A stretch of DNA of 64,000 nt from Haloprofundus salilacus (lineage in GTDB: Archaea; Halobacteriota; Halobacteria; Halobacteriales; Haloferacaceae): NCBI RefSeq assembly GCF_020150815.1, contig NZ_CP083723.1, forward strand, positions 496,001 through 560,000, given 5' to 3'. The translations under genes and the position numbers were made by a program. Shown here piece after piece: positions 1 to 64,000 of the stretch. The notes under the pieces were generated by a model. The model was not told the origin of the DNA, ran no database searches, and was given only the letters and a program-made list of their open reading frames with translations. How positions within the stretch are numbered: position 1 is the stretch's first letter; every line of letters starts with the position of its first letter.

Positions 1-1030
1 CCCCCTCGTCGTCGACGAGGTCGGTTTCGAGGAAGTCGAGCACGCGCTCGGCGTACCGCTCGGCGTCGGCGTCGTCGGTGTAGCCCGCGTAGGTGAGCAT
101 CGCTTCGGCGGCGAGGGCGTTGCCGCCCGCGTACGCGGTCAGATCGACCCGCGGTTGTCTGGCTTCGGCGCGCTCGTCGGCCGACAGCGCGTAGTAGTCA
201 CTCCCGGCGGCCGGACCGACGCTCCCGCCGACGGCGACGCCCGTCCAGAGGTCGTCGGTGAGAAAGTCGATGGTCCGCTTCGCGGGACGACGGTAGGCGT
301 CGTCGCCGGTGTAGAGGTAGGCGTCGGCGAACGTGCGGACGAGCGCCGCGTTCGTGTCGAGCAGTTTCTCGTGGTGGACGCCGCTCCAGTCGCGGCCGCT
401 CGCGTAGCGGAAGAAACCCCCAGAGACGTCGTCGAACAGGTGGTCGCGGACTGCGTCGAGCGTCCGCAGCGCCTGATTTCGCTCGCGCTTGAGCGCGAAC
501 TCGACGGTCCGCGGCAGCGGGAACTTCGCGTCGTCGCCCCACCCGGCGTGGACGTCGTCGTACTTCTCGCCGAGTTGGCCCGCCAGATACGCCTCGACGG
601 CGGGCGAGAGGTCGCCCGCCGGCGTCGGCTCGTCGGCGAGCGCGCGCGGCACGCGTCCGCCGTCGGCGCCGCGTTCGGCCCACGCCTCGCGGACGCTGTC
701 GAGCACCTGCCGCATCCCGTCAGGTCCGAGGTAGCCCGCACCCGAGAGAATCGCGCCCGAGGGTGTCGCGAACACCGTAGAAGGAAACCCGCCCACGTTA
801 TACCGCTCGCGGACGCGCGGGTGCCGGTCGACGTCGATGCGTACCGGAACGAAGTCGTCGTTGACGTTCGCGGCGATGCGCGGTTCGGCGTACGTCTCGG
901 CGTCCATCTCGTGGCACCCGGCGCACCACGTCGCCGACAGCGACAGCAACAGCGGACGCTCCGTCTCGGCCGCTTCGGCGAACGCCACCGGTCCCCACTC
1001 GCGCCACTCGACGCGCGTCTCGTCGTCCAT
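1..1030 (-). CDS. Thioredoxin-domain protein of the DUF255/YyaL family (C-terminus outside the window)
   Basis: The visible 343 residues begin MDDETRVEW and carry a thioredoxin-like N-terminal domain with the redox motif WCAGC near residues 35-39, followed by the FPSTVF strand typical of thioredoxin folds. The rest resembles the helical six-hairpin glycosidase-like region of the DUF255/YyaL (spermatogenesis-associated protein 20) family. The ATG at 1030 was chosen because the thioredoxin homology starts directly after it. The reading frame is open to base 1, so the C-terminus is missing here. The cellular role of the family is not settled; redox or cofactor-linked functions are guesses. Confidence 0.85.
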   Translation of the reverse strand, partial: MDDETRVEWREWGPVAFAEAAETERPLLLSLSATWCAGCHEMDAETYAEPRIAANVNDDFVPVRIDVDRHPRVRERYNVGGFPSTVFATPSGAILSGAGYLGPDGMRQVLDSVREAWAERGADGGRVPRALADEPTPAGDLSPAVEAYLAGQLGEKYDDVHAGWGDDAKFPLPRTVEFALKRERNQALRTLDAVRDHLFDDVSGGFFRYASGRDWSGVHHEKLLDTNAALVRTFADAYLYTGDDAYRRPAKRTIDFLTDDLWTGVAVGGSVGPAAGSDYYALSADERAEARQPRVDLTAYAGGNALAAEAMLTYAGYTDDADAERYAERVLDFLETDLVDDEG

Positions 1031-1078
1031 ACACGCCCTCCGAGAGCGCCGCGGGTAAGCGCTTCGAGGTTTCTGCGC

Positions 1079-2515
1079 TTACGCGCTCGCGCGCTGCAAC
1101 TGCGCGGCGGTTCGAACGCGCACGTCTACGGGTTTCTTCACGAACTCGCCGGTCGACCGCGCGACGACGTGGTCGACGCCGCGCTGGGCGGCCACGTCGA
1201 GGAGGCGCTGGTCGAGTTCGCCGTCGAGGACGACGGCGTACGGCACCCTGTCGGCGTCGACGAGGGCGTCGAACGCCTCCGATTTCCCGACCTCCGCGAG
1301 GAGATCCAGGTCGGCGTCGAGCAAGCGAGCGAGACCGCTCGACTCGTCGATTATCTCGGTAACGTGCTCCCTGAGGCTCTTCGGTTCCGGCGGGAGCGCC
1401 GACTGAGCGGCGTCGCCGTCCGCGTCCGAGTCGGCCTCGGCGCCTGCGGTAGTTCCGCTGCCGTCGTCCGACGCGCTCTCTCCCTTGGTCGGGTTTTCGC
1501 CGTTGGCTGCACCGTCGTCGTTGGCAGCACTGCCGCCGTTAACCGTTTCGCTCTCCGCCTGTTCGGCGTCGGTCGTCTCCCCTACAGCGGGGGAGGGAGT
1601 CGTCGGAGCGTCAGTCGTCTCCGGCGACTCCGTTCGAGGGTCCGACGGCCGCTCCGGGGCGGGCGTCGAACTGCCGTCGGTCGCCGCGACCGACGAGCGG
1701 ACGTCCGCGTCGTCGTCGACGGCGTCGTACGGAACTTTGCCGCGCAGCGCCGCCATCACCTCGTGACGGGCGAGGTCCTCGACGGAGCGACCCGGCGGCG
1801 CGAACGCGACGTAGTCGACGTCGCCGACCTGCGCGAGTTCGCGGAGGATGAGTTCGCCGCCGCGGTCCCCGTCGAGGAAGGCGGTGACGGTCCGGTTCTC
1901 GGTCAGTTCGGCGACGGCGTCGGGTACGTTGGTCCCCTCGACGGCGACGCCGTTTTTGATGCCGTAGCGGAGCAGCGTCAGAATGTCTGCGCGTCCCTCG
2001 ACGACGACGATGGCGTCGGAGTCGGCGACCCGCGGTCCCGCGGGCAAGCCGTGGTACTCCGTGATATCCTCGACGCGGACGCTCTCACGCACCTCTTCGA
2101 GGATTTCGCGGCTGGTCATCACGCTGTCGTCGAACGCCTCCGAGAGCAGTTCTTTCGCGCGGTCGACGACCTCGCGTCGCTTGGCGCTGCGGACGTCCTC
2201 GATGTCAACGATCTCCGCGTGTGCTTGACACGGACCGACACGCGTGATCGTCTCTAGCGCGGCCGCTAGAATTGCGGTCTCTACTTTGTCGAGGCTACTA
2301 GCGATGGTGATCCGCCCGAACGACTGACCCCTCTCGCTGTCGATTTCGACGTCTATCCGTCCGATCTTCGAACCTTGCTGGAGGTCGCGAAGGTCCAAAT
2401 CGTCGCCGAGGAGGCCTTCGGTCTGCCCGAAGACCGCCCCGACCACGTCGCTCCGCTCGACCACCCCGTCGGCGGTCACCGAAGCGTGTATGAGATATTT
2501 CGCAGTGTCTTCCAT
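1079..2515 (-). CDS. dnaG: Archaeal DnaG-type primase (TOPRIM)
   Basis: This 478-residue protein has the conserved archaeal DnaG N-terminal domain (MEDTAKYLIH start) and a TOPRIM domain at about residues 166-255, with the metal/catalytic signature VVEGRAD (E173 to D177) and DGD at 215-217. A long acidic, Thr/Ser/Pro-rich low-complexity linker at about 275-390 precedes a C-terminal conserved segment. Archaeal DnaG synthesises short RNA in vitro and also associates with the exosome; both roles come from family knowledge. The gene stands alone, divergent from the DUF3311/symporter pair. The linker length is typical of haloarchaeal versions. Confidence 0.96.
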   Translation of the reverse strand: MEDTAKYLIHASVTADGVVERSDVVGAVFGQTEGLLGDDLDLRDLQQGSKIGRIDVEIDSERGQSFGRITIASSLDKVETAILAAALETITRVGPCQAHAEIVDIEDVRSAKRREVVDRAKELLSEAFDDSVMTSREILEEVRESVRVEDITEYHGLPAGPRVADSDAIVVVEGRADILTLLRYGIKNGVAVEGTNVPDAVAELTENRTVTAFLDGDRGGELILRELAQVGDVDYVAFAPPGRSVEDLARHEVMAALRGKVPYDAVDDDADVRSSVAATDGSSTPAPERPSDPRTESPETTDAPTTPSPAVGETTDAEQAESETVNGGSAANDDGAANGENPTKGESASDDGSGTTAGAEADSDADGDAAQSALPPEPKSLREHVTEIIDESSGLARLLDADLDLLAEVGKSEAFDALVDADRVPYAVVLDGELDQRLLDVAAQRGVDHVVARSTGEFVKKPVDVRVRTAAQLQRASA

Positions 2516-2520
2516 AATTG

Positions 2521-2534
2521 AATCACCGGTGATT
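2521..2534. promoter_or_regulatory. Perfect 14-bp palindrome in the dnaG leader
   Basis: AATCACCGGTGATT is a perfect inverted repeat lying 6 bp upstream of the dnaG start codon, between the likely transcription start and the ATG. It could be an operator or RNA hairpin that affects dnaG expression; no protein can be assigned. Confidence 0.4.
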
Positions 2535-2578
2535 GATGTTGATGTGAAATGTGGGCGGTACGGCCGTCCACATCCCCG

Positions 2579-2586
2579 TATATAAG
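2579..2586 (-). promoter_or_regulatory. Probable TATA box for dnaG
   Basis: CTTATATA on the minus strand stands about 65 bp upstream of the dnaG start. It would place transcription initiation near 2553-2560 and give a leader of about 40 nt containing the palindrome. The AT-rich stretch contrasts with its surroundings. Confidence 0.45.
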
Positions 2587-2774
2587 TTTTGCAGGCGGGA
2601 TATAGCTATCGCACTCCTCGCCGACGCCGGTGAACCGCCGACCGTTCTCGCTGGTTCACGGCCGCGAACGCGCCTTTGAGACAGTAATCTTACATTAAGA
2701 AGAATACTCTTCAAAGCAGCGAATTGAACTCAAATTAGCAGCGCTTAACAACTCGAGGTGACAAATGACACAGC

Positions 2775-2990
2775 GTGACTCGACAAAAAACCGATTATCT
2801 CTGGATTGCGGTGTTTGCGCTGCTCGCCATCTTCGCAGTTCCGTGGTTCCTCTGGGGAGACGCGCGCGTCGTCGCCGGACTGCCGCTGTGGCTCTGGTGG
2901 CACGTCGGCTGGATGGGCGTCGCGAGCCTCGCGTTCTACGCGTTCACCCGTGGGGCGTGGGACCGCGGGATGGGGGTGACCCGTGGTTAG
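2775..2990 (+). CDS. DUF3311 small membrane protein, symporter partner
   Basis: A 71-residue protein with two predicted membrane segments (about residues 8-26 and 33-54), matching the DUF3311 family that typically precedes sodium:solute symporters. The start is GTG at 2775. An in-frame TGA at 2766-2768 rules out a longer form, and the ATG at 2765 is in the wrong frame. A Shine-Dalgarno-like GAGGTGA lies at 2755-2761. The 3' end overlaps the symporter start by 8 bp, implying translational coupling. It probably acts as an accessory subunit in the cytoplasmic membrane. Confidence 0.85.
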   Translation: MTRQKTDYLWIAVFALLAIFAVPWFLWGDARVVAGLPLWLWWHVGWMGVASLAFYAFTRGAWDRGMGVTRG

Positions 2991-4446
2991 TTCACTCGCC
3001 GTCCAGATGGGTGTCGTCGGCGCGTACCTCGTCGTTGCGCTGGCGGTCGGACTCGTCGCCTACCGCCTGACCGACCGGGGAGCGGAGGATTACTACCTCG
3101 CCAGTCGCTCGCTCGGTACCGTCGTCTTGCTGTTCACGACGTTCGCGACGCTACTCTCTGCGTTCACGTTCTTCGGCGGCCCGAACCTTGCGTACGCGGC
3201 GGGTCCCGAGTGGATTCTCGTGATGGGGCTGATGGACGGCATCCTCTTCGCCATTCTCTGGTACGTGCTCGGTTACAAGCAGTGGCTCGTCGGGCGCGCC
3301 CGCGGTTACGTGACGCTCGGCGAGATGCTCGGCGACCGCTTCGGGTCGACTGGACTCCGCGCGCTCGTCGCCGGCATCAGCCTCTTCTGGCTGTTTCCAT
3401 ACATCATGCTCCAGCAGATGGGCGCAGGCGAAGCCGTCGTCGGCCTGACGGAGGGCGCGGTCCCGTACTGGGCGGGCGCGGCGCTCATTACGGTCTTCAT
3501 GGTGGTGTACGTCGCCGCCGCCGGACTCCGCGGCGTCGCGTGGACTGACACGCTCCAGGGCATCTTCATGCTCGGAATCGTCTGGGTCGCCGTCGGCTGG
3601 GTGCTCGTCGCCATTGACGGTCCGGCGACCGCCTACGCCGGCTTCAGCGCGGACGAACTAGCGCTCGGCGGCGGTCTCTACTCGCCGCAGTACATCGTCT
3701 CGACGGCGGTCACCATCGCCTTCGGCGTGGCGATGTTCCCGCAGATAAACCAGCGCTTCTTCGTCGCGAAATCCGGCCGCGTGCTGAAGCGGTCGTTCGC
3801 ACTCTGGCCGGTTCTCGTGGTTCTGCTGTTCGTCCCGGCGTTCATGCTTGGCACGTGGGCGGCGGGTCTCGGCGTCGAGGTGCCCGAGGGCGCGAACGTC
3901 GTCCCCGTGCTCCTCAACGAGTACACGCCTGTCTGGTTCGCGGCGCTCGTCGTCGCAGGCGCGATGGCGGCGATGATGTCCTCGTCGGACTCGATGCTGC
4001 TGTCGGGGTCGTCGTACCTGACGCGCGACCTCTACCGACCCCTCGTCGAACCCGACGCCACCGAGGCGAAGGAGGGGTGGGTCGCCCGCGTCGGCGTCGC
4101 CGTCTTCGCCGTGGGTACGTTCGTCGCCAGCCTCTTCCGACCGGGATCGCTCATCGAGGTCGGGGATCTCGCGTTCAGCGGGTTCGCCCAACTCGCGCTC
4201 CCCGTGCTGGTGTCGCTGTACTGGACGAGGACGACCCGAGACGGGATGTACGCCGGCATCGTCGGCAGTCAGGCGTTCTACGCGCTCCACTCGCTCGGCC
4301 CGCTCCCGGCGACGTACTTCGGGTGGGACGCCGCGCTCTACGGGATGATTCTCGGACTCGTCCTCACCGTCGGCGTCTCGGCGGTCACCTCCCCCGCGCC
4401 CGACGAGAAGCGCGCGATGTTCACGGAGGGCCTGAGCGCGGACTGA
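2983..4446 (+). CDS. Sodium:solute symporter (SSS family)
   Basis: This 487-residue polytopic membrane protein shows the SSS family pattern: an N-terminal helix, the DYYLASRSLG segment after TM1, and about 13 hydrophobic segments. It resembles the pantothenate/proline (PanF/PutP) branch, but the substrate cannot be read from sequence. The start is GTG at 2983, inside the 3' end of the DUF3311 gene. Both genes form one operon, and the DUF3311 partner is characteristic of this symporter subgroup. Na+-coupled uptake suits a halophile, but the direction and substrate are inference. Confidence 0.92.
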   Translation: MVSSLAVQMGVVGAYLVVALAVGLVAYRLTDRGAEDYYLASRSLGTVVLLFTTFATLLSAFTFFGGPNLAYAAGPEWILVMGLMDGILFAILWYVLGYKQWLVGRARGYVTLGEMLGDRFGSTGLRALVAGISLFWLFPYIMLQQMGAGEAVVGLTEGAVPYWAGAALITVFMVVYVAAAGLRGVAWTDTLQGIFMLGIVWVAVGWVLVAIDGPATAYAGFSADELALGGGLYSPQYIVSTAVTIAFGVAMFPQINQRFFVAKSGRVLKRSFALWPVLVVLLFVPAFMLGTWAAGLGVEVPEGANVVPVLLNEYTPVWFAALVVAGAMAAMMSSSDSMLLSGSSYLTRDLYRPLVEPDATEAKEGWVARVGVAVFAVGTFVASLFRPGSLIEVGDLAFSGFAQLALPVLVSLYWTRTTRDGMYAGIVGSQAFYALHSLGPLPATYFGWDAALYGMILGLVLTVGVSAVTSPAPDEKRAMFTEGLSAD

Positions 4447-4506
4447 GCGCGCGTCGTCGGCTCTCGAATCGCATTCGTTTAACCGCCATCCACCCAAGAA
4501 AGAGCC

Positions 4507-5484
4507 ATGCAGACGCACATCGTGCCGGTCGGTTTCGACTACGACCGGCTCATCGCCCCCCTCATCCGGGACCAGCTAGACGTCGACAGGGTGATTCTCC
4601 TCGAGGGCGCGGTCGGCAGCGAGGCCAACGTCGAGTACTCGCGACGCCTCTCGGGGAAACTGCAGAAGGACTTCGAAAACCTGCTCGGCGCGACCACCGA
4701 GCGCCTCGTCCTCGCGGACGTGTACGACTACGACGCCGCCTTCGAGCAGGCGTACGACCTCATCAACGCCGAACTCGACCGCGGGAGCGAGAGAGAAGCG
4801 GGCGAGCGCGACGGTCCGGAGGGCAAGCGCGACGACTCGAGCGGCGGCGAAGTGTGGGTGAACGTCAGCGCGATGCCCCGGCCCGTCTCCTTCGCGTTCG
4901 CCACCGCCGCTCACTCCATCATGGTCGAGCGTCAGGCCGACCGCGAGCGCATCCACACGTACTACACCGCGCCGGAGAAGTATCTGGAGACGGAGCTCGC
5001 CGAGGAACTCCGTGCCGAGCGGGACGTGCTCGCGGACCTGCTCGCCAACGCCGACGGCGACGTCGACGAGGACCGCCTCCGCGAGCGACTCGACGCTGCG
5101 ACCGAACTGCTGTCGGAGTTCGACGAGCGCGGGACGACCATCGGCGCGAAACGCATCGGCGAGCGCCACATCGTCGAACTCCCAGTCGCATCCTTCTCGA
5201 ACGTCAAACCGTTCGAGGAACTCGTGCTGTTCACGCTCGGCGAACACGGCGTCTTCGAGTCCGTCTCCGAGCTTGCCGAGACGCTCGCGGGCGAACTCAA
5301 CGAGGAGTACACTGACAGCTTCCGCTCTAAAGTCATCTACAACGTCGACCGCCTCGGCCCCGGCGGGAAAGGCTACATCGAACGCGACGAACGCGGAAAG
5401 TCACACAGAACGCGGCTCTCGCGCATCGGCGAACTGTGGGTCCGCGCCCACGCCGACGACGAGTCGGGCGTCGAGAACGACTAG
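4507..5484 (+). CDS. HFX_2341/DUF6293-type regulator: CARF-like sensor plus winged helix
   Basis: A 325-residue protein. Its N-terminal half starts with a Rossmann-like strand-turn (HIVPVGFDYDRL), and the segment VNVSAMPRPVSFAFATAA at about residues 118-135 resembles the second conserved motif of CARF ligand-binding domains. The C-terminal part (about 215-325) looks like a winged helix-turn-helix with a basic tail. The layout parallels Csa3 regulators, yet no cas gene is nearby. A hydrophilic insertion at about residues 95-117 is low complexity. The stop overlaps the convergent neighbour's stop within a CTAG palindrome. The ligand and targets are unknown. Confidence 0.75.
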   Translation: MQTHIVPVGFDYDRLIAPLIRDQLDVDRVILLEGAVGSEANVEYSRRLSGKLQKDFENLLGATTERLVLADVYDYDAAFEQAYDLINAELDRGSEREAGERDGPEGKRDDSSGGEVWVNVSAMPRPVSFAFATAAHSIMVERQADRERIHTYYTAPEKYLETELAEELRAERDVLADLLANADGDVDEDRLRERLDAATELLSEFDERGTTIGAKRIGERHIVELPVASFSNVKPFEELVLFTLGEHGVFESVSELAETLAGELNEEYTDSFRSKVIYNVDRLGPGGKGYIERDERGKSHRTRLSRIGELWVRAHADDESGVEND

Positions 5485-6545
5485 CTCTCTTCGACTGTCC
5501 CGAACCCGTGTGCCGGCTCGACGCCGTCGAGCGGACTCGGCGGGGCCGTCGTCGGTACCTCGGGGTCGTTGTACTCGCCGGGCGCGACGTCGTTCGGTCC
5601 CTCCGGGTAAAACAGCGAGGCGAGTTGCTGAATCTGCGTGCGGCCGACGCCCAACTCGAACTGGCCGCCACCGTACAGCGAGATGTCGCGTTCGTCGGCG
5701 TACTCGACGGTTTCGAGCAGCGACTCCACGGTGCCGAACCGTGAGGGCTTGACGTTGAGCCACCGCGGTTCGAACGGCAGCGACTCGACGCTCTCGACGC
5801 CGGTGATAGGTGCGTCCCACGAGAGACGCTCCGCCTCCGCTTCGAGCATCGCCTCCGTCTCGGCGGTCACCGCGGGGTCCTCGACGATGGCCTCCGGGAA
5901 CCCCGAAAGGACCCGCTCGTAGAGAGCGACGTCCGCGTCCTGGTCGACCGTCGTCCCGTGGTAGTGGCCTTTCAAATCGAGGATTCGAACCGTGCTCGTC
6001 TCGCTCAGTTCGGTCACGAGTTCGTCGTCCCAGTCGCTCGTCGGGTCGAGTTTGAACTCTACTCCCGGATTGACGGCCCGAATCTGTCCGATGCGGTCGG
6101 TGCTCGTCCCGTCCTCGCCGTCCAACCGGGTGCTCACGACGAACCGAACCGGGTCGTACTCGCGACCGACCGCTTCGCCGAGCGTCGTGTCCGCCTGCTT
6201 GAGCGCGAGGTCCAGCGCGGCGCTCTCGACGGCCCAGCGCCGGTAGTGGCGGCCCGTCTCGCGTTCGGGCGACTTCGTCGGAAAGAGGTCCACGTCGTCG
6301 AGCATCGCCGAGAACTCCGCGAACGTGTACTCGCCGGAGAAGTCGAACGGCGGGGCCTTCGCGAGCGCATCGTGGTCTTCGGTGTCGTACGTCACGTCCT
6401 CGCCGCGGCCGGTTTCGCCGTCGCCGAGCAGCGCGAAGACGGTGGTCGAACGAACGAATCCGCCCGATGTCGTCCGCTCACGACGAGAGCGTGACTCGTC
6501 GTCGACGACGAGCGAGAGGTCCGCGAGTCGGTCGTAGAGACTCAT
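5481..6545 (-). CDS. Enolase-superfamily protein (muconate-lactonizing/OSBS-like)
   Basis: A 354-residue protein with an enolase-superfamily TIM-barrel: conserved-looking acidic positions in FKLDPTSDWDDE, ILDLKGHYHG, VEDPAV and WLNVKPSRFG, then the GGGQFELG strand near the C-terminus. Members use a Mg2+-bound carboxylate triad and a general base to abstract an alpha-proton; the substrate here is unknown. The usual catalytic KxK pair is not clearly visible, so either the activity is unusual or the family is divergent. It is convergent with the upstream regulator, and the two stop codons share 3 bp. Confidence 0.7.
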   Translation of the reverse strand: MSLYDRLADLSLVVDDESRSRRERTTSGGFVRSTTVFALLGDGETGRGEDVTYDTEDHDALAKAPPFDFSGEYTFAEFSAMLDDVDLFPTKSPERETGRHYRRWAVESAALDLALKQADTTLGEAVGREYDPVRFVVSTRLDGEDGTSTDRIGQIRAVNPGVEFKLDPTSDWDDELVTELSETSTVRILDLKGHYHGTTVDQDADVALYERVLSGFPEAIVEDPAVTAETEAMLEAEAERLSWDAPITGVESVESLPFEPRWLNVKPSRFGTVESLLETVEYADERDISLYGGGQFELGVGRTQIQQLASLFYPEGPNDVAPGEYNDPEVPTTAPPSPLDGVEPAHGFGTVEES

Positions 6546-6618
6546 GGATACAGTTCGGGCGCCGCTGGGTTAACTCTGGGCCGCCGCCGCTCCGCGCTCG
6601 CGGCCGATCGCTCGACGG

Positions 6619-7341
6619 TCACCGACCGTCGAGCGCGCCGACCTCGAACTTCTTCACACGCGTCGACAGCGCGAGGAACGTCGCGGTGAGCGTCAGGGTC
6701 ACCGCGCCCGCGGCGGCGAGTTGCAGCGTGGTCACGTCGCCGTAGACCGCCGTGAAGTCGGCGAACGGCAGCATCGTGTGGTGCGGGTCGCCGACGACGG
6801 GGACGAAGTAGTCGACGACGTCGTTGACGCCGTACCAGACGAGCGCGACGAACACCGCGCCGACCGGGAAATCCGAGTAGCGGTGGACGAGAAACGCCTG
6901 GACGACCATCGCGAGGTGGCTGAAGAAGAGGAAGAGGTACATCGCAGTCGCCGTGTACGCGAGGAAGCCGTCGGCGAACACTGTCAGGGTGAACGGCGTC
7001 CAGAAGCCGAGTTTCCAACAGCCGAAGAAGGCGAGGGCGTTCAGATACTCGTTGGTGTGGCCGACACGCCACAGCGCGAGCGACAGCGCGATAAAGAGCG
7101 TCGCCACCGGGCTGTCGGGGACGAACGGCCACATCACAAGCGGCGTCTCAGCGAACTGAAAGCGGTAGTACCAGAAGCCGAACGCCGTCCCGGCGAGGTT
7201 GACGGCGACGACGACCCAGACGAGGTTGAGTCCGACGTTCTCCAACCACCGAGGGAGTGGGGCGAGCCACCGCGGGAGGCCCTCTGGCGACGGGAGACCG
7301 TCGTCGCCGAACAGTCCGCGGGCGTCGCGCGCGAGAGACAT
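6619..7341 (-). CDS. DUF1405 integral membrane protein
   Basis: A 240-residue protein starting MSLARDARG, with about six hydrophobic helices, matching the DUF1405 family of archaeal and Bacillus membrane proteins of unknown function. The ATG at 7341 was preferred to an upstream in-frame start because the preceding residues look like untranslated leader. Conserved aromatic and His/Asp residues in the WYYRFQF, HTNEY and DPHH regions lie near membrane boundaries. It is transcribed divergently from the potassium channel gene across about 180 bp. Confidence 0.8.
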   Translation of the reverse strand: MSLARDARGLFGDDGLPSPEGLPRWLAPLPRWLENVGLNLVWVVVAVNLAGTAFGFWYYRFQFAETPLVMWPFVPDSPVATLFIALSLALWRVGHTNEYLNALAFFGCWKLGFWTPFTLTVFADGFLAYTATAMYLFLFFSHLAMVVQAFLVHRYSDFPVGAVFVALVWYGVNDVVDYFVPVVGDPHHTMLPFADFTAVYGDVTTLQLAAAGAVTLTLTATFLALSTRVKKFEVGALDGR

Positions 7342-7521
7342 GGCCGTGAGTTGGATGGAGTCGTCAAAGGCGTAGCGGTCTCCGACAGTTCCGTCGTCTC
7401 GGATTCGGGAGCACGAGAACGAGCGAAGCGAGTTCCCGGCGGATTCCAGCCGACAGCTTCGACACGACCGTCGTCCCAAACTACCTCATAGTGGAACGCC
7501 AACTAAGGGGTAGATTCCGAA

Positions 7522-9180
7522 ATGCGTGAACTCCGCGATCTGAAGGGCCTCCGTCTTCGTGACCTCACTCGCCGCCAGCGCCTCGTTATCAGCTACGGAA
7601 TCGGACTTGTCTCCGTCGTTGCCGCGTTTACCCTTCTCTACTTCTGGGGGATGCGAACGCTCGAAAACCGTCCGCGCTCCATCTTTCAGGCGCTCAACAC
7701 GGTCATCGAGACGATGACGACGACCGGCTACGGCGCCGACTCCCCGTGGCGAACCCCGGCGATGAACCTCTTCGTTGCCACGATGCAGGTCACCGGCGTC
7801 GTCATCGGCTTCGTCACGCTGCGGGTGCTCGTCATCCCGCTGTTCGAGCGAGCCCCGCTGCGGCTCGACGACCGCCTCTCCGTCAAGAACGACCACGTGG
7901 TCGTCGCGGAGTATCAGCGGGACACCGAGATTCTCCTCGACGAACTCGAAGAACTCGACGTGGACTACGTGCTCGTCGAGTCCGACGACGAAGAGGCCAA
8001 GCGCCTCTCCGACGACGGCTATCAGGCGATAAACGGCGACCCCGAGGACCGCGAGGACCTCGACCGCGCCTCCATCGAGAAGGCGTCGATGCTCATCACC
8101 GACGCCGGCACGCGCACCGCGAGCGTCGTCCTGACGGCGCTGGAGGCGAACGAGGAGCTACGGGTGATAAGCTTCACCGACTCGACACGTCGCAAGGCCG
8201 CGTTCGCCGAAATCGGCGTTGACCGGAGCGTCGCGCCGCACGCGCTCATCGGCCGACGCCTGGCGGAGAAAGCGACGACGCCGGTCAGCATCGACACCGC
8301 CGTCGACGCCGGCTCGGTTACGATTCGCGAGGTGCTCGTCCGACGCGGAAGTTCGCTCCACGGCGTCCAGATACGGGAGTCGCCGCTCGCCTCGCATCCG
8401 GACCTCACGCTGGTCGCGGGCTGGTTCGACGGCGAGCTACACGTGCCGCCGTCGCCGACGGACCGACTCACCCCCAACACCGTCCTCGTCGTCGCCGGTC
8501 CGGAATACACACTCGACGAAGTCGCAAACGAGGTGGCGGGCGTGCGAAACCCCCGCGACACGTCGCAGGAACGAGTCGTCGTCGCGGGACTCGGCGAGGG
8601 CGGCACCGCCGCCGTCGAGGCGCTGCCGGCGCACGTCCCGGTGACGACCGTCGACGAATCGCCGGACTGCGACCCGGACGTGGTCGGCGACGTGACCGAA
8701 CCGGAGACGCTCCGCGAGGCCGACGTCGAGGGCGCCTCGGCGCTCATCGTCACCGTCGACGACGACGCCGACGCGCTGTTGACCACGGCGATGGCCCGGT
8801 CGCTGGCCCCGGGCGTCGAGATACTCGTTCGCGTGACGGACACCGAGAAGACGGCGCCGGCGTTCAGAGCCGGAGCCGACTACGTTCTCTCCATCCAGCA
8901 GCTCTGCGCCAGACTCGTCGCGGCGGAGGTCCACGGCGAACGAGTGATGGACCCGGTCGGTCAGATTCGGCTCGTCCGGGCCGACGCGTCGGCGTTCGCG
9001 GGCGAGGCGCTGGGCGACGCCCGCCGCAACGCTGACCGGGAGTGGACGGTAGTCGGCGTCGCTCGCGGTGGCATCGTTCGCACCGACGAAGAGACCGTCA
9101 TCGAGTCGGGCGACGAGATGTTCGTCGCCGGGAGCGACGAGGCCATACAGGAGTTCGAGCGGACGGTCGACGCCTCGTGA
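7522..9180 (+). CDS. Potassium channel with two cytoplasmic RCK (TrkA) modules
   Basis: A 552-residue protein with two transmembrane helices (about 21-43 and 80-107) flanking a pore loop. The K+ selectivity filter TTTGYGAD is at residues 66-73. Two RCK modules follow: the first TrkA-N at about 115-230 and TrkA-C at 245-335, the second beginning near VVVAGLGEGGTA at about 353, with its TrkA-C at about 470-552. This is an MthK-like layout with a duplicated regulatory ring half, likely gated by nucleotide or ion binding. In halophiles such channels support the molar K+ cytoplasm. It stands alone between divergent and unrelated genes. Confidence 0.9.
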   Translation: MRELRDLKGLRLRDLTRRQRLVISYGIGLVSVVAAFTLLYFWGMRTLENRPRSIFQALNTVIETMTTTGYGADSPWRTPAMNLFVATMQVTGVVIGFVTLRVLVIPLFERAPLRLDDRLSVKNDHVVVAEYQRDTEILLDELEELDVDYVLVESDDEEAKRLSDDGYQAINGDPEDREDLDRASIEKASMLITDAGTRTASVVLTALEANEELRVISFTDSTRRKAAFAEIGVDRSVAPHALIGRRLAEKATTPVSIDTAVDAGSVTIREVLVRRGSSLHGVQIRESPLASHPDLTLVAGWFDGELHVPPSPTDRLTPNTVLVVAGPEYTLDEVANEVAGVRNPRDTSQERVVVAGLGEGGTAAVEALPAHVPVTTVDESPDCDPDVVGDVTEPETLREADVEGASALIVTVDDDADALLTTAMARSLAPGVEILVRVTDTEKTAPAFRAGADYVLSIQQLCARLVAAEVHGERVMDPVGQIRLVRADASAFAGEALGDARRNADREWTVVGVARGGIVRTDEETVIESGDEMFVAGSDEAIQEFERTVDAS

Positions 9181-9310
9181 ACGCGCGAACGCTCGAACAC
9201 TCGACGACGCCGGTGCTTCGTCCGAATCACCCATCCTCGGAGATGTAAGCCATCGTGACCCCGTTTGGCCGGAAGGACACCGATAAGTGAACCCGTCCCA
9301 ACGTCCAGTC

Positions 9311-10219
9311 ATGACCGAGGAGACAGACCTCACCGAACTCAAGCGCGGCACCGACCTCGTCAAGCGAGGCTTCGCACAGATGCAGAAAGGCGGCGTCATC
9401 ATGGACGTCGTCACGCGCGAGCAGGCCCGCGTCGCCGAGGACGCCGGCGCGGTCGCCGTGATGGCGCTGGAGGCCGTGCCGGCCGACATCCGCAAGCGCG
9501 GCGGCGTCGCCCGGATGCCCGACCCGGCGAACGTCACCGAGATAATCGACGAAGTCTCCATCCCGGTGATGGGGAAAGCCCGCATCGGCCACCACACCGA
9601 GGCGCAGATTCTCGAAGCGCTCGGCGTCGACATGATCGACGAGTCCGAGGTGCTGACGCCCGCCGACGACGAGTACCACATCGACAAGCGCGAGTTTACC
9701 TCGCCGTTCGTCTGCGGCGCGCGCAACCTCGGCGAGGCGCTGCGGCGCATCGACGAGGGCGCTGCGATGATCCGGACGAAGGGCGAGGCCGGGACGGGCG
9801 ACGTGAACCAGGCCGTCCAGCACCAGCGCACCATCAAGGGTTCAATCCGCGAACTCAAGGGGAAGAACCACGAGGAGCGCGAGAAGTGGGCCCGCGAGAA
9901 CGAAGCGCCCGCAGATCTCGTCCACGAGACCGCGAAGATGGGTCGACTGCCCGTCGTCAACTTCGCCGCGGGCGGTATCGCGACGCCCGCCGACGCGGCG
10001 CTGATGATGCACCACGGCTGCGACGGCATCTTCGTCGGCTCCGGCATCTTCGGCGCGGAGAACCCCGAGGCGATGGGCGAGGCCATCGTCGAAGCCGTCA
10101 ACAACTGGGACGACCCCGAGCGCCTCGCCGACATCGCGACCGACGTGGGTAGGGGGATGAAGGGGCAGTCGAACAGCGAGATGTCCGACGAGGAGAAGCT
10201 GCAGGGTCGCGGCGTCTGA
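9311..10219 (+). CDS. pdxS: Pyridoxal 5'-phosphate synthase lyase subunit PdxS
   Basis: A 302-residue PdxS/SNZ protein that makes PLP from ribose 5-phosphate, glyceraldehyde 3-phosphate and ammonia supplied by the PdxT glutaminase. Visible catalytic features are D32 in GGVIMDVV, K89 in [10 protein letters not shown] and K157 in MIRTKGEAG, plus the phosphate-binding GGI and FVGSGIF segments near the C-terminus. An upstream in-frame ATG at 9287 exists, but 9311 ([10 protein letters not shown]) matches the family N-terminus. pdxT is not in this window, so the partner must be elsewhere. Confidence 0.97.
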
Positions 10220-10261
10220 GCGGCTAACGCAGACGGAAGGAGAACCGGAGGCGACGGCTCG

Positions 10262-10714
10262 TCAGTCGTCGCCGAGACTCACCGTTACCGGACCGTCGAA
10301 CGATAACAGCACCTCTTGAGTCGCGTCGCCGAACAGCGCCTTCCCAGTCGGCGAGCGCCGACGGCCGGCGATGAACACGTGGTCGCAGTCGAGTTCGGTG
10401 GCGATACCGAGGATTCGGTCCGCGAGTCGACCCACCGCGCCGACCGTCTCGTAGCCGACGTCTAGATCGGCGAGCACCTCGTCGGCGACGCTCTCTGCGA
10501 GCTCCTCGGCGTCGTTTCGGGCGTCGGCGAGCGAGTACGCAGACTCCGGCGCGCCGGCGTCGACGGTCGATTGGCGGGTATCGTCGTACGCCGACTGTGC
10601 AGTGACCGAGAGCAGGACGAGTTCGGCGTCGACCTCGGCGGCGAGTTCGCCCGCTTCGCGAACCAGTTGCTTCGAGCGCTCCGATTCCGTGACGACGACG
10701 AGTGCACGTTTCAT
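10262..10714 (-). CDS. Universal stress protein (UspA family)
   Basis: A 150-residue single-domain Usp with the typical start MKRALVVVTESE, a central DHVFIAGRRRSPTGKALFGD segment resembling the ATP-binding G-2x-G-9x-G(S/T) signature, and a final strand PVTVSL. Members bind ATP or act in stress signalling in the cytoplasm. It lies 86 bp downstream of thrB in the same orientation, too far to claim an operon. The signature is slightly degenerate, so nucleotide binding is not certain. Confidence 0.88.
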   Translation of the reverse strand: MKRALVVVTESERSKQLVREAGELAAEVDAELVLLSVTAQSAYDDTRQSTVDAGAPESAYSLADARNDAEELAESVADEVLADLDVGYETVGAVGRLADRILGIATELDCDHVFIAGRRRSPTGKALFGDATQEVLLSFDGPVTVSLGDD

Positions 10715-10800
10715 TAATCGTGAATGTTAGGATGCGGACAAAAGCGTTCCGACCGCGAGGACGGCACGTCGCCTCCGCCCAATGCCGCCGTGACCCGGAC

Positions 10801-11676
10801 TCAGAGAACCGTCGCACCCTCGCCGACTTCGGTCTGATACGCTCGCGCGTTGACGCCCGCGTTGCCGAACGTCTCGACCATCGCCGCGGCGACGCGTCTG
10901 CGTTTGCCGCGGCGACAGACGGCGAAAATCGACGGGCCCGCGCCGCTGACGGTGACGCCCGTCGCGCCCGTTCGGAGCGCGGCGTCGCGCACGTCGTCAT
11001 AGCCGGTGATGAGCGCCGCGCGGGCGGGGGTGACAACCGGGTCGTCCATCCCACGGCCGACGAGTTCGGGGTCGCTGCGACACATGCCGACAGTGAGCGT
11101 CGACGCGTTGCCGACCGTCGAGACGAGTTCGTCGAGCGTCGCTTCCGAGGGGAGGACGCCACGAGCATCGCGCGTCGAGACGGCGATTTCCGGGAGGCAG
11201 GCGACGACCGGCACCTCCGCGTCGACGCTCGTCACGCCGCTGTCGGTGGCGACGGTGAAGCCGCCGAGCAGCGCAGGCGCGACGTTGTCGGCGTGTGCCT
11301 CGCCGGAGACGACGGCCTCGCCCTTCGCGGCGACGGAGACGAGCTCCTCGCGGGTGAGGCCGCGGCCGTACAGTTCGTTGAGTGCGACGGCGGCCCCCGC
11401 GGCGCTCGCGGCCGACGATCCGAGACCCGACGAGGGTCGGACGCCCTTGTCGATGCGAATGTGCGCCGGCGCGTCGAGCGCCTCGGCGACGGCCCCGACG
11501 GTGTTTTTGTCGGGGTCTTCGGGGATGTACCGGCTCCCGGTGCCGGTCACGTCGATGGTCGTCTCGCTGGCGCGTTCGACGCGGACGACGTCCGCCGGTC
11601 GACCGAGCGCGACGCCGAACACGTCGAAGCCGCTTCCGAGGTTCGCACTGGTCGCCGGCGCGCGCACGGTAATCAT
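10801..11676 (-). CDS. thrB: Homoserine kinase (GHMP family)
   Basis: A 291-residue GHMP kinase phosphorylating homoserine in threonine biosynthesis. The N-terminal MITVRAPATSANLGSGFD, the ATP-binding GHMP motif PSSGLGSSAASA at residues 81-92 and the C-terminal GVTVSGAGPSIFAV glycine loop all fit ThrB. I start at the ATG at 11676 rather than 75 bp upstream because family members begin exactly at MITVRAPATSANLG. Two small membrane-protein genes precede it on the same strand, with about 85 bp before thrB. Confidence 0.93.
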   Translation of the reverse strand: MITVRAPATSANLGSGFDVFGVALGRPADVVRVERASETTIDVTGTGSRYIPEDPDKNTVGAVAEALDAPAHIRIDKGVRPSSGLGSSAASAAGAAVALNELYGRGLTREELVSVAAKGEAVVSGEAHADNVAPALLGGFTVATDSGVTSVDAEVPVVACLPEIAVSTRDARGVLPSEATLDELVSTVGNASTLTVGMCRSDPELVGRGMDDPVVTPARAALITGYDDVRDAALRTGATGVTVSGAGPSIFAVCRRGKRRRVAAAMVETFGNAGVNARAYQTEVGEGATVL

Positions 11677-11761
11677 GGCCTGCGGTATCCAGAGTCGGGA
11701 GAAAAAGCTGGCGAAGCGCGGAGCGTCGCCCGTCGTCGCGTCGTCCGTCACTCGCTGGGCG

Positions 11762-12010
11762 TCACTCGTTGGCCGTCACGTAAATCATCGGGCCGACGAC
11801 CATCAGCGTGATGCCGAGGAACAGGTAGTGTACCGGCACGAGGTCCGTCGGCGTGAGCGCGAAGATGAGACCGAACACGACGAAGTTGATACCCAGAATC
11901 CGACGCGACCCGAGCGGTATCGCACCGAGCGTCAGCACGATAAAGCCGAGCAGCAGGGCCTGCCCCACGTTGTAATTGAGCAGGAAGCTGTCGATGATCT
12001 GCAGGAGCAT
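11762..12010 (-). CDS. Small membrane protein, 82 aa
   Basis: A hydrophobic protein with three predicted helices (about 15-31, 35-55 and 60-78) and few charged residues. I do not recognise a named family; it looks like a conserved haloarchaeal hypothetical. It lies between another small membrane protein gene and thrB, all on the minus strand. GC3 is in line with its neighbours, supporting a real gene. Confidence 0.65.
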   Translation of the reverse strand: MLLQIIDSFLLNYNVGQALLLGFIVLTLGAIPLGSRRILGINFVVFGLIFALTPTDLVPVHYLFLGITLMVVGPMIYVTANE

Positions 12011-12053
12011 CCTTACCGGTAAGTGGCCCGGAACCGGGCATTAAAGTTCCGTT

Positions 12054-12293
12054 CTACCGCTCAGTCCGCTCCCGTTCAGAGGGGCCGGTGATGTCGAGCG
12101 GGCGAATCCAGCCGTACCAGAGGACGAGTATCATGCTGCCGTAGCCCACGACGAAGACGATTTCGCCTATTCCGTTGTAGCCGAGTTCACCCAGCGTACG
12201 CCGTGCGATACCCGTCGCGACGATACCGGTAAAGAGGATGAGTATCAGGAGAAGGTTGTCCCGCGTGATGAGTCCGTCGTCGCTTTCGGCCAT
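12054..12293 (-). CDS. Small membrane protein, 79 aa
   Basis: It starts at MAESDDGLI (ATG at 12293). Two predicted helices (about 14-32 and 41-60) end in a charged, basic/acidic tail. No family is recognised. A longer form from 12326 is possible, but the extra residues look like untranslated leader. The gene is 43 bp upstream of the other small membrane protein in the same orientation, so they may be co-transcribed. Confidence 0.6.
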   Translation of the reverse strand: MAESDDGLITRDNLLLILILFTGIVATGIARRTLGELGYNGIGEIVFVVGYGSMILVLWYGWIRPLDITGPSERERTER

Positions 12294-12416
12294 ACCGGGG
12301 GTTAACTCTCGATATCCCTGAATCACTCGGTTTCGGGGGCGGGGTCATCCCGGCCCGCGTGAGCCCGACTCGCACGCCACCGCGAAGGCTTTGTGTGCCG
12401 ACTTCGACGCCATGGC

Positions 12417-13679
12417 ATGGAGTACAGACCGTTACCGGAGGCGCACGAAGACGCCTACCGACGGATCCTGGAGTACGCGTTCAGCCCGGAAGACGGGCCG
12501 GAACTCGACGACGACCCGCCGGAGCGTCCCGACATTTTCTCGTCGCGAGCGGTGTACGCGGGCGCCGACGAGGAGACGTCCGACGCCGACCTCGATAGCG
12601 ACGACATCCGGGCGGTCTGCGGATGGTACGACTTCTCGATGCTGGTTCGCGGGTCGTCCCGACGCGTCGGCGGTCTCGCGGCCGTCGCCTCCCCGCCGGA
12701 GACGCGGCGACGGGGACACATCGGCCGGATGCTCGACGCGTTTCTCGCCGAACTCCGCGAGGAAGGAGTTCCGTTCTCGGCGCTGTGGCCGTTCGACTAC
12801 GCCTTCTACGCGCGATTCGGCTGGGCGACGACGAACACCTACGACCGGACGACGCTCCCGCCGGGCGAACTCTCTTCGGTGGTCGGCGACGCGGACGACG
12901 CGAGCGGCCGGTTCCGCCGCGTCGACGTCGACGAGTACGAGGCGCTCGACGCCGTCCACCGCGAGGCGGCGACGGAGACGCTCGCGCTCAGACGGACCGA
13001 GGGCTGGTGGCGACACCGCGTCTTCGAGTCGTGGGGGACGAACCCCTACGTCTACGGGTGGGAGAACGACGACGGAGACCTTCGAGGGTACCTCGTTTAC
13101 ACCGTCGAGAACGACGCCGCCGAGGAAGAGAAAACGATGCACCTGCGCGAACTCGCCGGCGTCGACGCCGAGGCCCGCCGCAACCTGCTCCGATTCTGCC
13201 GGGACCACGACTCGCAGGTCGAACACGTCCGCTTCGACGGACCGCTCGGCGCCGACCTGCTCTACCGGCTTTCGGACCCGCGCGCGGCGACGGTCGAACG
13301 CCGTTCGGGACCGATGGTCCGCGTCGTCGACGTTCGCGCCGCGGTCGAATCGGTGCCAGTTCCCGACGACGCGTCCGACTCCGTCGCGCTCGCGGTGACC
13401 GACGACCGCTGCGCGTGGAACGACGGCGCGTTCGAGATTCACGCCGCCGAGGGACGCGCGACGTGCGAGACGACGGACTTCGCCCCGACGCTCCGCCTCG
13501 GCGTCGGCGCGCTCTCACAGATTCTCGTTGGTGCGCGCTCGGCGCGGGCGCTCCGGGACGACGGCCGAATCGACGCGGTTGAGGGCGTCGGCGACGCCGA
13601 TGCCGCCGCCGCGGAGGCGGTTGCGACGCTCGACGCGCTGTATCCGACGGAGAACGTGTACCTCCGCGAGTTCTTCTGA
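12417..13679 (+). CDS. Eis-like GNAT N-acetyltransferase with C-terminal SCP2-like domain
   Basis: A 420-residue protein starting MEYRPLPEAHED. The N-terminal GNAT fold contains the acetyl-CoA loop region VASPPETRRRGHIGRML at about 88-104. A second GNAT-like half and a C-terminal sterol-carrier-type domain (about 320-420) give the three-part arrangement of mycobacterial Eis and related enhanced-intracellular-survival proteins. The substrate is unknown; Eis enzymes acetylate amines. The ATG at 12417 was chosen over upstream in-frame starts by family alignment. It is convergent with the following membrane protein. Confidence 0.85.
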   Translation: MEYRPLPEAHEDAYRRILEYAFSPEDGPELDDDPPERPDIFSSRAVYAGADEETSDADLDSDDIRAVCGWYDFSMLVRGSSRRVGGLAAVASPPETRRRGHIGRMLDAFLAELREEGVPFSALWPFDYAFYARFGWATTNTYDRTTLPPGELSSVVGDADDASGRFRRVDVDEYEALDAVHREAATETLALRRTEGWWRHRVFESWGTNPYVYGWENDDGDLRGYLVYTVENDAAEEEKTMHLRELAGVDAEARRNLLRFCRDHDSQVEHVRFDGPLGADLLYRLSDPRAATVERRSGPMVRVVDVRAAVESVPVPDDASDSVALAVTDDRCAWNDGAFEIHAAEGRATCETTDFAPTLRLGVGALSQILVGARSARALRDDGRIDAVEGVGDADAAAAEAVATLDALYPTENVYLREFF

Positions 13680-13712
13680 CCCGGCGCGCCGTTCACCTCG
13701 TCGGCAAGTCCT

Positions 13713-14594
13713 TCACCTCGTCGGCGCGGGACCGGTCTCGTCGTCTCCTCGCCGCGAGTAATCCCACGCTCCGAGCGACGGCGACTCGGGGTCGACGTCC
13801 GCGACGAGACGCATCGTCGCCGCGTTGCACGCGAGACCGACGGGCGCGAGGAGCAGCGCCCCGCCGACGATGCCGACGATGCCGAGCAGTCGCACGACGG
13901 TGCTGAGGGCGAGCGACAGCGGAAGCCCCACTGCGACCAGCAGCAGCGCGAAACGAAAGAACTCGCCGGTGGTCGTCACTCGATAGCTCTCGACCAGCGC
14001 TGAGGCGAGCGTCAGCTCACGGAGGACGACGAGATACGGCGTCGCTGCGAATAGGTAGGTTGCAGCGAGCATCAGCGGTATCGAGAGGAGGACCAACGGC
14101 ACGATGGCATTACCGAGCGTGAGTCCGAGAGATATCATCGGCAGCATCGCCAGAATGGGCAACAACCCGTAGCCGAGCATCGTCACGAAGTACCGTCGAA
14201 CGTTCCGTTCGAAGTCGTACTCGCCGGTGGTGAGTACGTCCCGGATGCTCCCGAAGTAGCCCGCCACGAGCGCGCCGTGGACGAGCGTGGTGAGGAAGAC
14301 GAGGGCGAGATTGAACGCGGCCGCTTCGAGCGAGCCGACCGGAAGGCCGTTTATGTTGACGTTGACCTCCTTCTGTTGCGGTGTCGGGACGCTCACGAAC
14401 GACCAGAGGTCGACGACGCCTGCCGGGATGAGGAACGTCATCCCTCCGCCGTAGCGACTCGCCGAGAGGAGGTTGACGATGTTCTGGAAGTTCGTCAGCG
14501 TGACGACGACGGGGACGAGCGCGAGCGTCGTCATCTGCTCCGCTTTCTCCCACCCGTCGGCGAGTCGGTCGGCGAACGAGACCATCAGCGACAC
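13713..14594 (-). CDS. Polytopic membrane protein, 293 aa, function unknown
   Basis: Hydrophobic segments at about 23-45, 88-112, 134-160, 160-182, 200-235 and 232-255 suggest five to six membrane helices, an arrangement seen in DUF4013/DUF7847-like haloarchaeal membrane proteins. The C-terminal tail is hydrophilic. No catalytic motif is seen. The final codons share a short duplicated sequence (TTCACCTCGTCGGC) with the adjoining intergenic bases, a small tandem duplication at the stop codon. The gene is monocistronic, convergent with the acetyltransferase. Confidence 0.7.
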   Translation of the reverse strand: MSLMVSFADRLADGWEKAEQMTTLALVPVVVTLTNFQNIVNLLSASRYGGGMTFLIPAGVVDLWSFVSVPTPQQKEVNVNINGLPVGSLEAAAFNLALVFLTTLVHGALVAGYFGSIRDVLTTGEYDFERNVRRYFVTMLGYGLLPILAMLPMISLGLTLGNAIVPLVLLSIPLMLAATYLFAATPYLVVLRELTLASALVESYRVTTTGEFFRFALLLVAVGLPLSLALSTVVRLLGIVGIVGGALLLAPVGLACNAATMRLVADVDPESPSLGAWDYSRRGDDETGPAPTR

Positions 14595-14759
14595 CTCCGC
14601 GGTACGTGTTGGTGGACCATCAGGTCAGAAATCTCAGCAACGGCGAATAAATCACACGGTCAACACGTCGAAAATACCCGCGTCCGCGTGCGTCGGCCGT
14701 CGCATTCCCTACGCGCGCCGGACGCCTACGCACCGGTCGCCCTGTGCCGAACCTCGAAG

Positions 14760-15062
14760 TTAGGTTTCGACGGTGTAACCCTGCTCGCGCAGGACGTCTG
14801 GCACTCTCTCCTTGTGGTTGCCCTGCAACTCGATGACGCCGTCTTCGACTGTGCCGCCGCAGGCGAGTTTCCGCTTCAGTGTCGAGGCGAGTTCCTTCAC
14901 GTTGGTGTCGCCCTCGAAGCCCTTCACGAGCGTGACGGGTTTGCCGTAACGTCGCGTGTCGACGGATACTGTCAGTACCTGCTGGGTGCGCGCGAGGTCG
15001 TCGTCGATGCCGAGTTCGTCCGGGAGTCCGGAAATGGAACCGAGGTCTTTGTCCTTTGCCAC
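14760..15062 (-). CDS. Translation initiation factor aIF1 / SUI1 (YciH family)
   Basis: A 100-residue protein with the SUI1/eIF1 fold: TVSVDTRRYGKPVTLVKGF, then LASTLKRKLACGGTV and IELQGNHKERV, the signature of eIF1/YciH proteins that monitor start-codon choice on the small ribosomal subunit. The start is GTG at 15062; an ATG two bases upstream is out of frame. Its promoter appears to be an AT-rich patch about 50-60 bp upstream on the minus strand. No operon partner is visible. Confidence 0.95.
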   Translation of the reverse strand: MAKDKDLGSISGLPDELGIDDDLARTQQVLTVSVDTRRYGKPVTLVKGFEGDTNVKELASTLKRKLACGGTVEDGVIELQGNHKERVPDVLREQGYTVET

Positions 15063-15150
15063 ATCGGTAATACGGTCTCAGCGTACTTGGGTTGTCACTC
15101 TTGGTGGTTGGGTGATAAATAACGAAAACTGCTAGTTCAGTTGTGGAAGT

Positions 15151-15319
15151 CTACGGTGCCGTGGACTCGGCGATGATGGTTGTGGAACCGACTGCCGGAT
15201 TTTCCCAGACAACCGAAATCGTGTCACCGGAGCTGAAATCGGCGTTATCCAGAGCCCCAAGTGTTTCACAGGTAAAACCGCTCGATTCTCCCTCGCTTGA
15301 ACATATTTTTGAAGTTCAT
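15151..15319 (-). pseudogene. Remnant of a type IV pilin gene
   Basis: The minus strand has an ATG at 15319 opening MNFKNMFKRGRIERFYL, which stops at 15266 and resembles the cytoplasmic leader of haloarchaeal pilins. In another frame, ending at TAG 15151-15153, is a segment with SSGDTISVVWENPAVG and a terminal TIIAESTAP, typical of pilin C-termini in this group. The hydrophobic assembly helix expected between them is gone. I read this as a pilin gene with an internal deletion and frameshift. The call rests on recognising short motifs and needs an alignment with intact haloarchaeal pilins. Confidence 0.42.
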
Positions 15320-15782
15320 GATTGTCTCGAATACACCAGTAGAAAGCGGGCACTATTCCTCGCTGTTCGAGGGACCCATGTGCCGCAGGCGGTGACACCC
15401 TGCCCGGATACGTTCTGTCTCATTGGTGTGTTTCCCTACACCGAATGAATTCATCCATATATATTTAGTGTCTAATCACACGAATTAGAAACGTTCGACC
15501 TATCTCGGCGCAGTCGCTCGATTTTGGTGTTTTATCTATTGGATATCAATCTCGAATCATGTGTTGTGGTCACGAGAAAAAAAAAAATGGATGGATAACT
15601 GACAGTTGTCGCGCGATAATGAACGACTTCTGGCCCCGATTGAGTGCCTTCTCGGACACTCAGCTGCGGCGATACTCGTCGACAGAAGGTTTCGAAACAG
15701 GTCGTTGCGTTCGTCGAATCGCGCTAGCGACGTCGTCTCGACTCACGCCATGGTGACGTACCCGTGATCGCGTCTCGGATGG
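15320..15782. other. Low-GC intergenic stretch without a supported gene
   Basis: About 460 bp of distinctly AT-rich DNA (for example TATATATTTAG near 15457-15467), between the pilin remnant and a 45-residue ORF. Open frames here, including one on the plus strand at 15559-15756, have unusual composition and no recognisable motif. I regard the stretch as decayed accessory sequence. Confidence 0.5.
15577..15587 (-). terminator. Oligo-T tract, probable terminator
   Basis: Eleven consecutive A residues on the plus strand read as T11 on the minus strand. The tract lies about 195 bp downstream of the small minus-strand gene at 15783-15920. Archaeal intrinsic termination uses T-rich tracts without needing a hairpin, so this is a good candidate stop for transcripts from the right. 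Confidence 0.45.
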
Positions 15783-15920
15783 TTACGTCTGCCACGAGAG
15801 AAGTAGTGTCTCCGTAGAACAAATCCACGCGTCGTCGTTCTCGCTGTCGTACAGTCGGACGCTTCCGTTCAAGGTCTCTTCGCAGCAAATCACGTTCCGT
15901 TTTGAACTCTGTTCCGTCAT
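15783..15920 (-). CDS. 45-residue haloarchaeal protein, DUF7331-like
   Basis: It starts at MTEQSSKRNV. The C-terminal core SVRLYDSENDDAWICSTE matches the pattern (strand, short acidic loop, AWI, Ser) of many very small haloarchaeal proteins currently grouped as DUF7331 or similar. An in-frame upstream start would give 67 residues, but the short form matches that family better. Function is unknown. It has four cysteines if the longer form is used and three in the short form. It sits in an AT-rich accessory patch, followed by the T11 tract. Confidence 0.5.
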   Translation of the reverse strand: MTEQSSKRNVICCEETLNGSVRLYDSENDDAWICSTETLLLSWQT

Positions 15921-16040
15921 TCGTCTGTGTGTGACGGTACCGAGTAACTCATCTGCTTTATCAGTTTCTGTGAGGTGGAATATCAAATATCAGTGACAGA
16001 ACCGGCGGTCGTCGAAAAAAGGACGGAGACGACGGCGCGG

Positions 16041-17006
16041 TCAGTCGCTCTCGGTCTTCTGCTCCGTCGGCGCTGTCGGCGTCAGTTCCACGCCGACGTC
16101 GTCGGGTTCGATGACGTCCGGCAGCTTGCCCTCTCTCTTGCCGGTGATGTCGTCGAGTATCTCTCTGAGGTAGGCGTTGAACAGCTCCGGGTTCTCGCTC
16201 ATCGGGAAGTGACCGATCCGGGCCATCTCCATCGCGACTGCGCCGTCGCCGACGCCTTCGGCCGTTTCGCGCCCGTCGTCGGGCGTCGTCAGGTAGTCGT
16301 ACTCGCCGTTGACGATGTACAGCGGACACTGGTCGGCCTTCACGTCGTCGAGTCTGTCGCGGTAATCGTGGTCGACGGAGTAGTAGTAGAGGTCGCCTTT
16401 GAACACGCCCGTCGCCCCCTGTTCGTACAGATACATCGTCTCGCGACGCGTCTGTTCCGGACTCTGCGGGGCCATCAGTCCCCAACAGGAGTAGGCGTTA
16501 ACCTCCGAGGTGTTGACCTCGGGGTGGTCGAGCCAGTCGATGTAGAAGCCGGGACTGTGCGCGCCGCACTCGAGGCCGATGAGCGCCCGAAACCGCTCGG
16601 GGTGCCAGTCGGCCAGTTCGAGCGTGATGTTCCCGCCCATGCTCGACCCCATGTAGATGGGATCTTCGAGTTCGAGGGCGTCCGCGATGGCGACGATGGT
16701 CTCGGCGAACTGCTTTGCGTCCAGCGTGTAATCTTCGGTCCACCACGGCTGACTCGTCGGCGGGACGGACTTCCCGTGGAACGGGAGGTCGTACGCGATG
16801 ACGCGGAATTCGTTGGTTATTTCGTCGTCGGTCAGCAGATGTCGCCACTCTTGGTTGTTACACCCGGCGGTGTGCTGACAGAGCAGCGGAATCCCGTCCT
16901 CGGGACCGTTCTCCTCGAAGTAGACGCGGTGGTCGACGCCGCCGACGGTGATGTGGACGTATCGACCGGTGATCTCCTCGACGGCCTCGTTGTCGGTGAC
17001 GCTCAT
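16041..17006 (-). CDS. Alpha/beta-fold hydrolase
   Basis: A 321-residue alpha/beta hydrolase with the oxyanion region CQHTAGCNNQEW, the nucleophile elbow GSSMGGN (Ser about residue 120), a likely acid in NGEYDYLT (about 240) and the catalytic His in IGHFPMSENPE (about 272). The C-terminus ends in a long hydrophilic tail. It lies 1 bp after the stop of the upstream SCP2-like gene, so both are almost certainly one transcript. The substrate is unknown; the SCP2 partner hints at a lipid-like or aromatic molecule. Slightly lower GC than the core genes suggests an accessory locus. Confidence 0.88.
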   Translation of the reverse strand: MSVTDNEAVEEITGRYVHITVGGVDHRVYFEENGPEDGIPLLCQHTAGCNNQEWRHLLTDDEITNEFRVIAYDLPFHGKSVPPTSQPWWTEDYTLDAKQFAETIVAIADALELEDPIYMGSSMGGNITLELADWHPERFRALIGLECGAHSPGFYIDWLDHPEVNTSEVNAYSCWGLMAPQSPEQTRRETMYLYEQGATGVFKGDLYYYSVDHDYRDRLDDVKADQCPLYIVNGEYDYLTTPDDGRETAEGVGDGAVAMEMARIGHFPMSENPELFNAYLREILDDITGKREGKLPDVIEPDDVGVELTPTAPTEQKTESD

Positions 17007-17007
17007 C

Positions 17008-17430
17008 TTAGCTCCCTCCCTCGGTCGGTCGCATCAAGTCCAAGGTCCGCTGGAACGCGCGGAGATTCTGGAAGATGCGCTTGTTGTTGCCCGTGAGCAT
17101 CAGGTGGTCGTCTTCGTTTCGGACCGCGCTTCGGTAGTGCGACGCGATTATCTCGTGGTTGAACGCCGGCGGCGTCTCCTCGACGAACTGTTCCCACGCC
17201 TCGCGACTGCCCTCGACGCCGAACGACCACTCGTCGTTGAGTCCGGGATTCGGGACGACCTCGTCGATGCGTCCGCCGTCCATCTGCACGAGGAACCGCT
17301 CGTCTCCGATTTCGAGATAGAAGTTCTCGTCGAACTGTTGATGACCGCGAACGGTCATCTCTCGGTCGTCGTTGACTCGTTTCTTATACTCTTCCCACCA
17401 TTCGTGTGTTGCGAACTCTGTGGCACTCAT
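17008..17430 (-). CDS. SCP2-like small protein, partner of the hydrolase
   Basis: A 140-residue protein starting MSATEFATHEWWEEY. The strand pattern FYLEIGDERFLVQMDGGRIDEV followed by WSFGVEGSREAWEQF resembles sterol-carrier-protein-2-type lipid-binding domains. This is a fold-level guess without sequence search. The ATG at 17428-17430 was chosen over a longer frame whose extra residues look like promoter DNA. A TATA-like TTATAAT on the minus strand at about 17467-17474 would give a short or absent leader. One base separates its stop from the hydrolase ATG. Confidence 0.65.
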   Translation of the reverse strand: MSATEFATHEWWEEYKKRVNDDREMTVRGHQQFDENFYLEIGDERFLVQMDGGRIDEVVPNPGLNDEWSFGVEGSREAWEQFVEETPPAFNHEIIASHYRSAVRNEDDHLMLTGNNKRIFQNLRAFQRTLDLMRPTEGGS

Positions 17431-17639
17431 GTCTTCGTCTACCGTAAACGGTGGTGCCACGCAAGGCGCATTATAATTCAGTATTTTGATAACAGAGTGT
17501 AGTAACACGACGAGTGCACCGGATTTTAGATAATCTCGATTCGAGATATGTTACGCGGTGGAAAGCTCACTGCGAAATCGCGAGGTTACACAACTGGGGA
17601 ACCAACCGATGTCGAGCGACTCCCAATCTGACGCCGAAT

Positions 17640-17876
17640 TCAGCGCTCTACTTCTCGGTTCTGCGCTTCCGCCCGTTCGACGCCGCGCTTCACGGCGTAG
17701 CGCAACTGCGAGGCCGTGAACCCGCGGAAATAGTTGTGGTCACGAATGAGGTGGTACTCGTAGTCGGCGGGCGTGACGCCGATGAACGTCACGTCACAGC
17801 CGCACACTTCGCAATCGGGGATGTGAACGTCCGAACGGGTGTCCGCCGGGTCGTAAAACGACGGCGAATCGCTCAT
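17640..17876 (-). CDS. Small C2H2-type zinc-finger-like protein, 78 aa
   Basis: It starts at MSDSPSFYDP. The core CEVCGCDVTFIGVTPADYEYHLIRDH, shown here by its key residues C-x2-C and H-x4-H (about residues 22-25 and 42-47), has zinc-finger spacing. The basic, Arg-rich C-terminal helix could bind nucleic acid. No named family is recognised. A longer frame reaches 18137, but its extra part has the composition of a shadow ORF. The nearest neighbours are unrelated. Confidence 0.6.
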   Translation of the reverse strand: MSDSPSFYDPADTRSDVHIPDCEVCGCDVTFIGVTPADYEYHLIRDHNYFRGFTASQLRYAVKRGVERAEAQNREVER

Positions 17877-18171
17877 CTGTTCCCCCCGTTCGATTGTGCC
17901 AATACGTCGGTTCCGGCCGTTCCCTCGGACGCTCTCCGCAGATGTCTCATGCAGTTTCTCTCGTTCATCGGAAGGTGGCTGTAGTAGGTCTTTTGAATTG
18001 GCGTGCCAGTGTCTCACTATCGAAACAGCTCCGGATGCTGCGCGCGGCGAGAGAGTCGCTTCGCCGACGTACCGGCGGGGCAGTTCGTCGGCTCCGGCGG
18101 CTCGCCGACGACGCCGGTGCGTCGTTCCCGACGACACGTCGAGGAAACACCGACGAGGACAGTCCAGCCGA

Positions 18172-18987
18172 CTACAAGAGCGTCGCGTCTTGGGAGAGCC
18201 ACTCGCGTTCGGTGCGCTGGGCGGCCGGACTCTCCGCGACGAGCTGGGGTTCGGTTATCTCGTCGTCGAAGCGGTCCGGGTTCGCGTCAACGAGTTCCAG
18301 TCCCGAGGAGAACTCCGACCCCCGTCGTCCGAACGCGCTCACGATGCCGCCGGCGCGTCGCTCCTCGACCGGTGTCTCGCGGGGGTCCGGAAACCGGTCG
18401 CGGATCGCCTGCGCGCTCGCCGCCAGCTGTTGGGCCGCTTGCTTCTGCGACCACCGACTCTCGCTGTGGTAGACATCGGCGTACGCCTCGTCCGGGCGTA
18501 CTCCCGAGTGCTCGGGGGATTCGTACAGCACGGTGTTCTCGAAAATCTGTCCGCGGACGAAGCGCGCGTTAATCGTACACGAGCGCGGATACCGCAGGAT
18601 GACCGGGAAAAACGTCAGGTCCGAAACCGAGTACAGCTGCTGGAGTCGCCACAGCGCCTCGACGAGATACCCCGCGAGGACCGCCGCTCCGTCGACTCGG
18701 GCGCCGTCGAAATAGGAGTGAGCGACCGCTTCGTACTCGTCGCCGACGAAACGTTCGAGCGTGATCTCGTAACTGGCTCTGATGCGCTCGAACTGCCGTT
18801 CGCACGCCTCGTGGACCGACGCCCGCGGGTCGGCGACCATCTCCGCCTTCCGTTCGACCGATTCGGCGACCGCTTGCATATTGTGGTGGAACTCCAGTTC
18901 GGCGTCCGCGTTCGGAATGGGTAGTCGGATCGCTCGTCGGCGGAACAGACGGGTCGTATTCGAGGGGAGTGGTTTGGGACGCCGCAT
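18172..18987 (-). CDS. Hypothetical protein, 271 aa
   Basis: I do not recognise a family. The protein is mostly helical in appearance, with repeated Arg/Glu heptad-like stretches at about 38-85 and 170-195, and a central strand-rich segment (LTFFPVILRYPRSCTINARF) at about 124-143. No signal peptide or membrane helix is seen. GC3 is high and the frame is uninterrupted, supporting a real gene. The ATG at 18987 is the most upstream; a start at the internal Met near residue 37 is also possible because the first 30 residues are unusually basic for this proteome. Confidence 0.6.
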   Translation of the reverse strand: MRRPKPLPSNTTRLFRRRAIRLPIPNADAELEFHHNMQAVAESVERKAEMVADPRASVHEACERQFERIRASYEITLERFVGDEYEAVAHSYFDGARVDGAAVLAGYLVEALWRLQQLYSVSDLTFFPVILRYPRSCTINARFVRGQIFENTVLYESPEHSGVRPDEAYADVYHSESRWSQKQAAQQLAASAQAIRDRFPDPRETPVEERRAGGIVSAFGRRGSEFSSGLELVDANPDRFDDEITEPQLVAESPAAQRTEREWLSQDATLL

Positions 18988-19122
18988 CGACGCTCTCGTT
19001 TCTCCCAGCCGACAGTATCAAACTATCCCCTCCGGAGCGACCCGCGGCGAGCGACGATGTGGCGAACCGGCGACTCGTTCCGCGGAACGCAGGCTTATGG
19101 GGAGTTTTGTCGTGTGTGACCT

Positions 19123-20538
19123 ATGGGCAAGGAAACGGTGTTCGACTGGGTCGACGAGAACGAACCGCGACTCGTCGACGTCGCAGAGCGAATCTGGGAG
19201 ACGCCGGAACTCGGACTCCACGAGGAACAGTCGGCGGCGACGCTCGTCGAACTGCTCGAAAGCGAGGGTTTCGAGGTCGAGAGCGGGGTCGCCGGGATGC
19301 CGACGGCTTTCGTCGCCACCTACGGCGAGGGCGACCCGCGAGTCGGCATCCTCGGCGAGTACGACGCGCTGCCAGGGCTCTCGCAGAGAATCGAATCCGA
19401 GCGCGACCCTATCGAGGAGGGCGGTCCCGGCCACGGTTGCGGCCACAACCTCTTCGGCACCGCCGGCGCGGGGGCGGCCATCGCCGTGAAGGAGGCCATC
19501 GACGAGTCCGGAATCTCCGGGACCGTCGTCTTCTACGGTTGTCCGGCCGAGGAGACGCTGGTCGGCAAGACGTACATGGCCCGCGCGGGCGTCTTCGACG
19601 ACCTCGACGCAGCGCTGACGTGGCACCCCGGCGACCTCAGCACCCCCCGAATGGGTTCGTCGAACGCGCTCGACTCCGTCATGTTCACGTTCGAAGGTGA
19701 GGCGGCGCACGCGGGCGGGTCGCCCGACTCCGGACGGAGCGCGCTCGACGCCGTCGAACTGATGAACACTGGCGTCGAGTACATGCGCGAGCACATCTCC
19801 GACGACGCGCGGATGCACTACGTCATCACGGACGGCGGCGACGCGCCGAACGTCGTCCCCGCGGAGGCGACGGTGTGGCACTACGTCCGCGCGCCGGAAC
19901 GCGAGGAGGTCGAACGCAACACCGAGTGGCTCCGCGACATCGCAGAGGCGGCGGCGATGATGACGCAGACCGAGGTCTCCGAGCGCTTCCTCACCGGGTG
20001 TTACGACTACCGCGCCAACGACGTGGTCTCGGAGGTCATCTGGGAGAACATGCGGACCGTCGGCCCGATTCCGTACGACGACGCCAACTACGCGTTCGCC
20101 GCGGAACTGAAAGCGACGGTCCCGGACGACCGAATCGAGTCGGGGCTCTCGAACGTCCCCGACGAACTGTACGACGAGATCCGCGAGAAATCGCTGCATC
20201 CGGACCCGGTCGAACCGTTCGACCACGACCACCAGACCCACGGGTCGACGGAAGTCGCCGACGTGAGTTGGATCACGCCGACCGGCCAGTTCACGGCGGC
20301 GACGTGGCCCGTCGGCGCACCCGGCCACTCCTGGCAGGTCGTCGCCGCCAACGGCGACTTCGGACTGAAGGGCGTCGCGTTCACCGCGAAAGTGCTCGCC
20401 GGGGCGACATACGACCTGCTGACGACCCCCGAGACGGTGGAGGCTGCGCGCGAGGAGTTCGAGACCGAGATCGGCAGTGGCGCGTACGAGACGCCGCTGC
20501 CGGAGGATGCGGAACCGCCGTTCGACGTGACAGGGTAG
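19123..20538 (+). CDS. M20-family amidohydrolase (AbgB-like)
   Basis: A 471-residue peptidase M20 protein of the AbgB/p-aminobenzoyl-glutamate hydrolase type. Metal-binding residues are visible in GHGCGHNLFG (about 104-113), CPAEET (about 145-150) and TWHPGD (about 169-174), and a late His in APGHSWQ (about 400). The dimerisation domain lies at about 185-300. It hydrolyses an amide bond in the cytoplasm; the exact substrate is unknown. It is monocistronic, followed by T-rich sequence that may terminate transcription. Confidence 0.9.
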   Translation: MGKETVFDWVDENEPRLVDVAERIWETPELGLHEEQSAATLVELLESEGFEVESGVAGMPTAFVATYGEGDPRVGILGEYDALPGLSQRIESERDPIEEGGPGHGCGHNLFGTAGAGAAIAVKEAIDESGISGTVVFYGCPAEETLVGKTYMARAGVFDDLDAALTWHPGDLSTPRMGSSNALDSVMFTFEGEAAHAGGSPDSGRSALDAVELMNTGVEYMREHISDDARMHYVITDGGDAPNVVPAEATVWHYVRAPEREEVERNTEWLRDIAEAAAMMTQTEVSERFLTGCYDYRANDVVSEVIWENMRTVGPIPYDDANYAFAAELKATVPDDRIESGLSNVPDELYDEIREKSLHPDPVEPFDHDHQTHGSTEVADVSWITPTGQFTAATWPVGAPGHSWQVVAANGDFGLKGVAFTAKVLAGATYDLLTTPETVEAAREEFETEIGSGAYETPLPEDAEPPFDVTG

Positions 20539-20555
20539 GTGTCGTTCGGAGCCGG

Positions 20556-20567
20556 TTTTTGTGTTTT
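20556..20567 (+). terminator. T-rich terminator after the M20 gene
   Basis: TTTTTGTGTTTT begins 18 bp after the amidohydrolase stop codon, in an otherwise GC-rich context, as expected for an archaeal T-tract terminator. Confidence 0.45.
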
Positions 20568-20674
20568 GAGAATTCAGGGGGACGAGCGTCGTAACTCACG
20601 GGTGTAGGAACGAGATTAGTTGGCTGGGGAGTTTGCAGCCCTTCGTCGTGGGTGACTCGGTGTCACCGAAGGGA

Positions 20675-20748
20675 TGGGCCAACGCGGATTTGAACCGCGG
20701 ACCTCCCGGTTATCAGCCGAGCGCTCAACCTAACTGAGCTATTGGCCC
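20675..20748 (-). tRNA. tRNA-Ile (anticodon GAT)
   Basis: A 74-nt cloverleaf on the minus strand. The acceptor stem is GGGCCAA paired with TTGGCCC, the D-arm is AGCTCAGTTAGGTTGAGC, the anticodon stem-loop is CCGGTT/CGGCTGATAACCG-like with GAT at positions 34-36, and the T-arm contains GGTTCAAATCC. CCA is not encoded. A TATA-like CCCTTAAAC lies about 35-40 bp upstream. No copy of its 3' end was noticed nearby, so there is no sign of an integrated element at this tRNA. Confidence 0.97.
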
Positions 20749-20876
20749 AAGTGAGCGCATTCAGTAGTTGCGCGGTGTTTTGTTTAAGGGTTTCTGTTTG
20801 GCACTACAGCGGCAGACGCTGGCACTGCCGTCTATCGATTATCCGCGGTGTATTTTGCCGAAAGTCGCCCGCAGAA

Positions 20877-21386
20877 TCAGTTTGATCTGTCGGCGTCGCC
20901 GTCGTCGTCGAAACGGTACGAGTTCGAACCGACGTCGTACACGTCGTCGTCATCCTCGTCGGGATACGGGAAGCCGCCGGTCCAGACGCCCCCGGAGACG
21001 AAGCCGTCGGCCTGCTTGTCCAGATACGGCTTCACGACGTAGCGCTTGATGACGGTCCGAATCGGGTAGCGCGTCACCGGAATCGCGAGCAGGAACCCCA
21101 GCGCGTCGGTGATCAGCCCCGGCGTGAGCAGAAACGCGCCCGCTGCGATGAGCAGGCCGCCGTCGAGCAGCTGGTTCGCCGGAAGTTCGCCGATCGCCAG
21201 CCGCTGCTGGATGCGTGCGAGCGTCGTCCGCCCCTCCGCGCGGACGAGCATCATCCCTACTAGACCGGTAAGTACGACGAGCGCGACGGTCGGGAGCAAG
21301 CCCAACTCGCTTGCGACGGGGACGAGCAACAGCGCGTCGCTCAGTGGGATGAGCAACAGCAGCGCGATTATCCAGCGAGTCCGCAT
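20877..21386 (-). CDS. FxsA family membrane protein
   Basis: A 169-residue protein matching FxsA: an N-terminal helix MRTRWIIALLLLIPLSDALLL, a second helix at about 26-46, the cytoplasmic loop RAEGRTTLARIQQRLAIGELP, a third helix pair around LIAAGAFLLTPGLITDALGF, and an acidic C-terminal tail. In E. coli FxsA affects phage exclusion by F plasmids; in archaea the function is unknown. The internal ATG at 21386 fits the family start; a longer frame from 21440 does not. It is encoded just upstream of the tRNA on the same strand. Confidence 0.88.
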   Translation of the reverse strand: MRTRWIIALLLLIPLSDALLLVPVASELGLLPTVALVVLTGLVGMMLVRAEGRTTLARIQQRLAIGELPANQLLDGGLLIAAGAFLLTPGLITDALGFLLAIPVTRYPIRTVIKRYVVKPYLDKQADGFVSGGVWTGGFPYPDEDDDDVYDVGSNSYRFDDDGDADRSN

Positions 21387-21473
21387 ACATCTGGCTATCA
21401 GTTCTGGCTTGATAGCCTTTGTGACGTGACGCTGTCTCACTGTTTTCGTATCGAGAACGCCTCTCGCCGGACA

Positions 21474-21890
21474 TCACGCCGTACGAGCGAGTATCAGCGC
21501 CGGTCCCCGGTCGAAGTACGATTCGTCTCTTCTCGTCAGCCGGAATCCGATCGACGCGTACAGCGCTCTCGCCGCCTCGTTTCCAGGTTCGACGGCGACG
21601 GTGACCCGTGTCCCCGTTTCGAGCGACGAGAGGAGGTGTGAGAGCAACGCGTTCGCTCGCCCCTCGCGGCGATGCTCGGGATCGACGACAAGTTCGGCGA
21701 CGTGGACATCGTCGCCGTACACTGCCAGCAGATAGCCGACCGGCGTTTCGACCGACAGCTCGTCCGCCGTCGAGACGAGGACGTTCCCCGCGTGGACGGC
21801 CCAGTGAAGTAGTGTCGGACTTGGTTCCGCGAGCAGCGACTGCATCGACGCGAGAGTGTAGCGCTCCGGGGCTCGAGCCGTTCGAATCAC
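21474..21890 (-). CDS. GNAT-family N-acetyltransferase (RimI-like)
   Basis: A 138-residue GNAT protein. Motif A is VAELVVDPEHRREGRANALLSHL (R/Q-x-x-G-x-A loop at about 70-80), and motif B is NEAARALYASIGF. The start is GTG at 21890. It begins 4 bp after the DUF92 stop, so the two genes probably form one transcript. The acceptor substrate is unknown; RimI-type enzymes acetylate protein N-termini. Confidence 0.87.
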   Translation of the reverse strand: MIRTARAPERYTLASMQSLLAEPSPTLLHWAVHAGNVLVSTADELSVETPVGYLLAVYGDDVHVAELVVDPEHRREGRANALLSHLLSSLETGTRVTVAVEPGNEAARALYASIGFRLTRRDESYFDRGPALILARTA

Positions 21891-21894
21891 GGGG

Positions 21895-23205
21895 TTAGAG
21901 GAGGACGGCGGCGAGCGCGACGCTCACGACGGCGCCCGACAGCGTCGCGAGGAAGTTCACCGCCTGATTGCCGATGCGGTTGCCCTCCACGGTCGCCCCG
22001 AGGAGGCTGTCGACGGTCATCCCGCCGACACCGCCGAGTGCGACGATGGCTGCGCTCACGACCGGCTGGTCGAGCGGCAACAGCATGGCGGCGACGGCGG
22101 CGACGAGCACCGACCCGACGACGCCGGCGAGTTCGCCCTGCCACGTCACCGCGCCGTCGGTTCCCGGTTCGACCGGGCGGAGCGTAGTGATGAGCCGCGG
22201 CGTGTCGAAGAGGCCGCCCACTTCGCTCGACAGCGTATCGCTCATCGCCGCTGCGAGAGATCCGGCGAACGCGAACAGAAACAGCAACTCGACGCTCGCT
22301 CGCTGGGTCGCGGCGAAGCCGAGAACGGCCACCATCGCGACGGCAGCGTTGCCGAGGACGTTACCGCTGCCGCGCGCGCCGTCGTTCTCCTCGGCGACGC
22401 CGCGCTGGCGCTTCGATTCGTACTTGAACTTCGTCGAGAGTGCGCCGACACCGAAGAAGGTGATGAGAACGGCGAACCAGCCGAATCCGCCCAGCACGAT
22501 AGTGAGCACGCCGAGGAGGATGCCCGTGAGCATCCCCGGAACCGACGCGGTCCCGAGCGCGTACGAGACGTAGCCGAGGACGATAGTCAACACGAGTGCT
22601 GCGCCGACCTCCAGCGGCGACACGTCGATAGGGAGTTCGTGGAACAGCCACAGCAGCAGGCCGGTCGAGACGAGCACCAACGGGTCGTCGTGTTTGAGGA
22701 GGACCTCCCGAAGGAGCGCGGCGACGAACGCGCCGACGGCGGCCAGAAACCCAAGTTTCGGAACCGACAGCGTCTCCGGAGTCACCGAGACGACGAGCGC
22801 CTGCCCGCCAACGGCCGCCAGAAACCCGGCGACGGTGAACCCGGCGACGGCGTGGAACTCGCCGTCGTTCCAGCGGGAGACTAACTGCTCGCCGAGGTTA
22901 CCGTAGGCGACGAGGACGACCGCGGCGACGAAGGCGCTACTGGGCATTCGCGTCTCCGGCACCGTCGCCAACACCGCCAACGCCGCTGCGGCGAGCGCGA
23001 ACCCCAAGAGTCCGGTCAGACGGCCGTCTTGGCGGTCGCCCGGGCGGGCGAACAGCTCGAAGAGACGGCCGTCCTCGCCGACGAACGCGGCGACGGCGGC
23101 GACGGCGGCGAACGGAACCGCCGCTGCGACGCCGAGCGCGGGCGTGGCGAGCGCGAGAGATCCGACGGCGGCGAATCCGGCCGCGCGTCGGAGTGTCGAT
23201 GTCAC
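21895..23205 (-). CDS. DUF92 polytopic membrane protein
   Basis: A 436-residue protein with at least ten hydrophobic helices. Its C-terminal half contains the DUF92 hallmarks: a FFGVGALSTKFKYESKRQRG loop, the GNVLGNA segment, DTLSSEVG and TVEGNRIGNQAVNFL. DUF92 proteins occur across archaea and plants, and some are linked to phytyl-phosphate kinase (VTE6), so a role in isoprenoid-alcohol phosphate metabolism is conceivable. That is only a family-level hint, but a suggestive one given the cis-prenyltransferase genes next door. It is upstream in the operon with the GNAT gene. Confidence 0.85.
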   Translation of the reverse strand: MTSTLRRAAGFAAVGSLALATPALGVAAAVPFAAVAAVAAFVGEDGRLFELFARPGDRQDGRLTGLLGFALAAAALAVLATVPETRMPSSAFVAAVVLVAYGNLGEQLVSRWNDGEFHAVAGFTVAGFLAAVGGQALVVSVTPETLSVPKLGFLAAVGAFVAALLREVLLKHDDPLVLVSTGLLLWLFHELPIDVSPLEVGAALVLTIVLGYVSYALGTASVPGMLTGILLGVLTIVLGGFGWFAVLITFFGVGALSTKFKYESKRQRGVAEENDGARGSGNVLGNAAVAMVAVLGFAATQRASVELLFLFAFAGSLAAAMSDTLSSEVGGLFDTPRLITTLRPVEPGTDGAVTWQGELAGVVGSVLVAAVAAMLLPLDQPVVSAAIVALGGVGGMTVDSLLGATVEGNRIGNQAVNFLATLSGAVVSVALAAVLL

Positions 23206-23386
23206 ACCAATCGGTATCCACGATGACCACTTAACCCTCCCGACATGGCCGACTTCGACCGTTCTTCGGCCCTCTCCGACCGCTCAGACCGCTCGGACCG
23301 CTCTGGTGACGGACGACCGCCGTCGAGCGCCCTCGACCGGGCCGCCGGAGAGATGGGCTTTTGAGGCCCGACGACAACTTCCAGCC

Positions 23387-23995
23387 GTGGCCCTGTACGA
23401 TACGTATCTCGCGCTTCGCCACCGCCGCTCGACGGCGGACTCTCCCCGACACGTCGCCGTCGTCATCACCGAACGCGACCTGTTGGAGAAAGGCGCTTAC
23501 GAGACGCTCGAACGGTTCCTCGAGTGGACGTTCGAGTACGGGGCCGAACGCGTCACCGTCTCGGTGAGCGTTCTCGACCCCGCTGTCGTTCCGACGCTCG
23601 AACGGGAGTTGCGCGATGTCGACGCCCCACGACAACTCGTCGTCCGCAGTCCCGACGACACGGAACGCGCCGACGCCCCCATTCAGGTGAGCATCGGTCT
23701 CGGCGGCAAACACGAGTTCGCCGAGGCGGTCCGCTCGCTGGCCCGCGAAGTCGAAGACGGGACACTCGACCCCGAAGACATCGACGAAACGGACATCGAG
23801 GGGCGACTCGTCTTCCCTGACGAACCGGACCTCGTGCTGAAAACGGGGGCTGAGCGGCTCTCAGATTTCATGATCTGGCAGTCGGTTTACTCGGAACTGT
23901 ACTTCACCGACGTGAACTGGCGGGACTTCCGCAAGCGCGACTACCTCCGCGCGGTGCTGGATTACAAGGATCGAAAGCGGCGCTTCGGGCGGTAG
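23387..23995 (+). CDS. Non-catalytic cis-prenyltransferase homologue (NgBR/Nus1-like)
   Basis: A 202-residue protein starting at GTG 23387 (MALYDTYLALRH). Its C-terminal two-thirds align with undecaprenyl/dehydrodolichyl diphosphate synthases: LVLKTGAERLSDFMIWQSVY at about 149-168, ELYFTDVNWRDF at 170-181, and a terminal RFG (199-201) matching the RxG motif. The N-terminal diphosphate-binding DGNRR is absent: HVAVVITERDL occupies its place (22-32). A cis-prenyltransferase without the DGNRR Asp should be inactive alone. It is convergent with the true uppS-type gene, which lacks RxG. Together they fit a heteromeric enzyme. Confidence 0.82.
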   Translation: MALYDTYLALRHRRSTADSPRHVAVVITERDLLEKGAYETLERFLEWTFEYGAERVTVSVSVLDPAVVPTLERELRDVDAPRQLVVRSPDDTERADAPIQVSIGLGGKHEFAEAVRSLAREVEDGTLDPEDIDETDIEGRLVFPDEPDLVLKTGAERLSDFMIWQSVYSELYFTDVNWRDFRKRDYLRAVLDYKDRKRRFGR

Positions 23996-24023
23996 CCCGA
24001 AGGCCGTCACGGAAGTAACGGAA

Positions 24024-24057
24024 GTTTAGACGTTGAGTGCGAGCGAAACGTCCAAAC
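24024..24057. terminator. Inverted repeat between convergent prenyltransferase genes
   Basis: GTTTAGACGTT (24024-24034) and AACGTCCAAAC (24047-24057) can pair over 10 of 11 positions, with a 12-nt loop. The hairpin sits midway between the two convergent stop codons and may end transcription from both sides or stabilise 3' ends. Confidence 0.35.
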
Positions 24058-24145
24058 GCCGTCGGGAAGCGAGCAAAGCGGGCAAACCGACGGAAGTTTG
24101 GCCGGTAGTTCGAAGATCGTCGTCGAAGGCGAGAGGCTCAGCGGC

Positions 24146-25075
24146 TCAGTCGGCCGGTTCCGTCTCGTGGTTCGCGAGCGCCTCGTCTATCTCGGCGGCC
24201 CCAGCGCTCGTGAGTTGGTCGCGGAGTCGCCCGGCGACGGTCTTCGCCTCCGCCAGTTCCGCCTCCGCCAGCGACCTGACAAGCGCGACGGCCCGGTTCG
24301 TCCGGTGACGCTGCCACGACGCCTCGCGGGACTCGTACGTGCGGATGCCGCGGAGGAAATCGACCTTCGAGAACTCCGGCCAGTAGGGTGCGCAGAAGAA
24401 CACCGCCGCCTCGTTGCCGTTCGCGTGCCACGGGAGGAAGTTGGAGGTTCGCTCGTCGCCGCCGGTCCGGATGATGAGGTCCACGTCGCGGACGGGTCGG
24501 CGGTAGAGTCGGCGCTCGACCTCCTCCACGTCGATGTCGTCGGGTGAGAGGTCCCCGGCGTCGACGGCGCGCGCGACGTCGCGGGCGGCCTCCAGCAGTT
24601 CGGCGCGTCCGCCGTACGCCAGCGCAATGTTCAGCGTGAACTCGTCGTAGCCGCGAGTCTGTCGTTCGGCGTAGTCGACGGCGTCTCTGACCCGCTCTGG
24701 CAGTCGGTCGATGGCGCCGATGGCGCGGATGCACACCTCGTTCTCGTGGACTCGGTCCGCGTCGGCGAACTCGTACAGTTTCGACTCGATGAGGTCGAAC
24801 AGCGGTTCACGCTCCTCGGGTGGCCGCTCGAAGTTCTCCGTCGAAAACGCGTACAGCGTCAGTTCGGCGATGCCGAGTTCCTGACACCAGTCGAGGACGC
24901 GCTCGGTCGTCTCCGCGCCCGCACGGTGGCCGTCCGGCGCGTTCTCGCCGTTTTGCTCGGCGTACCGCCGGTTCCCGTCCTGGATGATGGCGACGTGCGT
25001 GGGTCCCTCGCCGACTTCGCCGCGTAGCAACCGCTCGTACCCCGATGCGAACTCTCGCCGGACCCGCCGGAACAT
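24146..25075 (-). CDS. uppS: Cis-prenyltransferase catalytic subunit (UppS/DHDDS-type)
   Basis: A 309-residue cis-prenyltransferase elongating isopentenyl diphosphate chains to polyprenyl diphosphate for dolichol and N-glycosylation carriers. The diphosphate-binding motif HVAIIQDGNRRYA places the catalytic Asp at residue 33. IALAYGGRAELLEAA, LIIRTGGDERTSNFLPW and APYWPEFSKVDFLRGIRTY are family blocks. The C-terminal RxG motif is not present; the chain continues as SREASWQRHR plus a helical extension. The ATG at 25075 was chosen because upstream in-frame codons look non-coding. The missing RxG is supplied by the adjacent paralogue in the proposed complex. Confidence 0.92.
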   Translation of the reverse strand: MFRRVRREFASGYERLLRGEVGEGPTHVAIIQDGNRRYAEQNGENAPDGHRAGAETTERVLDWCQELGIAELTLYAFSTENFERPPEEREPLFDLIESKLYEFADADRVHENEVCIRAIGAIDRLPERVRDAVDYAERQTRGYDEFTLNIALAYGGRAELLEAARDVARAVDAGDLSPDDIDVEEVERRLYRRPVRDVDLIIRTGGDERTSNFLPWHANGNEAAVFFCAPYWPEFSKVDFLRGIRTYESREASWQRHRTNRAVALVRSLAEAELAEAKTVAGRLRDQLTSAGAAEIDEALANHETEPAD

Positions 25076-25238
25076 ATCCACACCGTCACGCCCGCACCAC
25101 ATGTGTCTTGTGCCCTCGTTTCCGGGCGTTCGGGGTTCGACACGTCTACGCACACCATACGCCAGTGCGCTCGCGCCGACTCGCACCCACTCGCACGGAA
25201 CCGTGAGGGGTTTATCACGGCCGCCCGACGGTTCGCCC

Positions 25239-25637
25239 ATGAGCGAGATTCTCGACGAGGACCTCTACAAGCGGACGAAGGCCCTGCTGGAACCCGGCGA
25301 CATCCAACTCAACGGCGTCATCGTCCACACCGACCTCTCTGGGCAGGAGGACCTGGAGATGCACGAACTCACCGTCGAACTGAACGACGTGATCGCCGAG
25401 CACGCGGGGAAAGGCGAGACGTACATCTACGCCGGCAACGACGACTCCAACTTCGCTTCCAACCAGTTTCAGGGGTTGACGCTGGAGGACGACGAGTTCG
25501 TCTGGGAGTGCCAGCAACTCCTGCGAAACGGCGCGTTCAACCTCGTGTTCTACTACGAAGCCGACGCCGACCACGAGGCCATCGTCGAAGACATCGAGGA
25601 GATGGGCTACCGAGTGACCGGCGTCCGCGGCGACTGA
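25239..25637 (+). CDS. DUF5778 family protein
   Basis: A 132-residue acidic soluble protein starting MSEILDEDLYKRT. It matches the haloarchaeal DUF5778 family, whose function is unknown. Predicted alternating strands and helices (VIVHTDLSG, MHELTVELNDVI, FNLVFYYEAD) suggest an alpha/beta fold. The ATG at 25239 is 164 bp from the divergent uppS start. Its end lies inside a 28-bp tandem duplication shared with the convergent rhodanese gene. Confidence 0.75.
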   Translation: MSEILDEDLYKRTKALLEPGDIQLNGVIVHTDLSGQEDLEMHELTVELNDVIAEHAGKGETYIYAGNDDSNFASNQFQGLTLEDDEFVWECQQLLRNGAFNLVFYYEADADHEAIVEDIEEMGYRVTGVRGD

Positions 25638-25678
25638 CCCAGCGATTCACGTCCGCGGCGACTGGCTCAGCGATTTAC
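25623..25678. repeat. 28-bp tandem duplication at a convergent gene junction
   Basis: Two adjacent copies, 25623-25650 and 25651-25678, differ at 3 of 28 positions. The first contains the last codons and stop of the DUF5778 gene; the second contains the last codons and stop of the rhodanese gene. The duplication therefore built the current gene boundary. Confidence 0.8.
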
Positions 25679-26389
25679 GTTCGTGACGACAGTGTCCGCG
25701 AGTTCGCCGAGCGGGCGCTCGACGCGGTAGGCGGGCGTCTCGACGACGATGGGCGACGACTCGGTCACGTCGAAGAAGTGCAACACGAGTTCGAAGCTTC
25801 CGTCGTCGGCGATGGGTCCGGCCTCGCGCTGTCCGGACGCCTCGTGTCGCGCCCACGCGTTCTGGCCCGCCAGCGACGCGTCGGTCTGTCCGCGGATGGT
25901 GTACGACGGAGGCTCCACGTCGACTTCCGACCCTTGGAGCGGGTAGCCGCGGTCGCGCCACGTGAAGAAGCCCTCGTCCAGCGCGAACACCTCCGTGTAG
26001 CCCGAGTCGATGAGCGAGGCGGCGCGCATCGACGAGAGGTGGTGCGGACAGCCGCAGTAGGTCACGATACGCTGGGACTTCTCCCAGGCGCCGGTCGGGT
26101 CGTTCGCCTGTCCGTCCGGAGCGGGTGAGAGCACCGCCCCCTTGATGTGGGAGGCGTCGTACTGTCGTTGCCCGCGGGCGTCGACGAACTTCGCCGACTC
26201 GTCTTGGAACCACTGGTACACGTCGTCTATCGGCGCGAGTGGGACCTGCGCGTTCGACCCGTCGACGGAGATGGTTTCGTAGCCGTTGGTGTTGTTGTCC
26301 GGCGTTCCGGACGACGACGAGCCGAGACAGCCAGCGAACGCCGTAACTCCGGCGGCACCGGCGGCGGCGAGGAACGTGCGACGCTGCAT
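25667..26389 (-). CDS. Rhodanese-like lipoprotein with Tat-type signal
   Basis: A 240-residue protein beginning MQRRTFLAAAGAAG. The twin-arginine RRTFL and lipobox AGC (about residues 19-21) predict Tat export and lipid anchoring outside the membrane. The rhodanese domain (about 50-145) has FVDARGQRQYDASHIKGAV and the active-site loop YCGCPHHLSS, with the likely catalytic Cys first. A C-terminal strand-rich region (about 160-240) may be a second domain. The loop differs from the classical CxxGxR form, so sulfur transfer is likely but not certain. Monocistronic. Confidence 0.85.
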   Translation of the reverse strand: MQRRTFLAAAGAAGVTAFAGCLGSSSSGTPDNNTNGYETISVDGSNAQVPLAPIDDVYQWFQDESAKFVDARGQRQYDASHIKGAVLSPAPDGQANDPTGAWEKSQRIVTYCGCPHHLSSMRAASLIDSGYTEVFALDEGFFTWRDRGYPLQGSEVDVEPPSYTIRGQTDASLAGQNAWARHEASGQREAGPIADDGSFELVLHFFDVTESSPIVVETPAYRVERPLGELADTVVTNVNR

Positions 26390-26526
26390 TTTCGGCCGAA
26401 GATAACTATCGGACGAATAAAACCGTATCGACGTATCTGACGCCGATTCGTGGTTCGAACGTCGAACCCAGTGTGACGCAGCGCGGCTTCGAGACGCTTA
26501 TTCTCCCTCCGTCCGGAGTGTCGCCT

Positions 26527-27597
26527 ATGAGACAGGCGGACGCGGACGTGACGCTCTCGACACTCGACCGCGCCATCATCAACGCGTTTCAGGGCGGATT
26601 CCCCGTCGTCGAACGGCCGTTCGACCCGGCCGCGGCCGCGCTACGCGAACGCGGCGTCGACGTCACCGCGGACGAATTACTCGCGCGCGTGCGGACGCTC
26701 GACGGGGAGGGCGTCCTCACGCGGTTCGGCGCGCTTGTCAACGCCGAGAACATCGGCGGCGCGGCGACGCTCGTCGCGATGCACGCCCCGCCCGAGCGTT
26801 TCGAGGAGATCGCCGATCAGGTGAACGCCCACCGCGAAGTCGCGCACAACTACGAGCGCGAGCACCCGCACCTCAACATGTGGTTCGTCGTCAGCGTGGC
26901 GGACGAAGCCCGCGTCGACGACGTGCTCGCCAAAATCGAGTCCGAGACCGGCCAGGAGACGTACAACCTCCCCAAACTGAACGAGTTCCGAGTCGAGGCG
27001 AAGTTCATGCTCGATGGGCCGATTCCCGACGGCGACGTCGACCTCTCGCACCTCGGTCCCGAGGTGGAACCGTCGGACAGAACGGCGCTCACGCCCGAGG
27101 AACGCGACTTGATCGTCGAGATACAGGGCGGGCTCCCGGTTACGGAGACGCCGTACGCCGATGTGGCCGACGCAATAGGCGCAGAAACCGAGTGGGTCGT
27201 CGAGACCATCAAGCGCTTCGATCTGGAGGGGAAAGTCCGACGCGTCGGCGTCATCCCGAACCACTATGCGCTGGGCTACACCGAGAACGGGATGACCGTC
27301 TGGAACGTCCCCGACGAGGTGGTCGAGACCGTCGGTCCCGCCGTCGCCTCGCTCGACTTCGTCACGCACTGCTACCGCCGCCCGCGACACGAAGGCGTCT
27401 GGCCGTACAACTTCTTCGCGATGACCCACGGGCGCGACGAAGCCGAGAGCCAGCGGCGGATTCAGGAGGTGCGCGAGAAGATGAGCGAGTACTGGGACGT
27501 CGGCGACGACGACTGGGACTCGCTGTTCTCGACGCGCATCCTGAAGAAGACTGGAATCAGACTGACCGAACGGGCGGAGGCGAACACGAGTGAGTAG
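26527..27597 (+). CDS. Siroheme decarboxylase, fused AhbA-AhbB (Lrp/AsnC fold)
   Basis: A 356-residue protein made of two homologous halves, each a winged helix (TLSTLDRAIINAFQGGFPV; EERDLIVEIQGGLPVTETPY) plus a ferredoxin-like AsnC domain with conserved blocks such as HNYEREHPHLNMWFVV and HCYRRPRHEGVWPYNFFAM. That arrangement matches AhbA/AhbB (NirDL-like) siroheme decarboxylases, which turn siroheme into 12,18-didecarboxysiroheme in the alternative heme pathway. Database entries often call such proteins transcription regulators, but the His-rich block and the heme-gene neighbours favour the enzyme. The ATG at 26527 fits both domain homology and spacing. Confidence 0.85.
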   Translation: MRQADADVTLSTLDRAIINAFQGGFPVVERPFDPAAAALRERGVDVTADELLARVRTLDGEGVLTRFGALVNAENIGGAATLVAMHAPPERFEEIADQVNAHREVAHNYEREHPHLNMWFVVSVADEARVDDVLAKIESETGQETYNLPKLNEFRVEAKFMLDGPIPDGDVDLSHLGPEVEPSDRTALTPEERDLIVEIQGGLPVTETPYADVADAIGAETEWVVETIKRFDLEGKVRRVGVIPNHYALGYTENGMTVWNVPDEVVETVGPAVASLDFVTHCYRRPRHEGVWPYNFFAMTHGRDEAESQRRIQEVREKMSEYWDVGDDDWDSLFSTRILKKTGIRLTERAEANTSE

Positions 27598-27678
27598 CGG
27601 AACGACGGACAGATTCACTCGGTTCGTGGTGTGTCGAGCGCGCACACGACCGACCGATTCACCGTTTCACGGCACCCC

Positions 27679-28323
27679 ATGATTCCACTCTTCCACGACT
27701 TCACGGACGAGACGATCATCGTCTTCGGCGGCGGGACCGTCGGCGCGCGGAAGGCGCGGCGCTTCGCCGGAGAGGCGCGCGTCGTCGTCGTCAGCCCCGA
27801 GTTCGCAGAGCAGGAGTTCGGCGACGCGGAACTGGTTCGCGCCTCCCCCGCGCCCGACGAGATTTGCGAGTGGCTCGACCGATTCGACCCGGCATTAGTC
27901 GTCGCCGCGACGAACGACGAGTCAGTGAACGAAGCCGTCGAAACGGCGGCGCGCGACGCCAGAGTTCTCGTGAACAGAACCGACCGCGCTGGCGGCCGCG
28001 ACGCCGGAAGCGTCGTCGTGCCCGCGACCGTCGAGGACGACCCCGTGACTGTCGCCGTCTCGACTGGCGGGCGGAGTCCGGCGCTCTCGAAACAGCTCCG
28101 CGAGCGAATCGAGGCCGAACTGGACGGCGCGGGCGCGATGGCCGAGCTGACCGGCGAGATTCGCGCGGAGCTGAAAGCCGACGGCGTCCCGCCGGCAGAG
28201 CGGCGGGCGGCGGTTCGAGCGGTCGTCGAATCGTCTCGTGTTTGGAAGGCTTTACGTACGGGCGAATCCAACGCCCGGAAAGAGGCCCAGCGCGTGATAC
28301 GAAACAGAGGTGAGTCCCCGTGA
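27679..28323 (+). CDS. Precorrin-2 dehydrogenase / sirohydrochlorin ferrochelatase (CysG-N/Met8-like)
   Basis: A 214-residue protein with the NAD-binding GGGTVGARKARRF loop at about 16-28 and the catalytic-type NDE segment (ATNDESVNEAVETAA). STGGRSPALSKQLRERIE is the conserved dimerisation-linked block of Met8/SirC proteins. It oxidises precorrin-2 to sirohydrochlorin and may insert Fe2+. The ATG at 27679 (MIPLFHDFTD) fits the family; an in-frame GTG at 27631 is less likely. The stop overlaps hemA in a TGATG. Confidence 0.9.
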   Translation: MIPLFHDFTDETIIVFGGGTVGARKARRFAGEARVVVVSPEFAEQEFGDAELVRASPAPDEICEWLDRFDPALVVAATNDESVNEAVETAARDARVLVNRTDRAGGRDAGSVVVPATVEDDPVTVAVSTGGRSPALSKQLRERIEAELDGAGAMAELTGEIRAELKADGVPPAERRAAVRAVVESSRVWKALRTGESNARKEAQRVIRNRGESP

Positions 28324-29663
28324 TGGAAGAAACCGGCGTCATCTCCGGCGTGAGCGTCTCGCACGTCCACGCGACCGTCGACGAGATAGAGGCGGTGTGC
28401 CGCGACGACGTCCGGACGACCCTCTCGGAGCTCCTCGCGCGCGACGGCGTCGAAGAAGCGTTCGTCGTCCAGACGTGCAACCGCGCGGAGGCGTACGTCG
28501 TCACCGAACGACCCGCCGTCGGCGCAGCGGCGCTGGCGGATTTCGCCCCCGACGTGCGCGACGGTGCGGTCGTCACGCTCGACCACGAGGCGAGCCTTCG
28601 CCACCTTATGCGCGTCGCCGCCGGACTGGAGTCGCTCGTGCTCGGCGAGGATCAAATTCTCGGCCAACTTCGCCGCGCCGAGGAGGAGGCCCGCGCCGTC
28701 GACGGCATCGGCACGATGCTCGAAGACGCCCTGCGGAAAGCCATCCACGTCGGCGAGCGCGCCCGCACCGAGACGAAGATAAACGAAGGGGTCGTGTCGC
28801 TCGGCAGCGCCGCCGTCCGCCTCGCCGAGACGGAGACGACCGTCGAAGGCGCGACGGCGCTCGTCGTCGGCGCGGGCGAGATGGGGACGCTCGCGGCGCG
28901 CGCGCTCGACTCGGCGAACGTCGAGCGTCTGCTCGTCGCCAACCGGACCGTCCCCCACGCCGAACACGTCGCCGCCGAAGTCGACGCCGACGCGACGGCC
29001 GTCGCCCTCGACGCCGCCGCTACTGCCGCCAGCGAGGCGGACGTAGTCATCACTGCGACCAGCAGCACCGGCTACGTCCTCGACGGCGAGACGCTCGCCG
29101 ACGCAGGTGAGACGGTGCTCATCGACATCGCCCAACCCCGAGACGTCGACCCGTCGGCGAGCGACCTTCCGGGCGTCGTCGTCCGCGACATCGACGCGCT
29201 CGAAAGCGTCACCGCTGAGACCCGAGCGCGCCGTCGCTCGGAAACCGACGCCGTCGAGGCGATGATAGACGACGAACTCGCGCGGTTGCTCGACGCCTAC
29301 AAGCGCAAGCGCGCCGACGACGCCATCAGCACGATGTACGAGAGCGCCGAGGCGGTCAAACGCCGTGAGGTCCAGACCGCACTGTCAAAACTCGACGCGC
29401 AGGGCGAGATGACCGACGAGCAGCGCAAGACGGTCGAGGCGCTCGCCGACGCCCTCGTTGGCCAATTGCTCGCCGCGCCGACGAAGTCGCTTCGCGACGC
29501 CGCAGCCGACGACGACTGGACGACAATCCAGACGGCGATGCAGTTGTTCAACCCAGAGTTCGGCGACGGGTCGACGTTCCGCGCGCAGCCGTTCGAGGCG
29601 GGTGACACGCCCGAAGACGGGGAGGTCCCGCCGCACGTCGTCGAGCAGTGCTCCGACGACTGA
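28323..29663 (+). CDS. hemA: Glutamyl-tRNA reductase
   Basis: A 446-residue HemA reducing glutamyl-tRNA to glutamate-1-semialdehyde, the entry step of tetrapyrrole synthesis. The nucleophile Cys52 sits in VVQTCNRAEAY. LESLVLGEDQILGQL, the NADPH-binding ALVVGAGEMG and ITATSST are visible, with a C-terminal dimerisation helix bundle (about 305-400). The ATG at 28323 overlaps the upstream stop as TGATG, so translation is coupled. With AhbAB and the dehydrogenase this forms a siroheme-branch heme operon. Confidence 0.95.
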   Translation: MEETGVISGVSVSHVHATVDEIEAVCRDDVRTTLSELLARDGVEEAFVVQTCNRAEAYVVTERPAVGAAALADFAPDVRDGAVVTLDHEASLRHLMRVAAGLESLVLGEDQILGQLRRAEEEARAVDGIGTMLEDALRKAIHVGERARTETKINEGVVSLGSAAVRLAETETTVEGATALVVGAGEMGTLAARALDSANVERLLVANRTVPHAEHVAAEVDADATAVALDAAATAASEADVVITATSSTGYVLDGETLADAGETVLIDIAQPRDVDPSASDLPGVVVRDIDALESVTAETRARRRSETDAVEAMIDDELARLLDAYKRKRADDAISTMYESAEAVKRREVQTALSKLDAQGEMTDEQRKTVEALADALVGQLLAAPTKSLRDAAADDDWTTIQTAMQLFNPEFGDGSTFRAQPFEAGDTPEDGEVPPHVVEQCSDD

Positions 29664-29749
29664 CGCTGTTTTCGATTGATCACTGTTTTCGCTCCCACCG
29701 ACTGCGAGCGCGGGTAAACGTTAACCAGCCACCGTCCGACTCTCCGGCT

Positions 29750-30025
29750 ATGGCCGAACGACTGGGCGACGACGAGATAGCACGCCAACTACCCGACGGC
29801 TGGGAGCGCGAGGACGACGAAATCGTGCGCGTCTACGAGTTCGACGACTATCTCTCGGGAGTGCAGTTCGCCACGCAGGTCGCGGAAGTCGCCGACGAGG
29901 AGTTCCACCACCCGGAGATGATCGTCCGCTACGACGAGGTCGAAGTCCGCCTTACCAGCCACGAAGCCGGCGGCATCACCGACCAGGATATGCGCCTCGC
30001 CTCGCTGTTCGACGACGAGTACTGA
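29750..30025 (+). CDS. Pterin-4a-carbinolamine dehydratase
   Basis: A 91-residue PCD/DCoH protein with the signature EFHHPEM (His53-His54-Pro55) and a later TSHEAGGITDQD block. It dehydrates 4a-hydroxytetrahydropterin. The ATG at 29750 gives the canonical length; the longer frame is leader. Archaeal members may serve molybdopterin or aromatic hydroxylase recycling. The stop shares a base with the start of the LWR-salt gene (TGATG), so the two are co-translated. Confidence 0.92.
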   Translation: MAERLGDDEIARQLPDGWEREDDEIVRVYEFDDYLSGVQFATQVAEVADEEFHHPEMIVRYDEVEVRLTSHEAGGITDQDMRLASLFDDEY

Positions 30026-30387
30026 TGGACGCGGCGTACGTGTTTCGCGTCCGCTTCCGACTCGACCCGGCGGAGGTAGCGGTCGCTCCCGACGAGTTCG
30101 AGACGGTCGTCCGTAAACCGGCGGCGACGCCGGGTGACGACGGCTGGTTGTTCTTTTTCCACAACCTGTGGCGCGGCGAGGTCAACGACGACGGCCACGC
30201 CCGCTCGCTGGCCGAAGGGTGGCTCTCGCTCCCCGTCACGGCGGTGCAGTTCAGCGAACTCGACGCCGACGAGGCGTACTTCGCGGCGCTGAAAGACGAA
30301 ATCGCCGACGACCTCGACCGGTTCAACGCCGACGACGTGAGCGAAGTGCTCAACAAGTACCTCGGTAGTTCGATTCGCGTGCGGTGA
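30025..30387 (+). CDS. LWR-salt protein
   Basis: A 120-residue protein with the family-defining HNLWRGE segment (about residues 46-52), found only in halophilic archaea. Function is unknown. It is a compact alpha/beta protein with an Asp/Glu-rich second half and a C-terminal NKYLGSSIRVR. Translational coupling to the pterin dehydratase through a one-base overlap is the only functional clue. Confidence 0.85.
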   Translation: MDAAYVFRVRFRLDPAEVAVAPDEFETVVRKPAATPGDDGWLFFFHNLWRGEVNDDGHARSLAEGWLSLPVTAVQFSELDADEAYFAALKDEIADDLDRFNADDVSEVLNKYLGSSIRVR

Positions 30388-30424
30388 GCGTCGCGCCGCC
30401 GACGGCTCTCCGGCCGGCGGTCTG

Positions 30425-30473
30425 GACGATTCGGCCGACTCCCGAGGATTCGGCCAAGCCTCGACGATTTGGC
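30425..30473. repeat. Three short imperfect tandem repeats
   Basis: GACGATTCGGCC, GAGGATTCGGCC and GACGATTTGGCC begin at 30425, 30444 and 30462, a period of about 18-19 bp. They lie between the LWR-salt stop and the HAD gene promoter. They could be regulator sites or simply slipped duplications. Confidence 0.5.
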
Positions 30474-30527
30474 CGACCCTCGGCGACCGGACTCATCTCA
30501 CTCGCGCGGCGACTATCGGCGGAACCG

Positions 30528-30552
30528 TTTTATCCGCGAACGGGGTATATAA
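30528..30552 (+). promoter_or_regulatory. Promoter of the HAD gene
   Basis: TTTTAT at 30528-30533 and TATATAA at 30546-30552 precede the ATG at 30562. The first is about 30 bp from the start codon, the spacing expected for a leaderless haloarchaeal transcript; the second is too close to serve as the TATA box for this start. Confidence 0.45.
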
Positions 30553-30561
30553 CGGTCCGAA

Positions 30562-31200
30562 ATGGTCTCCGACGCCTACGACTTCTGGCTGTTCGACCTC
30601 GACGGGACGCTCATCGACGCCGAGTGGGCGTACACCCGGCGGACGTTCGACCGCGTCGGCGAGCGACTCGGCCGACCCTTCTCCGACCGCGAGGCCGAAA
30701 TCCTCTGGCACGGTCTCGGCGGCGCTCGCGACGCCCAACTCCGCGAGTGGGGGGTCGATCCCGCGGAGTTTTGGCCCGCCTTCCACGCCGTCGAAGACCC
30801 GCTCGCCCGCGCCGAGGCGACGTACCTCCACCCCGACGCGGAGGCGTTCGTCGCGGGACTCGACGGACCGGTCGGTCTGGTGACCCACTGCCAGCAGTTT
30901 CTCGCCGACCCGGTGTTAGCGCACCTCGACATCCGCGACTGGTTCGACGCCGTCGTCTGCTGTACCGACGACACCGGCTGGAAACCCGACCCCGGCCCGG
31001 TAACGCATGCGATGGTCGAACTCGGCGTCGACGACGCCGACCGAGGCGTGCTCGTTGGCGACGGTGCCAGTGACGTCGGCGCGGCGTGGAACGCCGGACT
31101 TGACGGCATCCACATCGAGCGACACGACCCCGAACGCCGGGGCCAGTGCGTGCTCGCCGACTACCGCATCCGCTCGTTCGAAGAGTTGTCGAGCGCGTAG
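30562..31200 (+). CDS. HAD-superfamily phosphatase (phosphoglycolate phosphatase-like)
   Basis: A 212-residue HAD hydrolase. Motif I is FDLDGTLID (Asp nucleophile about residue 13), motif II is GLVTHC, motif III Lys is in GWKPDPGP, and motif IV is VLVGDGASDVGAAW. The helical cap lies between motifs I and II (C1 type). It dephosphorylates a small phosphorylated metabolite; Gph/PGP-like specificity is a guess. Likely leaderless, convergent with the response regulator. Confidence 0.88.
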   Translation: MVSDAYDFWLFDLDGTLIDAEWAYTRRTFDRVGERLGRPFSDREAEILWHGLGGARDAQLREWGVDPAEFWPAFHAVEDPLARAEATYLHPDAEAFVAGLDGPVGLVTHCQQFLADPVLAHLDIRDWFDAVVCCTDDTGWKPDPGPVTHAMVELGVDDADRGVLVGDGASDVGAAWNAGLDGIHIERHDPERRGQCVLADYRIRSFEELSSA

Positions 31201-31212
31201 CGCCGTCACCGA

Positions 31213-31860
31213 CTACCGGGGGCGAACCAGTATGCGGCCGTCGCCGAACAGCGCGAAAACGTGATTGCGGTACGTGAACCGAGCGGACACCGACTCGCGG
31301 TGCGACCCGTCGGCAGCCGGCGCGAGCAGTTGCGCGAGCGCCTCCGTGTCGACGACGTCGAACAACGGCGTGCCCTCCGTCGCCGCCACCCCGTCGTACG
31401 ATTCGAGCGCGGCGGCGATAGTCGTCACCAACTCCTGCGGACCCGTCCAGTCGTGGTGGGCGAGCAGTTCCCAGTCGTCGTCGGCCAGCATCAGCGACTC
31501 GTCGATGGCGCGTCGGAGATGGGCGAAACTCTCCGTGTCCGACTTCCGAACGTAGCCGTTCGCCCCGGTCATCCGCACCTCGGCGGCGAGTTCGTCGCTC
31601 GACTTCCCGGAGAACAGCACCAGCGGAATCGACGCTTCCTTCTCGCGGACGGCGGAGGCGAACAGCCGGCCGTCGGAAAGCGTCACCGAGTCGCTGACGA
31701 TACAGTCGAACTCGCCGTCTTCGAGCAGTTGCAGTCCCGCTTCGCCGTCCGACGCGTTCGTCAACTCGAACCGGTCTCCCTCCGGGTCGAGCAACTGATT
31801 CGTGAGTTCTGTGACGCTCGGATCGTCGTCAACGTGAAGCACTTTCGCCCTGTTTGACAT
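31213..31860 (-). CDS. Response regulator with HalOD1 output domain
   Basis: A 215-residue protein. The receiver domain (about 5-125) has the acidic pair in VLHVDDDPS, the phospho-acceptor Asp in DCIVSDSVTLSDG (about 56) and the conserved Lys in YVRKSD (about 108). The C-terminal HalOD1 domain (about 140-215) runs from the DWTGPQELVTTIA helix to the two strands SARFTYRNHVF and DGRILV, the usual haloarchaeal output module. No kinase is adjacent, so it is an orphan. The ATG at 31860 is preferred because a TATA box lies just upstream. Confidence 0.9.
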   Translation of the reverse strand: MSNRAKVLHVDDDPSVTELTNQLLDPEGDRFELTNASDGEAGLQLLEDGEFDCIVSDSVTLSDGRLFASAVREKEASIPLVLFSGKSSDELAAEVRMTGANGYVRKSDTESFAHLRRAIDESLMLADDDWELLAHHDWTGPQELVTTIAAALESYDGVAATEGTPLFDVVDTEALAQLLAPAADGSHRESVSARFTYRNHVFALFGDGRILVRPR

Positions 31861-31882
31861 AACCCGCCCTTTCGGGAGTGAC

Positions 31883-31890
31883 ATAAAATA
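31883..31890 (-). promoter_or_regulatory. TATA box of the response regulator gene
   Basis: TATTTTAT on the minus strand lies 23-30 bp upstream of the start codon at 31860, matching leaderless initiation. Further upstream, TGAAACAG (31913-31920) and CTGTTTTCA (31925-31933) form an imperfect inverted repeat that could be an operator. Confidence 0.5.
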
Positions 31891-31972
31891 CGTTTCTGCT
31901 ATTCTCACATTCTGAAACAGAAACCTGTTTTCAAAAGATAGTGTTTCGCAATGGAACCCGCGTTCGGGCGGC

Positions 31973-33868
31973 TTACGTCTCCGAGGCGTCGTAGCCTGAG
32001 AGGCCCTCGCGGTGGTCGTTCGCCTCGCCGAGCACCTCCCGGAGCGCGGCGACGCTGGTTTTTTCGGTCCGCTTCGGGTTGGCGTGGACGCGAACGTTCT
32101 GCCAGCCGAGCGGGACGAAGCCGAGACCGAGGCGGTCGGCGGTCGCCCGGAGGCCGATTCCCGCGTCCGCGTCGCCGGCGAGAACGCGCCGGGCCGGACT
32201 CTCGGAGGCTCTCACCGACCGGTCGAACCCGTTGATTCGGGAGACGAGGTCGTGGCGCGAGACGCCCCGTTCGTCGGCGAGTTCGGCGACGGCGTTACCG
32301 AGACTCGTCCGGAGTCCGGCGTTCGAGTCGCGGTTGACGAAGCGGAGATCGTCGTCGACGAGACTCGCCACGCCCTCGACGCCCGCCGGATTCTCCTTCG
32401 GAACCACGAGTCCCCACTCGCGTCGCCACCCGCCGAGGTCAACGGAGTCGACGTCTCGTTTCGCGGGTCCGGCGACGACGGCCACGTCCGGGACGCCGTC
32501 GCGGAGCCGTCGAAGCCCCTCTCTGCTTCCCACCGGGAGATACCGCGGCGTCCCGAGACGGTCGAGCAGGCGGTTGAGAAGCGGGTCGTCCTCGCCGACG
32601 CCGAGAAGCGACGGCGCGCGCACGTCCGACGAGAACAGTATCACGTCCACCTCCTCGCCCTCGGCGAGGTACTCGGTGTCGGGGTGGACTTCGACGATGC
32701 CGTCGGCTTCGACGAGACTCGTCGTCGCGCCGCTCCCCTTGTCGACGGGGTAGACGAGCGTCTCGCCGCCTTCGTCTTCGACCAGGCCGACCGGCATCAG
32801 TCGCATCCGCCCCTCGCCGTAGCGTTCGCGGACGGCCATCTCGCCTCGAACGGTCTCGGTCTGCGGTTCCGGAACGCCCGCCGCGCGGCGAACCGCGGGG
32901 GCGACAAACGTCCGGAAGATGGTGAGCGCCGACACGGGGTAGCCGGGGAGACCGACGTAGGCGCTGCTCTCGAGTCGCCCGACGAGCATCGGCTTTCCGG
33001 GTTTGACGGCGACGCCGTGCAGCAGCAACTCGCCGCGGTCTTCGATGACGCGGTAGATGACGTCGACCGCCGAGGCCGAGGTCGACCCCGACGACAACAC
33101 GAGGTCGCACTCCTCCGAGGCCCGCAGGAGTAACCGCTCCATCTCCTCGTAGTCGTCACCGGCGTGCGGGTAGAGCTTCGCCTCGCCGCCGGCCTCCTCG
33201 ACGCCCGCGGCGATGGTGTAGCTGTTCACGTCGTAAATCTGGCCGCGGGCGCTGTGGAGCGTCTCCCCCGGCCGAACGAGTTCGTCGCCGGTCGAGACGA
33301 TGCCGACCTGCGGGCGACCGCGGACGGGCACCTCGTCGTGCCCGAGCGCTGACAGCAGGCCGATCTCTCGGGGCGTGAGAAGCGTCCCAGGACCGAGCGC
33401 CCGCGCCCCGGCGGCGATGTCCGCCCCCGCGAACATCACGCTGTCGCCGGGGGCGACGGCCGTCCGAACCTCAATTTCTCCCTCCCCGCGTTCGTCCGTT
33501 CGCTCGACGATGACCACGGCGTCCGCGCCCGGCGGCATCACCGCACCCGTCGAGATTTCGGCGCACGTCCCCGGTTCGACGGTCACGTCGGGTTCCACGC
33601 CCGCGTGGACCGCCCCGATTAGTTCGAGCGTCTCGGGGTCGGCCTCGTCCGCGCCGAAGGTGTCCTTCGCCCGAACCGCGTAGCCGTCCATCGACGCCCG
33701 GTCGAACCCCGGTACGTCGAGTTCGGCGTCGACGCGGTCGGCGAGCACGCGCCCGCGCGCCTCTGCGAGCAGGACCGACTCGGGGTCGGGTTCGAGATCC
33801 AGCGACGCGATGGCGGCGTGGGCCTTTTCGGGGTCGGCGAGGTCGCGGAACTCCTTTCTTTCCGTCAT
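31973..33868 (-). CDS. moeA: MoeA-type molybdopterin molybdotransferase fused to a PBP-like domain
   Basis: A 631-residue protein. The MoeA part (about 1-405) has FDRASMDGYAVRA, ISTGAVMPPGADAVV, GIVSTGDELV and PGKPMLVGRL, the blocks used to insert molybdate into adenylylated molybdopterin. The C-terminal 200 residues (about 420-631) resemble a periplasmic-binding-protein-like (LysR-substrate/molybdate-binding type) domain, a known archaeal MoeA fusion that could sense or bring in molybdate/tungstate. It lies 79 bp downstream of a second moeA on the same strand, a likely operon. Confidence 0.93.
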   Translation of the reverse strand: MTERKEFRDLADPEKAHAAIASLDLEPDPESVLLAEARGRVLADRVDAELDVPGFDRASMDGYAVRAKDTFGADEADPETLELIGAVHAGVEPDVTVEPGTCAEISTGAVMPPGADAVVIVERTDERGEGEIEVRTAVAPGDSVMFAGADIAAGARALGPGTLLTPREIGLLSALGHDEVPVRGRPQVGIVSTGDELVRPGETLHSARGQIYDVNSYTIAAGVEEAGGEAKLYPHAGDDYEEMERLLLRASEECDLVLSSGSTSASAVDVIYRVIEDRGELLLHGVAVKPGKPMLVGRLESSAYVGLPGYPVSALTIFRTFVAPAVRRAAGVPEPQTETVRGEMAVRERYGEGRMRLMPVGLVEDEGGETLVYPVDKGSGATTSLVEADGIVEVHPDTEYLAEGEEVDVILFSSDVRAPSLLGVGEDDPLLNRLLDRLGTPRYLPVGSREGLRRLRDGVPDVAVVAGPAKRDVDSVDLGGWRREWGLVVPKENPAGVEGVASLVDDDLRFVNRDSNAGLRTSLGNAVAELADERGVSRHDLVSRINGFDRSVRASESPARRVLAGDADAGIGLRATADRLGLGFVPLGWQNVRVHANPKRTEKTSVAALREVLGEANDHREGLSGYDASET

Positions 33869-33947
33869 GTGAGTTCACCCCGCACGACAGAGCCTGGAAG
33901 TCGCAGCCCGCGCACCGACGAAAGCGGGAACGTCTTCCGGCGTTCGC

Positions 33948-35201
33948 TCACGCGGACCACTCCCAGTTCTCGACGGCGACAGTCGCACCCTCCTCCAGTC
34001 CTTCGCGCTCCTCGGAGACGACGACCCAGCCGTCGGCGAGCGCGACGCTCGACAGGATGCCCGACCCGCTCGCGCGCGTCGGCGACGCTTCGAGGCCTTC
34101 GTCACCTTCCTCGGTCCGGACGCGGGCGAACGTCCGAACGCCGGGGTCGCTCGGCACCTTCCGCGTAAGCGTCGCCTCCCGCGTCGGCGGGTGGTCGTCC
34201 GGTAGAGTCCCCGCACGCTTGAGCGCCGGGCGGAGGAACTGTACGGCGTTGATGACGCACGCGACGGGGTAACCCGGGAGCATCACGACCGGAGTGTTGT
34301 CGACTTCGCCGAGCGCGACGGGGTGGCCGGGTTTCAGCGCGACGCCGTGGACAAACACCTCGCCGAGTTCGGCGACGACCTCGTACGTCAGGTCGCGCTC
34401 GCCGACCGACGACCCACCGGTCGTCACCACCACGTCGTGGTCTAGGTTCGACTCGACGACGTCGCGGAGGGCGTCCTCGTCGTCGGTCACCACGTCGCGA
34501 TAACTCGCGTCGCCGCCCCAGCGTTCGACGAGTTTCGAGACGGTGAGGCCGTTAGTCTCGACGACTTCGCCGGGGTCGGGGTCACGCTGGACGAGTTCCT
34601 CGCCGGTCGGAATCACGGCGACGCGCGGGGGTTCGTACGTCTCCACCTCGCGCACGCCGACCGACTTCAGCAGGCCGAGGTCCGACGGCCGGAGTCGGTG
34701 GCCTGGGTCGTACAGCGACTGTCCTGCCGCGACGTCCTCGTCAGCGTCGCCGACGTTCTCTCCTTCGGCGAGGGCGTCGAACACCTCGACCTCGTCGCCC
34801 ACGCGCTCGGTGTGTTCGACCATCACGACGGCGTCGGCGCCGTCGGGCATTTCGCTCCCCGTGTGGACGCGGGCGGCTTCGCCGGGGGTCACCCGCGGGG
34901 CGGCGCCGTTCTCAGTTTCTGCGTCGCCCGCCAAACTGAGTCGAAGCACGGCGGGAGAGCGCCCCGACGCGCCGAAAGTGTCCTCGGCGCGGACGGCGTA
35001 GCCGTCCATCGCCGCGCGGTCGTAGCCGGGAACGTCGCGGGCAGCGGCGACCGTCTCGGCGAGCGCTCGGCCGTCCGCGTCGACGAGCGGCAGGTGCTCG
35101 GTTCGGTCGTGCGGGGTGACCGCCGCGAGCAGTCGCTCTCGCGCGTCGGCGACGCGCGTCCGGTGTTTGAATCCGGCGCGTCGCAGGTCGTCGTGGCTCA
35201 T
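33948..35201 (-). CDS. moeA: Molybdopterin molybdotransferase MoeA, short paralogue
   Basis: A 417-residue MoeA without the PBP-like tail: YDRAAMDGYAVRAEDTF, VHTGSEMPDGADAVVMVEH, VIPTGEELV, TTGGSSVGERDLTYEV and KPGHPVALGEV. Together with the longer paralogue downstream, it may split duty between molybdenum and tungsten or between two steps of cofactor synthesis, as suggested for other archaea with two MoeA copies. The start is the ATG at 35201. It is divergent from the Hsp20/UbiB pair. Confidence 0.94.
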   Translation of the reverse strand: MSHDDLRRAGFKHRTRVADARERLLAAVTPHDRTEHLPLVDADGRALAETVAAARDVPGYDRAAMDGYAVRAEDTFGASGRSPAVLRLSLAGDAETENGAAPRVTPGEAARVHTGSEMPDGADAVVMVEHTERVGDEVEVFDALAEGENVGDADEDVAAGQSLYDPGHRLRPSDLGLLKSVGVREVETYEPPRVAVIPTGEELVQRDPDPGEVVETNGLTVSKLVERWGGDASYRDVVTDDEDALRDVVESNLDHDVVVTTGGSSVGERDLTYEVVAELGEVFVHGVALKPGHPVALGEVDNTPVVMLPGYPVACVINAVQFLRPALKRAGTLPDDHPPTREATLTRKVPSDPGVRTFARVRTEEGDEGLEASPTRASGSGILSSVALADGWVVVSEEREGLEEGATVAVENWEWSA

Positions 35202-35362
35202 ACGCCTCCCTTGTCACCCCGGGGACAAAAGCCTCTACGTGGGAGCGGAAGTTCGCCAGCCTGCATGAAAGTCTGCGCGTCCGCACCGAGGACACGCGCC
35301 GCCGCTCGCGCGAGGTGGCTCCGACCGCCGGGTTTTTCGACCCCCAACCCGTAACTACGCCC

Positions 35363-35728
35363 ATGTCAGCGCTGCGCGACGCGTTGCGGGAACTGCCCAA
35401 AGCGGTGTTCGCCGACCTGTTGGAGAGCGACGAAGCGTACCTGCTCGTGGTCGACCTGCCCGGCGTCACCGCCGAGACGGCTGACGTGCGATTCGAGAAC
35501 GGTCGCATCGTCATCGAAGCCCGCCGCGAGAAGAGCCTCCCCCAAGAGTTCCGCTACCTCCGCGAGGACCGTTCGCTGTTCTTAGACGCGGAACTGCCGC
35601 TTCCGCCGGACGCCTCCGGCGACGGCGCGGAAGCGTCAATAGAACGCGGCGTCCTCGAACTCCACCTCCCCAAGCGGACGGCCGCCCCCGAGCGGTCGAT
35701 TCCCATAACGGACGACTCTTCGGAGTAG
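35363..35728 (+). CDS. Hsp20/alpha-crystallin-like small protein
   Basis: A 121-residue protein with an alpha-crystallin-type strand pattern: LLVVDLPGVTAETADVRFENGRIVIEA, then RSLFLDAELPLPPDA and RGVLELHLPKR, where the G-x-L motif of the C-terminal strand is visible. The long oligomerisation arms of classical sHSPs are short. The ATG at 35363 is chosen by domain fit. The stop at 35726-35728 directly abuts the GTG of the UbiB-like gene, so translation is probably coupled. Confidence 0.82.
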   Translation: MSALRDALRELPKAVFADLLESDEAYLLVVDLPGVTAETADVRFENGRIVIEARREKSLPQEFRYLREDRSLFLDAELPLPPDASGDGAEASIERGVLELHLPKRTAAPERSIPITDDSSE

Positions 35729-37405
35729 GTGGTTACTCTGGTCAATCTGCGGGCCTACTGGCGGTTCCTCGTCGTCTTCCGCCGATTCCTCCCGCTCATC
35801 GTCGCCTACACGCGGGACCGAAATCGGTTCTTCCTGTTCGGGCGGTCGCGACAGGTCTCCACCGAGGAGCAGGTCGAACGGGCTGAGGTACTGCTCGACA
35901 CGCTGTTGACGCTCGGACCGACGTTCATCAAACTCGGGCAACTGCTGTCGACGCGCCCCGACATCCTCCCGCCGGCGTACATCGACGTGCTATCGAGTCT
36001 GCAGGACGACGTGCCGCCCGCCCCGTGGGAGGAGTCGCGCGAGGTGCTCGAAGACGAACTCGGACCGGTCGACGAGGCGTTCGACGAGTTCGACCGCGAC
36101 TCCATAAGCGGCGCGAGCCTCGGACAAGTGTACCTCGCCGAGTACGGCGGCGAGCGCGTCGCCGTCAAAGTCCGCCGCCCGGGCATCGAGGACCTCGTCG
36201 ACGCCGACCTCCGGGTCGTCAAGTGGTCGATTCCGGTGCTCACCCGGTTCGTCGGCGAGGGGCAGGCGTTCTCGCTCGACAGCCTCGCCGACGAATTCGC
36301 GAAGACCATCCGCGAGGAGATGGACTACAGCCGCGAACGCGACATGCTCGTCGAGATTCGCTCGAACTTCGAAGACAACCGCGACATCGTCATCCCCCGA
36401 CCCATCGACGACCGCTCGGGACCGCGCGTGCTCACGATGGAGTACGAACCGGGCGTGAAGATAAGCGACGTCGAGACGCTCGACGAGATGGATATCGACC
36501 GCCACGAGTTGGCCGTGACGCTCCAGGAGGTGTACCTCCAGATGATAATCGAGGACGGCGTCTTCCACGCCGACCCCCACCCCGGAAACCTCGCCGTCGA
36601 CGAGAACGGGTCGATCATCTTCTACGACTTCGGGATGAGCGGTACCGTCGACCCGTACGTACAGGATAAGATCGTCGAGTTCTACATCGCCGTCGCCAAC
36701 CAGAACATCGACGGCATCCTCGACTCGCTCGTCGAGATGGGGACGCTCTCGCCGGAGGCCGACCGCGAGGTGATGGCGAACGTGATGGAGCTGGCCATCG
36801 CCGACGTGCGCGGCGAGGACATCGAGCAGTACCGCGTCCAGCAGGTCATCCAGCAAGTCGAAGACACCATCTACGAGTTCCCCCTGCGCCTGCCGCAGAA
36901 CATGGCGCTCGTGCTCCGGGTCGCCACCGTCGTCGAGGGCGTCTGCGTGACGCTCGATCCCGACTTCGACTTCATCGAAGTCGCGACGAACTACCTCTCG
37001 GAGACCGGTTATCGAGAAGAGACGGCCAAACAGGTGGTCCAAGACGCCGGGCGACAGCTTCAACGGACGACGGAGTCGCTCGTCACGGTGCCGCCGAAGC
37101 TCGAACGCACGCTCGACCAACTCGAACGCGAGAACGTCACCGTCAACATCCGCATCGAGGACAAAAACGACGTGTTCGACCGGCTGTCGCGGCGCATCGC
37201 GTACAGCATGCTGTTCTCCGTCGGGTTGCTCTCGGCGTCGATTCTCTACTCCTTCGGCAACGACTGGCGCTTCGCCGCCGGCGCCGTCGGCATCACGCTG
37301 CCGGTGGGCCTCTTACTGTACCGGTCGCTTCGTAAGCGCCGCAAGGGCATCCGCGCCCGTCCGCAGTTCACCCGCCAGAGCATGCGCGAACGCCGCGGCG
37401 ACTGA
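35729..37405 (+). CDS. ABC1/UbiB-family atypical kinase
   Basis: A 558-residue protein starting at GTG 35729. The ABC1-specific KxGQ motif is KLGQLLSTRPDILPP (about 70-84). The Ala-rich nucleotide loop is SGASLGQVYLA, the ATP Lys is in VAVKVRRPG, and FHADPHPGNLAV followed by FYDFGM gives the catalytic Asp and metal Asp. Two C-terminal membrane helices (about 495-535) anchor it. UbiB proteins support quinone and prenyl-lipid metabolism as ATPases; in archaea, menaquinone handling is the likely context. Directly follows the Hsp20-like gene. Confidence 0.92.
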   Translation: MVTLVNLRAYWRFLVVFRRFLPLIVAYTRDRNRFFLFGRSRQVSTEEQVERAEVLLDTLLTLGPTFIKLGQLLSTRPDILPPAYIDVLSSLQDDVPPAPWEESREVLEDELGPVDEAFDEFDRDSISGASLGQVYLAEYGGERVAVKVRRPGIEDLVDADLRVVKWSIPVLTRFVGEGQAFSLDSLADEFAKTIREEMDYSRERDMLVEIRSNFEDNRDIVIPRPIDDRSGPRVLTMEYEPGVKISDVETLDEMDIDRHELAVTLQEVYLQMIIEDGVFHADPHPGNLAVDENGSIIFYDFGMSGTVDPYVQDKIVEFYIAVANQNIDGILDSLVEMGTLSPEADREVMANVMELAIADVRGEDIEQYRVQQVIQQVEDTIYEFPLRLPQNMALVLRVATVVEGVCVTLDPDFDFIEVATNYLSETGYREETAKQVVQDAGRQLQRTTESLVTVPPKLERTLDQLERENVTVNIRIEDKNDVFDRLSRRIAYSMLFSVGLLSASILYSFGNDWRFAAGAVGITLPVGLLLYRSLRKRRKGIRARPQFTRQSMRERRGD

Positions 37406-37561
37406 CGTCGTCGCGACTGTGTCCTCTGCGGTCGTCGCGTCGTTACCGCGTCCTCGCGCGGCCACCGCGCGTTGCCCTCGAACCCCCGTCTCCGTGGGTG
37501 AGACCCGCCCGCACGACTCGTTTCCAAACCGTTTATACCGCGGCCTCGGTAAGTCGCTGGT

Positions 37562-37936
37562 ATGGCGAAACAGCAGAAGCAGGTTCGCGAACTGCAGGAA
37601 GGCAGCTACGTCATGATGGACAGCGCCCCCTGTAAAATCAACCATTACAGCACCGCCAAACCGGGCAAGCACGGCAGTGCGAAGGCCCGCGTCGAGGGAC
37701 GCGGCGTCTTCGACGGGAAGAAACGCAGTCTCAGCCAGCCTGTGGACGCGAAGGTGTGGGTTCCGATCATCGACCGGAAGCAGGGCCAGGTTGTCTCTGT
37801 CACCGGTGACGACGCACAGGTGATGGACCTCGACACGTACGAGACGTTCACGATGCGCATCCCCGAGGACGAGGACTTCTCGCCCGAAACCGAGATAGAG
37901 TACCTCGAGTACGAAGGCAACCGGAAGATAGTCTAA
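37562..37936 (+). CDS. Translation initiation factor aIF5A
   Basis: A 124-residue aIF5A with an SH3-like N-terminal domain and an OB-fold C-terminal domain. The modification loop [12 protein letters not shown] carries the target Lys36. It stimulates peptide-bond formation at difficult sequences. A TTTATA element near 37529-37535 supplies a nearby promoter with a short leader. The stop codon is directly followed by the agmatinase ATG, with no gap, linking the substrate to its modification pathway. Deoxyhypusine synthase is encoded 3.7 kb downstream. Confidence 0.96.
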
Positions 37937-38746
37937 ATGTTCCCCGGGGCGACTACCGAACGCAGTGACGCGAACTTCGTCATCGTCGGTGCGCCCCTGG
38001 ACATCTCGACGAGCTTTCAACCAGGGGCCCGTTTCGGCCCCGACCGCATCAGGCGGTTCGCCGAAACGTTCGACGACTTCGACCGTCGAACCGACCAATT
38101 CTTTTCCGATCTCTCAGTCTACGACGCAGGTGACCTCCACGCCTGGAGCGACGCCGCCGAGTACGTCGAGTTTCTGAGCGGCGAACTCGGTGACGCCGTC
38201 CGCGATGCCGCCGTTCCCATCACGCTCGGGGGCGAACACACCGTCACCGCCGCGGGCGTCCGCGCGGTCGACCCGGACGTGTTCGTCTGTCTCGACGCCC
38301 ACCTCGACCTCAGACGCGAGTACGACGGCAACGAGTGGAGCCACGCCTGCGTTACCAGACGCGTCCTCGATACCGCCGACGAGGCGATTATCCTCGGGGC
38401 GCGCACCGGTTCCCCCGAGGAGTGGGAGCGCGCCGAGAGAGACGACGTGACCGTCGTCGAACCCGATGACGTGGCCGACTGGTCTCCCGAGTTCGACACC
38501 GACGATTCGGTTTACCTCAGCGTCGACATCGACGGCGCGGACCCCGGCTTCGCGCCCGGAACGGGGACAATGGAACCGTTCGGACTGACGCCGCGGGAGA
38601 TGCGCGACGCGGTTCGGGCCGTCGCTCCCGCCGCCGACGGGTTCGACGTCGTCGAGGTGAACGACCGGGACGACGGACAGGCCGCGTCGCTCGCCGGAAA
38701 ACTTCTCAAAGAGTTCGTCTACGAGCGCGCGGCGGCGAGCGAGTAG
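37937..38746 (+). CDS. speB: Agmatinase (ureohydrolase)
   Basis: A 269-residue ureohydrolase with metal ligands in GGEHT (H101), LDAHLD (D120, H122, D124) and SVDIDGADP (the two Asp of the S-x-D-x-D-x-x-D-P block). EVNDRDD replaces the usual EVNP. It hydrolyses agmatine or an agmatine-derived adduct, releasing urea. In Haloferax, agmatine has been proposed as the donor for aIF5A modification, with agmatinase acting afterwards; the zero-gap placement after aIF5A supports that. The neighbouring gene order is therefore functional evidence. Confidence 0.93.
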   Translation: MFPGATTERSDANFVIVGAPLDISTSFQPGARFGPDRIRRFAETFDDFDRRTDQFFSDLSVYDAGDLHAWSDAAEYVEFLSGELGDAVRDAAVPITLGGEHTVTAAGVRAVDPDVFVCLDAHLDLRREYDGNEWSHACVTRRVLDTADEAIILGARTGSPEEWERAERDDVTVVEPDDVADWSPEFDTDDSVYLSVDIDGADPGFAPGTGTMEPFGLTPREMRDAVRAVAPAADGFDVVEVNDRDDGQAASLAGKLLKEFVYERAAASE

Positions 38747-38796
38747 CCGTCGCTGCCGGTCCAGTTCTCCGTAGAAACGCGAGCGACGCCGCCGTG

Positions 38797-38895
38797 TCAG
38801 CGGCGAAGCACACGTCGCATCTTGCGTTTGATACTGCGTTTCGTTCGACGCGGTAGTCGACGCCAGACGCGAAGCGCACTGCGGAACTTACCCAT
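38797..38895 (-). CDS. Extremely basic 32-residue microprotein
   Basis: This short gene is preceded by a strong Shine-Dalgarno (GAGGTGA, 7-nt spacer). The product starts MGKFRSALRVW and ends KRKMRRVLRR; 16 of 32 residues are Lys or Arg and none is acidic, a sharp contrast with the acidic proteome. It would form a cationic helix that could bind nucleic acid, ribosome or membrane. A TATA-like ATTATAC on the minus strand at about 38936-38943 could drive it. No family is recognised. The SD and promoter make chance unlikely, but expression is unproven. Confidence 0.55.
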   Translation of the reverse strand: MGKFRSALRVWRRLPRRTKRSIKRKMRRVLRR

Positions 38896-38902
38896 AAGTA
38901 AG

Positions 38903-38909
38903 TCACCTC
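38903..38909 (-). promoter_or_regulatory. Strong Shine-Dalgarno of the 32-residue ORF
   Basis: GAGGTGA complements the 16S rRNA tail (GGATCACCTCC) over seven bases and ends 7 nt before the ATG at 38895. Most genes in this window lack such a clear SD, so this one decides the start. Confidence 0.6.
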
Positions 38910-39102
38910 GTTTCGCTCGCATTCGTTTGCCAGACGTATAATCGCGGGGGCTGCAACCGCAAGTCCACAGTCGTCGCACTCGTCGCCGTCGGGGCGGCCA
39001 TCTACGGCTGTGGTATGTTGGCCAAAAGGGACGTCAGGGTTCGACTGCGGGCGGCGCTTCCGTAGCGGGGGTTACAAGCGACCGGCCGTTCTCGGTTCCA
39101 GT

Positions 39103-39870
39103 ATGCACCTCTCGACGCTCACCGACCGACTCGACGAGACCCTTCGAACCGACGCCTACGCGGACATCGACGCGAGCGCGAACGGCCTGCAGGTCGGTCC
39201 CGAGGAGGCGGAGATAACTCGGGCTGCCGTCGCCGTCGACGCCGCCGTCGCCACCGTCGAAGCGGCCGCGGAGGCGGACGCGGACCTCCTCATCACACAC
39301 CACGGACTCTCGTGGGGCGGCATCGAGCGCGTCACCGGCAAGCAGTACCGACGAATCGCGCCGCTCGTCGAGAACGACGTGGCGTTATACGTCTCGCACC
39401 TGCCGCTCGACGGGAATCAGGAACTCGGCAACGCCGCCGGCGTCGCGGACGTTCTGGGCCTCGTCGACCGAGAGCCGTTCGGAGCGCTCGGTCCGGAACA
39501 CATCGGTCAGCGGGGGCGCGCGAGCGATCCCGTCGACGCGGCGGAGCTCGCGACGACGCTCGACGCCAAACTTGACACGGGTGATCGCGGCGTACAGGTG
39601 CTCGAATTCGGTCCCGACGAGATCGAAGACGTCGCCATCGTCACCGGGAGTGGGGTCGACTGGCTGGACGAGGCCGTCGACGCCGGCGTCGACGCGCTCG
39701 TGACGGGCGAGGGGAAGCAGAAGGCGTACCATGAAGCGCGCGAGGCGGGAGTACACGTCTTCTTGGCCGGTCACTACGCGACCGAGACGTTCGGCGTCCG
39801 CGCGCTCTCGTCGCAACTCGACGACTGGGGCGTCGAGACGACGTTCGCCGACCATCCGACGGGACTGTGA
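39103..39870 (+). CDS. Nif3-like dinuclear metal centre protein
   Basis: A 255-residue Nif3/DUF34 protein. Metal-binding residues are in ADLLITHHGLSWGG (His-His about 66-67), SHLPLDGNQELGN (Asp about 104) and VFLAGHYATETFG (His and Glu, about 221-225). Members form hexameric toroids with two metals per subunit. GTP cyclohydrolase I-like annotations are historical, and the actual role may be metal chaperoning or nucleotide repair. The ATG at 39103 fits the family start MHLSTLTDRLDE. Monocistronic. Confidence 0.9.
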   Translation: MHLSTLTDRLDETLRTDAYADIDASANGLQVGPEEAEITRAAVAVDAAVATVEAAAEADADLLITHHGLSWGGIERVTGKQYRRIAPLVENDVALYVSHLPLDGNQELGNAAGVADVLGLVDREPFGALGPEHIGQRGRASDPVDAAELATTLDAKLDTGDRGVQVLEFGPDEIEDVAIVTGSGVDWLDEAVDAGVDALVTGEGKQKAYHEAREAGVHVFLAGHYATETFGVRALSSQLDDWGVETTFADHPTGL

Positions 39871-40178
39871 GCGCGACGGGAGTCGGAGAGCGATGAAATG
39901 GAGACGCGACGAGACCGGAGACTCGAAGCGATTGCGAACAGACGATGGCGTTCGAACGCGGCCGGGTCGTCGTACACCCGCGCTGGCCTGACCGCGTCGA
40001 TAGTTCAGGTCACGCGGCAGAGTGGTTCCGTTTCGGCTGATAAACGTTCGTCTCCGCGGTCGGCCCGGCACCGGTCGTCGGCCGTTCGACTCTCAGTCGG
40101 CCGTTTTCTCGCCGTCGCCGTTTCACTCCTCCCTCCGCTCACTCCTTCGTCCGCCCCGTTCACTCCCCCTGCACCTCG
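39871..40178. other. 308-bp interval without a supported gene
   Basis: Between the Nif3-like and DICT gene ends I find only short, Arg/Ser-rich frames typical of GC-rich shadow ORFs. A pyrimidine-rich stretch near 40130-40180 may help end transcription from the left. Nothing else is supported. Confidence 0.5.
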
Positions 40179-40925
40179 TCACCCGTACGTTGACGTGAGA
40201 TACGACAGTATCTCGTGGACGAGTTCCTCGTCGTAAGTCCAGAAACCGCGGAACCGGCCGTCTTCGGTCTCCTCCGCGACGAGCGCACACGCGGCCATCG
40301 TGTAGGTGCTGCCGTCGAAGACGACGAACCACGTCCGACCCACCTCGTCGCTCGACTCGACGTGAAACGTGGCGCCGTCGAACGGCCACTCCCCTTGGTT
40401 GTCACCGACGTAGATGTGGACGTCGAGGTCGGTCCCTCCGACCAACCGAGCGTAAACCGACTGCTGTTTCCGGAGCGCCTCCGTCGACTGAAATCCGCAG
40501 CTGAGCGTCCCGTGACCGACGCGCCACGCGCGTTCCTCTATCTCGCGCGACACTGCGACCATCTGTCGTTTGTCGAACGACGTGAACAGCGTGTTGTCGA
40601 GAATCTCGAACAGCGCACGGTAACTTGTCTCGACCCCGTCGGACCACGGGCGGCGAATCGGCGGCGTCAGGAGATGTTGCAGTTCGCCGAGACCTAGCGA
40701 CCCCACGAACCCGTCGTCTTCGCGGATAACGACGAACCCGGGTGGTCCGTCGCTTGGCAGCGAGCGTCGCTCGATGGTGACGTTTCGCGTCTCGAACTGC
40801 TCGACCGGAACCGCCGCTTCGTCGGGCGCGTACACGATAATCTGCTTGCGCTGCACCGCTACAGCGGAGATAAACTGTTCGAGTGTCATCGGTGCCTCCA
40901 TCTCGGGGAGCGGAACGTCTGTCAC
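40179..40925 (-). CDS. DICT sensory domain protein
   Basis: A 248-residue soluble protein with the DICT pattern: MTLEQFISAVAVQRKQIIVYAP at the start, ALFEILDNTLFTSFDKRQMVAVSREIEERAWRVG-like helix-strand (key residues FDKRQM and SREIE) at about 107-135, and HIYVGDN further on. DICT domains associate with light- or redox-related signalling in cyanobacteria and haloarchaea. The start is GTG at 40925; a shorter start at Met9 or Met13 is possible. It lies 55 bp downstream of the DUF7344 gene, a pairing common in haloarchaea. Confidence 0.85.
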   Translation of the reverse strand: MTDVPLPEMEAPMTLEQFISAVAVQRKQIIVYAPDEAAVPVEQFETRNVTIERRSLPSDGPPGFVVIREDDGFVGSLGLGELQHLLTPPIRRPWSDGVETSYRALFEILDNTLFTSFDKRQMVAVSREIEERAWRVGHGTLSCGFQSTEALRKQQSVYARLVGGTDLDVHIYVGDNQGEWPFDGATFHVESSDEVGRTWFVVFDGSTYTMAACALVAEETEDGRFRGFWTYDEELVHEILSYLTSTYG

Positions 40926-40980
40926 GGCCCGAGTTACGCGGATATTCGAAGCCCCAGCGACTATCGCCGGCGCGCTGGGG

Positions 40981-41457
40981 TCACGTCTCGCCGCTTCCGC
41001 CGTCTGCGGTGTCGCTGCCGTTCTCCGCGTCGTCGCTGTCGTTCGCCGTCGAGTCGCGTCGCTCCAGTTCGCCGGCGCTCACTCTCTCGTGCTTCCGAGC
41101 GTACGTCACGAGATCGTACAGCGACGTTGGTAGCGCGGCGAGCGACAGTTCGTCGGTCTCGTCGTCGTACTCGACGTAACCTGCCGCTTCGAGCATCGGC
41201 ACGTGGTTGTGGTGGAGCGCCAGCAGGACGGCGTCCCGCTGCTCGCGCGTGACGGCTCGCCAGCCGTCGGCGTTCGTCCACCCGGCGACGACGTCGGCCA
41301 ACTCCTCGAGCGTCAACTGCCGGAACTGCAGGAGCGTGTAGAGGGCGAACCGTCGGTGTTCGTCTGCGAGGACTGCGAACATCTCGTTGTCGACAGCCGT
41401 CGCTTCCGAGACGAGTGCAACGTCCGCCTCTCCGTGGCTGTTCTCGACTTTACCCAC
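40981..41457 (-). CDS. DUF7344 winged-helix regulator
   Basis: A 158-residue protein starting at GTG 41457. The ADEHRRFALYTLLQFRQLTLEELADVVAG segment (key residues DEHRRF, about 32-37) and LALHHNHVPMLEAAGYVEYD form the ArsR-like winged helix of the haloarchaeal DUF7344 family. The C-terminus is an acidic Ser/Asp tail. It probably controls, or signals together with, the DICT protein immediately downstream. Confidence 0.82.
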   Translation of the reverse strand: MGKVENSHGEADVALVSEATAVDNEMFAVLADEHRRFALYTLLQFRQLTLEELADVVAGWTNADGWRAVTREQRDAVLLALHHNHVPMLEAAGYVEYDDETDELSLAALPTSLYDLVTYARKHERVSAGELERRDSTANDSDDAENGSDTADGGSGET

Positions 41458-41613
41458 AACTCTAGTAGTCTGACTACGAGTAAGTCCTTTTCGTGTCGGG
41501 CTACAGACATTCTTCGTCTATGACTGACTGCTATCTCCTGTGTCGACCGCCGCCGCGAACCGCCGCCTCGACGGACCGCGTGGTTGAAACCGTCCCCCGC
41601 CGCATCGGGAGAC

Positions 41614-42681
41614 ATGAGCGACGACGATCACGACCACGACCACGGAAGCGACGACGGAGACGACGGCCACGCGGAATATCGCCCGCCACACCGCGAGGAG
41701 TTCGACCACGACCCCGTCGGTCACACCGACGTCCGCGGCGGGATGACCGTCTCGGAACTCGTCGACGAGTACGGCAAGGCGGGTATCGGCGCGGCGGCGG
41801 TCCACGAAGCCGTAGACGTGTACGCCGAGATGTTGGACGACGACGACTGTACGGTCTTTCTCTCACTGGCGGGCGCGATGGTTCCGACCGGAATGCGGAA
41901 AGTCGTCTCCGACCTGATTCGCGACGGGCACGTCGACGTGCTTGTGACGACGGGCGCAAACCTCACCCACGATTCTATCGAAGCAATCGGCGGCAAACAC
42001 CACCACGGCCAAGAACACGCGGAGGGGAAGACGCCGCGCAAGCACGACGAGACGCTCCGTGAAGAGGAGATCGACCGCATCTACAACGTCTACCTGCCGC
42101 AGGAGCACTTCGCACTGTTCGAGTCGCACCTCCGTGCGGAGGTGTTCCCGCCGCTGGAGGCGGAGGGGTCTGTCGGCATCGAGCGCCTCTGTCGGGAACT
42201 CGGCCGTGCGAACAGCGAGGTGAACGAGCGCGAAGATATCGAGGAGGACGCGGGCGTCGCCGCGGCCGCCTACGAGTCCGACGTGCCCATCTACTGCCCG
42301 GCGGTGCAGGATTCGGTGTTCGGCCTGCAGGCGTGGATGTACTCGCAGACCTCCGAGTTCACGCTCGACGCGCTGAAGGACATGACGCCGCTCACCGATC
42401 TCGCGTACCACGCCGACCGTGCTGGCTGTCTGCTCGTCGGCGGCGGCGTCCCGAAGAACTTCACGCTCCAGACGATGCTCGTCACGCCGGGCGCGTACGA
42501 CTACGCGGTCCAGATTACGATGGACCCCGCTTCGACGGGCGGCCTCTCGGGCGCGACGCTCGACGAAGCACGCTCGTGGGGCAAGCTGACGAAAGAGGCG
42601 CGGAACGTCACCGTGCAGGGCGACGCGACGGTGTACCTGCCGCTGCTCGTCGCCGCGGCGAGAGAACGTATCGACAGCTGA
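41614..42681 (+). CDS. dys: Deoxyhypusine synthase
   Basis: A 355-residue deoxyhypusine synthase using NAD+ to transfer an aminobutyl (or agmatine-derived) group to aIF5A Lys36. Conserved blocks are SLAGAMVPTGMR, LVTTGANLTHD and the catalytic Lys281 in VGGGVPKNFTLQ. The N-terminus is a His/Asp-rich tail. Its DHS role is secure; use of agmatine rather than spermidine is inferred from the agmatinase beside aIF5A and from work on Haloferax. It is convergent with the kelch genes. Confidence 0.95.
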   Translation: MSDDDHDHDHGSDDGDDGHAEYRPPHREEFDHDPVGHTDVRGGMTVSELVDEYGKAGIGAAAVHEAVDVYAEMLDDDDCTVFLSLAGAMVPTGMRKVVSDLIRDGHVDVLVTTGANLTHDSIEAIGGKHHHGQEHAEGKTPRKHDETLREEEIDRIYNVYLPQEHFALFESHLRAEVFPPLEAEGSVGIERLCRELGRANSEVNEREDIEEDAGVAAAAYESDVPIYCPAVQDSVFGLQAWMYSQTSEFTLDALKDMTPLTDLAYHADRAGCLLVGGGVPKNFTLQTMLVTPGAYDYAVQITMDPASTGGLSGATLDEARSWGKLTKEARNVTVQGDATVYLPLLVAAARERIDS

Positions 42682-42717
42682 TTCGGCGAAACGACTTCCT
42701 GTGCTATCCGCGCCGAC

Positions 42718-44490
42718 TCACGGCTCGAACGACGAGGCGACGGTCGTACAGTCGTGGTAGCCCTGCTCGTCGTAGCGCTTGACGTGACCGCCGGTGACGT
42801 ACAGGCGACCGTCGATGACGCCGTCGACACAGCCGACTCGGGGCGTATCGTCGTCGGGCAGCGACGTGTCGAACTCGTCGGCTTCGGGGTCGTAGCGGTG
42901 GCAGAACGACCGGAATGAGTCGATCGAGGGTGCCTCACCGCCCTCACGGAACAGGCCGTGCGAGAGGTAGAGCTGGTTGTCGATGACCGGGTCGTCGGTG
43001 GTCGCGTAGTGACCCGGAATCGGCGTCGGCGTCGCCTCCGTCCACTCGTTGTCGACGGGGTCGTAGCGGAAGTTCGAGTCGGTCGAGCCGGCCGTACTCT
43101 TGACTCCGCCGACCGCGTGAATTTTCGTTCGGCCATCGACGACGACGCGTGCGACGGTGGGCCACCGCTTCGCCTCGGGGATCAGCGCGAGGTCCGCGTC
43201 GACTACCTCCTCGGCTTCGGGGTCGAACGCCCACAGTCGGTGTTCGTCGAACGACCAGTGGGTCGTCCCGCCGGTGCCGTGGTTCGTCGCCGTCTCGGCG
43301 TCCGTGTCGCCCGTGCCGCCGGTGACGCAGTAGACGAGTCCGCTCTCGGGGTCGTAGACGCCGCCCATTCCCCAGTTCGGGTAGGGGCACCGAACGCCAG
43401 TCTCGGCGGTGAGATTGCGCCACCCCTCGCCGTCGCGGTAGACGAAAATGTCGTCGGTCGGCACGTTCTCGCCCTCGTCGGGAGTGAGAACGCCGCCGAA
43501 GCTGAACACCCGGTCGCCGAGGGAGACGCCGCACGGCCCCCACACCGCTTTCGGCATCTCTTCGACGCGAGTCCACGTGCCGCCGTCGCCGTCGGCGGGG
43601 TCGTACAGGAACGTTCGTTTCCGGGCGTTCAACTCGACACCGGAGTCGAAGCCGCCGAAGTAGAGCAGTTTGCCGTCGACGACGCCGCCGCCCGCGTCGC
43701 TCTGTTCGAGCGGAACCGACGTTTCGGTGCGCCACTCCGCCCCCGTCGCGGGCGGTGATGGAGTCGACGTCGGGGTTGGAGTCTGCGTCGGCGTTTCGGT
43801 CGGAGTGGAGGTCGGTGTCGGTGTTTCGGTCGGGGTAGATGTCGGCGTCGGTGTCGAAGTCGGTGTTGGTGTTTCGGTCGGGGGTGGAGTCGAGGACGGG
43901 GTTTCAGTCGGTGCCTGCGCTGGCGTTTCGGCCGGCGTCGATGTCGGTGTCTTCGTCGGTGTCTCGGTTGGTGTCGGTGTTCGAGTCGGCGTTGAGGTAG
44001 CGGTCGATGACGGAGTTTGCGTCGGCGTTTCGTTCCGAGTCGGGGTCTCCGTCGTCGACGCTGCTCCTGACGACCCGCCGGAGTCACCAGACGACGCGCC
44101 GGACGAAGCGGACTCGTCGGCCCCAGCTGAGGTGGTACCACCGGACTCTCCGGAACTCGTCGGCTCGCTCGTCCCCCTCGGTGTGGCGGTCCCGGTTTCG
44201 ACCAGTCCGGAGCTCGTCGCGACCGTTGACGGCGGCGGTTCGGTTCCGGTCGTCCCGGCCGGTTCGTCCGACTCGGTCGCGGCGGAGGACGTTTCGGTGA
44301 TGTTGGCTGCGGCTTCCTCGTCGGGTGTTCGATCGAGGGCTGCCGTCCCGACTCCGAGTCCGACGGTACCTGCCGCGATGAGCGCCAGCGCTCCGCGACG
44401 GGAGCGACTCAGCGACGATTGCTTGCGGTCACTCGGCTCGTCCGCCGCTGCTCCGGAGCGCTCGTCGACCTGGTCATCGCTCTCTCGCAT
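42718..44490 (-). CDS. Kelch-repeat surface protein with Thr/Pro-rich linker, copy 1
   Basis: A 590-residue protein. The N-terminus has a Tat-like motif (RSRRGALAL, about 29-37) with a hydrophobic stretch to about 52, suggesting export or anchoring. Residues 53-145 are Ser/Gly/Thr-rich. Residues 146-248 are a repeated Thr-Pro-Thr linker (spacer, possible O-glycosylation). Residues 250-590 form a kelch beta-propeller with repeats such as [41 protein letters not shown] and LYVTGGHV. The ligand is unknown. It is a tandem duplicate of the upstream gene, with a 305-bp identical stretch. Confidence 0.85.
43166..43470. repeat. 305-bp tract identical to 45098-45402
   Basis: The two kelch genes are base-for-base identical here, with mismatches directly outside (43165/45097 and 43471/45403). 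The linkers diverge completely, so this looks like recent gene conversion or unequal exchange within the propeller region. Confidence 0.9.
43747..44055 (-). repeat. Coding minisatellite (Thr-Pro linker)
   Basis: Short GC-rich units of 12-30 bp, read as variants of T-P-T-E-T-P and T-P-T-S, repeat across about 310 bp of kelch copy 1. Copy 2 has a shorter and less regular linker. Slippage here would change the spacer length without changing the frame. Confidence 0.8.
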
Positions 44491-44649
44491 GGCCGACGTT
44501 TCTGTCTCCGGAACGTTAGGAGTACGCCCCAGTCTCAACGGCTGCAACGGGCGAAACGGCCGCAGAATCGTCCGATTTCTTCAGTTCGTCTGACCCGTCG
44601 AATCTGCCTGATTCGTCCGCTCACCGATTCGCGCGTCCCTCGAGTCGCG

Positions 44650-46215
44650 TTACGGCTCGAACGACGACGCGACGGTCATGCAGTCGTGGTAGCCCTCTTG
44701 GTTGTACCGTTTGACGTGACCGCCGGTGACGTACAACCGGCCGTCGATGACGCCGTCGACACAGCCGACTCGGGGCGTCTCATCGTCCGGCAGCGACGTG
44801 TCGAACTCGTCGGCTTCGGGATTGTAGCGGTGGCAGAACGACCGGAACGAGTCGATTGAGGGCGCTTCACCACCCTCGCGGAACAGGCCGTGCGAGAGGT
44901 AGAGCTGGTTGTCGATGACCGGGTCGTCGGTGGTCGCGTAGTGACCCGGAATCGGCGTCGGCGTCGCCTCAGTCCACTCGTTGTCGACGGGGTCGTAGCG
45001 GAAGTTCGTCTCCGTCGACCCGGCCGTGCTTTTGACGCCGCCTATCGCGTGAATCTTCGTTCGGCCGTCTACCTCGACGCGTGCGACGGCGGGCCAGCGC
45101 TTCGCCTCGGGGATCAGCGCGAGGTCCGCGTCGACTACCTCCTCGGCTTCGGGGTCGAACGCCCACAGTCGGTGTTCGTCGAACGACCAGTGGGTCGTCC
45201 CGCCGGTGCCGTGGTTCGTCGCCGTCTCGGCGTCCGTGTCGCCCGTGCCGCCGGTGACGCAGTAGACGAGTCCGCTCTCGGGGTCGTAGACGCCGCCCAT
45301 TCCCCAGTTCGGGTAGGGGCACCGAACGCCAGTCTCGGCGGTGAGATTGCGCCACCCCTCGCCGTCGCGGTAGACGAAAATGTCGTCGGTCGGCACGTTC
45401 TCACCCTCTTCGGGGGTGAGCACTCCGCCGAAACTGTACACCCGGTCGTCGACGGTGACGCCACACGGCCCCCACACTGCTTTCGGGAGGTCCTCGACGC
45501 GGGTCCACGTCCCGTCACCGTCGGCAGTCGACGGCGCGTAGGTGAACGCGTGTCTCTGCGCCTGCAACTCGACGCCGGAGTCGAACCCACCAAAGTAGAG
45601 CAGTTTGCCGTCGACGACGCCGCCTCCGGCGTCGCTGTGTGCCTGCGGGACCGAGACTTCGCTGCGCCACCGCGATTCCGACTCGGTCGGCGTCCCGGTC
45701 TCCGGCGGGGCGTCGGTCTCTCGGGGCGTCTCGGTCGGTGTTTCGGTCGACGTCTCGGTTTCGGCCGGGGTGTCGGTCGTTTCCGGTGTCTCCGTCTCCG
45801 TTGCCGCCGAACGTTCGGTCCCGGTCGGACTCTCTGTCTCCGCCGAACCGCCGGAATCCACCGAATCCCCCGCTCCGCCCGAACCTCCCGTCCCCGCGGA
45901 CGCTTCCGTTCCCGTCGGCGTCGCTGTCTCGGTCAATCCGGAAGTCGTCGCGACCGCCGAGGTCTGTCGTTCGGTTTCGGCCGTCTCCGTCGACTCTTCC
46001 GACTCCGTCTCGGCGGTCGTTTCGGTCGCTCCGTCCGCCGGACTCCCGTCGTCGCCCCTCTCGTCGAGGGCCGCCGCGCCGAGACCGAGTCCGACGGTCC
46101 CTGCGGCGACGAGTGCTAGTATCCGTCGACGGGAACTGTTTCCGGAAGATTGCTGGCCGTCGTTCACCGCTGCAGCCCCGTCGCGCCCGTCTACCTTGTC
46201 GTCGTTTTCTCTCAC
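44650..46215 (-). CDS. Kelch-repeat surface protein, copy 2
   Basis: A 521-residue paralogue starting at GTG 46215. The Tat-like SSRRRILALVAAG motif (about 27-39) is followed by a Glu/Thr/Ser-rich linker (about 55-175), less Pro-rich than in copy 1, and then the same kelch propeller (about 180-521). The propeller is nearly identical to copy 1 while the linkers are unrelated in detail. Its upstream AT-rich region contains an inverted repeat and a probable promoter. Both copies are transcribed leftward, 159 bp apart, possibly together. Confidence 0.85.
   Translation of the reverse strand: MRENDDKVDGRDGAAAVNDGQQSSGNSSRRRILALVAAGTVGLGLGAAALDERGDDGSPADGATETTAETESEESTETAETERQTSAVATTSGLTETATPTGTEASAGTGGSGGAGDSVDSGGSAETESPTGTERSAATETETPETTDTPAETETSTETPTETPRETDAPPETGTPTESESRWRSEVSVPQAHSDAGGGVVDGKLLYFGGFDSGVELQAQRHAFTYAPSTADGDGTWTRVEDLPKAVWGPCGVTVDDRVYSFGGVLTPEEGENVPTDDIFVYRDGEGWRNLTAETGVRCPYPNWGMGGVYDPESGLVYCVTGGTGDTDAETATNHGTGGTTHWSFDEHRLWAFDPEAEEVVDADLALIPEAKRWPAVARVEVDGRTKIHAIGGVKSTAGSTETNFRYDPVDNEWTEATPTPIPGHYATTDDPVIDNQLYLSHGLFREGGEAPSIDSFRSFCHRYNPEADEFDTSLPDDETPRVGCVDGVIDGRLYVTGGHVKRYNQEGYHDCMTVASSFEP
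45098..45402. repeat. 305-bp tract identical to 43166-43470
   Basis: The second member of the identical pair, offset 1932 bp from the first. It covers about 102 codons of the kelch domain. Confidence 0.9.
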
Positions 46216-46300
46216 GGTGGACAGTGCCTTTTCTGAATGATTATGAAGCTATCTGTATTTCAATTGTGGGACGTGTATTAAATTCTCTCAAAAGTGAATA

Positions 46301-46318
46301 TCTCACCATCGTGTGAGA
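46301..46318. promoter_or_regulatory. Inverted repeat upstream of kelch copy 2 and aIF2-beta
   Basis: TCTCAC and GTGAGA flank a 6-bp spacer in the AT-rich divergent interval. It lies about 86 bp from the kelch start and 97 bp from the aIF2-beta start, and is a plausible dimeric-regulator site. Confidence 0.35.
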
Positions 46319-46414
46319 ATTACCGGTCGCTCCTGTCGCTGTGGTCGTTCCGCGAGTGCGCATCGCAGCCACGGTACACGGAACGACTATACGTCCCTGG
46401 CTTCTCGAACGTAT

Positions 46415-47020
46415 ATGAACTACGAGGCATCTCTCGACCGGGCTATGGACGCGACCGACTCGCGAGCGAACGACGACAAACGACTGCGATTCCCCGACCC
46501 CGTCGGCGAGACCGACGGCGCGTTCACGCGCCTGACGAATCTCGGCGACATCGCCGAAGCGCTCTCGCGCGATCCCGAACACCTCCACAGCGCGATTCAG
46601 CGCCAGTTCGCGACGAACGGGCAGTTCGACGGCCAGCGCGCCCGTTACAACGGGTCGTTCACCGTCGCCGACTTCGACACCGCCATCCGCGAGTACGCCG
46701 ACGAGTTCGTCATCTGCTCGGAGTGCGGCCTGCCGGACACCGTTCTCCGAACCGAAGACGGCGTCCAGATGCTACGCTGTGAGGCCTGCGGCGCGTTCCG
46801 GCCGGTCCAGAAGCGCACATCCTCGCGTTCGCGCAACACACCGACGCTCGAAGAGGGCAAGACGTACGAGTTCGAGATCACCGGCACTGGTCGCAAAGGC
46901 GACGGCGTCGCCGAAGTCGGCAAGTACACCGTCTTCGTCTCGGGCGCGCAGGAAGGCCAGACCGTGAGAGCGTCCGTCTACAACATCAGCGGTTCGCTCG
47001 CGTTCGCCCGCCCCGTCTAA
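46415..47020 (+). CDS. Translation initiation factor aIF2 subunit beta fused to TRAM
   Basis: A 201-residue protein starting MNYEASLDRAMDA. The N-terminal helix-rich core is followed by a zinc ribbon with C101, C104, C122 and C125 (CSECG, CEACG). Residues about 142-201 form a TRAM domain (EEGKTYEFEITGTGRKGDGVAEV, key residues GRKGDG), an RNA-binding fold also found in archaeal stand-alone TRAM proteins. It joins the aIF2 heterotrimer that delivers initiator tRNA. The ATG at 46415 excludes a longer frame that reads promoter DNA. The fusion itself is the notable feature. Confidence 0.93.
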   Translation: MNYEASLDRAMDATDSRANDDKRLRFPDPVGETDGAFTRLTNLGDIAEALSRDPEHLHSAIQRQFATNGQFDGQRARYNGSFTVADFDTAIREYADEFVICSECGLPDTVLRTEDGVQMLRCEACGAFRPVQKRTSSRSRNTPTLEEGKTYEFEITGTGRKGDGVAEVGKYTVFVSGAQEGQTVRASVYNISGSLAFARPV

Positions 47021-47248
47021 CGGTCGCGGTCTTTCGCCTCCTCTGGGTCTTTCTCTGACCACTCTCAGTCGATTTCTGTACTGATCGTGACGCCATCGTT
47101 CGACGGTGACCGGTTCTCGTACCGTCTCCAAGCGACTAGATTACAAACGTTCGAGCGGTGGGTCCGACGAAGACCGGCCGTAAGACCGTCGTCGAGACGT
47201 GCCCGCGACGAGTTCGCCGGTTGCCGTCGCGTTCGGCGTCGAGACGGG

Positions 47249-48205
47249 CTACAGCGACCGTTCCGGATTGCCGTGCAGGAGCATATCCGAGAACATCCGT
47301 TTGAACGCCGCCTCGTCGATTGACTCGACGACTCGGGTCTGCGGTTCGCCGTCGGTGATGCCGAGTTCGTCGACCAGGCTGTACCCGCGGGTCATCCCCT
47401 CTCGCTCGTCGACGTCGACGAAGTACGTCCCCGCCTCGGTCACGAGCTCCGGGTTCAGAAAGCAGGCGACCGCCAGCGAGTCCGGTTGCGTCGTCGAGTC
47501 GACGCCGAGGCGTTCCTTCGAGAACTCGCGGGCATGGCGCGTGATTGTCGTGAAAAAGTCGGCGTAGAGGGTGTCGGCCTCCTCGAACGGTTCGAGTTCG
47601 CTCCCCTCGAACGAGCCTTGTCTGAGCGTCAGCCCCCAATCGACGAGGTTCACGTCGAGTTCCTCCATCACGATTTTCGCGGCGTCGGGGTCGACCCAGA
47701 AGTTGAACTCCGCGGCGGGCGTGTCGTTGCCTAACGTGTTGACCGCTCCGCCCATCACCCACACCTCGCCGAGCAGTTCGTTCAGTTGGGGTTCACGGCG
47801 AACCGCCAGCGCGACGTTCGTCAGCGGCCCGATACAGGCGAGGTTGACCTCGCCGGGCGACTCACGCGCCGTCTCGACGATTCTGTCGACGGCGTGACCC
47901 TCCGCGGAGGGGATTCCCGTATCGGGGTAGAGTTCGCCACCGAGACCCCCGTCGCCGTGAACGTGGTCGACGTGCTCGAACTCCTTGACGAGCGGACGGC
48001 GCGCGCCTTCGTACACGGGCACATCGTCGGCCGCACCCGCGAGTTCCAGCGTGTACTTCGCGTTCTCGACTTCGTAGTCGAACTCGACGTTTCCGGCGAC
48101 GATGGTGAGCGCCTCCAACTCGATGGAGTCGGCGAGCGCGGCCATGAGGACAGCCTGCGTGTCGTCGCCCGCGGTGTCCGTGTCGACGATAAGTCGGCGT
48201 GCCAT
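47249..48205 (-). CDS. Nucleoside hydrolase (IUNH family)
   Basis: A 318-residue inosine-uridine nucleoside N-ribohydrolase. The calcium-binding N-terminal VDTDTAGDD (D8, D10, D14, D15), HVHGDGGLGG, WVMGGAV and EFNFWVDPDAA blocks are all present. It splits ribonucleosides into base and ribose for salvage. It is divergent from the fructosamine-kinase-like gene, with 50 bp between the start codons, so both promoters must overlap. Confidence 0.93.
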   Translation of the reverse strand: MARRLIVDTDTAGDDTQAVLMAALADSIELEALTIVAGNVEFDYEVENAKYTLELAGAADDVPVYEGARRPLVKEFEHVDHVHGDGGLGGELYPDTGIPSAEGHAVDRIVETARESPGEVNLACIGPLTNVALAVRREPQLNELLGEVWVMGGAVNTLGNDTPAAEFNFWVDPDAAKIVMEELDVNLVDWGLTLRQGSFEGSELEPFEEADTLYADFFTTITRHAREFSKERLGVDSTTQPDSLAVACFLNPELVTEAGTYFVDVDEREGMTRGYSLVDELGITDGEPQTRVVESIDEAAFKRMFSDMLLHGNPERSL

Positions 48206-48255
48206 GTCGGCGAGTCGGTCGGTGGGACCTTAACGCTCCTGCGGCATTCGAACGC

Positions 48256-49104
48256 ATGGACCCCGCGCTCGTCGATCAACTGGCCGCCGAACTTGGCGCG
48301 GAGCCGGTCGAACGGACGGAACTCGACGGTGGCATGATCGGCTCGGTGTACCGCGTCGAACTCGCCGCCGGCCGGACAGTCGTCGCGAAAGTCGGTGACA
48401 CGCCCCTCGGCGTCGAAGCGTTCATGCTCCGCTATCTCGGCGATGAGAGCGACCTCCCGGTTCCCGATGTCCTGTACGCGGACTCGGGCCTGCTCGTCCT
48501 GTCGCACGTCGACGGCGAGTCGACGTTCTCGGCGGCGGCCGAACGCGACGCTGCGGACCACCTCTCCCGACTTCACGACGTGAACGCGGACGCGTTCGGC
48601 TTCCCGCGTGACACGCTCACCGGCCCAGTCCGCCAACCGAACTTGTGGACCGAGTCGTGGGTCGAGTTCTTCGCCGAACATCGACTGCGACACGTCGCCG
48701 ACCTCGCCGAGGAGGACGACTCGCTCTCGGCGTCGCTGCGCGAGCGCGTCGAAACGGTCACTGCGGACCTCGATTCCTTGCTGGCCGAACCCGACGCGCC
48801 GTCGCTGATTCACGGCGACGTGTGGACGACGAATCTCCTTGCTCGCGACGACGAGATTCGTGCGTTTCTCGACCCGGCGTGTTACTACGCCCACGCGGAG
48901 GTCGAGTTGGCGTACATCGACTGGACAGATACGTTCGGCAAGACGTTTTTCACTCGGTATCGGGAGTCTCGCGGCATCGAATCGGGTTTCTTCGACCGCC
49001 GCCGGTTCGTCTATCGGCTGTATCCGCTGTTGGTTCACGTGTATCTGTTCGGCGGGCGGTATCCGGTGGAGCTGGCGAAGACGCTGGAACGGCTGGGCTA
49101 CTGA
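48256..49104 (+). CDS. Fructosamine-kinase-family phosphotransferase
   Basis: A 282-residue aminoglycoside-phosphotransferase-like kinase. GGMIGSVYRVEL forms the glycine loop, VVAKVGD supplies the ATP Lys, the catalytic loop is LIHGDVWTTNLL (Asp about 182), and the metal Asp is in AFLDPACYY. This HGDLWxxN-like loop is the hallmark of fructosamine-3-kinases, which repair glycated proteins. The ATG at 48256 fits the family. Substrate assignment is by homology only. Confidence 0.88.
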   Translation: MDPALVDQLAAELGAEPVERTELDGGMIGSVYRVELAAGRTVVAKVGDTPLGVEAFMLRYLGDESDLPVPDVLYADSGLLVLSHVDGESTFSAAAERDAADHLSRLHDVNADAFGFPRDTLTGPVRQPNLWTESWVEFFAEHRLRHVADLAEEDDSLSASLRERVETVTADLDSLLAEPDAPSLIHGDVWTTNLLARDDEIRAFLDPACYYAHAEVELAYIDWTDTFGKTFFTRYRESRGIESGFFDRRRFVYRLYPLLVHVYLFGGRYPVELAKTLERLGY

Positions 49105-49177
49105 GTGGAGGCGACGGAGGGGAACTGACTTCTATCGCCGTCGGGTACCGTCGACCGGCCGATGACGACGGCACCGT

Positions 49178-49218
49178 TCCGAGTCGGGGTGGCACCCGGC
49201 GGTGACGAACCCTATGAG
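49178..49218. repeat. 41-bp direct repeat, left copy
   Basis: TCCGAGTCGGGGTGGCACCC is its first half; it matches 49967-50007 at 39 of 41 bases. The two copies bracket the LEA-like gene. Confidence 0.85.
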
Positions 49219-49392
49219 TGCCGAGGCCTTCAATTCGTGTGTCTGTTCTCCTTTGTCTCCCCTCCCCACGCCTAGGGGCACGCAACAGTTTTGTCTCGTC
49301 AACAACATTTTTCGGTGTGGCATCCCTCTAGTTTACAAGCATACATGAAACGCCCAACGCTCAGAAGTTCATCCGGCTCTTCGGAGGCCAGC

Positions 49393-49914
49393 ATGGACGA
49401 GGAGATTCAGCAAGCAGTGGTAGATGTCATCAAAGGCTCAAATAACAAGACAGTCGAAATCAGACCGGCGGACGAGTCGAAAGGTTTCGCGACGATCCCG
49501 AGGATGCTGCTCATCGGCGGCGCCCTCGCGGTCGGCTACTGGATGGCGAAGTCCAAGAACGCGACGAAGGATCTCAAGAGCATGATGAGTAAGACCGCCG
49601 ACCGGACCGAGAAGATGTCCAAGCGGACCGCCGAGACCATCAAGAAAAGCGGCGAGACAGCGGCCGAACGCGTCGAGAAGGAGTCGCAGAGGACCGGCGA
49701 ACAGGTCCAGAAGATGGGCGAGAAGGCCGCCGAAAAGACCCAGAAGGCTAGCGAACAAGCCGCCGAGAAGACCGAAAAGGCAGGCGAGAAGACCGCTGAG
49801 AAGACCGAAAAGGCAGGCGAGAAAGCCGCCGAAAAGACCGAAGAAGCTAGCGAAAAGGTGGACGGAGATAGCAGTTCGTTCGGTAGCTCGTCCGGCAGTT
49901 CGTCAGATAGCTAA
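49393..49914 (+). CDS. LEA-like hendecad-repeat protein with N-terminal membrane helix
   Basis: A 173-residue protein starting MDEEIQQAVV after a GGAGG site (49384-49388). A helix at about 36-51 (IPRMLLIGGALAVGYWM) could anchor it. Residues 68-155 are eight ungapped 11-residue repeats (49594-49857), consensus AAEKTEKAGEK, with Thr/Ala starting each unit, the periodicity of group 3 LEA and related desiccation proteins. A Ser/Gly tail follows. An upstream in-frame ATG at 49345 would add 16 residues. The protein is Lys/Glu-rich with no cysteines. A protective or membrane-shielding role is inferred from repeat type only. Confidence 0.75.
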   Translation: MDEEIQQAVVDVIKGSNNKTVEIRPADESKGFATIPRMLLIGGALAVGYWMAKSKNATKDLKSMMSKTADRTEKMSKRTAETIKKSGETAAERVEKESQRTGEQVQKMGEKAAEKTQKASEQAAEKTEKAGEKTAEKTEKAGEKAAEKTEEASEKVDGDSSSFGSSSGSSSDS

Positions 49915-49966
49915 TTCAACGACGACCGCGAGCGCTCCGATATCGGAACACAGCCGACGACGACGC

Positions 49967-50007
49967 TCCGAGTCAGGGTGGCACCCGGCGGTGACGAGCC
50001 CTATGAG
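49967..50007. repeat. 41-bp direct repeat, right copy
   Basis: It matches 49178-49218 with two substitutions and the same orientation, 789 bp apart. It ends 4 bp from the stop codon of the small membrane ORF at 50011. Confidence 0.85.
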
Positions 50008-50010
50008 ATA

Positions 50011-50151
50011 CTATTGGCGCTGGTCTAACCACTTCGAAATTCGATCCCAGTTAGCGGTAATCAAAAGTCCCAACCCCACCCCCAATCCCAGGGAAAGTAT
50101 CCCACTTCCGATCCATAACCGGATGTCCGTATATTGTAGGACTTGGGTCAT
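50011..50151 (-). CDS. 46-residue single-pass membrane microprotein
   Basis: The product starts MTQVLQYTDIRLW, has one Gly/Leu-rich helix (about residues 12-32) and ends in a basic amphipathic tail DRISKWLDQRQ. Cytoplasmic positive residues after the helix fit an N-out orientation. The coding frame is intact, and a TTTTATAC element on the minus strand at about 50251-50260 could serve as promoter. No family is recognised. Being short, it would escape usual annotation. Confidence 0.5.
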   Translation of the reverse strand: MTQVLQYTDIRLWIGSGILSLGLGVGLGLLITANWDRISKWLDQRQ

Positions 50152-50554
50152 GCCGTATCGATACGTCGACCAAGGCCCTGACCGCAAGGTGTACGGTCAT
50201 GACCATCTACAGTACGAAATCAGGGCTCATTGATACCGGAATGGCGAGTATAAAACGACTTACCTAAACGACCACGCGGAGATACGCTCCTTCCTGGGTC
50301 GGTAATAATTGCTCGTTCGAGTGCCGAGGCCGAACTAGTACCGAAAGACAAACCACCGTTTTCCACCCGTATTCGACACCACTCTCGTACCGGCGAGAGC
50401 GAAGAGTTCCGAGCGTCGACATCGGCGTTTAGCTCAGCGACCGTCCCTGGACTGGTGGACTGGACACCCGACGGTACTCCTCGGCGTCGACCGCCTGCGT
50501 ATACAGGCCCACCGCTCATTGAATCGGGAACCCAATCTTGAGGTAGAGGACACC
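50152..50554. other. 403-bp interval without a supported gene
   Basis: It contains AT-rich patches, including the possible promoter for the 46-residue ORF and an apparent leader for the ferritin-like gene, where an AGAGGACACC segment precedes its ATG. Other frames, such as one at 50220-50519 on the minus strand, lack motifs and have shadow-ORF composition. Confidence 0.5.
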
Positions 50555-51046
50555 ATGACCACTGATTCGATAGACGAACTCTTCATTGAAGGGCTACAGG
50601 AGCTGTACTACACCGAACAACAACTCGTCGATGCGCTCGAGATCCTCGCCGACCAGACGAACGACGAGGCCGCCAGTCAGGCGTTCTCGGAACATCGCGA
50701 CGAGACGATGGGACACGTCGAGCGACTGGAGCAGGTGTTCGAGCAGATAGGCGAGGAACCGCAGGAGAAGGAAGAGCAAGTCGTGAAGGCGCTGATAAAC
50801 GAACACGAACAGTTCGCGCAGGAGAACGAGGGCGACGTGCTCGACCGATACAACATGGAAGTCGGACAGAAGACCGAGCACTACGAGATCGCCTCGTACG
50901 GGAGCATCACCTCGCTGGCCGAGAAAACCGGCCACGACGAGGCGGCCGACGTCTTAGCCGAGACGCTCCGGGAGGAAGAGCAGGCGCTCGATGAGGTCAC
51001 GCAGGCAACCGAGCAGTTCGACCAACAGAAGATCGCGGGCGACTGA
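50555..51046 (+). CDS. YciE/YciF (DUF892) ferritin-like protein
   Basis: A 163-residue four-helix protein. LFIEGLQELYYTEQQLVDAL, the core SEHRDETMGHVERLEQVF, KTEHYEIASYGS and REEEQALDEV carry the Glu/His residues of the DUF892 ferritin-like fold, typically involved in stress responses and di-iron binding. The ATG at 50555 fits the domain; an in-frame ATG at 50519 is less likely. It precedes another small stress-like gene by 57 bp. Confidence 0.9.
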   Translation: MTTDSIDELFIEGLQELYYTEQQLVDALEILADQTNDEAASQAFSEHRDETMGHVERLEQVFEQIGEEPQEKEEQVVKALINEHEQFAQENEGDVLDRYNMEVGQKTEHYEIASYGSITSLAEKTGHDEAADVLAETLREEEQALDEVTQATEQFDQQKIAGD

Positions 51047-51103
51047 TTCCGCGATCGACTCTCGGCACGGATACTTTTCTTCCGAGTAGCCCCAACGAAG
51101 ACC

Positions 51104-51385
51104 ATGAGCGACGACAGCGATACGACGGAGTTCGAGCGCGTAAAACAGCAAGCCGCAGACGCTGTGAGTGAGAGCGAAGCCGTCTCCGTCTACGTGGGCC
51201 TCGTCAGCGACGACGGCGACAACGAATTCTACTTCGCCAACGACGTGGACGAAGAGCGACTTCAGGAGACGACCAGCCAGCAGCTCGGCATGCTGACTCG
51301 CGTCCTCGCCGAACAGTCTGACGCGAGCATCGAACAGGTCACCGAACACGCCGCCGAGACGGCTAGACAGATGAATCTGAGGTGA
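51104..51385 (+). CDS. Small acidic protein, 93 aa
   Basis: It starts MSDDSDTTEFERV. It has two helices with a central pair of strands (VYVGLVSDDGDNEFYF) and a helical C-terminal half rich in Gln/Glu. No family is recognised; it looks like a conserved haloarchaeal hypothetical. Position right after the ferritin-like gene (57 bp) suggests co-expression. Confidence 0.65.
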   Translation: MSDDSDTTEFERVKQQAADAVSESEAVSVYVGLVSDDGDNEFYFANDVDEERLQETTSQQLGMLTRVLAEQSDASIEQVTEHAAETARQMNLR

Positions 51386-51419
51386 GACGGGCGAGTCTCG
51401 CCTCTCAGCTACGAGCTCG

Positions 51420-53096
51420 CTAGCTCGTTACTTCCTGTTCTCGGTCGACGGTAGCGGCTATCGGAAGGGGTGGTCGAGTGGCTGGCGCGTCGACTGTCCC
51501 CGGCTCTTGCCCATTCGACGCGAACTGTGACTCCGCCGTCTCGCCTGACGAATTCGTCCCGTTCGACTGCTGAATCACGTACCGCTGACCGACCATCGGG
51601 TCGAGCAGGCTATCGACGGGCGCGCGGTCGTCGCGCAGCACCGGCACGTCGCCGGTCTCGGTCGTCCGCTGGTAGTTCCGTATCTCGCCCTCGAGGTCGA
51701 TGCCGATGTCCCGGCGATCGTTCCGTGCGAGGAGTTGCTCCTCGGTGACGACCGACTCGTTCTTCGTCGCGATGACCTCGATGTTCTGGACGACGCTCCC
51801 CTGAGCGGTCGGGAAACTGTACACCTGCGGGAACACCTGCGACATCGTCTTGTACTCCGCGCGGTAGAACTTCGACGCCGGGCCGGTGGGTGCGGAGATG
51901 ACGTTCGCGAACAGGATGCCGTCCTCGGAGAGTCGACTGTCCGCGAGTCGCATGAACTCCTCGGTGGTCAACTCGAACGGCACCTTGTCCTTCTGGTAGG
52001 CGTCGAGGACGATGAGGTCGTACGTGTGGTTCGTTTCCTGGAGGAACTGCCGCCCGCCGGTGTTGTAGATATTCAGGTTCTCGGACTCCTCGACCCGGAA
52101 GTACTCCTCGGCTGCGTCGATGACCTCGGGGTCGATCTCGGCCACGTCGACGGTGGCGTCGTAGTCCTCGGCGAACCGTTTCGGGCCGGTGAACCCGCCG
52201 CCGCCGATGAACAGCACGCGGTCTACGTCGTCGTTCATCAGGAGCGGGAGGTGGAAGTACCGGGTGTAGTCGAAGACGTGGCGGTCGGGGTCGCTCTTGT
52301 CCATCGCGCTGTGCCGCTGGCCGTCGAGATACAGCGTCCGCGTGTCGCCGAGGTCGACGACCTGCAGTTCCTGGTACGGCGTCTGCGTCTCGTAGACGAC
52401 GCGACCTTCGACGGAGAGTCCGGCGGCCCCGCTTCCGATTGCGGCGACGAGGAGGACAACGACGAATCCGCCGGAGACGAGTTGGTCGCGGTCGATACCG
52501 GGGCGGGCGAGCACGAGCGCCGTCGTGACCGAGAGCAGTCCGAAGACGAGCGCTATCTGTTCGACGCCGAGCGAGGGGATGAGAAAGTACGTCGTCGCGA
52601 ACGCCCCGACGATGCTGCCGATGGTCCCGAGCGCGTAGACGTGCCCCGACGCCTCGCCCAATCCGTTCTTCGCGGAGAGTTCCGCAGCGTAGGGGCTAAC
52701 GTAGCCGAGGAGGTACGTCGGCGGCCCGAACAACAGCGTGATAGCCGGAAGCGACGCGAACCGACTGGGAAGCGGAAAGCCCGACGTCGCCCGCAACAGC
52801 AGGTCGCCGAGAAAGATGAGTCCGGCGACGTACGCCGCCGTCAGCAGAAACACCCGCGCCATGCGGTCGTTGGTCGCCTGCCGGGCCGCCAGTTTCCCGC
52901 CGCGGTGGTAGCCGTAGCTGAGCGCGGCGAGGAAGACGCCGATGATGCTCCCCCACGTGTAGATGCTGCTGCCGAACTGGGGCGCGATCATCCGCCCGGC
53001 GAGAATCTCCAGCCCCATGCTGGCGACCCCCGAGACGAACACCGCCAGTTCCGGCTTCGTCAACCGGAGGGCGTCGAGGGAACGGTTCATGCTCAT
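51420..53096 (-). CDS. Membrane protein with spermidine-synthase-like domain
   Basis: A 558-residue protein starting MSMNRSLDAL (an alternative ATG lies 6 bp in). About seven N-terminal helices (residues 10-230) precede a Rossmann-type methyltransferase/spermidine-synthase fold (about 245-470). VLFIGGGGFTGPKRF gives the nucleotide-like loop, VAEIDPEVIDAA the acidic strand end, and LIVLDAYQKDKVP the catalytic-region Asp. The aminopropyltransferase gatekeeping residues cannot be verified by eye. Such fused proteins are widespread, and their product is unknown. The C-terminal 80 residues are disordered and acidic. Confidence 0.87.
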   Translation of the reverse strand: MSMNRSLDALRLTKPELAVFVSGVASMGLEILAGRMIAPQFGSSIYTWGSIIGVFLAALSYGYHRGGKLAARQATNDRMARVFLLTAAYVAGLIFLGDLLLRATSGFPLPSRFASLPAITLLFGPPTYLLGYVSPYAAELSAKNGLGEASGHVYALGTIGSIVGAFATTYFLIPSLGVEQIALVFGLLSVTTALVLARPGIDRDQLVSGGFVVVLLVAAIGSGAAGLSVEGRVVYETQTPYQELQVVDLGDTRTLYLDGQRHSAMDKSDPDRHVFDYTRYFHLPLLMNDDVDRVLFIGGGGFTGPKRFAEDYDATVDVAEIDPEVIDAAEEYFRVEESENLNIYNTGGRQFLQETNHTYDLIVLDAYQKDKVPFELTTEEFMRLADSRLSEDGILFANVISAPTGPASKFYRAEYKTMSQVFPQVYSFPTAQGSVVQNIEVIATKNESVVTEEQLLARNDRRDIGIDLEGEIRNYQRTTETGDVPVLRDDRAPVDSLLDPMVGQRYVIQQSNGTNSSGETAESQFASNGQEPGTVDAPATRPPLPIAATVDREQEVTS

Positions 53097-53232
53097 GACA
53101 CACCGAAAGGAGCGCGTCGCATTAACTGTTGGACGCCGCATCGGGCGACCGTCGCGATGTCGATACCCTCGTAATGCCGATACCCTCGCGTCGACCCCTT
53201 CGTTTACCTCTCACGGCGTTGTACACACCTCG

Positions 53233-54303
53233 ATGACCGACGACTCCGACGCCTTCGAGACGCTGTCAGCGCTGTTCGCCGACCTCCCCGACAGTCGCCG
53301 CAGCGCCGTCGACAGCGCGGTCGCCGAAGCGACCGACACCGCCGACCTCCGGGACCGACTGATCGAGTGTTTCGACGACGAGACGAGACACCCCGCGATA
53401 CCCGAACTCGGCGACGACGAGGTTGAGGTGCCCGTGACGACCGAACCCGCGAACGACGGTGCGGTCGACCGTCTCCAGTCGACGGTCGGCGGACTCCGAG
53501 ACCGAGTCGCGAGCGGACTCGACGCCGTCGGGTCGTCCGACGCAGCGTCAGACGGAACGACCGATACCGCCGACACTGCCTACACCGTCGACACCGATGC
53601 TGGTGAGGCCGATGCCGACTTCCCGGTTCCCACCTCCGAGTCCAACAGACCGCTCGCCCGCGTTAGAGGGCGGACGGCGTCAGGCGTGGCCGACCTGAAG
53701 TACACGGTCCGAAACGCCGACCCGAAGCAGGCCGCGCTCTGGGGTCTCGCGACCGGGGCGACGCTAGCGAACCCCGCCATCGCCGCCGGCTACTCGACGG
53801 CCGTGCTGCTCTCGGGTGCGGTGATCGGCGGCGGGGCCGTCGGCGCGTACGCGAGCAGCCACGAGAACACCGTCTTCGACGACCTCGACCCGCTGGAGAT
53901 GGCGCGTCGCTCCGGCGGGATGGCGGCCGCCAACGCCCACCGGACGAACGTGAACGGCCGCGCGCTCGGGAGTCTGCTCGGCGCGTCGACGTACCTCGCC
54001 GAGACGCTGACTCCCGAGGAGTACGCCCACTGGCTCGCCGGACTCGACGCCGACATCGTCGCGCGCGGCGCCGAACTGGGCGCCCGGTACGCGACCGACC
54101 GCGAGGAACTCGGTCTCGGGAGTTCTCGGAGAGGGGCGATTCTGGGCGCCGGGTTCGGCCTCGCGTACGGAATGGCGACCGAGGGCGACGCCGACGGCGA
54201 CCACGCGCTGCGGGAGCTGCTCGACGACGACCTCTACGACGAGTACAGCCGGGCGCTCGGAGACGACGAAGAGCGGTCGGAGGGAGAAGAACCGAGCGAG
54301 TGA
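53233..54303 (+). CDS. Haloarchaeal hypothetical protein, 356 aa
   Basis: It starts MTDDSDAFETLSALF. The N-terminal 70 residues are helical and acidic, residues 70-135 are low complexity, and residues 160-215 hold one or two hydrophobic helices (ALWGLATGATLANPAIAAGY, LLSGAVIGGGAVGAYA). The remainder is a helical acidic domain. No recognised family. A longer frame upstream overlaps the divergent gene's start and is rejected. A peripheral or envelope role is possible, but no function is assigned. Confidence 0.68.
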   Translation: MTDDSDAFETLSALFADLPDSRRSAVDSAVAEATDTADLRDRLIECFDDETRHPAIPELGDDEVEVPVTTEPANDGAVDRLQSTVGGLRDRVASGLDAVGSSDAASDGTTDTADTAYTVDTDAGEADADFPVPTSESNRPLARVRGRTASGVADLKYTVRNADPKQAALWGLATGATLANPAIAAGYSTAVLLSGAVIGGGAVGAYASSHENTVFDDLDPLEMARRSGGMAAANAHRTNVNGRALGSLLGASTYLAETLTPEEYAHWLAGLDADIVARGAELGARYATDREELGLGSSRRGAILGAGFGLAYGMATEGDADGDHALRELLDDDLYDEYSRALGDDEERSEGEEPSE

Positions 54304-54408
54304 GAAGTAGACACAGATACGGGTCCGCGAGGGACTCGCGTCACAGAGCGGCAATGCGGCCAAAGCGGTTTCGGCCGTACAGTCACGTATACGAAGCTGC
54401 CGGCCGAC

Positions 54409-55377
54409 TCAGTCTCCGACCTGTTCGACCGACGATGTCTCTGCCGCCGGACCGAGCACCGCTGCGGCAGCGCCGTACAGTTCGATATCTTCGCCGAGCA
54501 TGGTGAGTCTCACCGGCGGCGGGTCGGCGGCGAGAACGTAGTCGTCGAGGTGTTCTCGGATTCCCGAGAGCATCCACTCGGCGTTGTTGAGCGCGACCGA
54601 ACCTCCGAGTGTCACCACACCCGGGTCGTAGGCGTTGACGAGCGTCCCGATTCCGGCGGCGTTGTAGCGGGCGATTCGGTCGAGGAGCGTCTGAGCCACG
54701 TCGTCGCCGTCGCCCGCGGCGTCGAACACCACCGGTGCGGTTAGCTCGTCGAGTTCGCGCAGCGACGACGTCCGCTCGTCCTCGGCGAGCAGCTGGCGAG
54801 CGAAGTTCGGTATCCCGCGCCCGGAGCAGTACGCCTCCCAGGCGCCCCGTACGCCGCTGCTCGATAGTTCGCCGTCGGCGCGGATGGAGAACAACCCGAC
54901 CTCCGCAGCGTAGCCTCGCTCACCTCGAATCGCTCGGCCGCCTTCGACGACCCCTGCCCCGATGCCCGTCCCGAAGGTGACGTGCGCGACGGAGTCGTAG
55001 CCGCGACCCTCGCCGAACCGATACTCGCCGAGCGCGGCGGCGGTGCAGTCGTTCTGGAGGGCCGTCGGCAGCCCGAAGGCGTCGTCGACAGCCTCGGCGA
55101 GCGGAATATCGTACCGTCTCGTGCCGTCGTCGGCGTCGAACTCGGCGACGACGCCCCGTTCGGCGTCGACCAGTCCCGTCGTCGAGACCGAAACACCCTG
55201 AAGCGGACCGGGCGACCGGGCACGGACGGTCTCAACGGCGTCGACCAACTGCTCGGCCAGCGCGTCGGCGCGGGTGGGCTCTGCGTGAACCGCTACGGGA
55301 CCTCTCTCCGTCCCGCGGCCGTATCGCACGCGGGTACTGCCGATGTCGACGACGACGACGTTGGTCGCTGAACTCAC
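54409..55377 (-). CDS. ROK-family sugar kinase or regulator
   Basis: A 322-residue protein from GTG 55377 (MSSATNVVVVDIG). The phosphate-1 loop VVVDIGSTRVRYG, the sugar-binding NDCTAAALGEY, and the ATP-site VTFGTGIGAGVV segment are clear. The zinc-binding CxCGxxGCxE motif common in ROK proteins is absent, replaced by WEAYCSGRG. There is no DNA-binding domain, so it should be a kinase such as glucokinase. Frames starting at TTG 55416 add 13 residues and are less likely. Confidence 0.85.
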   Translation of the reverse strand: MSSATNVVVVDIGSTRVRYGRGTERGPVAVHAEPTRADALAEQLVDAVETVRARSPGPLQGVSVSTTGLVDAERGVVAEFDADDGTRRYDIPLAEAVDDAFGLPTALQNDCTAAALGEYRFGEGRGYDSVAHVTFGTGIGAGVVEGGRAIRGERGYAAEVGLFSIRADGELSSSGVRGAWEAYCSGRGIPNFARQLLAEDERTSSLRELDELTAPVVFDAAGDGDDVAQTLLDRIARYNAAGIGTLVNAYDPGVVTLGGSVALNNAEWMLSGIREHLDDYVLAADPPPVRLTMLGEDIELYGAAAAVLGPAAETSSVEQVGD

Positions 55378-55623
55378 TTCTGGTACTGCGACGCACGCCC
55401 GTTTCAGTATGCGCAACTTATCGACGGGAAGGGAGCGGTTTCTTCGCCCGGAGACGGCGGATTTCGCTCCGAGTTCGTCCTCGGAGCGTCCGTCGGTTCG
55501 GACGGGCGTGAACCGCTTCCAACACGAATTGATATCGCGTTTCAGGGTGTATCATCGCCGCACAGCGCTCTCCGCCTCGAACAGGGCATGAACTGTTATC
55601 ACCCGGTGCCGGGTACGACCTGC

Positions 55624-56874
55624 ATGCGCGTTCACTTCTCGGACCCGACGTTCGACTATCAGACGCTCCGGACGATGGCGTACGCGACGTACCGCGGAGC
55701 CGAACCGGGCGAGTGTCTGGCGACCGTCGAGCGAATCGACGGGACCGACTTCGAGGCATGGTACACCGAGTGGCGGCGCACCGCCGACCGGGTCGCGGTC
55801 GCCGGCGAGTACGCCGAAGCGGAGAACCACGACGAGACGGCCCGAGACGCCTTCTTTCGGGCGCACAACTACTATCGAACCGCCGAGTTCTTCCTCGACG
55901 GCGACGACTCCCGCCGCGTCCCGACGTACGAGCGCAGTCGAAAGGCGTTCCAGCGCGCGCTCGACTACCTCGACGCCTCGGTCGAGGAGGTCGAGATACC
56001 GTACGAGGGCACGCAGCTCCCCGGGTATCTGTTCACCCCCGACGGATCGTCCGGCAGGGACCCGGCCGGCGACGATACATCCGACGGCAACTCGTCCGAT
56101 GGCGGCCCGTCCGAATGGCCGACCGTCGTCTGCCTCGGCGGGTTCGACTCGCTCGCCGAGGAACTGTACTTTCTCTGCGGCGTCCCGGCCGCGCTCGAAC
56201 GCGGCTACGGTTGCTTTATCTTCGACGGACCGGGACAGGGCGCGCCGCTCCGAATCGAGGGCCTCAAGGCGCGAACCGACTGGGAGAACGTTCTCGGGCC
56301 GGTGCTGGACGCGCTCGTCGACGACCCGCGCGTCGACGCCGACCGAATCGGCGTCGTCGGCGCGAGTATGGGCGGGTACTACGCGCCGCGGGCGGCAGCC
56401 TTCGACGACCGAATCGCCGCCTGCGTCGCGTTCGACCACTGTTTCGATCTCTGGTCAGCGGCGGCCCACGGTCAAGAACGGCTCGCGGCGCTCGTCGACT
56501 ACGCTCCCGGCGTACTCGTCAACGCGATGGCCGCACTCGGCGCGCGCGTCGACGCCGGGTCGCGCTGGCGGATGGAGAACTCGCGGTGGGTGTTCGGCAC
56601 CGACGCCGCGAACCTCCGTCGGACGCTCCGCGAGTACTCGCTCCGCGACGTCGCCAACCGAATCACCTGCCCGACGCTCGCGCTCGCGGGCGAGGACGAC
56701 CACCTGATTCCGCTCCCGCTCGTCTACGAGTTCGCCGACGCTGTCGCGGGACCGACGACGACGCGCGTGTTCACGACCGAGGAGGGCGCGGGCGAGCACT
56801 GCCAAGTCGGTAACCTGTCGCTCGCTCACGGCGAAATATACGACTGGTTCGACGAGACGCTCGCTGAACCGTAA
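55624..56874 (+). CDS. Alpha/beta hydrolase (FrsA / dihydropseudooxynicotine-hydrolase-like)
   Basis: A 416-residue hydrolase. An N-terminal helical cap region (about 1-120) precedes the alpha/beta fold, with YEGTQLPGYLFTP, the oxyanion GGFDSLAEE, nucleophile elbow GASMGGYYAP (Ser about 252), acid in LALAGEDDHLIP, and His in GAGEHCQVG (His about 395). This two-part shape is found in 2,6-dihydropseudooxynicotine hydrolase and FrsA-like enzymes. The ATG at 55624 is chosen over 55588 by the cap homology. Confidence 0.87.
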   Translation: MRVHFSDPTFDYQTLRTMAYATYRGAEPGECLATVERIDGTDFEAWYTEWRRTADRVAVAGEYAEAENHDETARDAFFRAHNYYRTAEFFLDGDDSRRVPTYERSRKAFQRALDYLDASVEEVEIPYEGTQLPGYLFTPDGSSGRDPAGDDTSDGNSSDGGPSEWPTVVCLGGFDSLAEELYFLCGVPAALERGYGCFIFDGPGQGAPLRIEGLKARTDWENVLGPVLDALVDDPRVDADRIGVVGASMGGYYAPRAAAFDDRIAACVAFDHCFDLWSAAAHGQERLAALVDYAPGVLVNAMAALGARVDAGSRWRMENSRWVFGTDAANLRRTLREYSLRDVANRITCPTLALAGEDDHLIPLPLVYEFADAVAGPTTTRVFTTEEGAGEHCQVGNLSLAHGEIYDWFDETLAEP

Positions 56875-56889
56875 CAACCCCGATAAATA

Positions 56890-57855
56890 TCACTCGTACG
56901 ACTCGTCGCTCACTTCTTCTGCGGACTCGTCGACGACTTCGCCGATGGCGTCGTCGAACACGTCGTCCAGGGCATCGTCGCTGGGTACTTCGAGGAGTTC
57001 CTCGACCGGCGCGGCTTCGTCACCGCCGACGAGCGACGAGAGTCGTTCGGTCGTGAGCGCGGCGAACCCGAGAACGAGGACGAACGCGACGCCGCCGATG
57101 GCCGCCTCTACCGACGACCCGCCGACGGCCGCCTCGCTGCCGAGCATCGTTCCCAACGGGACGCCGTCGAAGAAGACGCCGACGGCGACGCCCACGGCGG
57201 TCCACCCGACGGCGACGACGGCGAGCCCGACTGCGGCCCTGTACTGCCGCTGCGAGACGACTCGGAGTTCGTCTCTCGTCATCAGGTCAGAGTAGAGCAG
57301 TCCCGCCTCCTTGACGCGCGGGTAGAGCAGATACAGAAGCGGCGGCCCGAGGAGCGCGACGGCGACGAAGTTGTTGAGTGTGATGATGACCGCTAACACC
57401 GAGAACGGGACGAGTCCGAGTAGGTCGACGCCCCACGCGATGATGGCCGCCGTCAGCGTCGAGGCGACGAACGCGACGACGAGGAACTCGACGAGTTGTT
57501 TCGTCGAACCCATCGTTGGCTCCTCGCCGCTGGAGAGTCGGCCGAGGTTCCCCCAGAGTCGGTAGGCGACGAAGCCGTAGAAGAAGTTCCCGACGAACCC
57601 GAACGCCGAACCCCAAGTGAGCGTGCCGCTGAACGCGTCGCTGAAGAGGTTACCGAACGCCGATCCCCACGCCGCCGCCGGGCCGAACAGCAGGCTGAAC
57701 ACGACCGGGAAGACGTTTCCCGGCCGAACGGTCGTCAGGTGCGGCAGGATGACGAGTCCCTGTGACGGAATCAACGCCGCCGCGTACACCGCCGCGATGA
57801 CGACGGTGAGCATCACCATCCGCACGTCTTTCCACATCTCGATGATATCGTCCAT
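56890..57855 (-). CDS. ECF-type transporter S component (QueT-like)
   Basis: A 321-residue membrane protein. Six to eight helices with the S-component block TVRPGNVFPVVFSLLFGPAAAWG and GSAFGFVGNFFYGFVAYRLW are typical of vitamin/precursor-binding S subunits. An acidic C-terminal tail (about 275-321) is unusual. No energising EcfA/EcfT gene is in this window, so it must share a module encoded elsewhere or work alone. The ligand is not predictable. Confidence 0.82.
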   Translation of the reverse strand: MDDIIEMWKDVRMVMLTVVIAAVYAAALIPSQGLVILPHLTTVRPGNVFPVVFSLLFGPAAAWGSAFGNLFSDAFSGTLTWGSAFGFVGNFFYGFVAYRLWGNLGRLSSGEEPTMGSTKQLVEFLVVAFVASTLTAAIIAWGVDLLGLVPFSVLAVIITLNNFVAVALLGPPLLYLLYPRVKEAGLLYSDLMTRDELRVVSQRQYRAAVGLAVVAVGWTAVGVAVGVFFDGVPLGTMLGSEAAVGGSSVEAAIGGVAFVLVLGFAALTTERLSSLVGGDEAAPVEELLEVPSDDALDDVFDDAIGEVVDESAEEVSDESYE

Positions 57856-57947
57856 GTCCGATCACTCCGTCCGCTTCGAGTTCGTTCCGCGTTCGTTCTC
57901 CACCCGCTCTCGACGCGCCGTCGTCGCCGGTCTCGCCGTCGTTCTCC

Positions 57948-59180
57948 TCACGCCCGTACCCCCGCCAGAGTCGTTCTCGCTCTGGGTTGTAGCTCCTCGA
58001 AGACGACGGCGGCGACGAAGACGACCGAGATGACGCCGACGAGCGTGACCGGTCCGAGCGCCCCGCCGACGAAGACGAGCAGACAGAGCACCGTCGACAG
58101 TCCGACCCGTGTCTTGAACACGATGGTGTCTATCGCTGAGGGCGTCGCCCGGTGACAGACGCCGCTTCCGAGCATGAACGCCGCCGTCCCGAGACAGAGC
58201 GCGAGGAGGCCCCCGGGTTCGAGCGCGTGGTGGTGTATCGTCGCCTCGATGGCGGCGCCGACTCCCACCCCCGAGGCAACGATTCCGGCGTGGACGAAGT
58301 AGTGGCTGAAGACGTAGACGAGACCGCGCTCTCTCGCACGCAGCCAGTCGTCGGATTCGACCCGCAGGAGGCGGTCGATGAGGCGCTCGTCGAAGTGTCG
58401 GAAGTAGAGCCACCACGCGCAGACAGAGATAGAGAACCCGAACGCCGCGACGACGATAATCATCGGCTCGAAGCTGCCGAGGGACGCTTCGAGATCAGTG
58501 CCGACCGACACCGCGATGATGGTCTCGCCGAGGACCAGTATCGTCATGAGGCCCAACCGCTCGGGGAAGTGCGAAACCTGTACGAGCACCTCGCTGAACC
58601 CGAGGTAGACGACGAACACCCCGGCGATGCTGATGACGAACGAGGCGATCCAGAGCCCGTAGCGTCCCGGCGGCGGGACGAACAACGAGATACCCCAGAC
58701 GAGCGTCGTCAGCGCGTCGGAGGCTATCCAGTAGTTGTGAAACGCCTTCGCCTCGGTGTCCATGCTGCGCGCGCGAAGATAGAGTCCCGTCAGAAACAGT
58801 CGGAGCAGGAAGACGGCGAGCGCGAACGCGAACGACTCACCGTGGAGTGCGCCAGGAACGGTCTCCGACAGGAAGATGACGAGAAACATCGCGACGATCA
58901 TCGCCAGCCGCGAGAACGTGTCGGTCGTATCGTAGAGGTCCGCGTAGTAGCTGTACGCCAACCACACCCACCAGACGAGCAGGAACTGCGTAGCAAAGTG
59001 CCCTACCTCTACCGGCGTTAGATTCCCGTGGAGGTGGCTCGCGAGTTCGGCGACGGCGACGACGAAGACCAAGTCGAAGAACAGTTCGAGCCACGTCGCG
59101 TGCCGAACCGCTTCTCCCTCGTCGGTGTACACTGACAGCGGCCGCCCCAACCCTCTAGAGAGCGGAAATCTCGTCTTCAT
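57948..59180 (-). CDS. Low-temperature-requirement protein A (LtrA)
   Basis: A 410-residue membrane protein with about twelve helices. WLELFFDLVFVVAVAELASHL near residue 29 and HFPERLGLMTILVLGETIIAV near 200 are the LtrA family hallmarks. Function in Listeria concerns growth at low temperature; the biochemical activity is unknown. It starts at ATG 59180 and lies 92 bp upstream of the S-component gene on the same strand. Confidence 0.9.
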   Translation of the reverse strand: MKTRFPLSRGLGRPLSVYTDEGEAVRHATWLELFFDLVFVVAVAELASHLHGNLTPVEVGHFATQFLLVWWVWLAYSYYADLYDTTDTFSRLAMIVAMFLVIFLSETVPGALHGESFAFALAVFLLRLFLTGLYLRARSMDTEAKAFHNYWIASDALTTLVWGISLFVPPPGRYGLWIASFVISIAGVFVVYLGFSEVLVQVSHFPERLGLMTILVLGETIIAVSVGTDLEASLGSFEPMIIVVAAFGFSISVCAWWLYFRHFDERLIDRLLRVESDDWLRARERGLVYVFSHYFVHAGIVASGVGVGAAIEATIHHHALEPGGLLALCLGTAAFMLGSGVCHRATPSAIDTIVFKTRVGLSTVLCLLVFVGGALGPVTLVGVISVVFVAAVVFEELQPRARTTLAGVRA

Positions 59181-59323
59181 GTCTGTCTTCCATCTATACC
59201 TGTTTGTAACGATACTCTAGAGTTCACCTGCCGAGATAACCGTGTCGTAGACTAACACGGTTGACTGTCCGTCGGTCAGGACTGGCCGCGTCGACGGTGA
59301 CTCGGACGACGACTCGCTCGGGG

Positions 59324-59734
59324 TCAGTACGACTCGTACGTTGAAGTCCCGACGTCGACGCGGACGAGCGTATTCTCGGGCCACGCGTCCGGGTCCGCGC
59401 CGTACTTCGGGTTGATGCGCCGGGCCGCCGCCGCCGTCTCCTCGTCGTCTTCGACCACCGTCGCCGTGCCGAGGAGCGTGGCGCGCCACTTTGCGTCGCC
59501 CGCGTCGTCCTCCTGTATGGAGACGGCCACGCGGGAGTTCCGGCGCACGTTTGCGAGTTTCTTGCCCGTCGTCAGCAGTTCGAGCGTCCCGTCGTCGTAG
59601 TGGTACCAGACCGGGGCGACGTGCGGTCGGCCGTCGACGCACGTCGCGAAGTGCGCCATCATCGGCTTCGCGGTGATTCGCTCCTCGACTTCCGGCGGAA
59701 CTGTGCTCTGCGTACGGTCGCTCGTGTCGCTCAT
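59324..59734 (-). CDS. Pyridoxamine-phosphate-oxidase-like FMN-binding protein
   Basis: A 136-residue split-beta-barrel protein starting MSDTSDRTQST. MMAHFATCVDGRPHVAPVWYHYDDGTLELLT, described here by its key residues ATCVDG and PVWYH, and KKLANVRRNSRVAVSI match the PNPOx-like family that binds FMN or F420. It is a short stand-alone version. The ATG at 59734 was chosen because the longer frame reads into the neighbour's opposite strand. Activity is unknown. Confidence 0.87.
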   Translation of the reverse strand: MSDTSDRTQSTVPPEVEERITAKPMMAHFATCVDGRPHVAPVWYHYDDGTLELLTTGKKLANVRRNSRVAVSIQEDDAGDAKWRATLLGTATVVEDDEETAAAARRINPKYGADPDAWPENTLVRVDVGTSTYESY

Positions 59735-59786
59735 ACGGGTCGTACGCGCGCCAGCGAGAAAACGGTCGGCCGCTGTTCGGTTGGGG

Positions 59787-60860
59787 TCAGTCGTCCGCGA
59801 CCGTGACGTTCTTGCTCCCGCGCCGAACCACGACCCGTCGCTCGTTATCGACGAACGAGTTCCCGACGACGCGCGCGTCGTCGGACGCGAGCAGCGTGAC
59901 GCCGCGGCTGTTGTTCCGCAGGACGTTGCGGGTGACGAGTGCCCCGTCGCTCTCGATGAGCAGGACGCCGTCGCGGTTGTTTCTGACCCGATTGTCGAGA
60001 ATCCGGTTTCGGTCACTGTCGCGGAGTCGGACACCGACGGCGTTGCCGACGACGGTGTTGTCGTCGAGCGTCGTCTCGGCGGTGCCGTCCGCCAGCGCGA
60101 CGCCGTACAGCCGGTTCGTCAGCGTCGTGTTCGTCACCCGGGTCCCGCGCGCCGAAGAACTCCAGACGCCCGCGACACGGTTCGAGACGACACGGCTGTC
60201 CCGAACCGTCGTGTTTCGGCTCCCGACGAGCGCAATGCCGTGGTCGTTTCGCGCCGCCAACACGCCCGAGAGCGTCGTGTTCGTCGAGTCGCCGACGAGG
60301 TGGACGCCGAACAGCGCGTTCTCCGTCGCCGTGACGTTTCGGAGGCGGTTCGACCGACTCCGGTCCGACAGCGACACGCCGTAGACGCTGTTTCGCGTCG
60401 CCGTCGTGTTCGCGACGACGCTCTCCGTGACCGCTCGAAGCGAGAACCCGACTCGACTCCCCCGTGCCACGACGCCCTGGACGTGCAGGTTCGCGACGCG
60501 GGTCGCTCGCACCGAGTCATCCCAGTTCGAGACGGTGAGGTTCTCGACGGTGACGTTTCTCGTCGGGCGCTCCCACGACCCGACGACGACGCCCGCAGTG
60601 CCGAAGCGTCCGTCGCCGCGAACCGCGTGGCCGTCGCCCTCGACGACGACGTCGTTGGCACTTACGACGAGACACCGCCCGGTGTCGCTCGTGAGGTTCC
60701 GCGTCAGTTCGTAGTGGCCGGGTTCGGTGAGTTCGGTACACTCGGCGATGGGCGTCGCTCCGCCGTCGTCGACCTGCGTCGGCCCGACGCCGAGACACGT
60801 CTGCGAGAGACAGAGGACCGCGACGACGAGGACGACGTGTCGAACCCCGGTCACGGCCAC
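59787..60860 (-). CDS. NosD-like right-handed beta-helix protein
   Basis: A 357-residue exported protein. A signal peptide (about 1-24) leads into rungs of a parallel beta-helix, seen as repeating NxT/V-x(2)-N-x(2)-V units with NVTVENLTVSNW and a second half of DNTVVGNAVGV-type turns. The Asn-rich ladder resembles NosD/CASH domains. No copper or nitrous-oxide genes are nearby, so the function may simply be surface or carbohydrate binding. The start is the ATG at 60860. Confidence 0.82.
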   Translation of the reverse strand: MAVTGVRHVVLVVAVLCLSQTCLGVGPTQVDDGGATPIAECTELTEPGHYELTRNLTSDTGRCLVVSANDVVVEGDGHAVRGDGRFGTAGVVVGSWERPTRNVTVENLTVSNWDDSVRATRVANLHVQGVVARGSRVGFSLRAVTESVVANTTATRNSVYGVSLSDRSRSNRLRNVTATENALFGVHLVGDSTNTTLSGVLAARNDHGIALVGSRNTTVRDSRVVSNRVAGVWSSSARGTRVTNTTLTNRLYGVALADGTAETTLDDNTVVGNAVGVRLRDSDRNRILDNRVRNNRDGVLLIESDGALVTRNVLRNNSRGVTLLASDDARVVGNSFVDNERRVVVRRGSKNVTVADD

Positions 60861-60978
60861 AGTCGACCTCCGGTCATACGGTGGAGTCGACGACCGACGA
60901 AAAGAGCGTTCGGTCGACAGGTCGACAGGTCGACGGTCGGCGAGTCGTCGGGCGCCGGTTACCGGCGACGCTCTTCCG

Positions 60979-61302
60979 TCAGTGACCCGCGCCGGTCGCT
61001 TGCAGACCGACGACGCCGAGGACGATGAGACCGACGAATCCGATGCGGGTGACGGTGAACGGTTCGTCGAACAGGTAGATGCCTGCGATGGCGGTTCCTG
61101 CCGCGCCGATACCGGTCCAGACGGCGTACGCCGTGCCCACGGGGAGATTTTCGACGGCTTGGGCGAGCAGGTAGACGCTCACTGCCATCGCCGCGAGCGT
61201 CCCGACGCTCGGCCAGAACTCGGTGAACCCGTCGGTGTACTTCAGTCCGAGCGCCCACACCATCTCGAACGCCCCCGCAATGAGGAGGAGTAACCACGAC
61301 AT
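60979..61302 (-). CDS. SMR-family exporter, Gdx/SugE type
   Basis: A 107-residue four-helix transporter starting MSWLLLLIAGAFEMVWALG. The essential membrane Glu13 and the GTAYAVWTGIGAAGTA block are those of Gdx (formerly SugE), proton-coupled guanidinium exporters. Substrate specificity of archaeal members is untested. The ATG at 61302 fits the family, excluding a longer frame. It is divergent from the TMEM175-like gene. Confidence 0.92.
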   Translation of the reverse strand: MSWLLLLIAGAFEMVWALGLKYTDGFTEFWPSVGTLAAMAVSVYLLAQAVENLPVGTAYAVWTGIGAAGTAIAGIYLFDEPFTVTRIGFVGLIVLGVVGLQATGAGH

Positions 61303-61408
61303 ACGTCTCTCTCCGAGCGAGTGGCACAAGACACTGATGTTCGTGTCTCGCCGCCGACTCCCGACCTCGGCAGTAGTGGCTTACCGCTCGCGGTGGACGC
61401 TCCTCGCG

Positions 61409-62032
61409 ATGAGTCAACTCGAAGCACCGGACGCGAGGGGCCGAATCGACGCGCTGAGCGACGGCCTGTTCGCCATCGTCCTCACACTGCTCGTCCTCCA
61501 GTTCGAGGTACCGTCCCTCCCTCATGGACGGGTCGGAGCGGAGCTGTTGGCGGCCCTGTGGGGGATGCGCTCACTCGTCTTCAGCTACCTCCTGAGTTTC
61601 TTCAGCGTCAGTCTCTACTGGGTCGTCCACCACGACCTCTTTCGCCACGTCGTCGACTACGACCGACGCCTGCTCTACTTGAATTTCGTCTACCTGCTTT
61701 TCGTCTCGTTTCTCCCGTTCCCCACGGAACTACTCGGCATCTACGGCGGGGCGGTTGCGTGGACGCTCTACGCGCTCAACCTGGCCACAATCGGGATCCT
61801 CACGACGGTTCTGTGGTGGTATACGGCCTCGTACGATCTCCTCGAACCCGAACTCGGTCTCCGGACGACCCGACTCATCGTCCTCCGGTCGCTCATCGCA
61901 CCGACCGTGTTCTTGCTCTCCATCGGCGTCGCTGCCGTTGACGTCACGTTCGCCTATGTCACGCCGTTTCTCATCGGCCCGCTCCAGTCGTTGTGGACCC
62001 GACGGTTCGATCTCTCAGACTACGTATTTTGA
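61409..62032 (+). CDS. TMEM175/DUF1211-type potassium-channel-like protein
   Basis: A 207-residue protein with about six helices. The N-terminal RIDALSDGLFAIVLTLLVLQ carries the R-x6-F/L-SD signature (here R12, S17, D18) of the TMEM175/DUF1211 family, which form K+-selective channels from two such units. HHDLFRHV and FLPFPTELLG are family blocks in the middle. The ATG at 61409 is the family start. It is divergent from the Gdx-type gene. Confidence 0.88.
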   Translation: MSQLEAPDARGRIDALSDGLFAIVLTLLVLQFEVPSLPHGRVGAELLAALWGMRSLVFSYLLSFFSVSLYWVVHHDLFRHVVDYDRRLLYLNFVYLLFVSFLPFPTELLGIYGGAVAWTLYALNLATIGILTTVLWWYTASYDLLEPELGLRTTRLIVLRSLIAPTVFLLSIGVAAVDVTFAYVTPFLIGPLQSLWTRRFDLSDYVF

Positions 62033-62121
62033 CCGATTTCGCCGTGCCCCACCGCGTCGACGACGTCTTCGACGTATCGACCGCAATCTCCCGCGTGCCG
62101 ACCGCGTTTCCGCCTGTCTCG

Positions 62122-62898
62122 TCAGTTCATCGCCGCCGGAATTTGCTCGATGATGTCGGTCGCGAGCAGCCCGTCTCCGTACTCCTCGTCGGCGAGTTCG
62201 CCCGCCTGACCGACGAGCCACGTGCCAAGTTTCGCCGCCTCGACGTGGTCGAACCCCTGTCCGAGGAGCGAGCCGACGATACCGCAGAGCACGTCGCCGG
62301 TGCCCGCGACGGTCATCGCGGGCGTCCCCGTCTCGTTCGTCCAGTGGACGCCCTCCGCGAACACCTCGTCCGTGCCGCCCGTCAGGACGACCGTCGCGCC
62401 CGTCTCCGTCGCGAAATCGTCAAGCGAGCCGTACTCCTCCTCGATGCGTTCTGTCTCGTCGGTGTCGGGGGTGAATATCGTTCCTTCGAGGTCCGTCCCG
62501 ACCGCCGGACGGATGGCGTCGGCGTCGACGACGACGGGGACGTCGGCCTCGGAGATCAGACGCTGTACCGTCTCGGGTTCGGGGTCGTACAGCCCCGGAC
62601 CGACGATGAGCGCGTCGCTCCAGTCGGCCAGCGTCAGCGCGGCGTCCAACGACTCCTCCGAGAGGCGGTCGTCGGCGTAGCGACTGACGAGCAGGTTCTT
62701 CGAGTAGCCGGCGACGATCGGAAATATCTCCTCCGGGGTGAGCGCGCGAACGACGTCAGACCCGCTCCGCATCGCCGCCTCGCCGACGAGTGCGGGCTGG
62801 TTCGTGAAGTCGATACTCCCGGCGACGACGCCGACTCTCCCGTTGTCCCCCTTGTCGGCTCCCGACCGCTCGGTCAGTCGTTGTAGAAGCTCCTCCAT
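62122..62898 (-). CDS. ADP-dependent NAD(P)H-hydrate dehydratase (NnrD-type)
   Basis: A 258-residue ribokinase-fold enzyme repairing hydrated NAD(P)H. ALIVGPGLYD and the ATP-site VAGTGDVLCGIVGSLLGQG with catalytic Asp (about 208) match NnrD/CARKD. It is the dehydratase domain alone, without the epimerase half fused in many bacteria. An N-terminal block GRVGVVAGSIDFTNQPAL fits. Monocistronic. Confidence 0.9.
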   Translation of the reverse strand: MEELLQRLTERSGADKGDNGRVGVVAGSIDFTNQPALVGEAAMRSGSDVVRALTPEEIFPIVAGYSKNLLVSRYADDRLSEESLDAALTLADWSDALIVGPGLYDPEPETVQRLISEADVPVVVDADAIRPAVGTDLEGTIFTPDTDETERIEEEYGSLDDFATETGATVVLTGGTDEVFAEGVHWTNETGTPAMTVAGTGDVLCGIVGSLLGQGFDHVEAAKLGTWLVGQAGELADEEYGDGLLATDIIEQIPAAMN

Positions 62899-63029
62899 AC
62901 TGACGACGCAACGGGACGCGACAAAGGCGGTGGGCCTGCAGAATCATGTTCGGCGATGTTCGTCGCCGCCGCTATTGCGGTGAATGTTGCCGATACGGTG
63001 GATGCTGCGGGCATCGTAGATTGGACAAC

Positions 63030-63413
63030 TCAGGTGTCCACCGGATGCGAGACGTGCACGGCCCGTCTGTCGACGACGAGCACCTCGCGGCCGTAGGCGC
63101 GGAACGAAAACAGTCGGTCGGCGGTCACCTCCTCTCTCGAAAGTCTGAAAACTGCGTCAAGCGCGTCCGGATCAATCCAGTTGTACAGCGGTTCGTCGAG
63201 TTCGAGCGCGGTGCAGCCTTCGGCCTCGGCGACGGCGAAAACGACCGCCTCGCTCAGCGACTGGTCGTCGTCTACGCTGTACTCGACGGCGATCGTCGGC
63301 GGTTCGACGTCGTTCGCGGCCGTGCGGTGATCTGACCCGTCGAGGGGACGGTCGCTCTCGCCGTGTCCCCCGGTCGGGTGGGTGATACTGGGGTCGTCAT
63401 CGGTTGGCGCCAT
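63030..63413 (-). CDS. Stand-alone HalOD1 domain protein
   Basis: A 127-residue protein. The first 40 residues are disordered. The HalOD1 fold starts at SLSEAVVFAVAEAEGCTALELDEPLYNWIDPDALDAVF (key residues LYNWIDPDAL, about 75-85) and ends with strands SFRAYGREVLVV. It resembles the output domain of the response regulator at 31.2 kb. It lies 95 bp downstream of an HTH gene on the same strand, so the two may form a signalling unit. Confidence 0.85.
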   Translation of the reverse strand: MAPTDDDPSITHPTGGHGESDRPLDGSDHRTAANDVEPPTIAVEYSVDDDQSLSEAVVFAVAEAEGCTALELDEPLYNWIDPDALDAVFRLSREEVTADRLFSFRAYGREVLVVDRRAVHVSHPVDT

Positions 63414-63508
63414 TGTTGCCGATAGTTCGTGACGAACGTGGTTGGGCTTGGCCGTTCACGGATGAAGGCGTTCATACGTGGCCCCGGGAGAGACCCGCAA
63501 TCCTCCGA

Positions 63509-64000
63509 TTACGCCTGTTTCGGCCGACTGCCGTCGGCGAGTCCGGTGCCTTCGATGAGTTTGGCTTGACCGCGTCGAAGCCGTCCGGCGACCGCGCGCG
63601 GGGAGATGTCGAACTTCGCCGCGAGTTCGTCGAGCGTGATCCGACGAGGCTCGTCGAAGTAACCGGCACGGTACGCGACGGCCATCGCCTCCCGCTGTTC
63701 GGGCGTCATGTCGCCGAGCGGGTCGAGCCGTCGGTCCGCGGAGGTGGAGACGCGGGTGAGCGAGATGGGTATCTCGTTCTCGCGGCAGAACTGCGTGAAC
63801 GCGGTCGCTCTGTCGCCGTCGGCGAACCGGACTGAGAAGTGCCACTCGACGGAGTTGGCGCGCGCCTCGAGGAGGGTTCCGTCGTTCTGCACGATACCGC
63901 GGAGCGTTCCGGCAGCCTCGTGGTTCCACCGCGCGCTAAGCAGGACGCCGTCATCTACTCGGTCGACGATGTTGATCTGGTCGATGGCCGGTTCGCACTG
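63509..64000 (-). CDS. HTH-10 (bacterio-opsin activator type) regulator, N-terminus outside the window
   Basis: The visible 163 C-terminal residues include a PAS- or bat-like strand region (VDDGVLLSARWNHEAAGTLRG) and the HTH-10 domain LDPLGDMTPEQREAMAVAYRAGYFDEPRRITLDELAAKFDISPRAVAGRLRRGQAKLI, described by its key blocks TPEQREAM and AGYFDEPR. Such proteins regulate transcription in haloarchaea, often with light, oxygen or redox sensing in their missing N-terminal part. The frame is open to base 64000. Confidence 0.9.
   Translation of the reverse strand, partial: QCEPAIDQINIVDRVDDGVLLSARWNHEAAGTLRGIVQNDGTLLEARANSVEWHFSVRFADGDRATAFTQFCRENEIPISLTRVSTSADRRLDPLGDMTPEQREAMAVAYRAGYFDEPRRITLDELAAKFDISPRAVAGRLRRGQAKLIEGTGLADGSRPKQA

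Follow-up and report, generated by a model that had tools for sequence, protein, structure and literature searches.

A probable heteromeric cis-prenyltransferase with catalytic motifs split over two chains in Haloprofundus salilacus and its relatives

Two neighbouring genes of the haloarchaeon Haloprofundus salilacus probably encode the two subunits of one heteromeric cis-prenyltransferase, a reading to which we give a probability of roughly 0.88. Both genes lie in the window, by which we mean the whole stretch of 64,000 nucleotides that was analysed. The gene at 23387-23995 (forward strand) encodes a protein of 202 residues, here called the short protein, which would be the accessory, NgBR/Nus1-like subunit. 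The gene at 24146-25075 (reverse strand) encodes a protein of 309 residues, here called the long protein, which would be the catalytic, DHDDS/UppS-like subunit. Judging from sequence comparison, the DGNRR motif of the long protein would bind the allylic starter diphosphate and Mg2+, and its tunnel would hold the chain. The short protein would have lost the substrate-binding N-terminal half and kept the dimer-interface half. Its C-terminal RxG is predicted to cross the interface and enter the long protein's active site, where it would aid isopentenyl diphosphate binding in trans and position the pyrophosphates.

The short gene begins with GTG, and its product matches PF01255 only in the C-terminal half of the family (profile positions 107-219; Pfam, E 5e-26, far above chance). 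In alignment with E. coli UppS, the site of the lost DGN diphosphate motif reads HVAVVITERDL (H22-L32; 23450-23482, forward strand). The N-terminal DGN is absent from every short protein examined, and T28-E29-R30-D31-L32-L33 are invariant across 31 haloarchaeal short proteins. At the other end stands the RxG motif, R199-F200-G201 (23981-23989, forward strand), followed by R202 as the end of the chain. Among 133 distinct short proteins of the phylum, glycine occupies position -2 without exception (RxG in 132, KxG in one), and exactly one residue follows the motif in 133 of 133. Conservation is concentrated in the C-terminal half, the N-terminal half being variable, and the residues strongly constrained phylum-wide include W164, Q165, Y168, E170, R182, R188, R196, R198 and G201. 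The column of E. coli E213 holds glutamate in 37/37 aligned short proteins and asparagine, lysine or another residue in many long ones, so that this glutamate may act in trans or matter at the interface. The AlphaFold2 model of the short protein has a mean pLDDT of 83.6, with low confidence in the tail, given as residues 163-169. Longer open frames are available upstream of both the short and the long start; the chosen starts are supported by family alignments, in which nearly all short orthologues have 202 residues and most long orthologues about 302-331.

The long protein covers positions 1-216 of the PF01255 profile (Pfam, E 1e-68, far above chance) and scores 234 bits against TIGR00055 (cut-off 110). 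Its DGNRR diphosphate/Mg2+ motif (D33-R37; 24965-24979, reverse strand) is present in all 64 aligned long proteins; seven long proteins initially scored as lacking it, probably through start-codon choice, were left out of later counts. Equivalents of E. coli D26, N28, R30, S71, N74, R77, R194, R200 and S202 are likewise kept in 64/64, and E. coli R39 is not conserved. At the position of RxG the long protein reads YESREASWQRH and then continues for about 55 more residues; among the 64 aligned long proteins these columns vary freely. The AlphaFold2 model (mean pLDDT 84.8, low confidence around 210-220) places a C-terminal helical extension at approximately residues 255-309 (24149-24313, reverse strand) in place of an RxG tail, the helices at the end of the chain being 237-272, 274-285 and 290-304, most of them with a pLDDT of about 76-80. 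The extension is missing in several other archaeal long proteins. Those of family f15 (L144-L170) end near residue 255 without it, and one of them, L150, ends in RRFGGQKYK, which looks like an RxG on a catalytic chain. The preliminary description had proposed just such a pair, a 309-residue protein with DGNRR (D33) and no C-terminal RxG beside a 202-residue protein with R199-F200-G201 and HVAVVITERDL in place of DGNRR; both proteins are as it described them, and their complementary split holds up and recurs in the orthologues examined.

The same division of DGN and RxG between two chains is seen in DHDDS/NgBR and in yeast Rer2 or Srt1 with Nus1. In the human enzyme, DHDDS holds farnesyl diphosphate and Mg2+ through D34, R37, R38 and R85, and the RxG tail of NgBR crosses the interface into the DHDDS active site; there the second diphosphate is bound by the tail glycine and the backbone next to it, and the terminal carboxylate meets R37 and R85 (PMC7573591). 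The equivalents of these DHDDS residues in the long protein, D33, R36, R37 and R84, are all present, and human NgBR ends one residue past RxG (K293, PMC7573591), as does the short protein. By analogy, these residues together with this chain end make the same arrangement most likely for the haloarchaeal pair. DHDDS, too, has a C-terminal helical extension, a helix-turn-helix that mediates tetramers, to which the predicted extension of the long protein may correspond. The model of the long protein superimposes on DHDDS (7pb1_A) with Z 28.5 and an rmsd of 2.4 over 243 residues, and that of the short protein on NgBR (6z1n_B) with Z 14.3 and an rmsd of 4.2 over 177, bacterial UppS scoring about equally in both cases. 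Foldseek aligned the long protein with DHDDS over nearly its full length with an rmsd of 9-12, so that the predicted packing of the C-terminal helices is tentative; in the VIA-align comparison of the two, coverage extended only up to about 255-267. The haloarchaeal pair differs from DHDDS/NgBR in that the short protein lacks an N-terminal membrane segment and in that the products are probably shorter.

As regards descent, the relationship to NgBR is less specific. The 202-residue protein starts MALYDTYLALRHRR, in which no hydrophobic segment is apparent by reading. Given that no N-terminal transmembrane domain was found, the short protein was not accepted as a strict NgBR/Nus1 orthologue and is classed as working like NgBR only. 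A phylum-wide profile of short proteins matches NgBR from end to end (18-207), with an E value of 2e-10 as against 3e-34 for bacterial enzymes, and since bacterial UppS outscores NgBR, no specific link between the short protein and NgBR follows. A chain end one or two residues after RxG is seen in some bacterial chains too, and such an ending alone is therefore no mark of NgBR descent. We consider it unlikely that the archaeal short protein and eukaryotic NgBR come from one duplication, with the two-subunit dolichol synthase inherited by eukaryotes from an archaeal ancestor instead of having arisen separately. Bacterial homodimeric UppS shares family, fold and most active-site residues with the long protein, but it carries DGN and RxG in one chain, whereas in the window they are split over two; identity with homodimeric UppS is ruled out on this ground.

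The survey of orthologues covered the archaeal phylum Halobacteriota, across which the pair is found and nearly universal. In the source genome (99.66% complete) the short and long genes are the only members of PF01255. The family is present in 242/242 Halobacteria genomes, with exactly two genes in 232 (counted from the table), three or four in nine and the short gene only in one draft. The nearest named relative, Haloprofundus marisrubri, shares 93% identity in the short and 91% in the long protein. Two points raised by the preliminary description, namely whether the pair co-occurs in other haloarchaeal genomes and whether any orthologue unites both motifs, can thus be answered in its favour: the pair occurs throughout Halobacteria, and none of the haloarchaeal long proteins examined has RxG at its chain end. 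An RxG-like tail was found in 5 of 157 distinct long proteins, all five from non-haloarchaeal families, and those of the five genomes in which the short gene was looked for still carry it.

This distribution bears on whether the short protein might be a decayed paralogue whose role has nothing to do with prenyl transfer, its RxG a mere relic. The loss of DGN and of other substrate-binding residues would agree with that, as would the variable N-terminal half. We nevertheless find it scarcely credible, for a short orthologue was present in each of the 87 Halobacteria genomes searched, its C-terminal half is strongly constrained across the phylum, and a relic would not retain precisely those parts which NgBR uses in trans.

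Some genomes depart from the usual gene content. More than one long paralogue occurs in some haloarchaeal genomes (L236 and L237 in G067, L238 and L239 in G194, L240 and L241 in G225); G067, with two long genes and one short, recalls yeast Rer2 and Srt1 sharing Nus1. PF01255 is absent from five draft genomes of family f18 (G248, G257, G266, G275 and G282; 75-91% complete), which looks like a loss of cis-prenyltransferase.

A tree of 104 proteins places all short proteins in one clade (100/100) and all long proteins in another (92/90). MM_0014-like third enzymes, a clade of their own (100/100) with a long branch, and E. coli UppS stand apart from both. According to PMC8131916, citing Emi et al. 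2019, Methanosarcina mazei has three enzymes, of which MM_0618 and MM_1083 form a heteromeric cis-prenyltransferase with C45-50 products. A heteromeric enzyme of this kind has been described before in another archaeon, with one catalytic and one RxG-bearing partner in a member of the same phylum, as in the window. A genome with three enzymes was assigned to Methanosarcina on the strength of the third of them, which differs very little from the solved MA1831/MM_0014 proteins. Its pair (L206 long, L188 short) falls inside the long and short clades that hold the window pair. With the MM_0014-like enzyme eliminated, L206 and L188 are presumed to be orthologous to MM_0618 and MM_1083, and through this assignment by elimination the window pair presumably is as well. 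The pair genes are far apart in the Methanosarcina genome, whereas in the window they are convergent neighbours. The long protein itself was rejected as an MM_0014-type single-chain enzyme, given its separate clade and its ending in a helical extension, not TLGG.

The Methanosarcina enzymes also help to weigh the view that the long protein is an active homodimer alone, the short protein serving separately as a regulator or scaffold without completing the active site. Even without an RxG, MM_0014 is active alone (PMC8131916); DHDDS homodimers have weak activity (PMC7573591); and extra long paralogues are sometimes located away from the short gene. All this speaks for a self-sufficient long protein, which we still regard as quite improbable. 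No feature of the short family is kept more strictly than the RxG tail, the MM_0014-like enzymes form a separate clade and end in TLGG, which the long proteins do not, and a heteromer is reported for the orthologous pair of Methanosarcina. A heteromer is thus the reading favoured by homology. The preliminary description had judged the pair a likely heteromeric dolichyl diphosphate synthase for N-glycosylation, which these results support with one caveat on the product: a polyprenyl diphosphate would be made first, giving dolichol only upon later reduction.

As stated previously, the short (forward) and long (reverse) genes are convergent neighbours with a DUF92 gene next door, and both the coordinates and a PF01940 match (E 7e-58) agree with this. 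The DUF92 membrane protein (21895-23205, reverse strand) is divergent from the short gene and a possible pathway partner. Of 80 named haloarchaeal loci, 64 had the long gene within the fetched flank, and there it was convergent to the short gene in 64/64. DUF92 was in the same locus in 73 of the 80 (62 with the long gene, 11 without), and divergent from the short gene where both were measured. Among 30 genomes from other families of the phylum, the two genes lie at most 3 kb apart in 11 and are convergent in all 11 (coordinates read). Counting against a heteromer, the genes are convergent, do not form one operon and are apart in some genomes. The widely kept convergent order nevertheless argues for a functional tie, though a shared transcript is impossible. 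Mirror-tree distances gave r 0.76 for the short and long proteins, 0.77 and 0.75 with DUF92 as background and a partial r of 0.44; as they fail to single out the short-long pair against DUF92, they were not used as evidence. The plant DUF92 protein VTE6 is a phytyl-phosphate kinase. For the haloarchaeal DUF92 protein, a role in polyprenol phosphorylation is our guess from gene order; a search for usable literature on DUF92 and phytyl phosphate kinase found none. A gene for a DUF5778 protein (25239-25637; PF19090, E 7e-66) begins a short way upstream of the long gene, on the opposite strand.

The physical complex, its activity, its chain length and its carrier role are what we infer for the pair. 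The enzyme would make a polyprenyl diphosphate of medium chain length, destined for the dolichyl-phosphate carrier that AglB uses. A chain length of about C55-60 would be expected. AglB is encoded in the source genome, so that a glycosyl-carrier lipid is needed, and haloarchaeal N-glycans are built on dolichyl phosphate (PMC3871713). Since the genome holds no other cis-prenyltransferase, the pair is the likely, and likely the only, source of this lipid in H. salilacus and, by the same reasoning, in almost all Halobacteria, whose N-glycosylation is genetically well studied.

We found no description of the haloarchaeal pair in the open-licence literature. What is new is how widely it occurs in the phylum, its constant convergent order beside DUF92 and the unvarying C-terminus of the short protein. 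If both genes are labelled 'undecaprenyl diphosphate synthase', the name misleads for the short one. Haloarchaea would offer a convenient system in which to study active-site completion by the accessory subunit of a cis-prenyltransferase, a matter that bears on human disease involving NUS1 and DHDDS.
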